Below are positions 1-64,000 of a stretch of 64,000 nt of DNA, one piece after another. Position 1 is the first letter of the stretch, and each line of letters starts with the position of its first letter. The notes below the pieces were generated by a model that saw nothing but the letters and a program-made list of their open reading frames with translations, was not told where the DNA came from and made no database searches. Source of the DNA: Mesostigma viride (taxonomy: Eukaryota; Streptophyta; Mesostigmatophyceae; Mesostigmatales; Mesostigmataceae); the NCBI GenBank assembly GCA_009746045.1, contig RPFO01000213.1, positions 12,696,063-12,760,062 of the forward strand, written 5' to 3'. Position numbers and translations under genes: made by a program.

Positions 1-226
<226 letters not shown>

Positions 227-744
227 TGTGCGCACTTTGTGTCTGTGCACGTGCCAGGGCTTTGATTCAGAGGACAAGAGACAACCGGTCCAGACCACAC
301 AATGCCCAGGATTGGGGGAAGAGCCGCGTTTGGGTGAGGGAGGGAACAGCCGCGTTTAGGTCGGGGGGTGTTTGGGCAAGGGAGGGAACCGCAGCACCAT
401 GGTGCGGACGTAGGCATAAATATTGATTGTCCAGTATGTAATTTATTGCCTATAACTCGTCCAGATACAATTTATTATCTAGTTCATGATCGCGATCTCG
501 GATGAGGAGCTCCGCAAGGCAAAGGCTCATCTATAATATATATTATTATCATATATATTATTATTATTGTCTACTGGCCATCCCAGGTCTCTTACTCAAT
601 GTGCTGCTACTCATGCACGATACTTATGCACTATGCTATGCACTCTACGTATGCTGGAAGTCACAGGTCTACTGCTCATGGACGTACTGTACCCAACGTG
701 CTGTTACGTATGCACTACGCTATGCACTATGCGTATGCACATAC

Positions 745-3700
745 CCGAGTTGATGGCAGGCGCCGAGAAGTCACGCAGCTTGATCCAGAAGGAGGGCAGG
801 AAGCCGCAGTAGAAGAGGCCAAAGATGGTCGACGTGACATGCTCCTGGCGGGGCACCGTCTCCGTCTGTGCGGCACGGTGGACAGGTGGGGTGTGGAGGT
901 AGAGGGCGGAGGTAGGGGTTGTAGGTAAGGTGTGGGGAGGTAGGGTGTATGGCGGATGCATTGAGGCTTGTCCCGATGAGGCAGATCACATCGATGTATG
1001 TGGTGCTTAAGTGAAGCCAGAAGCCACGAAAGAGAGGCTACCCGTTTCTAGTTTCTAGCGCCACATAATATTCCTACCTGCATCATCCAGGATATGTGTT
1101 CACCAAGGATGCCTGGATGCCGCATCCGTCGACTGGAGATCTCGAATTTCTTCCCTCCCAAACTCTCCATGATCGCACCCTATGCGTTTCTGCGACCCTC
1201 GTATCGCTTTGACGATGCATAAAGAAAATGTCCCTCCCTCCCTCCCTCCCTCCCTCCCTCCCTCCCTCCCTCCCTCCCTCCCTCCTCCCTCCCTCCCTCC
1301 CTCCCTCCCTCCCTCCCTCCCTCCCTCCCTCCCTCCCTCCCTCCCTCCCTCCCTCCCTCCCTCCCTCCCCTCCCTCCCTCCCTCCTCCCTCCCTCCCTCC
1401 CTCCCTCCCTCCCTCCCTCCCTCCCTCCCTCCCTCCCTCCCTCCCTCGCTCCCTCCCTTCTCCCTCCCTCGCTCCCTGCCTCCCTCCCTCCCTCCCTGCC
1501 TCCCTCCCTCCCCCTCACACAAGCAGCTCAGTATACAATAACATCATCATGAGCAACCGTCATTGTTAAAATATGTTTTGAAATTCCTGCAGCTGCGACA
1601 CGCAGACCAGCAGGAAGGCCATCATGTGCTCATCTAGGCATTGCTGAAATGTATTCATAGATGCCCACCTTTGCAGCAGCGACACGCAGACCAGCAGGAA
1701 GGCCATCATGTGCTCATCTAGGCATTGCTGAAATGTATTAATAGATGCCCACCTTTTGCAGCAGCGACAAGCCGACCGGCAGGACGGCCACCATGTGCTA
1801 ATCCAGTAATTGCTAAAATGTATTTATAGATGCCCACCTTTTGCAGCAGCGACAAGCCGACCGGCAGGACGGCCACCATGTGCTAATCCAGTAATTGCTA
1901 AAATGTATTTATAGATGCCCACCTTTTGCAGCAGCGACACGCAGACCAGCAGGAAGGCCATCATGGCGAAGATGCCCCCCACGTTCATGCGCGCGGCGCT
2001 GCGCGCGGCCAAAGGGGAGAGTATCCCCGGGGGGGTGGGGTAGAAGGCAAAATGGGAACGGCAGACGTGTGCAAAACAGGCGCAAAAGTGAGTCACCTCC
2101 TAACATACTTATCATTTGCACTCGGAACATGCTCATCATACCATGTCGTCTGACACGCTATGATATAAAGAATTTTGTTCGCAGAGAATCACCGAAGGGC
2201 GGGGTGGTGGTGGTGGTGGTTACGGAGGGGTAGGGCCTACGAGGTGGTCGGTGGCCATTTCAACTGCTGGCAGGTGCATGTGTCTGGCGGCAGTGGCAGT
2301 CAGGCAGTCAGGTGGCGTGGTGGTGACAACGTGTTCGGTGGTGACCATGTGGTCGGCGGGGAGAGGAATGTGTGCTGGGGAAGGGCGAAGAGGGACCACC
2401 GCTCTGTGCGTGTGCGTGCGTGAATTCGCTCGAATGCCAAACAAATTGATCCTTGCTGCTGGCTGCTAGGAACCGATGGGTGGGGTGGGGTGGGGTGTCG
2501 TGTGGTGTGACCTGGGGCACTAGCCACCATGGGCATTTGTTTGGACAACACAAAACGATGCGGGCGGGGAGGGGTGGGCCAAGGTGGGCTGCAGTACTTG
2601 GGACGGGCGACAGAAGTAACAAGGGATTTGCTCGTGACACTGAAGCACTGACGTTCATTTAACAAGGCAAGAAGATTTGCGACATTGCTCCTACACACAT
2701 AGGAACGCGCACACGCACACATAGTAACCATGACAGCGATTATCATTATTTAGCTAGTAGCCCATCAACACCTCAATCATCTAAGCTAGCTAGGAGATGT
2801 ATTAGGGGTACTACTCGCAACATAGCATGCTAAGCAATGTACTAAGGATACAACAAGCACTCTGTGATACGTACTAGGGATACTAGCACTCTCAAGCTAC
2901 CATGGTCCAGATTCTCGACATTTCTTCCACACCATGGTCACTAAAGTATAGTAATGCCAAGCCTGCGCTGGTTGCCTCATAGATACTACTAGCACGCCAA
3001 AAGGTTTACCAGATATGCATCTGCACCAACAGCACGCTAAGGCATAAAAGAGTCATACTCATGCGACCCCACCAGCACGCACGAGATATTGGGGGGCAAC
3101 ACTACCACGGTAACACACACAAGAGATGCACATCGATGCGACCGCATGCAAAGAGATATGTGGGCGCAGCACCGCCAGTTCCTGGTTTTCTATGTAGCCC
3201 ATCAGACTCCGTTAGCGTTTCTTTCTTGTCCGTGCAAGCACCAATCACCTCGGCACCGTTCCGATAGAGGAGAAGGTCATAATCAACAGCAGCGCGCATC
3301 ACCATCAATAAATACTGTGGGTTTTAAAATGTCATCGTAGTAAATTTCATGAATTAGCTGCATGCTTCCAAATCCATGAACCACAAGAACGCTGAGCACT
3401 GAGGCTCCACACAGCCTCAAAAGGGCTGTGTGCTGTGACAGGTGGCACGTGCGGAGTCAACCTTTGGCTGCAGGGGGCAGCTATTTCAGTGCCAGTACGC
3501 ATCGGTGTCACTACCATGATTCATCGGTCAGTGAGAAATCGGACCGTCCACGTGGGGCTTGTCTTCAAGCCGTGAGAAACGGCTGCATCGCCTTTGCCCC
3601 CTTTTCCTTTCCAATCAAGCAGAGATCGAACGTATCTACTTGAACACATTGCACCCCGTGACTCTTTCAACAAAGGCATGCAAAGGAATTGGTAATGCCT

Positions 3701-4644
3701 GAAATTCTTGGAAATTGTTAGAAGTGCTGGATATTAGTCTAAAAGGTGCCTCCCGTAAAGAGGCTACAGAGCACCAACTACAGCACCAACCAGGGACTAC
3801 AGATGCCTCTGCAATAATGCTTGGAAAACTCACATGGTCACGAACGGCAGGCAGACGTTCAGGGCCACGGTGAGGTCAATGACACCCTTGGGGGGCAGCT
3901 TCTTCCTCTTCTTCTTGAAACCCTCCAGATAAAAGTACTCATGTGTTGCGAAGTATATGGCCACGGCCACCGTGCAGGTAAAAACCCAGCTGCCAAGCAT
4001 CAGAACGCCCGCCGCCATCGCGCCCAGTATTGTGCCGTATACAATGCGGTTCGTCAGGTTGGTAGCCGCCGACTCCGCTGCGGGCTTCGCAGCGGCATCG
4101 CCTCCCGTGGCCTCTTGCGCAGGCTGGGAGTCCTTGTTACCCAAATCGACATCCGACGCTGCCTGCAGCCGAAAGAATGGCAGACCGAGCGAGGTTATTC
4201 TAAGTGCAGTGCTGTTGACAATAAGCAAGAATTCCAAGGTGGTCGTTCCTAACCTTGGTGACGTAGCAAGCACCTTAACGTGGATAGGCACAACAGCAGA
4301 GTCAATGGACAAGTGATTGCTAGTAAATACGAAGCCACACAGCAGATTATATCGACCTTTGTGATTTGCATTTGCCGTCGGGTGATTGGCCTAGCTGATA
4401 GGCCCGAAAACATTGGCAGGGATGGTCGGTGTCGCTCCAAAAACAATGTGTCTGTAATTCGATTATGTGAAGGCGCGATGTTAACAGTCGCCCTCAAGTG
4501 AGCACGTTTTTGCAACGCAGGAAGCCCCAATCTACAAGCCGGCGAGGAGGTAAGACGAGTATGGCTAATCACTTGCCCATTGACCAACCCGCGCCCTAGA
4601 GATGCTTCCAGGCGGTCCGCCGCCAGTGCCATATTGACCGCCAT
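745..4644 (-). CDS. Plastid-type phosphatidate cytidylyltransferase (CDP-diacylglycerol synthase), 5' part, four exons
   Basis: The family makes CDP-diacylglycerol from phosphatidate and CTP for phosphatidylglycerol synthesis in plastid membranes. Proposed exons on the minus strand: 4644-4357 (tentative donor), 4162-3834, 1998-1923 and 865-745; phases join as 0, 2, 0 and 1. Exon 1 starts at ATG 4644 and encodes about 96 residues rich in R, S and A with few acidic residues, as in a transit peptide. Exon 2 carries [14 protein letters not shown], a hydrophobic stretch and [10 protein letters not shown]. Exon 3 is a membrane segment ending SLLQK. Exon 4 carries [20 protein letters not shown], very close to plant CDS4/CDS5 proteins. 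The catalytic C-terminal part, with the cytidylyltransferase signature, must lie left of position 1. The single base added by exon 3 completes an Ile codon, which supports the join. Intron 3 holds copies of the exon 3 end. The family call is firm; the exon 1 donor is uncertain. Confidence 0.85.
1231..1515. repeat. (CCCT)n microsatellite in intron 3
   Basis: About 70 units of TCCC with occasional interruptions, lying between exons 3 and 4 of the cytidylyltransferase gene. On the coding strand it reads as a polypurine GGGA tract. Long reading frames across it are artefacts of the repeat. Confidence 0.95.
1584..1966 (-). repeat. Tandem copies of an exon end plus 5' splice site (84-85 bp period)
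   Basis: On the minus strand the last ~43 nt of exon 3, the donor GTGGGC and ~40 nt of intron are repeated. The genuine donor GT is at 1922-1921. Further intact GT copies lie at 1837-1836, 1752-1751 and 1668-1667, and a fourth, degraded copy near 1586 has lost the donor. Spacing is 85, 85 and 84 bp. The copies nearest and farthest from the exon share one variant (CTGGTCTGCGTGTC) and the middle two another (CCGGTCGGCTTGTC), which indicates successive duplication. Confidence 0.9.
1999..3833 (-). other. Intron 2 of the cytidylyltransferase gene
   Basis: The 1.8 kb between proposed exons 2 and 3 starts with GTGAGT and ends in GCGCAG. Apart from short G/T-rich stretches around 2200-2500 and a degenerate relic near 2900-2970 of the CTGGCCTGCGCTGGTTGTCT-type repeat seen elsewhere, I see nothing coding in it. 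Confidence 0.6.
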
Positions 4645-5707
4645 GCCCGCTGCGCTAACCCTTGCGACAAACTCTACAAAAGTCAGTCCGAGTTGCTATT
4701 TTAATTGCTCCATTGTTTGAAACCAAGAGAGGCAAGGGACCGTCATGGCTAACGCGGGTAAGGCCGGGGGCGGTGCTGTTTATTAGCTCGTGGACGGTGA
4801 ATCATCAGTCCGGCTGATTGTGCCGCCTGCCATGTCATCAATTCACGTTAAGCGCGCGCAGCCGACCAGCCGTCTACTGTACTGTATTTCACTGTCAGCG
4901 ATAGGAGGTGGCTTGGCTGATGGATCAAGGGACATGGATCTTTCGGGTAAACCATTAACCAGGGCCTCAGGGGGAAGCGGGTATTTTTATTATCCAAAAT
5001 AGGTATGGACCAGAGAAGTAAAATTGTAAAGATGTATCAGCTACCAAAGCAATCCAAGGTACTTGGATCTTGGACCCCAGAACGCGGATGCCCGCGAAAG
5101 CTTCACGACAAAAGGTACTATCGGCTGTGATGAGTAGCGTTAGGACTGGGGAGCTGTTCCGAACTCCCGATTGCTGATTTGCTGTTACTACTTGAAAACG
5201 GCAGCAGAAGAGCGAGCAGTGGCGTGTTGATTGGGCTGGCCCGGCGCGCGCAACTAACGGTTTTCGCTACACCTTGCCGCCACATGTCGCGTGGATCGCA
5301 TGCCGCCGGTCCGGCTAACCTCTTTTTCTGGCGTAATTTACTCAGGCCCATTTGCGAGCTGGTGTATATACTGAGGCGTGGGATTCATGAACTGGACTGA
5401 CTACCCGGCCTTAGAACTGAGGGCATTTATATTTATCACCGAGAATGATTACGGCAGAATTGCTGTGACCCTTGTATATATTTTCTCACACGCACAGTTA
5501 ACATAGCTGCATTCTGTATGAGGTTTGATGCGTGCAAAAGAAGAATTTAGTGATGCGTCTGAAATGAAAATTCGGGCCGGGATGGGTCGTGCCGGGATTA
5601 TCTAGACGAGCATGCGCTTGTAGAAAGTTTAAATAAGACATTCCCATACATATGATTTGGTAATACGACATTTTATTATTCCATCGGGCGAGCTCTGACT
5701 GTTTAAA
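4645..5707. promoter_or_regulatory. Divergent intergenic region between cytidylyltransferase and SETD3-like genes
   Basis: About 1.06 kb separates the two start codons, which point away from each other, so both promoters must lie here. Composition is near 50% GC and I see no conserved gene. TATA-like strings occur at about 5363 and 5475, but nothing marks them as functional. Confidence 0.5.
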
Positions 5708-7981
5708 ATGGGACAGAGAGCCAGGGCCAAGGCAGTGACCGAGGAAGTCAAGCGGGCTGGTGGGACCTCGTTGGATGCTCTGCTGGCACTGCTGTCCCAG
5801 GCCATCATTGGCCCGCCATGCCCTACCCCAGTCTGCGACGACAAGCATCATCTCCAGCAAATTCGGCTCCTGAGCAATTCCTTGGATAAGATAATGGCCG
5901 AGGAGCGGTCGATGAGAACCTCCCGGTCCCCGAAATTGCCCCAGCGCAAGCAGGATATCCAGGCCAGCACCACCACCACGGAAGTCGACAGCGGCGCCGA
6001 GGCCCGGTTCGCCAAGCTCGTAGAGTGGCTGGAGCAGAATGGCGCCCGCCTTCAGGGGGCCAAGATCACCGGCGGCCTCCCGGAAGGCGCCGGCGTGATT
6101 GCGCTGGAGGACATCAAGCAAGGGAGCTTCGTCGCGTCCGTCCCTCTGAGCTGCATGATGTCCACCAGCACCGCCGTGACGGATTACCGTATCCTGAGCC
6201 TGCTGCAGCAGGACCAGCTGCTGCAGATGGTTTCCTCCCTGCTCCTCGTGCTCCACCTTCTGTTTGAGAAACACGCCCCCCTGGGCCGCCCTGGCGAGCC
6301 CGGCCCGCCCCAATCCTTCTGGAAGCCGTACATCGACGCGCTCCCCCCCCATGAGGCCGCTGCCCCGGCCGGCACCGAGAAACGTCGCTCCCACCGCCCC
6401 GATTTCGCACTCCCCCTCTTCTACTCGGATGAGGCGCTCCACCTGCTGACGGGCACCGGGTACCTGCACGAGATCCACACCCACTGGCTGGACTTTGTGC
6501 GGCAGTACGTGCACCTGCTGGGCCTGCTGCGCGCCATGCGCCAGGATGACGGCCAGGGTGGGCTCAAGCCCCTTGACATCTCCTGGTTCACGTTTGAGCA
6601 GTACCGCTGGGCGGTCTCGGTCGTCATGTCCCGCCAGAACGAGCTGCTGATCCCCATCGTCCCTGGGGACGCCGCGTCCGCTAGCGACCCTTGCTGCGAC
6701 GGGAGCGGGCATGCACACGGGCATGGGCACGCGCACGGAGATAAGAATATCTCCTCATGTGGCCATTCGCACGGCCAAGACCATGGGCACTCCCACGGGC
6801 ATGACCATGGGCACTCCCACGGGCATGACCACGGGCACTCGCACGGCCACGGTTCGTGTGGGCATTCGCACGGGCATGACCATGGGCATTCGCACGGGCA
6901 TGACCATGGGCACTCCCATGGGCATGGAGATGCGCATGGCCATGGGCATCATGACCACGAGCATGGTCCAGGGCACTCGTGCTCCGACCCCCCCCCAACC
7001 CACAGCCGGCGGCTGGCCCTCATCCCATTGTTCGACCTGTTCAACCACGAGGCCGGTGACGTCACCAGCACGTTCGACGCGTCCGACATGACCATGAGCG
7101 TGACGGCCAAGCGCGACTTCCGTGCGGGCGACCAGGTATATATCTGCTATGGTCCTCGGACCAACGTGCAGCTCTTAAAGTACTCTGGCTTCGTGCCGCG
7201 CGGAAACCCGTATAATGCCATCTGCCTGCCCACCCTGGTGGATACGGGCGACCCCCTGTACAGGAACAAGATGGCCACCCTGCAGGCGCTCGAGCGGGCG
7301 GGGGCGCTCCAAGGTGGCCCCCCGTTCACACGTCGCGAGATGCTCGTGTATGGCGACGGCAGGGTGTCACCGCAGCTCGCCACCTGGCTTCGCGTGGTGG
7401 CCACGGGGCCCGACGGCGCCGCGCGGCTCTCGGATATCCTGAGGGACTCGCTCACGATCAAGCCAGGGGCGGGGCCGAAACCGGGGGTAAGCTTGCCACC
7501 AGCCGACGGCGCGAGTGGGGTGATCAAGATGGTGGATGGTGGGAATGGGAGTGCGGGCAATGCTGGCGGTGGTGGTGGTGGTGAGGGAGGAAAGAACGAG
7601 GAGGTTGGCAATGCTGCCTGTGATCACAGAGGTGGCGAGTGCGGACATGTAGAGGGAGCGGCGCCAGGGAGGGCAGGGGGTGACGGCGGAACGCCGGCGG
7701 ATGTTGTGGAATGGCAGGGATCGATGGATGAGCTGGAGTTCCTGGCAGCCAAATGCCAGTCGCGACTAGAGAACCAGTTTGCCCGCTGGTACGTCAAACC
7801 GGGCGCCGGTGGGGCGGCGGCCGCGGCGGCAGGGGGTGGTGTCAAGGCATGGAGTGGGGATGACGAGGATGCCGTGGATTGTGCGGTGGTGGCGGCATTC
7901 TGTGAGGAGGAGGTGCGGACGCTGCAACGGTTTGTGGACATGCATGCGCGGGCGGTTGCCAGGACAGGTGCCGTGGGCTGA
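5708..7981 (+). CDS. SETD3-like SET-domain methyltransferase with a His-rich insertion
   Basis: Intronless 757-residue protein. SETD3 is the actin-histidine N-methyltransferase; this is a homologue by domain order and motifs. The ATG is supported by an N-terminus (MGQRARAK) resembling the family's MGxxxRxK start. Then follow an N-terminal helix region (to about 95), the SET domain with [12 protein letters not shown] (about 125), [27 protein letters not shown] (N311), [12 protein letters not shown] (438-447) and YICYGPRTN (Y481), and the C-terminal Rubisco-LSMT-type domain to about 750. Residues ~313-430 are an insertion dominated by an eight-residue HGHDHGHS repeat, placed between RQNE and LALIP where human SETD3 has only a short loop. 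A second Gly-rich insertion sits at about 595-675. The Trp that follows PL in human SETD3 is Phe442 here. It is divergent from the cytidylyltransferase gene. The substrate could be actin His or another protein. Confidence 0.88.
6706..6985 (+). repeat. 24-bp coding repeat for His-Gly-Asp/Ser insertion
   Basis: In-frame repeats of roughly GGGCATGACCATGGGCACTC within the SETD3-like gene, encoding H-G-H-D-H-G-H-S units. About half the residues are His, a composition known from metal-binding segments of other proteins. All units keep frame. Confidence 0.9.
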
Positions 7982-8601
7982 TTATTGAATCGAGGGATGA
8001 TAGGAATAGTTGTCTCACTTAATAGGAAGGTGACAAGCAGCCAGGTTTACAACATGAGCATCCTGATCCGCGCCAGGGTAGTATCCTTTCAAGTCTGCCT
8101 TGTTGTATCCGGGACAACAGTTTGCTTGGTCAGGGATCAGATGACTGGGGGTTACAGCTAGTGAGTGGGAGGAAAGTAGGTGGTGGCAAGCATTGTTTTA
8201 CCGGTTAAACTGCGCCAGCAGGGAACAATCGTTGCGAGAATGTGCACGATTGCGGTGAGACAGCCAAGACATGAGTCTTTGGTTGTCTCTAAAGTACATG
8301 TGCTTCATAGAAATTAAATTGGTCTCCGGATATCAAGGAGACAACCAGCATCATTCCGGATATATTTCCAACAAGCAGACCACCCGATTCAATAATGAAG
8401 CTTTTGCGCATCCGCATGCATGTCCTTCACGATGCATTAGGGGCATGTGCAGTAAATCAATGATGCATAGCGTCTAGGAAAAAATAGTATGAATTAATCC
8501 AGGAGTTGTGTCACTTAGTTTCAATGAAGTGAGACATCTATGCCTGGACGCATGGCGATCCAACGCCGTGGAAGGACTAGGTTAGTTGTCTGAGTACGTA
8601 C
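7982..8601. repeat. Non-coding stretch bounded by inverted GTTGTCTCACTT / AAGTGAGACA motifs
   Basis: No gene seen. AGTTGTCTCACTT occurs near 8010 and AAGTGAGACATCT near 8530, followed by a block (TGCCTGGACGCATGGCGATC) found again near 32803. The motif recurs in both orientations across the window (13903, 14150, 22868, 25225, 32790, 33897), which suggests a short interspersed family. Its class (MITE, Helitron or other) is not established. Confidence 0.4.
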
Positions 8602-8943
8602 CGTGTTGAGCGCTGTAGTCATCAATGTCATCTTCTCGCCCAGCGGCCAGGTCACGTGCTCCTCCAGCAGCACTGCACTCGGATGTCATCGTTGCAGAGG
8701 GAGGGAGCCGGTGTGGCTGCCGGCTGCGCAGCCCAGGCTGGGTTGCGGAACCGAGCGACTGAGGTCGCGTTCAGTGAGCTTTAAGAAGCTGAAGATGATG
8801 GCGAGGCGATGGTATGTGAATTCTGGCAGGGCGAGGAACTCCTTCACCTTGTCGGCGGGGATGGGTCCCTTGGGCCCACGGAGCTTGTGTTCCAGTGCGT
8901 AGTACTGGAATATCTCAGCGCGCAGTGTGCGTCGATCGGTCAA
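8602..8943 (-). pseudogene. Orphan exon-like fragments of an unrecognised gene
   Basis: The minus strand contains an open stretch with protein-like composition (EIFQYYALEHKLRGPKG, then PEFTYHRLAIIFSFLKLTE). A second piece, LLEEHVTWPLGEKMTLMT, ends at a good donor, GTACGT, at 8601-8596. No continuation was found: the right side meets a truncated LINE and the left side a repeat. It may be a captured or stranded gene fragment. I do not recognise the family. Confidence 0.3.
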
Positions 8944-8993
8944 GCACAGCCAGCCGCTGAACGTTTAAAGCATGCAGTAGTCTAGGTCACCCG

Positions 8994-9778
8994 CTAGGGA
9001 CACCCGCATTGGCCTTGCCTGGGCCAAGCTCCGTTCGCTCACACCCTACTGGCGCTCGAAGGGCCTGAACGGGCACCGCAAGCGCGCATGCTCTTCAAGG
9101 TCCTCGTCCTCACGGTGCTCACGTATGGCGCCGAGGCGTGGACCCTCCCCCCCAAACTGGCAGCTCGGCTCGACGGCACAGTTTACAGGATGCTCCGGCA
9201 GGTCCTTAATGTAGGTTTTCCGAGCGTCCGTCATCAGAGTCTGTATCATGGCATGCCTCGTGTTTCGGACGAGATTAGACAGCGTAGGATAGCATTTGTA
9301 GGACACCTTGCCCGCACCAGCCAGGTCGACACCACCCTTGGTCTGGCCGGCCCCCAGCGGCTTGGACAGCCAGGGCGGCACATTCTGACCTGGCCTGGCC
9401 CCGCGGACATTCCCAAAAGGGTAGGGAAACCTGTCACCAACTACGTTCAGATGCTGATGGACGACCTCGTGGTCCCAGCCCAGTTTGAGCACCGCATCCA
9501 CTCTCTCTCCCGTCTTTGGACTGCCATGCAGGACAAGACGCGGTGGAAGAAGATTGTCAAGGCGCACACGCCCGACCCTGTGGGCAAGCCACCTCCCCCC
9601 AAGCGGAGGAGGCGTTTTGATGAGTAGTGCAGTTAGGATTTTCTAGATAGAGTTAGGATAGTTCGATCACGCGGCTTCCCCCACCCCATCCATCATGAAA
9701 TATGTGCTACATGACCTCCCCACGGAGGCATGTTATAACTTAATTTAATTTAATTTAATTTAATTTAATTTAATTTAG
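8994..9778 (+). mobile_element. 5'-truncated L1-like LINE, end of ORF2, copy a
   Basis: Encodes the C-terminal end of a LINE reverse transcriptase: DTRIGLAWAKLRSLTPYW, then MLFKVLVLTVLTYGAEAWTL and a basic end KRRRRFDE with stop at 9627. A 2-bp insertion near 9088 shifts frame relative to copy b. The 3' end has a hairpin CCTCC-CCAC-GGAGG near 9714, then ATGTTATAAC and a (TTAAT)n tail. The catalytic YADD region is missing, so the copy is dead. Confidence 0.8.
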
Positions 9779-9984
9779 TCTAGGTACTGGACATCGCCAT
9801 AATTTGCATGTTTCGTAGCAGAATTTCTTGCATGGGCTCTGGCGAGGCGCTTGGTGATGGGTAATTGCTGGCGGTGGGTTTGCGGGCCCAGTCGACTGGG
9901 CAAGGACGATGGCGAGAGGTGGGTTGGGCTGGCAGCCGGAAAGCTCCTTTTCCAAACCCCATTTTGCTTTTGGAGTCGTCATAT

Positions 9985-11090
9985 TAAACTAAATTAAAAT
10001 AAATTAAATTATAACATGCCTCCGTTGGGAGATCATGTAGCACATATTCCTTGATGGTGGTGGAAAGGAGAGAGCCGCGTAATCTAACTATCCTAACGCT
10101 AATCTACCCAGTCTAGAAAAATCCTAGCTGCCCTACTCGTCAAAACGCCTCCTCCTCTTGGGGGGAGGGGGTTTGCCCACAGGGTCGGGCGTGTGAGCCT
10201 TGACAATCTTCTGCCACCGCGTCTTGTTCTGCATGGCAGTCCAACCAAAGAAGGGAGAGAGAGTGGATGCGGTATTCAAACTGGGCTGGGACCAGTAGGT
10301 CATCCAGCAACATCTGTACGTAGTTCGTGACATGTTTCCCTACCTTTTTGGGAATGTCCTTGGGGCCAGGCCAGGTCAGAATGTGCCGCCCTGGCTGGCC
10401 AAGCCGCTGGGGGTCTGACAGACCAAGGGCGGTGTCGACCTGCCGGCTAGTGCGAGCAAGGTGTCCTACAAATGCTATCCTACGCTGTCTAATCTCGTCC
10501 GAAATACGAGGCATGCCCTGATACAAAGACTCTGATGACGGGCGCTTGGAAAACCCTACGTTCAGGACCTGTCGGAGCATCCTGTAAACTGTGCCGTCTA
10601 GCCTAGCTGCCAGTGTGGGTGTGAGTGTCCACGCCTCGGCGCCATACATGAGCACCGTGAGGACGAGGACCTTGAAGAGCATGCGCTTGCGGTGGTCGCC
10701 CAGGCCCTCGGAGGCGCCAGTAGGTGTTGAGCGAACGAAGCCCAGCCCAGGCCAGGCCGATGCGGGTGTCCACATCGTCGGCGGTGTCAGGGAGCCAGCT
10801 CCCTAACAGCTTGAAGCGATCGCGGAACGGGACCGTCGTCATATTGAGCAGGCGCGGCAGCGGCGGTGTACTGGAGGCCCCAATCACCATCGCCTCAGTT
10901 TTGACACTAATCTCCAACCCCACAGTCGTCATACAGCTGCTAGCTTGTCCGACGTGCGTAACTTTTTCGTTACTGCGTTTCAGCCGTAACCGATCATACT
11001 GGCGAGTGCGTCTTAAAAAGGCGTATCGAATGCAAGTAGTCTGACCGAATTTGGGGCTCAGACGCAAAAGATCTGAACTCCGCCATCGAG
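9985..11090 (-). mobile_element. 5'-truncated L1-like LINE, end of ORF2, copy b
   Basis: The longest of the three LINE copies. It reads from GLEISVKTEAMVIGASS through FRDRFKLLGSWLPDTADDVD to MLFKVLVLTVLMYGAEAWTL and ends near 10140, with a frameshift near 10700. The 3' hairpin CTCC-CAAC-GGAG and an AAATT-type tail lie at about 9985-10030. It begins just after the palm-domain catalytic box would be expected. It abuts copy c's tail at 11090, so copy c probably inserted into or next to copy b. Confidence 0.8.
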
Positions 11091-11860
11091 CATTAAATTA
11101 AATTAAATTAAATTATAACATGCCTCCGTGGGGAGGTCATGTAGCACATATTTCATGATGGATGGGGTGGAGGAAGCCGCGTGATCGAACTATCCTAACT
11201 CTATCTAGAAAATCCTAACTACACTACTCATCAAAACGCCTCCTCCGCTTGGGGGGAGGTGGCTTGCCCACAGGGTCGGGCGTGTGCGCCTTGACAATCT
11301 TCTTCCACCGCGTCTTGTCCTGCATGGCAGTCCAAATGACGGGAGAGAGAGTGGATGCGGTGCTCAAACTGGGCTGGGACCACTAGGTCGTCCAGCAACA
11401 TCTGAACGTAGTTGGTGACAGGTTTCCCTACCCTTTTGGGAATGTCCGCGGGGCCAGGCCAGGTCAGAATGTGCCGCCCTGGCTGTCCAAGCCGCTGGGG
11501 GCCGGCCAGACCAAGGGTGGTGTCGACCTGGCTGGTACGTGCGGGCAAGGTGTCCTACAAATGCTATCCTACGCTGCCTAATCTCGTCCGAAACACGAGG
11601 CATGCCATGATACAAAGACTCTGATGACGGACGCTCGGAAAAACCTACGTTAAGGACCTGCCGGAGCATCCTGTAAACTGTGCATGCCGTCGAGCCGAGC
11701 TGCCAGTTTGGGTGGGAGGGTCCACGCCTTGCATGGCGCCATACGTGAGCACCGTGAGGACGAGGACCTTGAAGAGCATGCACTTGCGGTGCCCGTCCAG
11801 GCCCTTCGAGCGCCAGTGAGGCCATCGAGCATGTAGCGCACATATTCCTTTAAATCCATG
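11091..11860 (-). mobile_element. 5'-truncated L1-like LINE, copy c
   Basis: Same ORF2 C-terminus as copies a and b, in several frames: GLAGPQRLGQPGRHILTWPG is intact, while the upstream part is frameshifted and has small insertions near 11685 and 11735. Tail (AATTA)n at 11091-11118, then the hairpin CCTCC-GTGG-GGAGG near 11125. Confidence 0.75.
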
Positions 11861-11987
11861 GATATCCGCTCCCTAGTGCTCCGTAGGTGACTCCCCAACC
11901 CGGGAGCTCAGGTTTAAGAAATGAAACATAGAACGCCCGGCGTGACCGCGCTAGAGCTTGGCACTACCTGCTACGTGGCATGTCCCT

Positions 11988-12133
11988 TAATGAATTAATT
12001 AGACTCGTGCTCCCGTTGGGGAGTCACGGAGCATTAACCCCGATGGATGGATGGATGGGCGCAAACAGTCCTACCGGTCTAATCTATCTACAACATCTAT
12101 CTACAAACATCTATCAGCAACAACTCTACCCTA
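11988..12133 (-). mobile_element. Short 3' end of family-2 non-autonomous element
   Basis: A TAATT tail, then GACTCGTGCTCCCGTTGGGG, GAGTCACGGAGCATT and a GATG repeat. The same block recurs at 33538-33660 (same orientation), 25860-25955 and 13690-13768 (opposite orientation). Only the 3' end is present. Confidence 0.6.
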
Positions 12134-13009
12134 ATTAATTAATTAATTAATTAATTAAACACGTGCTCCCATTGGTGGGGAGTCACGGAGCACCGAAGTG
12201 CTTTCAATCCCTGTGTGTGCACAACAGGAGAAAGGGCGGCAGAGACCCCCAGTCTCGAGACTAGCGTGCCCGGATGCAGCTGTGGCATGCCTTAGGCATG
12301 AAGGATCCTTCATGCCTAAGGCATGCCACAGCTGCATCCGGGCACGCTAGCTAAACGGACACGCTAACGATCTGGCAATCTGTGGGTGCAGTAAGACCCA
12401 TGTGAGCAGGGCATAACAAGGAGCGTGGCCAAGTAATCTGATCATAGCCAGGACGTAGCATGACTGTACAAGGACTAAGCTAAGGCTATGGCTGGTTGTG
12501 TACCGTGCGTGAGCGGTGCACATGACTAGGTATAAGTTGGCACAGCTAGGCAGACATTCTAAGCATGGCTGCCGTAGCGGCGGTGACTACCGGCCAATGG
12601 ATACAAGCTAGCCGGCTATTAGCAAGCTATTCTAGCCCGCTGGGGGCGTCCACATCTTGTGGTTGATCATCAGGTCCCCGCCCCTCCAGTTTACACCTTG
12701 GGCTTCTGGGCCGGTCCTGCTTGCGGCGGAGGTATTCCGGCCGGCCACAGGTCGCGTCGCTGCTGCTGCTGAGCGGGGGTCGACAGGTCGTCGTCCAGCG
12801 TCCAGGTGAGGTCGCGCAACCGCTTGCGACGGGAAAGGAACCGCTGCTTGTCCTCACGGGAGGGGAAGGTGAGCAGGACTGGTGGGGGAGCCGCCTTAAT
12901 TATCCCGTGAGTGGGGAAGGCGGTGGCACCCACACAGTTCTACCTCACCTACCAGGCCCATGAGGGTAAGCAACTCTACCCTAGGGGACCGGTCTGGCGT
13001 GCTTCCCGT
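12134..13009 (-). mobile_element. Family-2 ORF1-only retroelement carrying a palindrome
   Basis: A (TAATT)n tail and the 3' hairpin block at 12134-12195 are followed, on the minus strand going upstream, by a 3' UTR and an ORF1 relic (12691-13009). The relic encodes PPPVLLTFPSREDKQRFLSR and a LTWTLDDDL motif, as in the RNA-binding ORF1 protein of L1-type LINEs. No reverse transcriptase is present. The SINE at 13010 interrupts or adjoins its 5' part. Confidence 0.6.
12261..12350. repeat. Perfect 90-bp palindrome without spacer
   Basis: Positions 12261-12305 are the exact reverse complement of 12306-12350, centred on AAGGATCCTT. The right half matches the related element at about 37160-37205; the left half has no counterpart there, so it is an inverted copy added to this element. 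Confidence 0.97.
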
Positions 13010-13288
13010 ATTCTGATCAGGCACTCCGCAAAGGTGAAAACCATTTGCGTTCAGTGCCGGGCCGCGGGAAACGCGGAAAAACGCGATCTGCAAATGAATC
13101 CGACCGGAATCGAACTGGGGACCTCTCGCACCAATTTTGCTGACTATAGGACGGACGTCTCCGGTTACCATGGCATCGCCAACTTACACCTACAGTCATC
13201 CGCAAAAGTTCTCCTGTCCGGGGAGTGATGCAAGCCTTTCGGATTTGGTACTAGATAGATCACTCGAGATCTGTGTGTAGGAGTACTA
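13010..13288 (-). mobile_element. tRNA-related SINE, copy a
   Basis: About 275 bp, same family as 33070-33345 and 37457-37732. On the minus strand it contains a perfect RNA polymerase III B-box (GTTCGATTC) and a weak A-box-like TGGCGATGCCATGG about 60-70 nt upstream. Near its 3' end there is a hairpin around CGCAAATGGTTTTCACCTTTGCG-type sequence. No intact tRNA fold. Confidence 0.7.
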
Positions 13289-13419
13289 CACACGTGTCTG
13301 CACGCGAGACTTGTTCAGTCTCGCAACGTGAGACGGGCTGAACACAGCTGAATCCTTCTTTAAGTAGAAGGGGGCGTAGCCAGTACTATCAAAATCAGCC
13401 AAGCGTATATTCTGATCAT

Positions 13420-13768
13420 ATTCCCGTATGTTTGCACACGCGGGCGCTTCCCCACGGGGGGGGGCTCGTTGTCCTCTATGACCTGGGCCCACTTGGCCTT
13501 GTCCATCATCTTTTTCCAAATTAATCACGGAGAGGCCTAGGCCCCCCATGTCCTCTACTAGCTGTTCTTTGAAGGTGCGGGCCTTGCGGCGTTTACAGCA
13601 TCACGGGGTTCTAGCATCAGTTGACATGTCCCTTGGTTTGTTAGATCAGGCATTAGAAAGATAGAATAGAACCGGTATATAGAATTGTTTGTCCATCCAT
13701 CCATTGGGGGTAATACTCCGTTACTCCCCGACGGGAGCACGTGTTCAATATTAATTAATTAATATGAA
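13420..13768. mobile_element. LINE ORF2 end-like fragment (minus) and family-2 3' end (plus)
   Basis: On the minus strand, 13620-13430 encodes ARTFKEQLVEDMGGLGLSVI and MMDKAKWAQVIEDNEPPP, resembling the end of the LINE ORF2 (AMQDKTRWKKIVKAH), with frameshifts. At 13690-13768 lies a plus-oriented family-2 3' end: CCATCCATTGGGGGTAATAC, the hairpin block and a TTAATTAATTAA tail. Confidence 0.5.
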
Positions 13769-14456
13769 ACATGAAGATGTTCAAAGTCTCATACAGGCCA
13801 TAATGCTTGAGCACCCCAGAGTAATTTTGGGAACCTGAATTATGGCGAATTATGCTGTTGTGCTAACTGGTTTCTACCACGTACTACCCACTAATTAATA
13901 ATTGTCTCACTTGGCGTAATACCCACTAATTCCACAGAGTTCACTAAATCTGCTAAACCCATTAATGATAGGGTCAGATCCATCATCCTGAAAGACTCGA
14001 AACCCAGATAAGATAACGGCAGGCTCAAGCTACCCTGGTCCGGATTCTCCATATTTCTGGCCTGTGCTAGTTGTCTCATTGAGCTCTACCATAACCTTTC
14101 TGGCCTGCGCTGGTTGTCTCATATAACTGAACTTGATATCAAACTACATGAAGTGAGACAACTATATAACGGCACTAAAAATCAAGATATGCTAAACCCG
14201 CTCAGCATAGTGCACTAAGAACTGAGCACCCTGCATCTGTCATTCATTACATGAGCAAGCTGCGCGTGTCACCGATTCGAGCGAGCAACCTCAACTATCT
14301 TCCAGCAGGCCACCCAACCGCACGCAGCATCCATCAGCCAACCAAGTGGGGCACCTGTGGCTAATCAGGTGAGCAAGCTGCGATTATGTCATCAAGCAAG
14401 CCCAGATAAACAGATGGGCAAGCTGGATGCTGGCTAATCAGACGATTGGCTCTCCG
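13769..14456. other. Intergenic, repeat remnants only
   Basis: No gene seen. Contains several CTGGCCTGCGCTGGTTGTCT-type remnants (about 14040 and 14100) and an AAGTGAGACAACT remnant near 14150. Confidence 0.5.
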
Positions 14457-16527
14457 TTAGATAATCAAACTCCTCGTGTCATGCTCCGGCGCAAACGTCC
14501 GCCGCCCCATTGGCTGCACCGCCACTGGCGCGTTCGTCGGCTTCAATATGTCCCGCATCGTGTCACGCTGCGCGGGGCGGCCGTCGTTCGCCAGCAACTG
14601 CTGCCGCAGCGTCGCCCGCAGGTGGCCCGTCTCCTGTGCGCGCACCTCGTGCGCTGTGGGCGGCGGCGGCGGCACAAAGGCCTTGCACCGTACCGTCTCG
14701 GGGGCCAGCCGGGGCGACACATCCACACACTTGATTGGGTCGAACCCGTTGTAGCGGTCGCGCTCCAGTAGGTACTGGGCCCTGCGTGGCGGGGGGCAGA
14801 AAGCATGCGATGGCACTAGTGAGATGGACCATACCTTACAGTACCTATTCGTATCATCATCTCTTTTGAACATGTACACCTGACATCAGTGATACTACCA
14901 CCTGATATTCGTGGATGCGTATCGTGAGGCGGCCGTGGTCTGGCCTGCGTGTGCTTGTTATTAGGGAGTCCATTTGGCTAGCTGTTTCTTAATGGTAGGG
15001 TCCATTCTATCTCACGATTCGCTCGTAGGGCCTCTCTCTCAAGTCCACAACTATCGTTCTCAACAGACATACATCGTCCTCAACAGACGTATATCGTGTT
15101 CAGCAGACGTATATCGCCCTCAACAGTGGTATATCGTCCTCTACAGAGGTATATCGTGTTCAGCAGACGTATATCGTTCTCAACAGATGTATATCGTGCT
15201 GTATAGACATACATCGCTCTGTATAGACGTATATCGTCAGATGTAGCTCAGGCAAGGGAAGCCTTGTACTCTCCATAGACCTCATCGTCTAGATTTCATG
15301 ACTGCGGGGATCTCATGAATGCCTGATATATTCAGTAAGCGCGGACCTTGAACATAGTAATACTGGTGCTGATACATCACGAGGCTTACCTGACAGGCAC
15401 TGGTCTATGTGATGCCAGGGGTCAGGCATGGTCTGTCCGTTCAACACTCGTCTCATGTCATGCAGCAGAAGGAAGTGCTGACGGTGGCAGGGAATGCAGG
15501 TTACAAGGAATTCTGTGCGGGCCGGTAAAGCATTTCTAGCCCATTTCTAGCCCATTTCTAGCCCATTTCTAGCCCATTTCTAGCCCATTTCTAGCCCAGT
15601 AAAGCATTCCTAGCCCATTTCTAGCCCACTTCTGGCCCATTTCTAGCCCATTTTGAGCCCATATCCAGCCCATTTCTAGCCCATTAATTGCCCGTTTCCA
15701 GCCCATTTCTAGCCCATTCCTGGCCTATTTCTAGCCCAGTAAAGCATTCGCAGCCCATTTCTAGCCCAGAAACGCATTTCTCGCACAGTAAAGCATTTCT
15801 AACCCATCTCTAGCCCAGTAAAGTACTTTCTAGCCCATTCCTAGCCCAGTAAAGCATTTGTAGCCCTATGCCAGACCTCTAGCATCCCTCCACTATGGTT
15901 TGCGCCAGCCGCCCCCGTGGATGGGTTGAAGTTTTACAGTTTTATGAGTAGCATTCTAGCAGTCCTTTCCCAGCTCCCTCTCACCCCCCATATGTCCCCA
16001 CAGAGCCCTCTAGCAGCGCTATCACAGCACAATCAGCACATCCACCACCGCAGCAGCACATCATCACCAGGCCTTTGCGCACCCGTTGCGCAATCTCACT
16101 TGCCTCCATGGTTATTTAAAGGTAGCCCTCATGACCTGGCGAACCCCTTCAAACCCTCTAGCCATTCGGTCGGCACATTGATCAGCCTCCACGCATACCT
16201 CTTGGGTGACAACTTCTGCTGGCGCTCCTCCACTTTCTTCTCAAACTCGCGCCGCGGCTGGGCCGGGTCGATCACGCTCAGCGGCTTCTTGCTCGTCCAG
16301 TGCGGCTTGAACGCGCCTGGCTCCTTAGCCACAAACTCGCCGTCCGAGGGCTTGGGTGCGCTGGGGCCGCGGCCTTGCAGGAAGTCCCAATGGTGATACT
16401 TCTCATCGGGTGTGATGACCTTCTTGCGCGAGTCGCGCTGCACGTTGCCCACGGTCGGTGAGAAGGTCTGCCGCCGGTTGGCACCCTGGGGGTTGTGGCG
16501 GGGGGACGATTTGTTCACGGTGGTCAT
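14457..16527 (-). CDS. Unrecognised basic 217-residue protein, two exons
   Basis: Exon 1 is 16527-16199 (ATG 16527, donor GTATGCG) and exon 2 is 14781-14457 (acceptor CACGCAG, stop at 14457). The join falls inside an Arg codon (AG|G) and keeps frame. The protein starts MTTVNKSSPRHNPQGANRRQ, contains EKYHHWDFLQGRGP and RREFEKKVEERQQKLSPKR, then a PPPPP stretch, and ends RRTFAPEHDTRSLII. It is strongly basic and hydrophilic, with no signal peptide or membrane segment and one short likely helical region (about 90-115). I do not recognise the family; it could be a cytoskeletal or axonemal accessory protein, but that is a guess from composition only. The 1.4-kb intron holds two minisatellites. Confidence 0.65.
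15055..15240. repeat. 20-bp minisatellite (CAACAGACGTATATCGTCCT)
   Basis: About nine imperfect units in the intron of the 217-residue protein gene. Units differ mostly in the trinucleotides flanking GTATATCGT. Confidence 0.9.
15535..15868. repeat. 11-bp minisatellite (CATTTCTAGCC) with higher-order CAGTAAAG units
   Basis: About 28 units of CATTTCTAGCC, interrupted every few units by CAGTAAAGCATT. Intronic in the 217-residue protein gene. It reads as a purine-rich repeat on the coding strand. Confidence 0.92.
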
Positions 16528-18684
16528 TTCAAGGTCAAGGGACAGAATAAACGCATATATACCTGGAAATGTGAAATCTGGAGACCATAGATCGTATATG
16601 TACATCAATTTTAATTATGTTTGATGGTATTAGTTGGTATCTCATTTTTTATTTGGTTGATGTCTGAGGAGAAAATGTAATCCGTTTTCAACAAACAATA
16701 TTAAACCCGTGATGAAATTTGATAACGATAAAGATACTTTGTGTTTCCTGAGGTTGCTAATACACCTTGCTTACTGGCATGTACTTTGCTTACAAGTTGC
16801 CCACAGGCCCAGGAACCGGACGGTGACATTGACTCTGCAAACGGTGTGACGACGGTGCTGACTCATAGCACACATGAAAGAGATCAGGGTGGCAGATAAA
16901 CTAGGAAGACACTGATTCGACAGCAGGCAGAGGTCATCGAGTAACTAGGAGCATGAACGCCAGAGAGCGAGTGGTCGGCAAATAGAAGAAATAAGGAAAA
17001 TAAAGACTTGGATGAACGCCGTAATAATGAGAACAGCAGGTCCTTGATGACGTTTTGAAACCACACATTCCACATTGCTGTTCTGAGCCTTTCAGAAATA
17101 GGATCTTATTGTAACCTGCATAGACGGCGAGCAGCATTACTGGAAAGCCCAAATTTACCAGGGCAATCTGTATGAGTAGAGACGTCGGATACAGTAGTTG
17201 ACTTCTGCCAGATCTAGGCATCAGTTCTCTACGGCACCAGGACCACAATCCAGGAAATTCAGCAGAAACATAAGGCAGCTCAACAAGCAAGCCCTGGGGA
17301 TAGACGAGAAAAGGCCAGGGCTTCCGGTTTTACTTCATTCACTTTAAACGGTCGTGCGTCAAGGCTGATGTACAGTTCAGGTGCGCTTCAATTGGGATGC
17401 CAGCGCATTACAGGCAGCTTGACAGGAACAACCCAACACGTCAGACCAAAGGCGAGATCTTGATACGTTTGTCAACCATTACCTCTTCGTCAGCGAACTT
17501 GCTTGGGAGTCTTATTGGCTTTGGCGAAGGGGCCGACATGGTTTAGCTTAACTGGCCGACCTCATCAGCGCTTATCTGGCCACCTTCGTCGCTCGGTTCC
17601 AAAACCAGGCATATCTAGTGCATAGAAGAGTGCCTCTTTTGCTGTTGCTACCACGGCCTACCCAGGATTCGACGATTTTGTCAGCTTCGTCAACGCAGTG
17701 AGCGCTGGGAATTGCCAGGTGTGGATCTTAACTGTATCTATATCAAAGCTACACCAGAAGAAAACTAGAATGCAATTTTTTAAGAGGCAGAATGCCGGTG
17801 ATCATCTCCCACATGAAAACCGAGCAACGCCGATCAGAGGGTTTCCGAGTTCAATTGATATCACGGAACAGCCGGCAAGGCCGCCATGAAAGCTAGCTTA
17901 GCTCAAAGAGCTTTTTTCGGTTTAAGAGCTTACCAAGGGAAAGCTCTAAGCTCCCGGCCGGCTTGGCACAATATGCGGGCTAGTTTGCAAGGCTGGAAGT
18001 CGAGAAAGAAGTACGGAGGAAACCTGACAGGGTAGATTGCTGACAACTGGGCTAGGTTTAAGGATGTGCATTACACGTGGCGCGTAAACAGGGGTGACGA
18101 GATCTGGCTGGCGGTACGGGTGCGCGGGTGGCTATCCACGTTGACGGCTGGCTGTCCTGGCTTTGGCAGCCATGGCCCCGAAAAAGGCAAGCTAGACGGC
18201 TAATGAGCCGATGAAATTAGGAAATTTTGGTAGGCACTTACTTAAGAACCAACTGACGAATTTTCAAAGAGCGAGATCACGGAGTCATTTGTGTTGGTAT
18301 ATGCATTTGCAAGATTTGACGGGCAGTTGTCTGCTGCCGCCTGTTTCTTCATCGAGCTTCCTCCTTTCCGAGGACTACAAAACATTTTTTCGGGTGATAC
18401 ATTAACCGGGTTCACGATTGACGAGCCTGTTTAAAACAGCATTTGGAACGGTACCTGCCCTTCAATAATTTGCTGAAGGACATAAAGTGCAAATCTGTCA
18501 CGCAGATTTCCTGGCCATTTCAGCAACATCATCGTGATGGTTTTGTTGTCCATCCGGCGTTTGTGGCTGTAATTGCGGACGAACAGCCCAGACTGCCCAC
18601 TCGACATCAGGTTATGTTCCGCGATAACTGATTGATCGAGGCTAAAAGACTCTCGTAGGCGAATCCAACCTCCATTAGTACTTA
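16528..18684. other. Intergenic, no gene seen
   Basis: 2.2 kb between the 217-residue gene and the kinesin gene, divergently arranged. Open frames are short and lack coding character. Both upstream regions should lie here. I see no repeat arrays. Confidence 0.45.
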
Positions 18685-21600
18685 ATGACAATGGGTTCGG
18701 GTGACGTCGATGCCACCTCGACAGCTCTCAGTCTTGCGGAGGAGGTCATCGCCTCGTCGCTCATGCTCCCATACCTTGGCTGGCGCGAGATCGCGGCGCT
18801 CTCCTGCGTCTGCAAGTCCTTTAACGAACGGCTTCTCGGCCATGACACCACAGGGTCCTGGAAAGCCCTCTGCGAGAACTTCGCGCGGGAAAAGGGACTA
18901 TACGCGCCGAGCCGCTCCCACGACTGGAAGGCCCTCTTCTGGGACATGCTGTGGCCGTCCCGCGGCAAATGGCTTGGCGCCGACTCGGCCGCGAACGGTC
19001 AGGGATTCAAAATCAACGTCGCTGTCCGTTTCCGTCCCGCGCGCGACGACAACGAGGACGTCGGCAGGGATTTTGTCCTCCCCCTGCACCAGCGGCTCAA
19101 GCTGCTCCAGAAAGGCGAGCAGCTGAGCATGGCCAGCGCCGGCGTCGGCGGCGACCAGGTCATCCGGCTCCTGAACGGATCTGGCGATGACGGCGGCGAG
19201 ATCCCGCCCGAGGTGTTGGCGGCGCTCCAAGAGGCAGGACAGCTGGCGCATGTGGCGGCACGTGCCGAGGAGGAAGCCGCCCGTGCAAATGGGAGCCGCC
19301 GCGGCAGGTTTGATGCCAGTGGGGACGACCTCCCTGGCGCAAACGGCCAGGGCGACGATCAGGAAGGGCTGTCGGGGGTCCCTGACGCGCTGGCCAGGGT
19401 CCAGGTGGCCGATGGGGAGGGAGTTGCCGGCGGCCAGCAGAACGGACGGGGGCGAGGTGGTACAGGGGATGATGATGACGATAGTGAGGAGGGGAGTAGC
19501 CATTGGAGGGGCATGTCGAGGAAATGTGGCGCGCCTCGGGTGCTGGCGCTGAGCCCCTCGCGCGTGGTCATGTTCGTGCCAGGTGTCGGCATCCGGCCGT
19601 TCCAATATGGCCGCGTGTTCAGACCAGACGCGTCGCAGCTGGACGTGTTTGACGCGTTGCGGGGCACCGTGCTGGCGGCCGTGAATGGGTTCAATGCCGC
19701 GCTCCTGTGCTATGGTCAGACGGGGAGCGGGAAGACCCACACGCTCTACGGGCCCACGGGAGCGCTCGATGACGTCGCAGAGCGGGCGCGCTCACGTCAG
19801 CGGTACCTGGAGCACGCGGCCGCTGACGTCAGCCAGGCGCCCCCCCCCCTCCCTGATTCGGTCGGGCTCGTCCTGCGCATGATCGAGGAGCTATTCGTAG
19901 CGGCGGACGCGCTCGCCGCGCGCGACGGCACGCGGACAACTGTCACGATGCAATACGTCGAGGTGTACCAGGAGAGGATCTCGGACCTGCTGGGGGGCGG
20001 GCGCAAGGTCATTCTCAGGGAGCGGTCGGGTGACGAAGGGGGTGATTACATCGCTGCGGCGGGCAGGGATGCCAGGAGCTACCGGCCACGTGCGCCCCGT
20101 TTTGTGCTCCAGGGTGCGTTGGAGGCTCCGATATGCTGCCTTGGGGATGCCGTGGAGAGGTTGGGTGACGGGGAGAAGCTCAAGAGGTTTGCGGCGACAG
20201 CGATGAACGAGCGGTCCTCCCGCGCGCACACGGTGCTGGTGCTGCACATCGTCCAGACATCCCAGGGTGGTGGGGTGGGGCCGATGCCTGAGGGGGGAGG
20301 GGATGAGGACATGTTTGAAGGCGGGGCAGGGGGTGGGAGGGTTACAGGCGGGAGGGCTTCGCAGGATGACGGTGAGGAGAGGGGTGGTGGCGAGCGCGTG
20401 GCGGGTGTTCCTGTGGATGGCCGTCATGGAGGGCATGTTGATTATGGGGATGCCGATCCCGGGCATGGGCGCCATGGTGGGCCTATTCATGGTGGCCATG
20501 GTGGCCCTATTCATGGTGGCCATGCTGGTGATCCTGCGCATGCCCTTGGTGGACATGCCCATGGTGAGCCTGCCCAAGATGGGGATGTCAAGCGTGGGCA
20601 CGGTGTGGGCGAGGGCGCTAGCGCTGGCCGTCATCGACCGCCGGTGTGCGTGCGCAGCGAGCTCACGCTGGTCGACCTGGCAGGGTGCGAGCACTTGAAG
20701 CTATCCAAGGTGCGCGCGGGCGAGCAGCTGCGGGAGACGATATCAATAAATAGCTCGCTCCTCGTGCTGGGCAAGTGCATCACGGCGCTGGTGGAGGAGC
20801 GGCAGCACGTTCCCTACTACGAGTCCACGCTCACGCAGGTGGGCCCCTTTCGTTTAGTAGTACTAAATATTTGTTTTTCTTTATATAATATTTAGTAGTA
20901 TATTGTCGTCAGAAAGCAACAAACGTGAAAAGGCTAGCTGCCTGAATCTGAGATTCCACAGAACACAGAAGATATGGAAGATTGTATCGAAGCAACCAGC
21001 AAGGAATCGAACATAGGACCTTCGGCATAATTTCGCGGCTGTGTGAGTCTCCTGATCCGAAGGCATCTCACTTAACGTTTTGAAACAGCCCAACTGCGCA
21101 GAGGGGTGCCCCTCTTTACCGCAGAGGGGTGCCAATATGTCCGATATTGCTGAATCTATAGAAGGTGACTCACCAATAGAGCTTCGTGCGCAGAAGTACT
21201 AACGAGTATGCACTTAATAATACTATTTAATAATATCAATATTCAATATTTAGTTATTTCAATATTTAATAAAAATAAAGAAAGAAAAATAATATAATTT
21301 TCTACACACACGTTTGATGCGTGTGTGTAGAAGAGGGTCACACCAAAGACAGGTGCTGAGGGTGGAATGAATCGGTAGCCACGCGCCCTACTAGGGGTCC
21401 ACGATCACGCGGGCAGCTTTCTTTGGCAGGGTAGATATATAGTTCTATCACTTTCTATGGCAGGGTAGATATATAGTTCTATTACTAGTAGATATATATA
21501 GTTCTATTACTTCCCTGATTCTCCCAATTTCTGGCCTGGGCTGCTTGTCTCCTTGATATCACTGTGTAGTAAGAAGGAGATCTTTGTGCTGTTTGATGGT

Positions 21601-22594
21601 GGCCACGCGCCTCGATAGTGTGAGTCCATGGGCTGGGTTTGAACGATGAGGTGAAGGGACGTGAGGTTTTCTCGTTGATAAGTTGCTTGCGTTGTTGGCC
21701 ATGAAGTGTTCGATGACACACCGTACACCTTTCTCCCGAGATATCGGGATTCAGTCGGCTTTGAAACAAGAGGCGCTAAGATCAAGGCATGGTGCCACTT
21801 TTCCTGGCGGCGAGGGATGGCTGACTGCTTGTCAGTGCTCCCTTGCGACCAGCGGCCCCCATTCTGTGTGTGCTTAGGGCTCTGTGGCCAAATGCTGGCT
21901 TCGGAACTTAGCCCTTGGACGTGCCAGCAAGGGCACGCAAGTAAAGACGCAAGTAAAGAACCAGTAGCTGATGCAAATAATATTACTATGTAGCTGACCA
22001 TGTTTAAAGCATACTGATTGTCTCATTGATATTTAGGCTCCTGCTCCTACCCCATCTCGCATTGTGTCTATGCATATTAAGTGAGACCACTAGGCATATG
22101 ACTGGAGTGAGGTTACTTGCCTGCTTGCTGATAACCTTGCCAACTGTTCTTTATATGATCCTTTTCTTACCTGTCTGTAATGGTGGAGAATCTTATCCCA
22201 ATAGTTAGTGAATGAGTTTACCCTCGTAGCCAATCATACCATACACACACACACACACACCATCCCCCTCGTCCCACCCCAGCTCCTCCGTGGCGCGTTT
22301 GGCGGCAACAGCCGCACCACCGCCGTCATCACGGCCGCGTCAGATCCCCGCTTCGCCGAACACACGCTGCAGGCGTTGCGTTTTGGCGAGAAGTGCGCGG
22401 CCATCACGAACGTGGCGTCGCTCGAGGCGCTGTCCCTGGGGGCCGCCAGGGGGGCGATCGAGGACGCGCTGGCCACCTGCAGGGAGGGCCTGCGCTCGCT
22501 CGAGGCGCGCGGCAAGACGCGGCTGCCCGCGTACCTGATGCTGCGGGAGCGATACCAGCAGCTGTCACAGAAGCGCGCGGCACTGTTCGGCTAG
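18685..22594 (+). CDS. F-box/kinesin fusion protein, two exons
   Basis: Exon 1 is 18685-20838 (718 codons, donor GTGGGC) and exon 2 is 22283-22594 (acceptor CCCCAG), joined in phase 0 to give 821 residues. Residues ~16-75 form an F-box-like region (MLPYLGWREIAALSCVCKSF, then WKALCENF). The kinesin motor follows: INVAVRFRP (about 110), P-loop GQTGSGKT (344-351), switch I NERSSRAH (508-515), switch II LVDLAGCE (662-669), SINSSLLVLGKCITALVEE, and across the intron YYESTLTQ-LLRGAFGGNSRTT. The best resemblance is to plant ungrouped or armadillo-repeat kinesins in the last motor part. The motor lies close to the C-terminus with only ~60 residues after it and no long stalk. Two insertions break the motor: ~128-285 (acidic, Gly-rich) and ~525-655 (Gly/His-rich) in loop L10. 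An F-box usually binds Skp1 of SCF ubiquitin ligases; a role linking ubiquitination to microtubules is inference. Confidence 0.85.
20839..22282 (+). other. Intron of the F-box kinesin gene
   Basis: 1444 bp, GT-AG. It contains an AT-rich patch (21200-21300), three short copies of GGTAGATATATAGTTCTAT (21430-21510), a CTGGCCTGGGCTGCTTGTCT-type remnant (21530) and a (CA)n next to the acceptor. Unlike other introns here it shows no copies of the exon end. Confidence 0.7.
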
Positions 22595-23090
22595 GGAGTC
22601 GGGGATTTCATTGTTCTAGGGTTTGGCTGCCTGTCCTGCGGCGGGTGGCCCATGATGGCGAGATAAACGCTACTAGCGCTATGCAGTGTCTCGAGCTACG
22701 TAGGGGTATTCGAGCCTCACAGGCATGTATACGTTTCATGAGGGTGACCCCCTATTCATGGCCTTTGGGGTCAGCTCGCAATTGGCAGAGAGCTAGCTGT
22801 ACATGGCGTACAAAAGAGCATCGCCATGGGCGTACCGTGCGTGCGGTTCTTGATGTCACATTTGATATAGCTGTCTCACTTAATGTATAGTACGTAACAA
22901 GAATCAGAATGACCGGATGAGCATTTGTACGATAGGCCGGTTGTGTACCAACGTCACTTGACTAGAGTTGCCTACATACAGACACGGTGATGGAATGTTG
23001 GATTCTTGTAGAATGCAAGATGCATGGGTTATTCATTCTTCAGATCATTATGAGACAAGCGAGATCAATGAGCCATGCATGCGACCAGTG
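22595..23090. other. 3' flank of kinesin gene, nothing further seen
   Basis: No gene or repeat array. A GCTGTCTCACTTAATG motif near 22868 matches the short interspersed family noted at 8010. Confidence 0.4.
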
Positions 23091-25030
23091 CATTAATTAA
23101 TTAGGAACATAACTCCGTTGGGAGTATATGTAGCACATAGCCCTGAGAAGGGGCATATGAGCCTATAATACATTCTAAGCTACTTCCTGCAAGGGTGGGA
23201 ATGTAAACAACACTTGCTCTAGGTGCACCAGGGCACCCGCACCCTCATGGTCTATCACGCTATGCCCGGGTAAGGGGGGAGCATGCCTGTGAGGGGGAAG
23301 ATCATCATGGCTATACAAGAGCTATGGCATGGCTTCTCAGCAGAGAGTGACTCCCTGCATGGGCACAACATTACTAAATAAGGCTAGGCATCGTCTGGAG
23401 TGTGGCACATTATAGGCACACATGTACATGACTAAAAAGGCTAGGCCTCAGCTGGTATAGTGCCTGTAGTAGGCGGGCATGTACAAGGCCACTGTCTAAC
23501 TATTCTACACTACTGCTGTATTCCCCTAGGCTGGGGCTGGAGTTGCTGGGGCCACGGTGGTCGAGGGGGTCGCTTGCCAGGGCTTGTGGCCGACGTAGAT
23601 GGCCGCCCCCTTCCAGTACACCGGCTGGCCCGCCTTGGTCTGCCGGAGCTGGAGGTAGGTCTGCCATAGCTCCCGTCGTCGTTGTTGCTGTGCCAGGGTC
23701 AAGTCGTCGTCAAGGGTGAAGAGAGTCTTCTCGAGCCGCTTGCGGCGTCTGAGAAAAGAAATCTTGTCCGCCGGGGTCTTAAAGGTGAGAAGGAGCGGGG
23801 GCGGCCCGGCCTTACCCCGCGCGCGGGGAAGGCGGTGGGCGGCCAGCTCGATATCTCACCAGTAAGGCCCATGCGATCAAGGATTTCTCTCTCAAAAACA
23901 CGCGCAAGCTTCTCGGAATTCTCACCTTCCTCCATCTTGAGATTCTTGACAATGACGTTGAGGCTGCGCTTGGCGAGCTCGGCCTCCTCGCGGAGGTCAA
24001 GCGTCTGCCGCGCTGGAGCTGGGCTGCGACGGCGGAGGTGGTGGAGGTGGTATGTTGCTTAAGCATGTCCGCCCAGGTCGTGATGGGAGGAGCATCGCCG
24101 GCCAGGCCAGCAGGGCCGGGCTGGCTTGGCGGCAATGTCCTTCACTGCCTGGGCGGTGAGGCCTGCTGTGTTCTGCAAGACCTCGATAGCGATTGCATTA
24201 TCCTTGAGGCGCTGGTCGATGTCGCGGAGCTGGGCGGTGATGGAGTCGGTGGAGGCGGAGGGGGGGGGGGGGGGGAGGCGGGGGGGGTGGCGGGGGCGGT
24301 GGGGATGGTGGGAAGCTCAGCAGCCAGCGTGCCGCCAAGTGCCGCCACATCTGCGGCAAGAGGGGTCACGTGCTGCTCGAAAGCTTCCTTGAGGAGGGTG
24401 CGGATGGTGGCTTCGGTGGGGAAGGTGGGCGGGGGGGAAGCCCAGATCGCGGATTCGGAGCGTCCAGCAAGGGAGCAGAGGGCGAAGCGTTGAAGCTTGG
24501 GGCGACTCATGCGGTGAAGGATTGGGAGAGCCTCGGCGGGGTCGACAAGCTGGCCATTACCAGGCCAGCGGCCGCGGTTGTGGGACGTGAAGTACACGCA
24601 CAGGGTTAGAAGCGAGGCGTGATTGCCGGAAAACACGTCGTCCATGAAGGCTCCTATGCCTTGGAGCCAGTAGCTGGAGGCGTTGGCGTCAAAGGAGCGC
24701 TCTTCCCAGGGCGGCTCAGCAGAGCGACTGCGCTTGGGGTCAGGCGAGGCAGATGGCGAGGCAAGCCCGGGAGGCTGGGCGAGCACCAGTGCACGACTAG
24801 TGTCACCGTTGCCATCTGGGCCGGTGGGCGAAGCTGCAGCCGAAGCTGCAGACGTATTATCATTGCCGAGCGCAGCCGCCAGGCTGCGTTGCGTCGAGAG
24901 GCGTTTGCTCATCGTATATTGCGTAATGGCTTCGGAAAATTACATCAGCATGTGCGTCGTAGAAAGACGCATCGATTGTGATATTCACGGCTGAATTCGG
25001 TGCTCAAACGTGAAAGTTATGAGCTCCGCC
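23091..25030 (-). mobile_element. ORF1-only LINE-derived element, copy E1 (most complete)
   Basis: Minus-strand element with a TAATT tail and a 3' hairpin ACTCC-CAAC-GGAGT (23091-23130), a 3' UTR to ~23560 and a broken ORF1 from ATG ~24912 down to ~23560. ORF1 has a disordered N-terminus (MSKRLSTQRSLAAALGND), a conserved block with SSYWLQGIGAFMDDVFSGNH, a Pro-rich linker, a coiled-coil-like part and an L1-ORF1-type RNA-binding end: SLNVIVKNLKMEEGENSEKL, PPLLLTFKTPADKISFL, FTLDDDLTLAQQQRRREL and QPVYWKGAAIYVG. There is no reverse transcriptase between ORF1 and the 3' end. Frameshifts occur near 24140, 24260 and in the RNA-binding part. Confidence 0.7.
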
Positions 25031-25740
25031 GTCAGCCATGGCTACCTCGTGGCTCGTTCTTTATTCATCCCGCGCGAGAGAGCGGTGCATACGGGCCTGA
25101 TATCTAGAAGATTGGTGTTGACAATGGTCCAATTGAGCTCGATCCTGATGCTATCCAATCCGCGATTGTCGATGTATTGTCAGCACTAGCTTGGGATGGA
25201 CAAAGGTTCCACTTTTGTCTTATAAAGTGAGACAACTATTCCTGCATGGACGCATGGCTGCCGATGCAACGCTGCCTGAGGATGAGAGCGTTTGTCGGAT
25301 ATGAAAGGCGCGTCGAGATCGCGCGGATCGAAGCCGCGTGGCTGTGCGAAGATCTGCATATCCGGAGAGATAATGGCGGATGCATGACGTGGATTATCGG
25401 GTGGTGGTCGAAAAGAGAGAGCACGGATGGTTAGGAAACTAAAGATAACATGAAGAAAAAAATTATTTTTTTAAAAAAAATAAAAGGATAAAATTATAAA
25501 GAAGAAAAGGGGGGGAGGAGACGGTAGGGGTGAGTGGGGTGGGGGTCTGGGGCCGGGAGGGGTAAAGAAGTCATTGCTGTGACCGGTGCACGTGACTAGG
25601 TATGGTGGCACGGCTAGGCAAACATTCTAGGCATGGCTGCCAGGGCGGCAGTGACTAGCCATGATAATTCAAGCTAGGGCTATTCTAGCCCGCAGGGGGC
25701 GACCACATCTTGTGGTTGATCATCAGGTCCCCACCACTCC
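25031..25740. other. Intergenic with a short-repeat remnant
   Basis: At 25225-25430 AAGTGAGACAACTATTCCTG leads into a block related to 32800-32900. The A-rich stretch 25440-25510 and the following G-rich stretch show no coding signal. Confidence 0.4.
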
Positions 25741-25955
25741 AGTATTCTGATTTGGCACGCCGCAAAGGTGAAAACCATTTGCGTTCAGTGCCGGTCCGCG
25801 GAAAACGCGATGACTCTGGACAGTATGTACACATTACATGTAGTCTGTAGCCGATGTAGATAGATTAGACCGGTAGGACTGTTTGCACCCATCCATCCAT
25901 CCATCGGGGTAATGCTCCGTGACTCCCCAACGGGAGCACGAGTCTAATTAATTAA
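25741..25955 (+). mobile_element. SINE fragment plus family-2 3' end
   Basis: 25741-25810 matches the 3' part of the SINE (GCAAAGGTGAAAACCATTTG). 25850-25955 is a plus-oriented family-2 3' end with a GATG-complement repeat, TGCTCCGTGACTCCCCAACG and a TAATTAATTAATAA tail. Confidence 0.6.
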
Positions 25956-26660
25956 TAATGTACACATTGGGCTTCTGGGGGTCCCCACATTGGGCTTCTC
26001 CCGATTTCTGGCCTGCGCTGGTTGTCTCCTTGACCTTGGGCTTCTGGGGGTCCTGCTTGTGGCGGAGGTATTCAGGCCACCTGGGTCGCGTCGCCGCTGC
26101 CGCTGAGCGGGGGTCAGGTCGTCGTCCAGCGTCCAGGTGAGGTCGTGCAACCTCTTGCGACCAGAGAGGAGCCGCTGCTTGTCCTCAGGGGAGGGGAAGG
26201 TGAGCAGGACTGGTGGGCGAGCCGCGCCTTGTCCCGTGAGAGGGGGAAGGCGGTGGCACCCGCGCGCAGTTCTACCTCATGCACCTACCAGGCCCATGAG
26301 GGTAAGAAGCTCGTTCTTGAGCTCGTCAGCAAGGGTGGTTGACGTCTCACCAGGCTGCTGGGGAAAACAACGCAGCACCACTCGGCACTCGCGGCGGATG
26401 CGGTCGGTGGCCTCCCATTGTTCGGCCTGGCGGTGGTCCTCCAGCTCCTGGAGTTTCGTGGCGATGGCGTCGCTGATCGACCGCAGCATGCAGGTCCACG
26501 CATGCATAGGAGAGCGGCGGGAGGTCGCCAGCATCCTGCCGGCGGGTGGCTGGGATGCGATGGTACGTGGCCGTCTGCGCTGCATGCAATCTGAGTCGCC
26601 ATGCCCTAGCCATTGTTTAGCCATGATGATCTTCCACCATATGTCCGCACCTTAGCTGCT
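25956..26660 (-). pseudogene. Family-2 ORF1 fragment
   Basis: The minus strand encodes LEDHRQAEQWEATDRIRREC, ELKNELLTLMGLVGA and, after frame breaks, PVLLTFPSPEDKQRLLS and LTWTLDDDLTPAQRQRRR. This is the same RNA-binding ORF1 family as at 12691-13009. It is interrupted by frameshifts and by the neighbouring plus-oriented 3' end. Confidence 0.6.
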
Positions 26661-26699
26661 GGAATACATTTCTGGCCTGTGCTGGTTATCTCCTTGACA

Positions 26700-26875
26700 T
26701 AGTGGTGCAGGTGCACTTTGTGCACCCAGAGCAGGTGTATTTTTCACCCTACTCTTGCAGGAAGTAGCCCAGAATGTATTGAAAGCCATATGCCCCCTCC
26801 CAGGGATATGTGCTACATGTACTCCCAACGGAGATATGTTCCGATTTCATTTCATTTAAATTAATTTTAAAAATG
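26700..26875 (+). mobile_element. 3' end of ORF1-only element, copy E5
   Basis: Matches the last ~170 bp of the ORF1-only family: GCAGGAAGTAGC, CCATATGCCCCCTCCC, TGTGCTACATGTACTCCCAA and an ATTTC-type tail. It is heavily 5'-truncated. Confidence 0.65.
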
Positions 26876-27539
26876 GTGATAGTACACATAAGAAGTTATC
26901 GGTGGTCTAGGTCGGTTGACAAGCCAACCGCGTGCACGCATGCAGCCAAGTAAGTGCATCATAGCTTCAAGAGCACCGAGCAGCATGCATTAAAAGCCTG
27001 GCTGCACACCTGTCCGACCAGCCAATGTGTAATGCTCAGTAGGCCAGCTGCATCAAGGCATCCTTGGATTTCATGCCCACACCTGTATACGTGATGCCCA
27101 TAGACAGATATTATTAGCACATATGCGGCCAGGAATAGTTGTCTGACTTTATAACACCCTTGTATACCCCACACGGCGGCGGCCCTGCCAACAGGCCCCC
27201 ATGAAGGCACACCATGAGTAGCCCAACGAAAGCGTCTCGATCTACATAGGCAGAGAACTGGTTACCACATACCAATGGGCTTCCAACAGCAACATCTGCC
27301 CACACAGGTCTCCACAGCGCACGCGTGCCAGCAGACAAGCTTTACGTTCATCTTAATGACAACACATCCAAGTCCCATGTGATCCTGTGTAGGGGTGTGT
27401 AGGGGCGCTTTACGTCTTAAACTGGCATGCTGCGAGCCAGGAAACTAGTACAGGCTACAAATACAGGCAACGGTCCATCGGCCGAGCGCCGCCAGTGGCC
27501 CTGGGTCAAGGCCGCCAGGCAGAAAGCCCCCCTTTCCTC
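26876..27539. other. Intergenic, nothing recognised
   Basis: No coding signal. One GAATAGTTGTCTGACTTTAT motif near 27135 belongs to the short interspersed family. Confidence 0.4.
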
Positions 27540-27935
27540 TCACCCAAAGCAGCAACCGCCCTTTTTCTTGGGTGGTGTTGCCATCGCAGGGTTCGCAGGG
27601 GCCACCTGGTTGGTCCCCGTCCACGCGGTTGGCTTGGGGGCGGGCGCGGGCGTCGCCCCCGCCGGCTCGATCGGCTCCACCGTGTCCGCGCCTTTCTTCT
27701 GGAACATCATCTTGATGCTGCCGCGCCGACTGCGGCCCTGCGCGGGCGGCTTGTTCTTCTGGTCCGGCGCCCTGGGCCCCACAGGCACGACTCCGGGCGC
27801 GTCGGGCGTCGCGGTGTCCTGGTTCGGGGCACCCCCGTTGGCCTCCCCTGGCGGCGGGATGGGCTCCAGCAGCTTGTTGAGAGACAGGCGGCGCGGCCCC
27901 GTGGAGGGGGACGCGGGCAAGTGGGCCTCCTGCAT
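27540..27935 (-). CDS. Small Pro/Ala-rich protein with C-terminal KKKGGCCFG
   Basis: Single-exon reading frame of 131 residues from ATG 27935. It starts MQEAHLPASPSTGPRRLSLN, is rich in P, A, G and T, has a basic patch (GRSRRGSIKMMFQKKG) and ends in Lys-Lys-Lys-Gly-Gly-Cys-Cys-Phe-Gly. A CCxx end is one of the forms accepted by Rab geranylgeranyl transferase, and paired cysteines beside a polybasic stretch are also typical palmitoylation sites, so membrane anchoring is plausible. No domain is recognised. The high GC and defined end favour a real gene, but a final exon of a larger gene is also possible. Confidence 0.5.
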   Translation of the reverse strand: MQEAHLPASPSTGPRRLSLNKLLEPIPPPGEANGGAPNQDTATPDAPGVVPVGPRAPDQKNKPPAQGRSRRGSIKMMFQKKGADTVEPIEPAGATPAPAPKPTAWTGTNQVAPANPAMATPPKKKGGCCFG

Positions 27936-29705
27936 GGTTGATCGAGGGAAGAGTCTATAAATAGATGGCGGGCGTGGATGCCAGCCAAGAATGCCAGCCT
28001 GTGCTCACACACCGCGAGAGGCTTGTTGACAGGAGTCGTTTGAGGCGGCCTGTGCTAGCACTCCTTCCGGATGACTCTGGGTGCCGACCCTGTGCTTGAT
28101 GTAGCGCGGGTTTGGGGCAGAGCAACGGTGGCTCTATGGCAGGGAAACGCAGCAAACGCGTATGCCCTTTAACGAGGGCGCGTGAAGGTGCTAGTCCCTG
28201 CACGGTTCACACTGGTGACGGCGGCCCCTGGTTAGGCGCGCAGCGCAGGGAGTGATGGGCTGTCGTTGCTGCCCCATCCGCCACAGGGTCGCATGGTGTT
28301 CTCAAGGCTAGCGCCCAGGGTCCCTGGCTCCATCTGGCTGCTGTCAACCCGGTGTCACAACATGGCGGGCATTGCTCGACCGTCCACGTCTGCGAGGGGG
28401 CTGCTGTGGTGAGGTGGGAAGGGGGTGGGAAAGGGGGGGAGGAGACAGGCGGCAGCAGCCATGCAAGTGGGCAGGAAGGGGAAGTGAAAGAAGGGGCAAC
28501 AGGTCAGCAATGCTGCCATTCAAGACATGACGAGATACGGATAAAACAGAAAATGCTACAGACAGGAGGTCGTTGTCATGTGTACTGAGTGGGACAACCG
28601 GTTGGGGTCGTGTTTGTCACATGGATACAGCCACGGTGGGGAGGCGCTGTGCGCACGCTTTTCTGCAGCTTCAGGACTTTCTGCAGGCTGCCAAGCGTGA
28701 AAACACTTAGTACTCCTGAAAGGATGGGCCGATGATGCTCAGCCCAACGAACTGGCAGGGCAGAAGGGAGGGGCCAGGCTCACCCCGGCTGGGCTATCCT
28801 ACGGGTGATTACTAGGAGCCAGGAACTTGACGCAACACTGTAGACGGCCTGGGGACAAACGTACTGGCTTGGAGAAGCCACCTGCGGGCTCCCTATCAGA
28901 AATCATGACTTGTGTAGGTAGCTGTTACTCTACATACAAGAAAAACACGCGGCGCGATGATGCGGAATCGATGACAGCAGGCGACTGCAGGCGTGAGGCA
29001 GCCATTATAACCTAACATGTTTGTACTGCTACAGCGCGGAAGTCGTCTGCGTGGAATCGATCTGCGTGGAAATGACAAGCACATTCCTCCCGGAGATAGC
29101 GCTTGGCGGTAGGCAATATTACTGCACTTGGCTAATCAATATATCGCACAGGACCCCGAGAGAGCTTGGGTCCGCCGCGAAGCTCGACAACAAAGTACAA
29201 ACACGCTACTAATAGCCGCTTCAATCGCTCGCCTAGTGTGAGAGAAGAAGTACTGATCTCCCATGTCTTCAAGTTTGGCTATACAGAAGCGGAGGCCTGA
29301 AGACGCTGCTTCCCCGGGAGAAAATTAGTCAAGCTAGATTGGGCATGATTTTCCGGCCGCGGGTTCCTATCATGGAAAGTGAGCTAGCCAACGGGTCCGA
29401 CTAACGCGTTTACCTGGAATATTGCACCGGCTTCAATACGCAGGTTCCGGGAAAACACGCACCGAGCAACTCAATGCCTTAGGGAAACCTTGCTTAAGGG
29501 AATCCATTAATCCACGCTATCATGGCAATGAGTAAAGAAAAATTACGTGGGCTGCCAACCAGTGTGACAGACTTGGGTGTGCCCGGCCTCGAGCTTTAGG
29601 TGCGCCACACGCATACACGCAATGCGCAGTGCTACGGAGATAAGTGCCCCGTGAGTCACTGCTATTTATGGCGACGGATGCTTCCAAGCGGGGTTCTGGC
29701 TCGCA
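27936..29705. other. Intergenic, no gene seen
   Basis: 1.8 kb with only short open frames and no repeat arrays. The promoter of the minus-strand KKKGGCCFG gene should lie at its left end. Confidence 0.4.
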
Positions 29706-30355
29706 CACTCATGAGTTAAAAACTCACCCCCGGACCAGAATCAGACCGGGGATCGTCGCCGCGCCTGGTTGCGAGCTACTCCAAGCAGGCCGTGGACTGC
29801 CCTAGCGGCGTATCCAGACGGGAAGTCTGCGTAACCAGCGTAAACCAGACTCCAGCATGCCGTAAGTACAGGTAAAAGCTGTAAAAACCCCATGCCAGAG
29901 ACAGCTGCTGACAAAGTTACAGTGCAGCGGGCACCCCCGGCAGCCATAGCGGGAACGATAGTCCGGCAATTGACGGGGGCGGCATGGATGTTTATTAAAC
30001 GTAGATTGATTATATTTAACGTACAAGGTAGCGTTACCTGCAATCCAATAAATGAGGCATTTTAGCGTGGATTTTCTCCAGAGCTTTACCGTGTTTGTCG
30101 TGGCAGAATGTTCCAATGCAGTAGATCAAGTGACGCCATTACTATCGATGTTCCTTTGCATTGCTGCATCTGCCAATTGTTTTTCACTTAAAAGATTGAT
30201 ATTGCCTTGTTATGTCGCCAGGTAGACCGATATCCAAGCGAGTTACGGGCGACTTTGCTCGCGATCATAAATGTAGGAGCACGCATTAATTAAACCGGAC
30301 TTGCTTGGGGTCAGGTCCCGATGGTGCGTTGTCGAGCGAGAGCCCACCAAGCAGG
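29706..30355 (+). repeat. Left arm of inverted duplication
   Basis: Matches 35571-36414 in inverted orientation, for example AACTCACCCCCGGACCAGAA against TTCTGGTCCGGGGGTGAGTT. Divergence is moderate, with several small indels. Confidence 0.9.
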
Positions 30356-31416
30356 CGTGCTTATTGTTTATAATTATTATGATCATGAACCTGCCTTATT
30401 GCCAGCATGTGTTCAGCTAGACTGTGGCCACTTTTGGTGCCGTGATGCTACAGTCATACCGTTGGCAGCCATTTTCCGTTTTCCTCAAGCGCTGGAATGC
30501 ACAACTTCTCCATACTTATCCCGCCCGGCATGTCAGTGACCGTTCCCCAGGTATAGAACACTTCATGGCTTATTCATACTTGCTGGTTTGGGGCAGCGTA
30601 TTTGCTTCTATCACCAGCAGCGCTTCACCTGACACTTTCGTTTGACTGCAGAGCCCCAACGTGATGCCTTGGCGTTGGCGGTGGTCCTCAAGCGCGTACT
30701 GTCTGAAGGACAGTATCATGGTATGACATTGGTAAGCTTTTGCGTTTGGTTTTGGCAGAGCTCTTGCCAGCAGCCGGGGCAGAATAGCAGCAGTATTGTC
30801 AATACCTGTTCTTATGCTTGCTCAACACGATAAATCATGTAGTCTGTTTCTCTGATGAAGACATTGGTTGGCAGTCGTATCAATAGTGTTGCCTGCAATT
30901 TTCCCAGACCGGATACGCCTGTATGGTTGGCGATTACGGTTACTAGCATTTCTTCTTAGAGCCCGGGAGTCATGTTGAGATCAAGGTGACTAATGTGACA
31001 TTGCTTTCTCTTTGCTAATGTTACTAGGGTTGTGGTGCCGGGATGCTGCATGTTGCTAACTGAGAAAAGCAGGATTCGTCCTTCAGAAAGAGACTAATAT
31101 GACAGCAGGTAATATCTAGCACATCATCGTTCCCTTAGTGAACTCGTTGCATGTATACATCCTGCTTCCACGCTTGCTTCCTTGCTTTTGGTTGCTGGCT
31201 GGCCGGCCGGCTGGTTGGCGTGTATTGCTTGTTCCCATAAACATTTGTATACGTACACGCACGCTCATGTTGTCATGCACGCACAAGACCGCACCAAAGC
31301 AACCAACCAATGTAACAAGCTCCCATATCCCATGGTCATGACTCCCCACCCTACCCAACAGCTGCACCTCATGCCCACTGCTTACACCATGGTTGTCATG
31401 CCAAACTGCTGCCATG

Positions 31417-32219
31417 GCCGTCATGGCTGTCGTTGCTGTCGTGGCTGTCGTGGCTGTCGTGGCTGTCGTGGCTGTCGTGGCTGTCGTGGCTGTCGTGGCT
31501 GTCGTGGCTGTCGTGGCTGTCGTGGCTGTCGTGGCTGTCGTGGCTGTCGTGGCTGTCGTGGCTGTCGTGGCTGTCGTGGCTGTCGTGGCTGTCGTGGCTG
31601 TCGTGGCTGTCGTGGCTGTCGTGGCTGTCGTGGCTGTCGTGGCTGTCGTGGCTGTCGTGGCTGTCGTGGCTGTCGTGGCTGTCGTGGCTGTCGTGGCTGT
31701 CGTGGCTGTCGTGGCTGTCGTGGCTGTCGTGGCTGTCGTGGCTGTCGTGGCTGTCGTGGCTGTCGTGGCTGTCGTGGCTGTCGTGGCTGTCGTGGCTGTC
31801 GTGGCTGTCGTGGCTGTCGTGGCTGTCGTGGCTGTCGTGGCTGTCGTGGCTGTCGTGGCTGTCGTGGCTGTCGTGGCTGTCGTGGCTGTCGTGGCTGTCG
31901 TGGCTGTCGTGGCTGTCGTGGCTGTCGTGGCTGTCGTGGCTGTCGTGGCTGTCGTGGCTGTCGTGGCTGTCGTGGCTGTCGTGGCTGTCGTGGCTGTCGT
32001 GGCTGTCGTGGCTGTCGTGGCTGTCGTGGCTGTCGTGGCTGTCGTGGCTGTCGTGGCTGTCGTGGCTGTCGTGGTTGTCGTGGCTGTCGTGGCTGTCGTG
32101 GCTGTCGTGGCTGTCGCGGCTGTCGCGGCTGTCGTGGCTGTCGTGGCTGTCGTGGCTGTCGTGGCTGTCGTGGCTGTCGTGGCTGTCGTGGCTGTCGTGG
32201 CTGTCATGGCTGTCATGGC
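31417..32219. repeat. 9-bp minisatellite GTGGCTGTC, ~88 units
   Basis: Nearly homogeneous array; the few variants are GTGGTTGTC, GCGGCTGTC and, at the right end, ATGGCTGTC. Because 9 is divisible by 3, every frame on both strands is open; none is a gene. Confidence 0.97.
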
Positions 32220-32584
32220 CGTCTTGGCAATTGCCAGGGGAACTCGGTGAGTGCCAGTTCAAGATGCTCGAGGGCAAGTGGGCTAGGGCGTTTGGCAATG
32301 CGCACGCAGGTGCATGCCGGACACTTGTTCTTTGTAACGTAGTACAGGCAGTGCAGACGGGCTGGACATGCAAATACTTGCTGTCCTTAGCAAGTGGCCA
32401 GCCCAAGCAAGATGCACATGCATGCAACCCATCACTGTGTGTAATGTCTTGTATCCACACTCCGTAGGTACCTGGCATGCACATGGTCTGAACTTGCAGA
32501 ATTTCACTCCAACAACATGTGGCTGGCAGCAAGCATTGAGGTAACTGCAACTGTAAATCTGTAACGACTAATCTCACGCATCCA

Positions 32585-32900
32585 GGAATAGTTGTCTCCA
32601 TTATTGTATGGGAGGGAGGGGTAGGGTTGATAGGGATTCTACTTGGTAGGGTTGAGAGAGCACGAACGTGAAAAGATCAAGGAGACAACCAGCGCAGGCC
32701 AGAAATCGGGAGAATCCGGTCCATGGTAGCTCGAGCCTGCCGTTATCTTTTCCGCGTTTTCGAGTCGTTCAGGATGATGAATATGAAGTGAGACAACTAT
32801 GCCTGGACGCATGGCGATCCAACGCCGTGGAAGGACTAGGGTAGTTGTCTGATAGGAAAGACGCGAAGGCCGCGGAAGCCGCGTGGCTAGCTCTAGGAAG
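32585..32900. repeat. Short interspersed repeat with GAGACAAC-type ends
   Basis: Contains AATAGTTGTCTCC (32586), TCAAGGAGACAACCAGCGCA (32678), GAAGTGAGACAACTATGCCT (32786) and the block shared with 8540-8590. GAGACAACCAGCGCAGGCCA also occurs at 42450 and, inverted, at 14100, 26000 and 37930. Confidence 0.5.
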
Positions 32901-33069
32901 ACCTGCATGGAGGGAGCTAGACAGAGGGTAGCGAGAAATGTTGATGGGGAAAACACACACACACACATGCACACACACACATACACACACACACACACAC
33001 GCCACCAGCAGCAACAAAAACAACCAAAACTAAGAAGGAAAAGAGGGAACACATACGCACATACACACA

Positions 33070-33345
33070 GATCTCGAGTGATTTATCTAGTACCAAATCC
33101 GAAAGGCTTGCATCACTCCCCGGACAGGAGAACTTTTGCGGATGACTGTAGGTGTAAGTTGGCGATGCCATGGTATCCGGAGACGTCCGTCCTATAGTCA
33201 GCAAAATTGGTGCGAGAGGTCCCCAGTTCGATTCCGGTCGGATTCATTTGCAGATCGCGTTTTCCGCGTTTTCCGCGGCCTGGCACTGAACGCAAAGGTT
33301 TTCACCTTTGCGGAGTGTCTGATCAGAACATACACGAAGGGATCA
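33070..33345 (+). mobile_element. tRNA-related SINE, copy b
   Basis: B-box GTTCGATTC at 33226-33234 and an A-box-like TGGCGATGCCATGG near 33160. Near the 3' end there is a hairpin CGCAAAGGT-TTTC-ACCTTTGCG. It is plus-oriented, opposite to copies a and c. Confidence 0.72.
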
Positions 33346-33537
33346 GAATACACGAAGGGGCTAAAATAAGAAGTAAGGAGTATACATTACAGAGGGAAAA
33401 AGAAAAAGGAAAAGGAAAGAAAGAAAAAAGAAAAGATTTAACGTAAATGGTAGTCATACGAACAAAAATAAATAAAGACAAAGTAAAGAGTAATAATTAT
33501 AACAAAAACCAAAATGGAATAAAGAATGCACGGAGAT

Positions 33538-33800
33538 GGAATTAATTAATTAATTAATTAGACTCGTGCTCCCGTTGGGGAGTCACGGAGCATTAACCCC
33601 GATGGATGGATGGGTGGGTGCAAACAGTCCTACCGGTCTAAGCTATCTACATCAGCCACCTACGACATCTATCTAACAGCATTACTAACTACAACATCTA
33701 TCTATACAGCATCACGCTGCCCTAGGGGAGCTGTCTGGCGTGCCTCCCGCGGGTTTGCACACGCGGGCGCTTCCCCACAGGATGGAAAGCATGGAGATGG
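33538..33800 (-). mobile_element. Family-2 3' end and fragment
   Basis: TAATT tail, GACTCGTGCTCCCGTTGGGG block, GATG repeat and ~150 bp of further family sequence ending in GGGTTTGCACACGCGGGCGC, which is also found at 13430. Confidence 0.6.
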
Positions 33801-34888
33801 AAATTAATGTGTAGCCTTGTTTTGTTTAAGTGGTGTATCTCACATAAGTCACGTGAACAAAATGGAACTAAGATTACGTGCACCATCTGCGAGCATAGTT
33901 GTCTCACTTCATATGCACAGCTATGATGGGTACTCTTGATACATGCTTCACAAGGGCAATGCATGTAGTGGATCTCTACCGGAACTGGCGGGGGGGAGAA
34001 TCAGGCATACAGGCAATGCGGACTTCTCCATGGGATATGCAGATGGTATGTCGCAGTATTACTATGTTCTTGGGACATCAACTACAACAATAAAAAGTAC
34101 AACAATAAAACAGCCTAGCATTTGGGTGTGCACTTGGTTGTCTTGAAGAAGATGTCTTGAAGAAGATGTCTTGAAAAAGTTGTATACAGAGTAAGGGCGA
34201 GAAACCCACAGATACATGGCATTATTCCAACAAAGTGAATTACATGGTCACACTCTAATGCAGCCAGCCAGTTCAGGATTGAGGTAGGCAGCACATGTGA
34301 CTTTTATATGCTGGCCGTCAGGCTAGCTAGTTATTGGCGCGCAGCACCATCAGCTCAGCTGTGGCCAAGGTAATGGAAACACAGAACATCACTTGTGAAC
34401 CGAATGTAGCACAGACATGGCTGTTCACATCAGCAACGTGAGAGATGCACATGATGCCTGCAAGAAAGCCATCAAGCCACCGACATGCCAACGCAAGCCA
34501 GCAAACATGCAGCAAGCACAGCAAACACCTACCACAGTGATGATATCACACCCCCAATCTGCCAATCCCTAGATAGTAGATACCTAGCTGAGGCTGCGGG
34601 TGGGGCCTGCTCAGGTGTTCAAAGGCTAGGGTTGGATTCGGAAAATGTTGGGTGGTTACCTGCCAAAAATCGCCCCACATTCTGTACAGCACTTGAGTGC
34701 TCCGTGACCTCTCAACCGAGGCTTAGGTTCCATCAATAACTTGCGCCAGCAAGGCAAACAATCAAAGACAGCCACCAATGCAAGCAATACAGCTATGCAA
34801 ATAACCCAGAAAAACAAGTAGGCACAAGTCAGCGATGCAAGCCGCTTAGTCAGTCTTAATGCATGCAATGACCTCCTTGTGGCGACAA
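33801..34888. other. Interior of the 6.7-kb structure, no gene seen
   Basis: Unique-looking sequence with short AAGATGTCTTGA repeats at 34145-34175. No coding signal. Confidence 0.4.
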
Positions 34889-35512
34889 CAAAGGGAGTCA
34901 TGGCAGTCATGACAGCCATGACAGCCAAGACAGCAAGGACAGCCATGAAAGCTGAAAGCCATGACAGCAAGGACAGCCAAGACAGCACAAGGACAGCCGC
35001 AATGGCCATGACAGCCATGACAGCCATGACAGCCATGACAGCCATGACAGCCATGACAGCCATGACAACCATGACAGCCATGACAGCCATGACAGCAAGG
35101 ACAGCAAGGACAGCCATGAAAGCTGACAGCCATGACAGCCATGACAGCCATGACAGCCATGACAGCCATGACAGCCATGAAAGCTGAAAGCCATGACAGC
35201 CATGACAGCCATGACAGCCATGACAGCCATGACAGCCATGACAGCCATGACAGCCATGACAGCCATGACAGCCATGACAGCCATGACAGCCATGACAGCC
35301 ATGACAGCCATGACAGCCATGACAGCCATGACAGCCATGACAGCCATGACAGCCATGACAGCCATGACAGCCATGACAGCCATGACAGCCATGACAGCCA
35401 TGACAGCCATGACAGCCATGACAGCCATGACAGCCATGAAAGCTGAAAGCCATGACAGCAAGGACAGCCAAGACAGCACAAGGACAGCCGCAATGGCCAT
35501 GGCGGCAATGAC
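34889..35512. repeat. 9-bp minisatellite CATGACAGC, inverted relative to the first array
   Basis: About 65 units with higher-order interruptions (AAGCTGAAAGC, AAGGACAGC). Its reverse complement, GCTGTCATG, equals the 31417 array unit GCTGTCGTG except for one CpG-to-CpA change. Confidence 0.96.
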
Positions 35513-35570
35513 TGCCCAGGAGCGAACAGTAACATCATCAACACAAGTATGCAACCATAACCAACACTAA

Positions 35571-36414
35571 CGCGTGCTTGATGGGCTCTCGCTCACCAAC
35601 GCACCATCGGGACCTGACCCAAAGCAAGTCCGGTTTTACGCGCGCTCCTACATTCATCGACCAACGATGGACAACGCGGAAGAGTCAAGACAGCTCGCAG
35701 GAAAGAAAATAACACCAGCAACCCCGCTCGCCAGTTGTATGTTACAACTGTTGCCAGCGACCCCGCTCGCCAGTTGCATCTTACACTTGTTTATGGCGAG
35801 CAGAGTCGCCCGTAAGTCGCCTGGATATCGGTCCGCCTGGCGACATAACAAGGCAATATCAATCTTTTAAGTGAAAATGAATTGGCAGATGCAGCAATGC
35901 GAAGGAACAATCGATAGTAATGGCGTCACTTGATCTACTGCATTGGAACATCCTGCCACGACAAACACGGTAAAGCTCTGGAGAAAATCCACGCTACAAT
36001 GCCTCATTTATTGGATTGCAGGTAACGCTACCTTGTCATACTCTTAGCAACAAGATATGGAAGCGTCAATCTGCGTTTAATAAACATCCTTGCCGCCCCC
36101 GTTAATTTCCGGAATATCCCTCCCGCTATGGCTGCCGGGGGTGCCCGCTGCACTGTAACTTTGTCAGCAGCTGTCTCTGGCATAGGGTTTTAACAGCTTT
36201 TACCTGTACTTACGGCATGGCTACATTACACCTTTTGTAGTACACCTACCGACGTGAGTTGAGGCTGGAGTCTGGTTTACGCTGGTTACACAGACTTCCC
36301 GTCTGGATACGCCGCAAGGGCAGTCCACGGCATTCTTGGAGTAGCTCGCAACCAGGCGCGGCGGCGATCCCCGGTCTGATTCTGGTCCGGGGGTGAGTTT
36401 TTAACTCATGAGTG
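35571..36414 (-). repeat. Right arm of inverted duplication
   Basis: Inverted counterpart of 29706-30355, longer by internal insertions including two copies of CCCCGCTCGCCAGTTG. Confidence 0.9.
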
Positions 36415-37026
36415 AAAAAAATAATCTCCGTGCCAGCAGTAATTGTTGTTGTCCACAATCCTGGCGTCCGTACAAGAGACGCCGTCGGTCTTTGCATGTA
36501 TTGATACAAACTTGGCAAGTTGTTCAAAAGCGCGTTGCATGGTTTCCAGAGACAACCTGGAATAAGGCCAGGTTTCATTCACTGACAAGCGACACGTCAT
36601 GCTGCGCAGCGCAAAGAAACCCTGGCTGAGCTCCGAATAAACTTCTGAACAGAATTCTGTCACTGTTCATATGTATGGTCTTTATGTATGGTCTTTATGT
36701 ATGTATGTATGGTCTTTAATATGTAGGGATAGGGTCATAATTATATAGCCCGCAATACACCCTTGCCACATCCGCAATTTATTATTAGGTACAATCATTA
36801 CCGCGTTAAGTTGCGATCGACGCCTAAAATTCGGCGTCGCAACTTGACGGTAGAAATAGGCTAGCATCCCACTCACGGACTTCTATACGGCATTCGAGAG
36901 CTCTCGTCAAGCCCGATCAACTATAGTCAAAGCCGCCCGAAGTACATTTTTCCTGTTTTTCCATAAGATATCTTCAGTTACGAGGCGGTATAGTCTTCTC
37001 ATCATTATGTATAATTGTGACGGACG
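36415..37026. other. Intergenic, small inverted repeat
   Basis: No gene. A stem-loop (AAGTTGCG...GACGCC / GGCGTCGCAACTT) lies at 36808-36846, and ATGTATGGTCTTT is repeated at 36670-36720. Confidence 0.5.
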
Positions 37027-37425
37027 AGATGAATTAATTAATTAACTAATTAAACTCGTGCCCCCGTTGGGGAGTCACGGAGCACCGAACCGAACGGAAG
37101 TCGGTGCTTCCCTGTGTGTGCACAATAGGAGCCGAAAGGGCAGAGACCCCCTTTCTCCTTCATGCCAAATTAAGCCATGCCACGGCTGCAATCGGACACG
37201 CTAAACGATCCGGCAAGATCTGTATTCTGTGGGTGCATGATAACTGAAGACCCATCAGTGAGCATGTCATAACAAGGAGTGTGGGCATTTCAAGAGCATT
37301 ACTACTCCAGACAGGTCTGGGCGAGTGAGTCGCGCCACTTGCCTTTGCGGGTGCAGTATCCGCGTAGAAAAGTACCAGCTCATCGGGTACTCCGTCATGG
37401 CCGCATGACGCAAGTGCAATTAATT
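37027..37425 (-). mobile_element. Family-2 element 3' region without palindrome
   Basis: TAATT tail, 3' block with CCCCCGTTGGGGAGTCACGG, and the 3' UTR homologous to 12180-12430. Here AGAGACCCCCTTTCTCCTTC runs directly into the sequence that is the right half of the 12261 palindrome. Confidence 0.6.
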
Positions 37426-37427
37426 AA

Positions 37428-38840
37428 TTAGGAACATAACTCCGTTGGGAGTATATATTCTGATTTGGCACGCCGCAAAGCTGAAAACCAGTTGCGTTCA
37501 GTGCCGGTCCGCGGAAAACGCGATCTGCAAATGAATCCAGGCCGGAATCGAACTGGGGACCTCTCGCACCAATCATTTTTGCTGACTATAGGACGGACGT
37601 CTCCGGATCCTAAGGCATCGCCAACTGACACCTACAGTCATCCGCAAAAGTTCTCCTTTCCGGGGAGTGATGCAAGCCTGTCGGATTTGGTACTAGATAA
37701 ATCATTCGAGATCTGTGTGTGTAGGAGTACTAAGTATATATAGCACATAGCCTAGAGAAGGGGCATATGACCTATACTACATTCTAAGCTACTTCCTGCA
37801 AGGGTGGGAATGTAAACGACCCGTGCTCTACGTGCACCTGGGGCACCTGCACCCCCCACAGTCTCGGGCAACACCCAGCTAAGGGATCGAGCCCGTCATA
37901 GGGGGGGAAGATCAGCTGCATGGCTATACCGATTTCTGGCCTGCGCTGGTTGTCATGATACAAAAGCTAGGGCATGGCGGCTCAGCAGAGAGTTACTCCC
38001 TGCATGGGCACTGCATAATTAAATAAAGCTAGGCATCATTTGGAGTGTGGCATGTGCATCATAAGCACACATGTACATGACTAAAGAATGCTAGGCATCA
38101 GCTGGTATAGTGCCTCTAGGAGGCAGGCATGTACAAGGCCACGGTCTAACTATTCTACACTACTACTGCGCCTGCTATATTCCCCTAAGCTGGGGCGGCT
38201 GGAGGCGCTGGGGCCGCGGTGGTCGCGGGGGTCGCGTGCCAGGGCCTGTGGCCGACGTAGATGGCCGCCCCCTTTCAGTACACCGGCTGGCCAGCCCGCC
38301 TTGGTCTGCCGGAGCTGGAGGTAGGTCGGCCATATAGCTCCCGTCGCCGTTGTTGCTGCGCCAGGGTCAAGTCGTCGTCCACGGTGAAGGGAGTGTTCTC
38401 GAGCCGCTTGCGGCGTCTGTGAAACGAAATCTTGTCCGATGGGCTCTTAAAGATGAGAAGAAGTGGAGGCGCCCCTGCCTTACCCCGCGCGCGGGGAAGG
38501 CGGTGGGCGGTCAGCTTAATCTCACCAAGAAGGCCCATGCGTGCACGGATTTTGCTCTCAAACGCACGTGCAAGCTTCTCGGAATTATTCTCACCTTCCT
38601 CCATGTCGAAGTTCTTGACAATGGCCTTGATTGAGGCTGCGCTTGGCGAGCTCGGCCTCCTCGCGAAGGTCAAGTGTCTGCCGCTGGAGCTAGCTGGGCT
38701 GCGACGGCGGACTCAGGTGGTGGAGGTGGTGTGCTGCTTAAGCATGTCCGCCCAGGTCGTGATGGGAGGAGCATCGCCGGCCAGGCCAGCAGGGCCGGGC
38801 TGGCTTGGCGGCAATGTCCTTCACCGCCTGGCCGTATCAT
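37428..38840 (-). mobile_element. ORF1-only LINE-derived element, copy E2
   Basis: TAATT tail, hairpin, 3' UTR and the C-terminal half of ORF1 (KFDMEEGENNSEKLARAFES and PPLLLIFKSPSDKISF type sequence), 5'-truncated at about 38835. A SINE (37457-37732) is inserted next to the 3' hairpin. Confidence 0.7.
37457..37732 (-). mobile_element. tRNA-related SINE, copy c, with target-site duplication
   Basis: Same family as 13010 and 33070. It is flanked by AGTATAT at 37450-37456 and 37733-37739, which in uninterrupted copies occurs once (GGGAGTATATGTAGC), so the insertion site is exact. Confidence 0.8.
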
Positions 38841-39377
38841 ATATTTTCAAATACTAGAGAGAAGGGGACATGCAGCCCCAAAATTTCAGGTCATTCTGAC
38901 AACCACAGCTGAAGTTATTAACGTTCATAGACCTGTTGTCACCAGTGACAAAGCTAAGGGAGGTTTTAGCCAGTATTTAACCACACTAACACCCCTTTGT
39001 ACATCTAAGCCACGTGAAAACTGGCCAAACCACATGCTACCATCCTCTGCACATACCTCCTATGTTCAAGGTTTGACGACATTCTGACAAGAAATGCCCA
39101 AAGTTACAACCATTCCAAGACGGCCACCCATGTAGACGCTACAAGGAAATTAGAGTAACCATTCAGCCACGTACACTAGCACCTCCTTCTTCACAATCAA
39201 AGACATCTGCAAACTGACCAAAGCACACATAATAAACTCTTGCACGCTGAGGGCATCGCATGCTCAATGTGGGGGGTCATTGTGACTTGAAATATAAACT
39301 ACTCAAGTTGATGGGTTTCCTATATGACGACCTGACAAGGCGCTAATAAGGACCACTCAGTAAGTTAGTAACCGGGC
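38841..39377. other. Spacer between two head-to-head ORF1-only copies
   Basis: Unique-looking, 45% GC, no gene seen. Confidence 0.4.
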
Positions 39378-40860
39378 CATAAGGCCACTTCATATGCCAT
39401 CCAACGCTTCGCCCTCTGCTCCCTTGTCGGACGCTCCGAATCCGAGATCTGGGCTTCCCAACCGCCCCCCCCCACCTTCCCCACCGAAGCCACCATCCGC
39501 ACCCTCCTCAAGGAAGCTTTTGAGCAGCACGTGACCCCTCTTGCCGCAGATGTGGCGGCAACTGGCGGCACGCTGGCTGCTGAGCTTCCCACCATCCCCA
39601 CCGCCACCGCCACCCTCCTCGCCTCCACCCCCCCCCCCCTCCGCCTCCACCGACTCCATCACCGCCCAGCTCCGCGACATCGACCAGCGCCTCAAGGATA
39701 ATGCAATCGCTATCGAGGTCTTGCAGAACACAGCGCAGGCCTCACCGCCCAGGCAGTGAAGGACATTGCCGCCAAGCCAGCCCCGGCTGGCCTGGCCGGC
39801 GATGCTCCTCCCATGCATCACGACCTGGGCGGACATGCTTAAGCAACATACCACCTCCACCACCTCCGCCGTCGCAGCCCAGCTCCAGCGGCAGACGCTT
39901 GACCTCCGCGAGGAGGCCGAGCTCGCCAAGCGCAGCCTCAACGCCATACTCAAGTTCTAACTTCGACATGGAAGAAGGTGAGAATTCCGAGAAGCTTGCA
40001 CGTGCGTTTGAGAGCAAAATCCTTGCACGCATGGGCCTTCTTGGTGAGATCAAGCTGACCGCCCACCGCCTCCCCTGCGCGCGGGGTAAGGCAGGGGCGC
40101 CTCCGCTTCTTCTCATCTTTGTTTGATAGCCCAGCGGACAAGATTTCGTTTCTCAGACGCCGCACGCGGCTCGAGAATACTCCCTTCACCGTGGACGACG
40201 ACTTGACCCTGGCACAGCAACAACGGCGACGGGAGCTATGGCCGACCTACCTCCAGCTCCGGCAGACCAAGGCGGGCCAGCCGGTGTCCTGGAAGGGGGC
40301 GGCCATCGATCTACGTCGGCCACAAGCCCTGGCAAGCGACCCCCTCGACCACCGCGGCCCCAGCAACTCCAGCCCCAGCCTAGGGGAATACAGCAGTAGT
40401 GTAAAATAGTTAGACAGTGGCCTTGTACATGCCCGCCTACTACAGGCACTATACCAGCTTAGGCCTAGCCTTTTTAGTCATGTACATGTGTGCCTATGAT
40501 GAGCCACCCTCCAGATGATGCCTAGCTTTATTTAATTATGCAGTGCCCATGCAGGGAGTAACTCTCCAGATGCTGAGACGCCATGCCCTAGCTTTTGTAT
40601 AGCTATGCTGATCTTCCCCCCCATGACAGGCTCCCCCTTCGCTGGGCATAGCTTGAAGATCATGGGGATGCAAGTGCCCTGGTGCACCTAGCTCTTTACA
40701 TCCCCACCCTTGCAGGAAGTAGCTTAAGTACAGTAGGATGTATGATAGGCGCCATATGCCCCCCTCTCAGCCCTGGGCTATGTGCTACATATACTCCCAA
40801 CGGAGTTATGTTACAATTCAATTCAATTTGACAATTCAATTCAATATGCCATCCAACATG
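39378..40860 (+). mobile_element. ORF1-only LINE-derived element, copy E3
   Basis: Starts inside ORF1 (QRFALCSLVGRSES-like), continues through the Pro-rich linker, the coiled coil (ITAQLRDIDQRLKDNAIAIE) and the RNA-binding part (FTVDDDLTLAQQQRRREL), with a stop near 40407. The 3' UTR, hairpin ACTCC-CAAC-GGAGT and an AATTC-type tail end it at ~40845. Several frameshifts. Confidence 0.72.
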
Positions 40861-41728
40861 CACCAAAACCATGCTGAGTATGTTTACAAAGTACAAAGAG
40901 GTGGCCACGCACCTCATACGTCTTTACCGTCCCTCGAGCATGGCCAGCCTGTATTCATGTGCATAGCAAGGTTGACGATGGTTACTAGCCCTAACATGCC
41001 TAATTAAGCAGCATTACCTATGTTTCTCCCAGGTTAATTAGAGTGTAATAAGGTTGATGCCAACGTACCAAGCTAATCAACACAACAACACCTCCTAAAC
41101 TGCCCTACCCGCCATGGATGACAAACTGGAACTATGGAGGGCAAGGAACCAAGTATGGACATGGTAGATATAGCTTGAATGCATGCAGTCATGCATGTCA
41201 ACCATGGTTGGCTCAGCACATTTAGTCTTGTCACATCATCATAACAAAGGAAAGCTCAAACAACCAATGGTGGCAGCTATCTACATGCAGTCACACAAAT
41301 GCAATATCTCCAACATCATCATCACTATAACACTTCCATCCCTGCACAATAAAATGCGAAGAAACCATTGGCGGCCCTTCAGCGCATGAGCGCTGTGATG
41401 CCGCTGCGAAGAGAGGGTGCGTCACTCTCACACAACAAGAAGCGTCCATACGCACAACATCCTTGCCGGAACACGTTTTAGGAAATGCCTTATACCTCCC
41501 CGAAAAGCTATATAGGCTGCGACTGAAGCGGCCCTGATGATTACGACAGCAACGAAAACAATCTAAAGCTGCCGGCCAGGTATTCGACAACACACGTTAC
41601 GGCAAGCAACGGCGAGCTACCTAGCTGGCGGAAACTGCCCAAAAAGAACCCAAAAAACTTTAAACGATGAGCTCCTACTAGCTAGAAGAAAGCACTGATA
41701 GCATATAACATTCGCGACAAATCTGTAC
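40861..41728. other. Intergenic, no gene recognised
   Basis: About 870 bp of unique-looking sequence without arrays. Any exon downstream of the orphan exon at 41729-41800 would fall here but none is convincing. Confidence 0.35.
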
Positions 41729-41800
41729 CTTGACCTCGTACTGATCCCTCACCCAGGCGCGCAACAACAGCCGTTCTTCCATGGACAGGTCAGACACGCA
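41729..41800 (-). CDS. Possible orphan internal exon
   Basis: 72 nt bounded by a good acceptor (CCTGCGCAG) and donor (GTACAG). It encodes 24 residues containing DLSMEERLLLRAWVRDQYEV, amphipathic and protein-like. No partner exons were identified, so this is a weak call. The gene family is not recognised. Confidence 0.25.
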
Positions 41801-42914
41801 CTGCGCAGGTCTGAACAATTACTTACCGATAATGGCCGAAAATCTGGCGAATTAAACACCCGCTGGGATTAGAATTCGATGCAACCGATATTAAAATGCC
41901 TGCTTCACGGTCAGAACAACCCCAAAAACCGCGATTTTACTGCCGCTATCATGAATTCTATTTCATTCCGCGCGACCAAAAAATTCAGATTGCCCCCCAT
42001 GCCGATGGCATAAAAAAACAACAGCGATATTGTAAACAAGCTTATTTCTGCCACAAACTAACATCATAAACTCATCGCCTTTTAGATTCGAGTAAAAATT
42101 TTGCATTTCGCTTGCCCTATTGTGGTAGTTTCGCCTGAACGCAGTCGCCATATGGCCACTTCTGCAAGGGGTGCGCGCACCGTGCATGTGAAATTTGTGT
42201 GGTTCGGTACCGGCGCGATTTTTTTGGCGCCAAAATATTCGGGCATGTCCTGTCCCCTTAACTGACTTACATTACTATGCATCCATGGAGGAGTGAGTCA
42301 GCAAACAGGCAGTGCTATAGGCGAGACACATAGCTAGGCTGGCAGATGCCTGTTGGCTACTGGTTAGGCTATAGGCATTGCACATGGTATGGCTAGGAGT
42401 GTCCAGGTTGCATCACCCAAACATTCAGGGGTGCATGACTACATTATCAAGGAGACAACCAGCGCAGGCCAGAAATCGGGAGGATCCGGATCTAGTCCGT
42501 GGGGGGCTTCCACAGCTGGTTGTAGACTATCAGGTCCCTGCCCCTCCCGAACACCTTGGGCTTCCTGGTGTCTTGCTTGTGGCCCAGCCAGACTGTATTA
42601 AAAACCCATGAATGATTGCTTGTGGCGCAAGCATGAATTAGTTAACTAGTTGAACTAGTAATTAATTAAATTATGTACGTAACTGCGTCACGTGCCTAGC
42701 TAGCCTGAAGCAGTTGTACATAATACCCACAGGAGGAGGTCTCGCATTCACAACCACGGGCTACCCACTCGTGAACGTTCTCATATATGGCAGTCTGCAC
42801 ATGAACTTCAGCCTGCCGTCATGTGAGATACCTGCACATTGTCGTTCTGCATGCCCGAGTAGTGTCTGCTGCAGTCATGGTGACAATATGTGGAAATATG
42901 CAAGCCTCACTCAG
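41801..42914. other. Intergenic with a family-2 ORF1 fragment
   Basis: 42440-42600 contains GAGACAACCAGCGCAGGCCA followed by a fragment related to 12644-12730 (TAGACTATCAGGTCCCTGCC, ACCTTGGGCTTC). No gene otherwise. Confidence 0.4.
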
Positions 42915-43196
42915 CGTCATGTGACATTGTGTGACATCGTATCACATGTTGTGATATCATGTGACATTGTATCACATGCTGTGATATCATGTGGCATCGT
43001 ATCACGTGTTGTGAAATCATGTGACATCGTATCACATGTGATATCATGTGACATCGTATCACATGTTGTGATATCATGTGACATGATGAATCATGTGACA
43101 TCAGGTGACATCATGTGACATCATGTGACATCATGTGACATCAAGTGACATCATGTGACATCATGTGACATCATGTGACATCATGTAACATCATCC
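42915..43196. repeat. Near-palindromic 28-30 bp repeats then 10-bp TCATGTGACA repeats
   Basis: Five units of about GTGACATCGTATCACATGTT with GTGATATCAT, whose halves are partly self-complementary, followed by about eleven TCATGTGACA units. The array lies 220 bp beyond the stop codon of the SCD2-like gene. Confidence 0.9.
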
Positions 43197-43414
43197 AGCC
43201 ATCCCGTCGGACACGCCGGACTCTCTCATGGCAGAATGCACCAGACTGGCATGATGTAGTAGCATTATACTCCGTTCACTGCCCCCATGCATAGCACGCA
43301 AGTACTTAATTACTTACCAGACTGGTACCCGGCAATCCTCGCCATCCATGCCCCAAACCATACTATGCCCATGCATGCCCCCAAAATGCTACTACCTGCA
43401 TCCACACCCCAGCA

Positions 43415-46400
43415 TCAAGCCGGGGAATTGGCCCCAGAGCTGGACAGCAGACCCCGCAGCGACAGGTGAACCTTTGGCGGCACCGCCCTGGGTTCGTCGC
43501 CCGACCGGTTGCCACTTGGCGAGGGCGAGGACTTCTCCTCGGACAGCGACGACAGCTGCGAGACCAGGGAGAGCTTCCTCTCCATTGCACCAGCTGGCAC
43601 GGCGCCACAGCCAACCTGAGGACGGGCCGGATGGGTAGCACCCGAGGCGGCCAGTGGCTGGCCCTCGACCTGCATGGCTGATGAACACGACGTGGCGTGA
43701 TGACGTGTCGCTTGTTCCTGATGTGCTGTCGCTGCCTTGGGCTTTGGGTCCCCTGGCTTCCTTGATGTCGCCACCTCAGCAACGTTCGACGATGACGATG
43801 ACGATGATGACGGCAGCGATGAGATGGTCTTGGGGCCAGTGCCCGCTCGCGTGTCCTCCCCACGGCATGCGATATCCCTGTCCCTGGCTGCGGGCGCCTC
43901 CCTGCAATTCTGCCGCTCACCCGCATGTGGGGGCACGGCGCCACCGCCACCATTAGACACCGCCGCGTCCCGCGGGGGGGGCCCCATTATACGGTCAGTG
44001 GTGCCACTCGGTACCGTGGGCTCCAGGTACGAGCTTGCCACAGGCTCTCGGCTGACATTATGGGAGGGAAGGGTTCCCGCACTTCTCCTGCTATTTGCGC
44101 CACAGAGGTTACTGCTATTTGAGCCAGAGGGGTTACTGCTATTTGAGCCAAGAAGGCTCCCTGCCCCCTTCGTGTCATAGGCCGCGAGGTTAGGTGCCCC
44201 TTCGAAAGGGGTTGTCGACCCTTGGAAAGGGCTCGGTGCCGCCGCTAGAAACAGTGCCGCCATGTCGTGCCGCTCGCGCCGCCACAACTGGCCCTCGATG
44301 CCCAGCTGCCGCAGCTCGGCGACTCCTCGGGCCGCGTCCACAAAGTCTCGCGCATCCGGCAGGCACAAGGGTGTGAGCGACGAGGAGACGGCGGAGGGGG
44401 GCAGGCTGGGGGCGGAGGAGGATGGGTGGGAGGTCATCGCTGGCAGCTTGGCGGGCGCTACTGCTGGCCGCAGTGACAGGGACTGGAGGCGGTCGATCCA
44501 GAGACGGAGACGGTCTTCGGCGATGTCCGGCTGGCAAGGGGGCAGATTGGGTTGGGAAAGGGGAGGATGTTGGATACAGGATGATGATGCAGGATGGTTG
44601 TTTGGTGATTCAGGATAATGAGGGCGATTGTTTCGTCATCCGGAATTGTTATGACATTGTTTAGAAGCCCAGGACTGTTCTGAGGATTGCTTAGTAATCC
44701 AGGGTGAGAAAATGGTTGGGAGATCCAAAGAGTGGCACCATCCTTGATATATCAGTTCTAGCCACAGGTCGATAGAGGAACCTTGATAGTAGCCACAGGT
44801 TGATAGAGGAACCTTGATAGTAGCCACAGGTTGATAGAGGAACCTTGATAGTAGCCACAGGTTAATAGAGGAACCTTGATAGTAGCCACAGGTCGATAGA
44901 GGCACCTTGATAGTAGCCACAGGTCGATAGAGGAACCTTGATAGTAGCCACACGTTGATAGAGGAACCTTGATAGTAGCCACAGGTTGATAGAGGAACCT
45001 TGATAGTAGCCACAGGTTAATAGAGGAACCTTGATAGTAGCCACAGGTCGATAGAGGCACCTTGATAGTAACCACACGTTGATAGAGGAACCTTGATAGT
45101 AGCCACAGGTTGATAGAGGAACCTTGATAGTAGCCACAGGTTAATAGAGGAACCTTGATAGTAGCCACAGGTTGATAGAGGCACCTTGATAGTAGCCACA
45201 GGTTAATAGAGGAACCTTGATAGTAGCCACAGGTTGATAGAGGCACCTTGATAGTAGCCACAGGTTAATAGAGGAACCTTGATAGTAGCCACAGGTTGAG
45301 ACTTGAATGGGCAGGGGCACAGCCATATCAGGCCAGGAGTAAGTGTCAGGGCCGAAGCTTGCACACGCTCCCATTATACATATGGCAGGCCAGAAGCTTG
45401 CACACGCTCCCATTATACATATGGCAGGCCAGAAGTTTGCACACGCTCCCATTATACATATGGCAGGCCAGAAGCCTGCACACGCCCCCATTTTCTCCCA
45501 TATACAAACATTGTCTCACCTATACCCAAGTACCCACACGTCATTGCGTTTACTCACAGATCCACATGCTGGCGTGGTGATTCGCAAACACCTGCCACAT
45601 ACCGTACGCACTGACTAGGACGGAACAAAAGCATTGTTACTCGTTGACAGCAGAGATATCCTCACCGACACTACGCTCTATCACGACTGGCATTCCTTGA
45701 CATACTTGTGAGCGTGTGGTACGTCTCCCTCGGCCCACGACCTCCCCATTTCCCACACGGCACGTGCCTCCTCCGCCACAGTAGCGTATGAGCTGTACTT
45801 AGTGAAACAAATACTAGAATGTAGTGAAACAAATACTAGAATGTAGTGAAACAAATACTAGAATGTAGTGAAACAAATACTAGAATGTAGTGAAACAAAA
45901 ACTAGAATGTAGTGAAACAAATACTAGAATGTAGTGAAACAAATACTAGAATGTAGTGAAACAAATACTAGAATGTAGTGAAACAAATACTAGAATGTAG
46001 TGAAACAAATACTAGAATGCAGTGAAACAAATACTAGAATGAAGAAGGTGGAACATCAGGACAAACCCGATTCTTTTGTTAACCTGTTTTCGGTTCAACT
46101 CCGCAAACGAATCACTCAGTTACTACATACATCAACTTCTATGCCAACCCCGATTCCCCAAGCCTTGTCTTGTTCATGTACTAGTACTATTCTCGAAACA
46201 TGTATAACTATTACTAACACTATATGTATGCTACTGATCGAAACATGTATAACTATTACTAACACTATACTACTATGTATGTTACTGATCGAAACATGTA
46301 TAACTATTACTAACACTACTTGTATGTTACTGAGTTAGTGCCCTCGCGCCTACCTCGATCCCCAGCTCCACCGCACGCCGCCAGTGGCACACGAGCCACG

Positions 46401-49181
46401 CGCACCGGAACCGCACCTCCTCCGCCTCGTCCTCGCTCAGCACTAAAGCCACCAGCTGCTTCCTAGGCAGACCAAACGCGTCCACCCCCGGGCCCCCCGC
46501 GCCCGCCCCCGCAACCACCCCCGCATGATCATGCAGCCGATGCCCACCGTGGTGGCCGCCTGCCTGCACTTCGCGTGACAGCTGGCCCGCTAACGGCTGG
46601 CCCTGAGGCAACTGTGCCTGCGGGGAAGCAGAGGCCGCGATAGGGCCATTGGAAGAGGCGGAGTAAGCACCGCTAGATCTGGAGGAGGCGGAGGTGGAGG
46701 CATGCTCCGGCTGGGAACGAGAATGATGCCGCACGTTCGGATGATTCACAGCGGCATGATGAGAACGAGGGTGGGCGTGGGCACCACTGCCTGCCATGGC
46801 CCAAGCCCCGACCGCAAGCCCAGCCCCCGCAGCACCACCCCCGGATCGCGACAGCATTAACGTGGCACGCCGCCGCGCCGCCAGCGCGTCAAGCACAAGG
46901 TCTTCTACCCTTAATTCCGCCATCTGGCGGAGAGCCCGCTCGACATCGCTCGCATGCGCCAGGTGGGCGAGCAGGCGGGCCGTCCGCACCGATGCCGCTG
47001 CACTGGCATCCGCCCCCCCTGTGCTGGCATATGCCCCTCCTGTTCTGCCGTCTGCCCGCGCTACGCTCGCAATGCCTCCTGGCCCTGTGACGTCCGCTGC
47101 AACAGCAATGCCAGCCGGCAACTGCGCCAGGGGGCGTCCACCATCGATTCCCCTGCCCTGCGGAGTATCTGCTGCCGCCACGTGGCGTTGCCCCGACCCT
47201 GCCGCGGCCAGGTTGCTAATGCTGGCGGTGGCCTTGGCCGCCAAGGCGGCCAGGGGCCCGCCAGGTGGCAGCGTGGCGGCCCACCGCGCCGCGTGGCTGC
47301 TGGCCACCGCAGCGTGGATGCCTAGCTTCGTAGCGAGCTCCCAGTAGCTGCGAAAGATAAAAAGCCAGGAACAGAAAGCCCAAAAAAACAAGCCAGGAAC
47401 AGAAAGCTGAAAAATACCGGCCAAGAACCGAAAAGAAGGCACCGAGGCGTATCATGTGAAAAATGAAAGAAGGCACCGAGGCGTGTCATGGGAGGGTGAA
47501 AGAAGGCACCGAGGCGTGTCATGGGAGGGTGAAAGAAGGCACCGAGGCGTGTCATGGGAGGATGAAAGAAGGCACCGAGGCGTGTCATGGGAGGGTGAAA
47601 GAAGGCGCCGTGGCGTGTCATGGGAGGGTGAAAGAAGGCACCGAGGCGTGTCATGGGAGGGTGAAAGAAGGCACCGAGGCGTGTCATGGGAGGGTGAAAG
47701 AAGGCGGGCAACGCAGGTGTGTCATCATGGGAGGATGAGGTCAGGTGGGCAACGCCGGTCTGCCATCAGTTAGGCGGATGTGAAGTGGGTTAGCCCGGGG
47801 GGTAGGTGGGTGAGGTCAAGGCAAGCCTATTTGGTGGACGGACGTCCCACGTGGGCACGTGGTTGGTCATGGTTCAAGTGCAAGGCGTTAACGGGAATAC
47901 AAGAATGACCGCTGGATTGTAGGAGTTGGGTGACTCATATTGTGTGTGGGGGGGGGGGGGATGAGGTAACCCTGGGTCAGTTGGGACCATGGACGTGGCC
48001 TTCCACCGGAAGCACTCGTGTCGTGAACATGGAAGCACGTCCTGTGTTACACGCATAGAAGATTATGACGCACACCCTGGACGAGCATGCCCTATATTAT
48101 GACTGTTTCATATTACAGCAGTACTGTACTAATAATTCACTACCTATATTATGACGCATACCCTGGACAAGCATGTAACAGTTGGTCGAGGAGGCTCTCC
48201 CATCAGATCGCTGGGAGGCATCGGCTGAAACTCCTTTTCACGCTCCACTAATGTTACTCCCTCCCACGATTCAACAATGAATCCCTGCCCACGCTCCAAT
48301 CGCCCTTTCTGCACCCCAACAACCCCTCCCCACACCCAAAAACCCTTTCCCACGCTTCACTAAACCCTTCCCATTCACCACACAAGCATGGGCTGTAGTA
48401 CCACACAAAACATACCTACGGTATAGCTCAGCCCCAGCCAGCACGCATGCATGGGCTGAACCCCACACCCAATCCCACACACTACGGCTTCGCAAGGCAA
48501 CGACCTATGGCACCGCATAGATTGTGGGCTGTAACTCATGGCGTGTGACTGTACTCACCGGGCCAACCAGCACCGCTGCAGCAGCACCCACTCCGCGTCA
48601 CCATCCGCGCTGGCATCCCCACCAGCACACCCGAGCCGCGTCAGCACGTCCCACAGCAGCGGCGCGTGCGTACCCTGCCCCGCGTCCCACGTCGCACCCT
48701 GGCCGGCGGCCGCGTGCTGGCACAGGGACTCCCTGTCATAGTAGGGCCAAGGGGGGCAGCGCGGACATGATATCACTACCAAGTCGCCAAGCGCGTGATG
48801 GTTGGGAGGGAGGGTGCGTAAGGAGGTGGGCGTCCTGAGTACAAAGCACATGCATGAAATAGTGAAGACCATGAATAGTGTGCACAAAGGAATAGTCTAA
48901 TAAGATGGCATCAAGAGCAACTTGGCCCAAAAGTATACTACTATATATTTTAAAAACATTCCATTCCTATTTTTCTTGACGTTGCCTACAGAATAGGGGT
49001 ATCTGCTAGCATAACTAGAAGCACCTCGGTGGCAACACGTAGACACCTGGACTCTGGTATGATTAGGGTGTTTTGCTGGGTGAATAGGGCACCAGCTTTG
49101 CTACAGATGCCGCCTAGTGAGAGAGCGACGCTGACACACGCACACACGCACGCACACACACACACGCACGCACACACACAC

Positions 49182-49259
<78 letters not shown>

Positions 49260-49273
49260 CGCGCGCGCGCACG

Positions 49274-49318
<45 letters not shown>

Positions 49319-49365
49319 GCGCGCGCGCACGCACACACACACACAAGCGCGCGCGCGCACGCACG

Positions 49366-49426
<61 letters not shown>

Positions 49427-49437
49427 GCGCGCGCGCG

Positions 49438-49493
<56 letters not shown>

Positions 49494-52222
49494 GACGAAC
49501 GCCGCCTCCCACCCGCTGGTCACGCGAGTATTCATGTTCTTTTCTAACTCCAAGTTGATCAGAGATACGGACCACCTCCAGTGGATTCGTGCCCTGGCCC
49601 GTGAAAATCTGGACATCAACTGATGGGTCAAGGGAGAACACATACGTAATCACATCTGGCTGGTAGAACTAGAGGGCGAAAGTCCACATTACGCCGAATC
49701 TGGCGACCACCTCAGTCAACCCATGATGCAGCAGCTGTGTGCATGAAATATCCTGATGATGTGAGTGGCCTTAACCCCTCCTTGCCTTGGGTTGCCATGG
49801 CCACCTACAGTCACCTATAAATAGCCACTTAGAGCCACCTCCAGCCACAAAAAAAAAGGCACTTGGAGCCACCTACAGCCACCAATAAATAGCCACTTAG
49901 AGCCACCTACTTAGCCACCTGGTCGCATCGGCTTGGTTGCAGGGTAACAATGACCGCCGACACCATGCATACGACGGCCAGCAACAAGATACCGTGTCCT
50001 TCACACGCAAGACTAACGACCAATAACATTAGGGATGATGATGATCAGAGTCATCGTGCATTATGTGGGATGGTGCATTATGTTCACAGGCAGTTTGCTC
50101 CCTACACCCACCCCACAATAAACTACTGCATGCCCCCTCCTCCTACATGCCTCCCCATACCACATGCCCCCTTCTCAAGCCCAGGCTTATGGTGGGCGAA
50201 CGCGATAAACATTACGCCGGTAATCCATATACACGACTATCAACCATGTCAACTTGTGTAAATCATCTCCAGGACTGCCAACAGGACCCTATCTATAGTA
50301 TTCTAGACCCCTATCTACGCAATTCCGGACTCACCCCTTTAAATACAGTTCCACACTCACCTTGGCGCGTCCATACATAAAAACCCACACTCACCCTGGT
50401 GCATCCAAACCGTTTGCCAACGCCGGCACTCGCCCTCGCACCGCAGGGTCACTCCCCGCCCCCATCCGCGTCCCCGCCACCTGGCGCCCATCCCCTTCCC
50501 CCTCCCCTCCTCTCGCCCACTCTGCTTCCCGACCCCCTTTCGCTCCTCTGGCCCCTTCCTCTCCTCTCCCCCCCTCCCCCCCCCGGCCCCACTCCCCCTC
50601 CTCCTCAGACCCTGACTCGAGCGAAGATATCCCCTGCAGCGCGATCGTCCCAAGGGAGGGCGCGGTCGCCAGCGGCGCCTTCTTCTTGCGGCCGACACGA
50701 GGGCCCGCCGGCACCTCCCCGGAGGAGTCAAGTGGCCACGTCTCGGACGAATCAAATGACCGAATGTCAGAGGAATCGATCAATGTGCGGGGCCCCTGCA
50801 TTGTTCCTTCCTCTCTCGACAACTCGTTACCACGGCCCCCCGGCGCAAACCCCCCTGGTGATCCGCCCCTCCTCTGGCCGCCCCCCTGGCCACGTCCCTG
50901 GCCGTGCCCCGCTCCTCCCGGCCCTTGCCGCGGCCCTTGCCACTCCCCCCCCCTTGCGATGACGATGGGTCCCTGTCCAAGGCATCCAAAAGCAGGTCCC
51001 TGTCGCGGCTGCGCTCCCCCAGGGGCCGCCTGGGCCTTCCGTCCCTGGTAACCTCGCCCCCGGCATCCTTCCTCCTCTCCTTATCCTGTCCCCCGTCACC
51101 AAGCTCCCTCCGATCCAAGGCGTTATAGAGCTCTCGACCATCCCTCACATCGCTACCCTGGAGATCGGCACGCACAGGTAGGCTGCTCGCGTGCTGCAGG
51201 TCTGCGACCTTTATGCGCGCAGCCCCCCCCTGGCTGCCCTCGTTGATCACCCCCAAGAGCTTCTTATGCTGGCGCGCTTGCTCGCTCTCCTCAAGCTGCC
51301 GCTCCAGGTCGGCGTTCTTGCGCTCGATCGCCGTCAGCTGGGCCTTGAGCGCGCGCAGCTCGCTGTCCAGGGACCCTCCCTAGGGGTTCGTGTAGGGTTG
51401 GGCAATGGGGTTAATGGGGGCGGGCGGATGGGTGGGCGGGCAGGCGAGCGGGCGGGCGGGCGGGTGGGTGGGTGGGTGGGTGGGTGGGTGGGTGGGTGGG
51501 TGGGTGGGTGGGTGGGTGGGTGGGTGGGTGGGTGGTGGGTGGGTGGGTGGGTGGGTGGGTGGGTGGGTGGTGGGTGGGTGGGTGGGTGGGTGGTGGGTGG
51601 GTGGGTGGGTGGGTGGGTGGGTGGGTGGGTGGGTGGGCGGGCGGGCAGGCGGGTGGGTTAGGTGTGGGGGAAGGGCGTTAGGTCGACATCCGAGGTGTCA
51701 AAGGGGGGGGGGGATCAGGGAAGGGGAGGATACGGTCAAGATTTGGCCAATGTTACCAAAACAATAGACCCATTTAGAACACTTCGTGGGTGTACTACAA
51801 GCTCGAATTGAAAAGGTTGGAAATAGGCAGAATCAACGTACACTAAGGATGGAAAACAAGGAATCCAGAATCGCTGATACAAGGCTAGACTTTTCAAATA
51901 ATAACATGAAAGATAAGGATTCAAAACACATCGACATAGTCGCATTCCTTTTTAATCCACGAACTGCCAAATGAATCAATGTATTGCTAGTTGTCTCTTT
52001 GGTAGTGCCAAAACCTGAGACCAATCGTGACAAATGACAGCATGAAAGCTGCCATGGGAAACAGTAACTGTGTTGGGTAGCTTGATTTCCAGTGATAGTA
52101 TCTGTATGAAGAGCCGCTTGATTGAGAACAGCAATACAAGCAAAGGACTGCGCACATCTTTACGACTTGATCATAGTCACACAAGTAAGAAGAAGTTATA
52201 CTAGGATACACGATTCCTTCCC

Positions 52223-52261
<39 letters not shown>

Positions 52262-55200
52262 GTATATGAAAGAGCTAGGTTGCTTTACTTGCCAGGGTTC
52301 TGCTTGGTTGCCAGGGTTCTGTGCTGTAATTGACAGGGCTCTTCCTGTTTCGGACTTGGCCATTATTAAAAACAGTAATGTACCTTAACTTGCGTTACCC
52401 CCCCCATAGCACATACGACATTCCCAAAAGTCTCAAGAACTGTATATTGGGCGCACACAACACAAACTAGGGAAAGCCCTACCTTCGTCCCCCGACCAGT
52501 CATCCTCCCCCTGAACCCCTAGTACATATTGTAACGAAATACAGCAGCGCCCTTGCTGCCCTACCTCGCCCTCCGACCAGTCATCCTCCCCCTGAACCCC
52601 TAGTACATATTGTAACGAAACACAGCAGCGCCCTTGCTGCCCTACCTCGCCCCCCGACCAGTCATCCTCCCCCTGAACCCCTAGTACATATTGTAACGAA
52701 ATACAGCAGCGCCCTTGCTGCCCTACCTCGCCCCCCGACCAGTCATCCTCCCCCTGAGCCCCTAGTACATATTGTAACGAAATACAGCAGCGCCCTTACT
52801 GCCCTACCTCGCCCTCCGGCCAGTCATCCTCCCCCTGAACCCCTCGTACATATTGTAACGAAATACAGCAGCGCCCTTACTGCCCTACCTCGCCCCCCGA
52901 CCAGTCATCCTCCCCCTACATATTGTAACGAAACACAGCAGCGCCCTTGCTGCCCTACCTCGCCCTCCGACCAGTCATCCTCCCCCTGAACCCCTAGTAC
53001 ATATTGTAACGAAATACAGCAGCGCCCTTACTGCCCTACCTCGCCCTCCGACCAGTCATCCTCCCCCTGAACCCCTAGTACATATTGTAACGAAATATAG
53101 CAGCGCCCTTACTGCCCTACCTCGCCCCCGACCAGTCATCCTCCCCCTGAACCCCTAGTACATATTGTAACGAAATATAGCAGCGCCCTTACTGCCCTAC
53201 CTCGCCCTCCGACCAGTCATCCTCCCCCTGAACCCCTAGTACATATTGTAACGAAATACAGCAGCGCCCTTACTGCCCTACCTCGCCCTCCGACCAGTCA
53301 TCCTCCCCCTGAACCCCTAGTACATATTGTAACGAAACACAGCAGCGCCCTTACTGCCCTACCTCGCCCCCCGACCAGTCATCCTCCCCCTACATATTGT
53401 AACGAAATACAGCAGCGCCCTTACTGCCCTACCTCGCCCCCGACCAGTCATCCTCCCCCTACATATTGTAACGAAACACAGCAGCGCCCTTGCTGCCCTA
53501 CCTCGCCCTCCGACCAGTCATCCTCCCCCTGAACCCCTAGTACATATTGTAACGAAATACAGCAGCGCCCTTACTGCCCTACCTCGCCCCCCGACCAGTC
53601 ATCCTCCCCCTGAACCCCTAGTACATATTGTAACGAAACACAGCAGCGCCCTTACTGCCCTACCTCGCCCTCCGACCAGTCATCCTCCCCCTGAACCCCT
53701 AGTACATATTGTAACGAAACACAGCAGCGCCCTTACTGCCCTACCTCGCCCTCCGACCAGTCATCCTCCCCCTGAACCCCTCGTACATATTGTAACGAAA
53801 TATAGCAGCGCCCTTACTGCCCTACCTCGCCCCCCGACCAGTCATCCTCCCCTGAACCCCTAGTACATATTGTAACGAAATACAGCAGCGCCCTTACTGC
53901 CCTACCTCGCCCTCCGACCAGTCATCCTCCCCCTGAGCCCCTAGTACATATTGTAACGAAATACAGCAGCGCCCTTGCTGCCCTACCTCGCCCTCCGACC
54001 AGTCATCCTCCCCCTGAACCCCTAGTACATATTGTAACGAAATACAGCAGCGCCCTTGCTGCCCTACCTCGCCCTCCGGCCAGTCATCCTCCCCCTGAAC
54101 CCCTAGTACATATTGTAACGAAATATAGCAGCGCCCTTGCTGCCCTACCTCGCCCTCCGACCAGTCATCCTCCCCCTGAACCCCTAGTACATATTGTAAC
54201 GAAATACAGCAGCGCCCTTGCTGCCCTACCTCGCCCTCCGACCAGTCATCCTCCCCCTGAACCCCTAGTACATATTGTAACGAAATATAGCAGCGCCCTT
54301 GCTGCCCTACCTCGCCCTCCGGCCAGTCATCCTCCCCTGAACCCCTAGTACATATTGTAACGAAATATAGCAGCGCCCTTACTGCCCTACCTCGCCCTCC
54401 GACCAGTCATCCTCCCCCTGAACCCCTAGTACATATTGTAACGAAATATAGCAGCGCCCTTGCTGCCCTACCTCGCCCTCCGACCAGTCATCCTCCCCCT
54501 GAACCCCTAGTACATATTGTAACGAAATACAGCAGCGCCCTTGCTGCCCTACCTCGCCCTCCGACCAGTCATCCTCCCCCTGAACCCCTAGTACATATTG
54601 TAACGAAATATAGCAGCGCCCTTGCTGCCCTACCTCGCCCTCCGGCCAGTCATCCTCCCCCTGAACCCCTAGTACATATTGTAACGAAATATAGCAGCGC
54701 CCTTGCTGCCCTACCTCGCCCTCCGGCCAGTCATCCTCCCCCTGAACCCCTAGTACATATTGTAACGAAATATAGCAGCGCCCTTGCTGCCCTACCTCGC
54801 CCCCGACCAGTCATCCTCCCCCTGAACCCCTCGTACATATTGTAACGAAATATAGCAGCGCCCATACTGCCCTACCTCGCCCCCGACCAGTCATCCTCCC
54901 CCTGAACCCCTAGTACATATTGTAACGAAACACAGCAGCGCCCTTGCTGCCCTACCTCGCCCTCCGGCCAGTCATCCTCCCCCTGAACCCCTAGTACATA
55001 TTGTAACGAAACACAGCAGCGCCCTTACTGCCCTACCTCGCCCCCCGACCAGTCATCCTCCCCCTGAACCCCTAGTACATATTGTAACGAAATATAGCAG
55101 CGCCCTTACTGCCCTACCTCGCCCTCCGACCAGTCATCCTCCCCCTGAACCCCTAGTACATATTGTAACGAAATACAGCAGCGCCCTTACTGCCCTACCT

Positions 55201-57909
55201 CGCCCTCCGGCCAGTCATCCTCCCCTACATATTGTAACGAAATATAGCAGCGCCCTTGCTGCCCTACCTCGCCCTCCGACCAGTCATCCTCCCCCTACAT
55301 ATTGTAACGAAATATAGCAGCGCCCTTGCTGCCCTACCTCGCCCTCCGACCAGTCATCCTCCCCCTGAACCCCTAGTACATATTGTAACGAAATATAGCA
55401 GCGCCCTTGCTGCCCTACCTCGCCCTCCGACCAGTCATCCTCCCCCTACATATTGTAACGAAATATAGCAGCGCCCTTGCTGCCCTACCTCGCCCTCCGA
55501 CCAGTCATCCTCCCCCTGAACCCCTAGTACATATTGTAACGAAATATAGCAGCGCCCTTGCTGCCCTACCTCGCCCTCCGACCAGTCATCCTCCCCCTGA
55601 ACCCCTAGTACATATTGTAACGAAATATAGCAGCGCCCTTACTGCCCTACCTCGCCCTCCGACCAGTCATCCTCCCCCTGAACCCCTAGTACATATTGTA
55701 ACGAAATACAGCAGCGCCCTTACTGCCCTACCTCGCCCTCCGGCCAGTCATCCTCCCCCTACATATTGTAACGAAATATAGCAGCGCCCTTACTGCCCTA
55801 CCTCGCCCTCCGACCAGTCATCCTCCCCCTACATATTGTAACGAAATATAGCAGCGCCCTTGCTGCCCTACCTCGCCCTCCGACCAGTCATCCTCCCCCT
55901 GAACCCCTAGTACATATTGTAACGAAACACAGCAGCGCCCTTGCTGCCCTACCTCGCCCTCCGACCAGTCATCCTCCCCCTGAACCCCTAGTACATATTG
56001 TAACGAAATACAGCAGCGCCCTTACTGCCCTACCTCGCCCTCCGACCAGTCATCCTCCCCCTGAACCCCTAGTACATATTGTAACGAAATACAGCAGCGC
56101 CCTTGCTGCCCTACCTCGCCCTCCGACCAGTCATCCTCCCCCTGAACCCCTAGTACATATTGTAACGAAACACAGCAGCGCCCTTACTGCCCTACCTCGC
56201 CCCCGACCAGTCATCCTCCCCCTGAACCCCTAGTACATATTGTAACGAAATACAGCAGCGCCCTTGCTGCCCTACCTCGCCCCCGACCAGTCATCCTCCC
56301 CCTGAACCCCTCGTACATATTGTAACGAAATACAGCAGCGCCCTTACTGCCCTACCTCGCCCCCCGACCAGTCATCCTCCCCCTGAACCCCTAGTACATA
56401 TTGTAACGAAATATAGCAGCGCCCTTACTGCCCTACCTCGCCCCCCGACCAGTCATCCTCCCCCTGAACCCCTAGTACATATTGTAACGAAATACAGCAG
56501 CGCCCTTACTGCCCTACCTCGCCCCCCGACCAGTCATCCTCCCCCTGAACCCCTAGTACATATTGTAACGAAATACAGCAGCGCCCTTGCTGCCCTACCT
56601 CGCCCCCCGACCAGTCATCCTCCCCCTGAACCCCTAGTACATATTGTAACGAAATATAGCAGCGCCCTTGCTGCCCTACCTCGCCCCCCGACCAGTCATC
56701 CTCCCCCTGAACCCCTAGTACATATTGTAACGAAATATAGCAGCGCCCTTGCTGCCCTACCTCGCCCTCCGACCAGTCATCCTCCCCCTGAACCCCTAGT
56801 ACATATTGTAACGAAACACAGCAGCGCCCTTACTGCCCTACCTCGCCCTCCGGCCAGTCATCCTCCTCCTCCCGCCCCCCTCTGCCCTCCGCCTCGTCGC
56901 GCCAGCGCCGCAGCTCCTCATGAACGCTGTCGTCGGACGTGACCACCGAGCTGTCCTCATAATCCTCCCACTCGTCACCCAGGTCCAGCGACCCAAGCAG
57001 GGGCCGGCTGCCAGCATTATCTCCACCATGTTCGCCCCCACCATGCTCGCGCGCTTCCCCCGCATGCTTCCCCTCAACGTCCAGGCCAGGCTTTGCAGGG
57101 GCGGCCCCTCGGCTATAGGGATCACATTCCATATTTCTAACCCCCGTCTCACCATGTCTACCCAAGCCATGTCGGCCGGCGTCGCCATGCCGGTCTGATC
57201 GCGTCCCCCCATCACGCCCCCCACGGATTTTCCCGTGATTAGAACCAACACCCCCGCCACCCCGGGGGGCATCATCCACCCCGGCAGGGCCACCGGCAGC
57301 CCTCCCCCCCGCACGCGTAGCATCCGCACGGGAATCAGCCTTGCCAAGCACGGCCCCTGAGCGGTCGGGGCTCGTACTTCTGGCCCCCGTGCCCGGCACA
57401 GGGCCGGACTCTTCCTGCGGCAAATAACTTGTCCTTGGAGGATCCCTGTCTCCGGCGACCCCAACCAGTCCGCCTTGGTCCGGCTCGCCCTCGCTCGAGG
57501 ACAGAAAGTCGCTGCTGTCGGCCGCCATGTCATCATCCGGGTGCTCGTGGGCGTCGGCCGCCCCTAGCTCAAACGCCTGCACCTCTCTGGGCGGCCGGTG
57601 GTGCTGCCGGCGCTCCGCGGCGCCTCGGAAGGGTCGATTCCGGTCCAGCCACGTGTCCTGCGGCCCCAGGGTCGAGCCTCGCCGGCTTGCTCGGTCGACA
57701 TCCATGGGAGGGGAGGTTTTCCCCTTGGAAGCTGGCCTCGACACGTGGCTGGTCTCTGGGGCCACGTTGCTCGTTTCCCTGCCAAGGAGGGGCATCGCAG
57801 GAGGAGGCGACATTAGAGGTTCCGACAAATCCTGGCGGGCAGCGCTGGAGGCTTTTTGTCGGGACGTTTTCGACAGGGCTTGCAGCGAGGTAGCCCCGCG
57901 CGCAACCAT
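43415..57909 (-). CDS. SCD2-like coiled-coil protein, five proposed exons over 14.5 kb
   Basis: Homologue of plant SCD2 (STOMATAL CYTOKINESIS DEFECTIVE 2), a coiled-coil protein acting with SCD1 in clathrin-linked trafficking during cytokinesis. Exons: 57909-56842 (ATG 57909; acidic disordered region ending [10 protein letters not shown]), 51379-~50611 (coiled coil [20 protein letters not shown]), 48732-48559 (ends [12 protein letters not shown]), 47347-46354 ([56 protein letters not shown]) and 44530-43415 ([33 protein letters not shown], Ser-rich tail). The CWLARYW and GIEPDIAE joins match plant SCD2 exactly in phase. Exon 2 needs one extra base at the C9 tract 50945-50953 to stay open and to give the phase required by exon 3; its donor is tentative. 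The product would be ~1370 residues, over twice plant SCD2, the excess being disordered sequence. Introns are packed with tandem arrays. Confidence 0.78.
44758..45298. repeat. 31-bp minisatellite in last intron of SCD2-like gene
   Basis: About 17 units of CCACAGGTTGATAGAGGAAC plus CTTGATAGTAG. Variants alternate TTGAT, TTAAT and TCGAT. Units are contiguous with no unique spacers. Confidence 0.95.
45350..45490. repeat. 39-bp tandem repeat, about four units
   Basis: GCAGGCCAGAAGCTTGCACA followed by CGCTCCCATTATACATATG. Same intron as the 31-bp array. Confidence 0.93.
45797..46040. repeat. 22-bp tandem repeat, about eleven units
   Basis: AGTGAAACAAATACTAGAATGT units, nearly identical. Same intron. 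Confidence 0.95.
46190..46330. repeat. ~44-51 bp tandem repeat, three units
   Basis: CGAAACATGTATAACTATTA followed by CTAACACTA and a variable TGTATGTTACTGA end. It lies just downstream of the 46354 donor on the minus strand but does not include exon sequence. Confidence 0.85.
47455..47705. repeat. 33-bp tandem repeat next to an acceptor
   Basis: About seven units of GAAAGAAGGCACCGAGGCGT followed by GTCATGGGAGGGT. On the coding strand each unit supplies a CTTCTTTCACCCTCCC pyrimidine run, 110-350 nt upstream of the 47347 exon. Confidence 0.93.
49137..49492. repeat. (CA)n microsatellite with GCGCGC interruptions
   Basis: About 355 bp of CA repeat with alternating purine-pyrimidine GCGCGCGC blocks, inside intron 2 of the SCD2-like gene. 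Confidence 0.97.
51440..51655. repeat. (GGTG)n microsatellite upstream of exon 2 acceptor
   Basis: GGGT tetranucleotide repeat with several one-base slips. On the coding strand it is a CCCA pyrimidine-rich tract ending 60 nt before the exon 2 acceptor of the SCD2-like gene. Confidence 0.95.
52226..52266. repeat. (AT)n microsatellite
   Basis: Short TA repeat within intron 1 of the SCD2-like gene. Confidence 0.9.
52480..56870 (-). repeat. ~55 tandem copies of exon 1 end plus 5' splice site, 81-bp unit
   Basis: Counting GTAACGAAA on the plus strand gives 55 units. On the coding (minus) strand each unit carries GGATGACTGGTCGGAGGGCG + AG, the end of exon 1 (which has GGCCGG in place of GGTCGG), then donor GTAGGGCAG and ~50 nt of intron. 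Spacing is 81 bp; several shorter units lack GAACCCCTAGT. The genuine donor is at 56841-56840 and the next copy at 56760-56759. Units vary at a few sites only (CAG/TAG, CAA/TAA, CCC/CTC/CGG), so the array is young or homogenised. Confidence 0.95.
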
Positions 57910-59052
57910 CGGAGACGAAGCACGCAACCTGGTCTTCCTTATCGGGGTTTCAAAAAGCGGGCACTACAATACCGAACGAGCTGGATGCGCTAACCCCCAT
58001 CTCTCGGGCGTGTGCGTTAAAAATACTTGACTGCCGAGGACCGGCAATATATTGTAATATTCTCTCTAATTCGACTAGAAAACTACAATAGAATGTGCCT
58101 GCTAAATTGCAAGTGTCCTTATCTTCAATTGATGACCATGGCGTATCCACATGATGGTGGATAGCAGCGCCGAGTTTTAAATAGGGGATCGTACTGCAAA
58201 TTAGGTAATCATGGCTAGCCTTCTCGCATGATCCCACGGGGGTTACTTCTTTGCATCGCCCGGAAATCTCGGCCATTTTGTCCCGCTATTTTACAGCCCT
58301 CTTCAAGAAATCCGATGAAAAGGTTATTCATACCGTTCTGTTTAAAACAAATATTGAAGCTGTGAAACGGTTCCCAGAATAAATGCCCTTAGCCCCGCTA
58401 TCTCATGACTTTCCCAGGTCCGACACGCCGTCCATTATTTGCAAAATAATATAGCAAGTCGCCCACTCCATAATGCTGCATTCTTCCAGCCACGGCTTAC
58501 ATTCTTTCACGCCTTAAGTTGGGTTCGAGGGTTTCGAGGGGTCAACCCAACCAACTTAAGGCGTTGAACCCAACTTATGTCAACCCAACTTGGGGCGTTA
58601 ATGACTGATACTGACGGAACACCGTTAAAACTAATTGGCTAATACAAGACTTTTCCGTTCTTCAGGCGACCCTAGCGTCAGAGGCAGGATGGAGCGATGG
58701 CCGGCAGACACCTGTTAGTCGCCACCTGTCCTTTCCCCTGCCTCGAGGCCGCCCACGCACGACTCTCTCACGTGGACGTCATAGCTGTCCACCCCGTGCA
58801 CACAGCAGGCTGCTTCGGCGTAATGCGCTGCATTTACGTGTTAAATGGTTGACGCACTTCCTCATATTTTGTTCTCTAGCCTGGCTAATGCTATGTAAAT
58901 GGGCGCTAGTTTTTTCTGTTGGCCCATGTCAAGCGCCCTGTCCGGGCTGGAGTGACCCGAGCCTTGGCTGCCATCTTTCTCATTCTCGGCGCGCAAGGCT
59001 GCTTATGTAAATCTTAGCACATACTGATACAGCGCTAAGAAATCCTTCAATC
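57910..59052. promoter_or_regulatory. Divergent intergenic region between SCD2-like and TIM44 genes
   Basis: 1.14 kb between two start codons pointing away from each other. It contains an inverted repeat with 13-bp perfect arms (ACGCCTTAAGTTG at 58509-58521, CAACTTAAGGCGT at 58552-58564) and further CCCAACTT copies to ~58595. No gene seen. Confidence 0.5.
58509..58600. repeat. Stem-loop with repeated CCCAACTT motif
   Basis: 13-bp perfect arms around a 30-nt loop, followed by two direct copies of CAACCCAACTT. It is located ~490 bp upstream of the TIM44 start codon. Confidence 0.8.
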
Positions 59053-62572
<3,520 letters not shown>

Positions 62573-62884
62573 ATTCCGATGGAATGGTATCGTCCTCGTA
62601 TATTTTTGCCCTGTAGTGGATGGAAGCGGCTGGCCGCACGTGGTGCATTTTCACTCGTGCACAAGACTATATTGTCGAAGACGACCATGTTTGAAGTATG
62701 AGCTGTACCGTCGGGATAGTACAGCGTGCACTGTGGAGTGGACACACATCTATGATGCAGCTGTGAATTCATGGATGGCCGTAAAATTTTTCGTGTTGAA
62801 GACGTAGTATTGCAAATATACCTTCTTGTTTTTCGATCCTCGTCGCCAACAATTTTGTATCACTGATTCAGTACCATCTGACCG

Positions 62885-63144
62885 GGATGGGATGGGATGG
62901 GATGCGGGGATGGGATGGGATTTATGGGATGGGGTGGGATGGGATGGGATGGGATGGGATGGGATGGGATGGGATGGGATGGGATGGGATGGGATGGGAT
63001 GGGATGGGATGGGATGGGATGGGATGGGATGGGATGGGATGGGATGGGATGGGATGGGATGGGATGGGATGGGATGGGATGGGATGGGATGGGATGGGAT
63101 GGGATGGGATGGGATGGGATGGGATGGGATGGGATGGGATGGGC
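62885..63144. repeat. (GGGAT)n pentanucleotide repeat
   Basis: About 50 units, starting 310 bp downstream of the TIM44 stop codon. It is not a known telomere repeat, and it is internal. Confidence 0.97.
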
Positions 63145-63179
63145 TAGTGGCTACCCGATTTGAATCCTAGATACTCTAC

Positions 63180-63327
63180 ACATGAGCAAAGCGCCCCTTC
63201 CTCCTGGGGGGCGGGGGGGACTCGCCCACCTGTCACTAGGGGCTGTCGTGTGGGCCAGGCCTGGACAATTGTCTTCCATCTCCTCTTATCCTGCATGGTA
63301 GTCCAAGCGAGACTGAAAGGGAGGAAA
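63180..63327 (-). mobile_element. LINE ORF2 C-terminal fragment
   Basis: The minus strand encodes LAWTTMQDKRRWKTIVQAW and a Pro-rich end, matching AMQDKTRWKKIVKAHTPDPV at the end of copies a-c, but more diverged. It lies directly beyond the tail of element E4. Confidence 0.55.
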
Positions 63328-64000
63328 TTGAATTGAATTGAATTGAATTGTAACATAACTCCGTTGGGAGTATATGTAGCACATAGCCCTTGAGAGGGGG
63401 CGTATGGCCTATCATACATCCTAAGCTACTTCCTGCAAGGGTGGGGATGTAAAGGACCCTTGCTCTAGGTGCACCAGGGCACTGGCATCCCCATGATCTT
63501 CAAGCTATGCCCAGCGAAGGGGGAGCCTGTCATGGGTGGGGAAGATCAGCATAGCTATACAAAGAAGCTAGGGCATGGCGTCTCAGCAGAGAGTTATTCC
63601 CTGCATAGGCACAACAGAACTAAATAAAGCTAGGCATCATCTGGGGTGTGGCTCATAATAGGCACACATGTACATGATTAAGTAAAGCGCGTGGCTTAGC
63701 TGAGATAGTGCCTCTAGGAGGCGTACATGTACATGGCTGATCAGAATGTACATGGCCACGGTCTATCTATTCTACACTACTACTGCTATATTCCCCTAAG
63801 CTGGGGCGTCTGGAGTCGCTGGGGCCGCGGGGGGGGGGGGGTCGCCTGCCAGGGCTTATGGCCGACGTAGATGGCCGCCCCCTTCCAGTACACCGGCTGT
63901 CCCGCCTTGGTCTGCCGGAGCTGGAGGTAGGTCGGCCATAGCTCCCGTCGCCGTTGTTGCTGCGCCAGGGTCAAGTCGTCATCAAGGGTGAAGAGAGTCT
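63328..64000 (-). mobile_element. ORF1-only LINE-derived element, copy E4 (cut by window end)
   Basis: AATTC-type tail (63328-63352), hairpin ACTCC-CAAC-GGAGT, 3' UTR and the end of ORF1 (DLTLAQQQRRRELWPTYLQL, QPVYWKGAAIYVG). It continues beyond the right edge. Confidence 0.75.

Follow-up and report, generated by a model that had tools for sequence, protein, structure and literature searches.

Introns are known to arise when a segment containing AG/GT is duplicated in tandem. A published account (PMC4974935) gives as cases ATP2A1, a potato RdRp gene and the fission yeast genes SPOG_01682 and SOCG_00815; in the two fission yeast genes a 24-bp exonic segment is repeated in tandem, four times in one and twice in the other, and the intron spans these copies. 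In that account (PMC4974935) the duplicated AG/GT supplies splice sites able to leave the mRNA unchanged, as the tandem array described below would also do, but here an existing exon end and its donor recur, the copies lie inside an existing intron, 55 of them stand at one locus, 14/49 sampled introns show such copies and the copying is one-sided. The array also resembles a minisatellite (VNTR), as it consists of head-to-tail 81-bp units with variants and its period falls within the ~10-100 bp of that class, but its unit straddles a donor and includes coding sequence, and the end of the exon serves as its first, partial copy. Introners, in which a single sequence is scattered over many loci, too create many similar splice sites, whereas here the copies in an intron come from the exon that precedes it and the array unit was found at one locus among the matches listed, and an introner or other mobile element was rejected on the latter ground. 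Tandem microexon duplications, as in the schistosome micro-exon genes and collagen-like exon repeats, likewise place short in-frame exon-like pieces between short intron-like ones, but in the array 10/55 pieces are not 27 nt long, which breaks the frame, and the acceptor signal is weak. Finally, every copy in the array is an AG/GT, so that splicing to it would regenerate a donor as in recursive splicing; the ratchet points of that process, however, need have no similarity to the exon before them, and such use of the array copies is putative. A literature search over titles and abstract openings, which covered subscription journals thinly and leaves absence unproven, returned no description of such exon-end copies, called echoes below.

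The array lies in the window, by which we mean the whole 64-kb stretch of DNA analysed (C1:12696063-12760062 of a 439.9-Mb assembly), within a gene provisionally labelled SCD2-like. The pieces of this gene matched no Pfam family above the cut-off, exon 1 giving one match below it (E 0.0093), and a PDB sequence search with the protein had a best E of 0.29. The features of the locus are as follows.

56842..57909, minus strand: exon 1 of the SCD2-like gene with a putative start codon, donor GAG/GTAGGG (best model)
56836..56841, minus strand: first donor GTAGGG, U1 duplex -9.8 kcal/mol, presumably used
52476..56870, minus strand: array in 55 units, 39 of them 81 bp long, with a GTAGGG...TTCAG intron-like part plus an exon-like piece in each
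52483..52510, minus strand: last exon-like copy, the most diverged, 28 nt, phase 1, for which splicing to the second AG of the exon at 51379 would likewise keep the frame
50783..51379, minus strand: next coding exon (candidate 3' end), acceptor CCCCTAG/GGAG/GG

The first-pass annotation had reported about 55 copies of an 81-bp unit carrying the exon end and GTAGGG, and this was borne out by Tandem Repeats Finder, which returned a period of 81, 55.4 copies and 94% matches at 52476-56870; we confirmed the array as a genuine sequence feature of the assembly. Cutting at GTAGGGC gave 55 units (81 bp in 39, 80 in seven, 70 in six, 69 in two and 82 in one), between a first donor whose intron base 1 is 56841 and a last donor at 52482. 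Each unit opens at an AG/GT, the GT in 55/55 being a consequence of how the array was cut. From GT to AG the intron-like part measures 54 nt (43 nt in 8/55), and the exon-like piece 27 nt in 45/55, 26 nt in 9/55 and 28 nt in 1/55; the commonest piece, GGGGAGGATGACTGGTCGGAGGGCGAG, occurs in 28/55 units and translates in frame to GEDDWSEGE. The intron-like part holds an in-frame TAA in 26/55 units including unit 1, so that a transcript retaining unit 1 and spliced from a donor further on would encode a truncated protein. An AG stands immediately 5' of the exon-like piece in 55/55 units, a feature that the first-pass annotation did not mention.

Diversity among the 39 full units is alike in the exon-like (0.022) and intron-like (0.028) parts, and the similarity of adjacent units is higher than after shuffling of the units (lag 1, z -3.4). 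The recurrence of the exon 1 end in its own intron gave a local score of 53, against a maximum of 33 over 1000 shuffles. When exon 1 plus the array start was searched against the genome, all 26 matches listed fell at this locus, in a search that skips very common words and scores the best candidates only; elsewhere in the 64-kb window the unit gave nothing but 10-11-base matches with E 1.9 or worse. The window had no Rfam match, and the repeat pattern had no match in the viral contigs searched. Coding on the plus strand, considered for its long open frames, was dropped since these are split into several frames along the array.

That position 56842 is an exon boundary, as proposed earlier, agrees with the join of exon 1 to the exon at 51379, which is open and in frame, and with the U1 pairing of its donor (-9.8 kcal/mol), which is similar to that of nine other exons (range of the ten donors, -5.1 to -11.6 kcal/mol). 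These data support exon 1 ending at 56842 as the best model, and the first donor is probably the one used by the cell. The ~1.1 kb of intron outside the array (52475 to 51380) may point to an older intron. The claim that the cell must pick one donor among dozens of near-identical ones needs qualifying: every unit also has a candidate acceptor AG, so that one intron with 55 donors is one among three possible splicing routes.

Three smaller cases in the window had been claimed earlier without being named, and we found four, at exon ends 1923 (CTP-transferase-like), 60685 and 61492 (both Tim44-like) and 20838 (kinesin).

1923..1998, minus strand: CTP-transferase (CdsA)-like exon, end CTGCAAAAG/GTGGGC (PF01148, 2.2e-6)
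1588..1965, minus strand: 85-bp array, ~4.5 copies of the CdsA-like exon end, donor and intron start
60455..60685, plus strand: Tim44-like exon, end GACATGCAG/GTGAGG (PF04280 in the joined protein, 7.2e-34)
60802..61049, plus strand: three diverged echoes of the 60685 exon end, ending at 60831, 60928 and 61049 (+146, +243 and +364)
61295..61492, plus strand: Tim44-like exon, end CAGGGGCAG/GTGCGG
61579..61737, plus strand: two echoes of the 61492 exon end, the first ending at 61615 and followed by GTAAGA, the second within ~61689-61737
18691..20838, plus strand: kinesin exon, end CTCACGCAG/GTGGGC (PF00225, 9.1e-61); the next exon starts at 22283
21361..21413, plus strand: echo of the kinesin exon end, decayed and no longer with a donor

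When the last 45 exon nt at the ten window donors were compared with the following intron (up to 1500 nt), a same-strand copy was significant at 5/10 (p 0.001 each, the floor set by 1000 shuffles), namely the SCD2-like, CdsA-like, both Tim44-like and kinesin exons. Exon starts in the window were copied significantly in the preceding intron in 0/10 cases, and mid-exon stretches in 0/30 at the 0.01 level (one at 0.033). The joined exon models for these five window exons are open, and Pfam backs the Tim44, kinesin and CTP-transferase models.

We then surveyed a sample of 49 donors from the window and elsewhere in the genome, comparing the last 30 exon nt with their own and all other introns (first 1 kb) and scoring as positive an own-intron match above the 99th percentile of cross-intron scores. 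Ten donors came from the window and were listed after echoes had already been noticed at some of them; 15 came from 200 kb at C1:2.0-2.2 Mb, 10.5 Mb from the window, where the gene finder predicted exons in three stretches resembling genes (its remaining predictions in that region, taken for transposon frames, and an acceptor at 6951 were left out); four came from a calreticulin-like gene adjoining the window, and 20 from three CCT genes located by PF00118. The calreticulin boundaries and the donors of CCTa_e2, CCTa_e3, CCTb_e1 and CCTb_e5 were placed manually so as to keep the protein continuous.

An own-intron echo was found at 15/49 donors, including one CAG microsatellite (B3975), and at 14 without it, most of these 14 copies carrying a donor-like site. 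The positives were distributed as 5/10 in the window, 3/15 in the 2-Mb region, 0/4 in the calreticulin-like gene and 6/20 in the CCT genes, two of the six CCT positives being known by eye beforehand: the echoes of CCTa_e3, CCTb_e1 and CCTb_e5 were spotted before the test, and those of the other four CCT positives were not. Three donors were scored as misses with a qualification, namely CCTb_e1 and B32597, whose echoes are visible by eye and fall below the threshold, and SCD2_e2, which was entered one base before a GGT. Among the controls, exon starts were positive at 2/49 (CCTb_3290, 28; B64094, 24), mid-exons at 0/49 and the reverse strand at 0/49 above 22; the exon-start row of CdsA_eb, which has no mapped acceptor, is a placeholder. 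Exon ends thus exceeded exon starts (14/48 vs 2/48, Fisher p 0.0018), and in the CCT and calreticulin set alone the counts were 6/24 at donors and 1/24 at acceptors (Fisher p 0.097). A gene in the 2-Mb region, whose exons resemble those of an HAC/CBP-type acetyltransferase (a provisional label), had echoes at three donors besides those of the window (p 0.002-0.004), and one of its introns holds six echo copies in a 58-68-nt register.

These results support the recurrence of exon ends in introns at several loci, within the window and beyond it. Repeated duplication across exon/intron boundaries, as the first-pass annotation had suggested, was accordingly found on the donor side (14/49) and hardly on the acceptor side (2/49), so that the copying is one-sided. 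The array is the extreme case of this wider echo pattern, which the first-pass annotation had likewise left unmentioned.

The explanation that we prefer, with moderate confidence, is that a local tandem duplication straddling the exon 1 donor seeded the array, which would thus be a minisatellite, and that such duplications are frequent in the introns of this genome. Local tandem duplication would be very common in these introns and would carry an exon end and its donor into the following intron. Such a copy may be nearly neutral, because the first donor would still yield the correct mRNA, and splicing of the exon to an AG/GT copy would re-create the same exon end and donor. A copy of an acceptor and exon start placed upstream, on the other hand, would be a wrong, earlier acceptor and would be purged. 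Tolerance at the donor against purging at the acceptor would therefore leave exon-end echoes and remove exon-start echoes, and many introns would come to open with echoes of the preceding exon end; the SCD2-like unit would then have been amplified to 55 copies by unequal exchange or slippage. The neutrality of the echoes and the loss of copies on the acceptor side are inferred from one assembly, and the expansion mechanism is likewise inferred. As aligned, the best echoes of the 14 introns are followed by GT in nine, GC in three and neither in two (the copy being shifted by an indel), with G at +5 in 12/14. This loss of GT in 5/14, the CCTb_1635 echo with its stop codon in frame with the exon, the 10/55 array units whose exon-like piece is not 27 nt, the TAA in 26/55 and the similar diversity of the two parts of the unit may all be read as neutral decay of echoes.

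The duplication background on which this explanation draws was observed directly. Repeats of any period reported by Tandem Repeats Finder cover 20% of a 200-kb sample, and the sampled introns are full of near-tandem duplications. As AG/GT duplication is itself described (PMC4974935), the novel element implied by the first-pass annotation need not be assumed. Across 25 introns, 30-nt windows with a near downstream copy made up 34/192 (17.7%) at the exon end, 112/645 (17.4%) at +15..+150, 171/1385 (12.3%) at +150..+500 and 963/2924 (32.9%, the SCD2 array included) beyond, and 0/587 inside exons; by windows, copies of the exon end are thus about as frequent as those of the intron around it. In the mirror test at the acceptors of 24 introns, the counts were 2/190 for exon starts, 30/501 (6.0%) at -150..-15 and 8/580 inside exons, all eight from one gene.

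The main rival, which we consider unlikely, is a process directed to the 5' splice site that copies the exon end and donor into the intron, for example through R-loops where intron starts are rich in G, through stalled repair, or through copying of a stretch bound by the spliceosome (a putative footprint of ~30 exon plus ~8 intron nt). In its favour, the copies peak at the donor. Counted per intron, the proportion having a copy close by was, on the donor side (48 introns), 0/46-48 at -120 to -60, 2/48 at -40, 12/48 at -20, 20/48 at 0, 17/47 at +20, 9-12/44-46 from +40 to +120 and 2-8/33-46 beyond +120; on the acceptor side it was 1/47 at the exon start, 3/47 at -20 and 0-3/46-47 further into the exon. 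The donor peak (20/48) is roughly double the values found from +40 into the intron (2/39 to 12/44), which plain neutral duplication does not need and which counts against it, but part of the excess is due to easier detection, the source side being conserved exon, and to the choice of the best echo per intron. The agreement of exon-end windows with those at +15..+150 also stands against a directed process, as do the tandem repeats without exon ends that are frequent in the sampled regions.

In ten of the 14 echoes the homologous block starts 18-38 nt inside the exon, and in 9/10 it stops at +2 to +16 in the intron, shorter than predicted by a neutral simulation with small indels only and the best echo per intron (medians +60 to +80; P<=0.07 for 9/10), from which the three young arrays with homologous flanks (SCD2_e1, CdsA_eb and CCTb_e5) and CCTa_e3, which was under the limits, were omitted. 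This apparent proof of short copying was weakened by a gap-tolerant alignment of 12 echoes (two of the 14 being too short), which detected homologous intron flank behind the donor in 6/12, two of the six being young arrays, and no significant flank homology in the other 6/12; in CCTa_3599 homology resumes past a large gap. In about half of the echoes, therefore, the whole unit was clearly duplicated in tandem and its intron part has since decayed. The block of CCTb_1635, with 37/41 positions identical and no detectable flank similarity, fits a directed process better, and judged by alignment, blocks of this type look like copies of the exon end and donor only. The sense strand of the array carries 61 runs of at least three G per kb and no such C run, which favours a directed process, but not all intron starts at echo-bearing donors are G-rich. 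A G-quadruplex claim was dropped, as the array contains no four-run motif by a loose pattern despite its many G-runs. RNA structure was dropped as a cause as well (z -0.70 for 90 nt around the first donor); a fold of 270 nt from the array start gave z -3.59, and among ten donor regions folded kinesin alone stands out (z -4.66). The broader proposition that junctions are preferred duplication sites where ~20-40 nt of exon end plus donor are copied, that many introns open with a graveyard of copies of their own donors and that splicing ignores one to dozens of near-perfect decoys is, in our estimation, doubtful.

A chain of microexons, in which each unit is a 27-nt in-frame exon plus a 54-nt intron and the protein has a variable number of repeats, would account for the AG before the exon-like piece in 55/55 units and for the 45/55 pieces that are 27 nt long, in phase 0 and stop-free, and our home-made gene finder does parse the array as 27-nt exons and 54-nt introns. 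The same finder, however, also called CCT echoes as exons where the known CCT protein sequence continues without them. Moreover, with 9/55 pieces of 26 nt and 1/55 of 28 nt the lengths are not multiples of three throughout, the pyrimidine fraction before the AG is 0.44 against 0.61-0.89 at ten window acceptors, and the introns would be 43-54 nt long, against at least 136 nt in 47 other introns (at least 589 nt in the window), a set with both ends placed that was chosen by us and is partly gene-finder calls. On piece length, acceptor strength and intron length we rejected the microexon chain as the main reading and regard it as improbable.

Equally improbable, in our judgement, is that the echoes are kept by selection as extra donors or as AG/GT steps of recursive splicing. 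Echo donors score 3.30 in a donor matrix, near the 3.68 of real donors and far above all intronic GT (-1.52), and the copies of the six-copy intron agree most at -10..+6 (0.75-0.81, against 0.53 at -20..-11 and 0.27-0.33 elsewhere), but these copies were chosen by similarity, which inflates the contrast. Several echoes, furthermore, have lost GT or AG, the exon-like parts of the array contain frameshifts and one CCT echo contains a stop. An assembly artefact is the least probable reading, since the array, although of the long and near-identical kind prone to wrong copy number, has 31 distinct sequences among its 55 units with variants shared between them, and a diverged low-copy version of the pattern occurs at other loci.

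Echoes also bear on annotation, as gene finders may be misled by them: the finder used here turned echoes into exons both in the array and in the CCT genes. The choice of a 5' splice site is usually studied with few competing sites, and the introns described here, whose donors number from 2 to 56 and share one exon context, would provide a natural test of it. The one-sided pattern, in turn, hints at a rule governing the kinds of duplication that an intron can tolerate and, through it, the way in which introns lengthen.

Exon-end echoes, copies of an exon end placed inside the intron that comes next and mostly carrying a donor-like site, were found in three introns of a gene that we take to be HAC/CBP-like, and one of these introns holds six such copies, which have diverged and keep a register of 58-68 nt. 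An additional, young array of an exon end with its donor lies in a presumably CCT gamma-like gene, where the gene finder called it as exon. These loci, and further arrays on the same contig as the window (C1), are as follows.

C1:2,010,001-2,020,000 (locus L010): HAC/CBP-like gene, donors at C1:2,012,485, 2,014,462 and 2,015,551
Locus L035, ~4,280-4,400: CCT gamma-like array, AAGTTGAGAGCCAAG|GTGCGT at 48-bp spacing
C1:2,173,084-2,188,829 (L026-L027): several large arrays of the 29-30-bp unit GTATTTATGCATGCCAGCACCCCCCCTAG, up to ~211 copies
C1:2,102,238-2,160,055 (L019-L025): several separate arrays of the 40-bp unit GTATGTACGTGTGTGTGCAGCCGCCCCTTGCGTGCGCGGT over ~58 kb

The 29-30-bp unit itself resembles a minute GT...CCCCCCCTAG intron, and every junction reads AG|GT.

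The window contains two 9-bp arrays and a candidate echo.

31415-32228: TGGCTGTCG, 90 copies
34899-35477: CATGACAGC, 65 copies
50340-50410: GGATGCACCAGGGTGAGTGTGG, followed ~36 nt on by ATGGACGCGCCAAGGTGAGTGTGG

The two 9-bp units are nearly reverse complements, and their arrays, separated by ~2.7 kb, both have several open frames. The GGATGCACCAGGGTGAGTGTGG/ATGGACGCGCCAAGGTGAGTGTGG pair is likely to be another donor echo; it did not pass the formal echo test. Separately, the reading frame shifts inside a G-rich stretch of SCD2-like exon 2 (50783-51379, on to 50394), either because an intron there went unrecognised or because the assembly carries a homopolymer indel.

CCT-family exons were located on two contigs.

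C1641:60944-67934: CCT-family exons
C887:341605-349664: CCT-family exons

The match scores of these exons are identical in three pairs, and the two contigs are perhaps two haplotypes. This pair could reveal any polymorphism in echo copy number.
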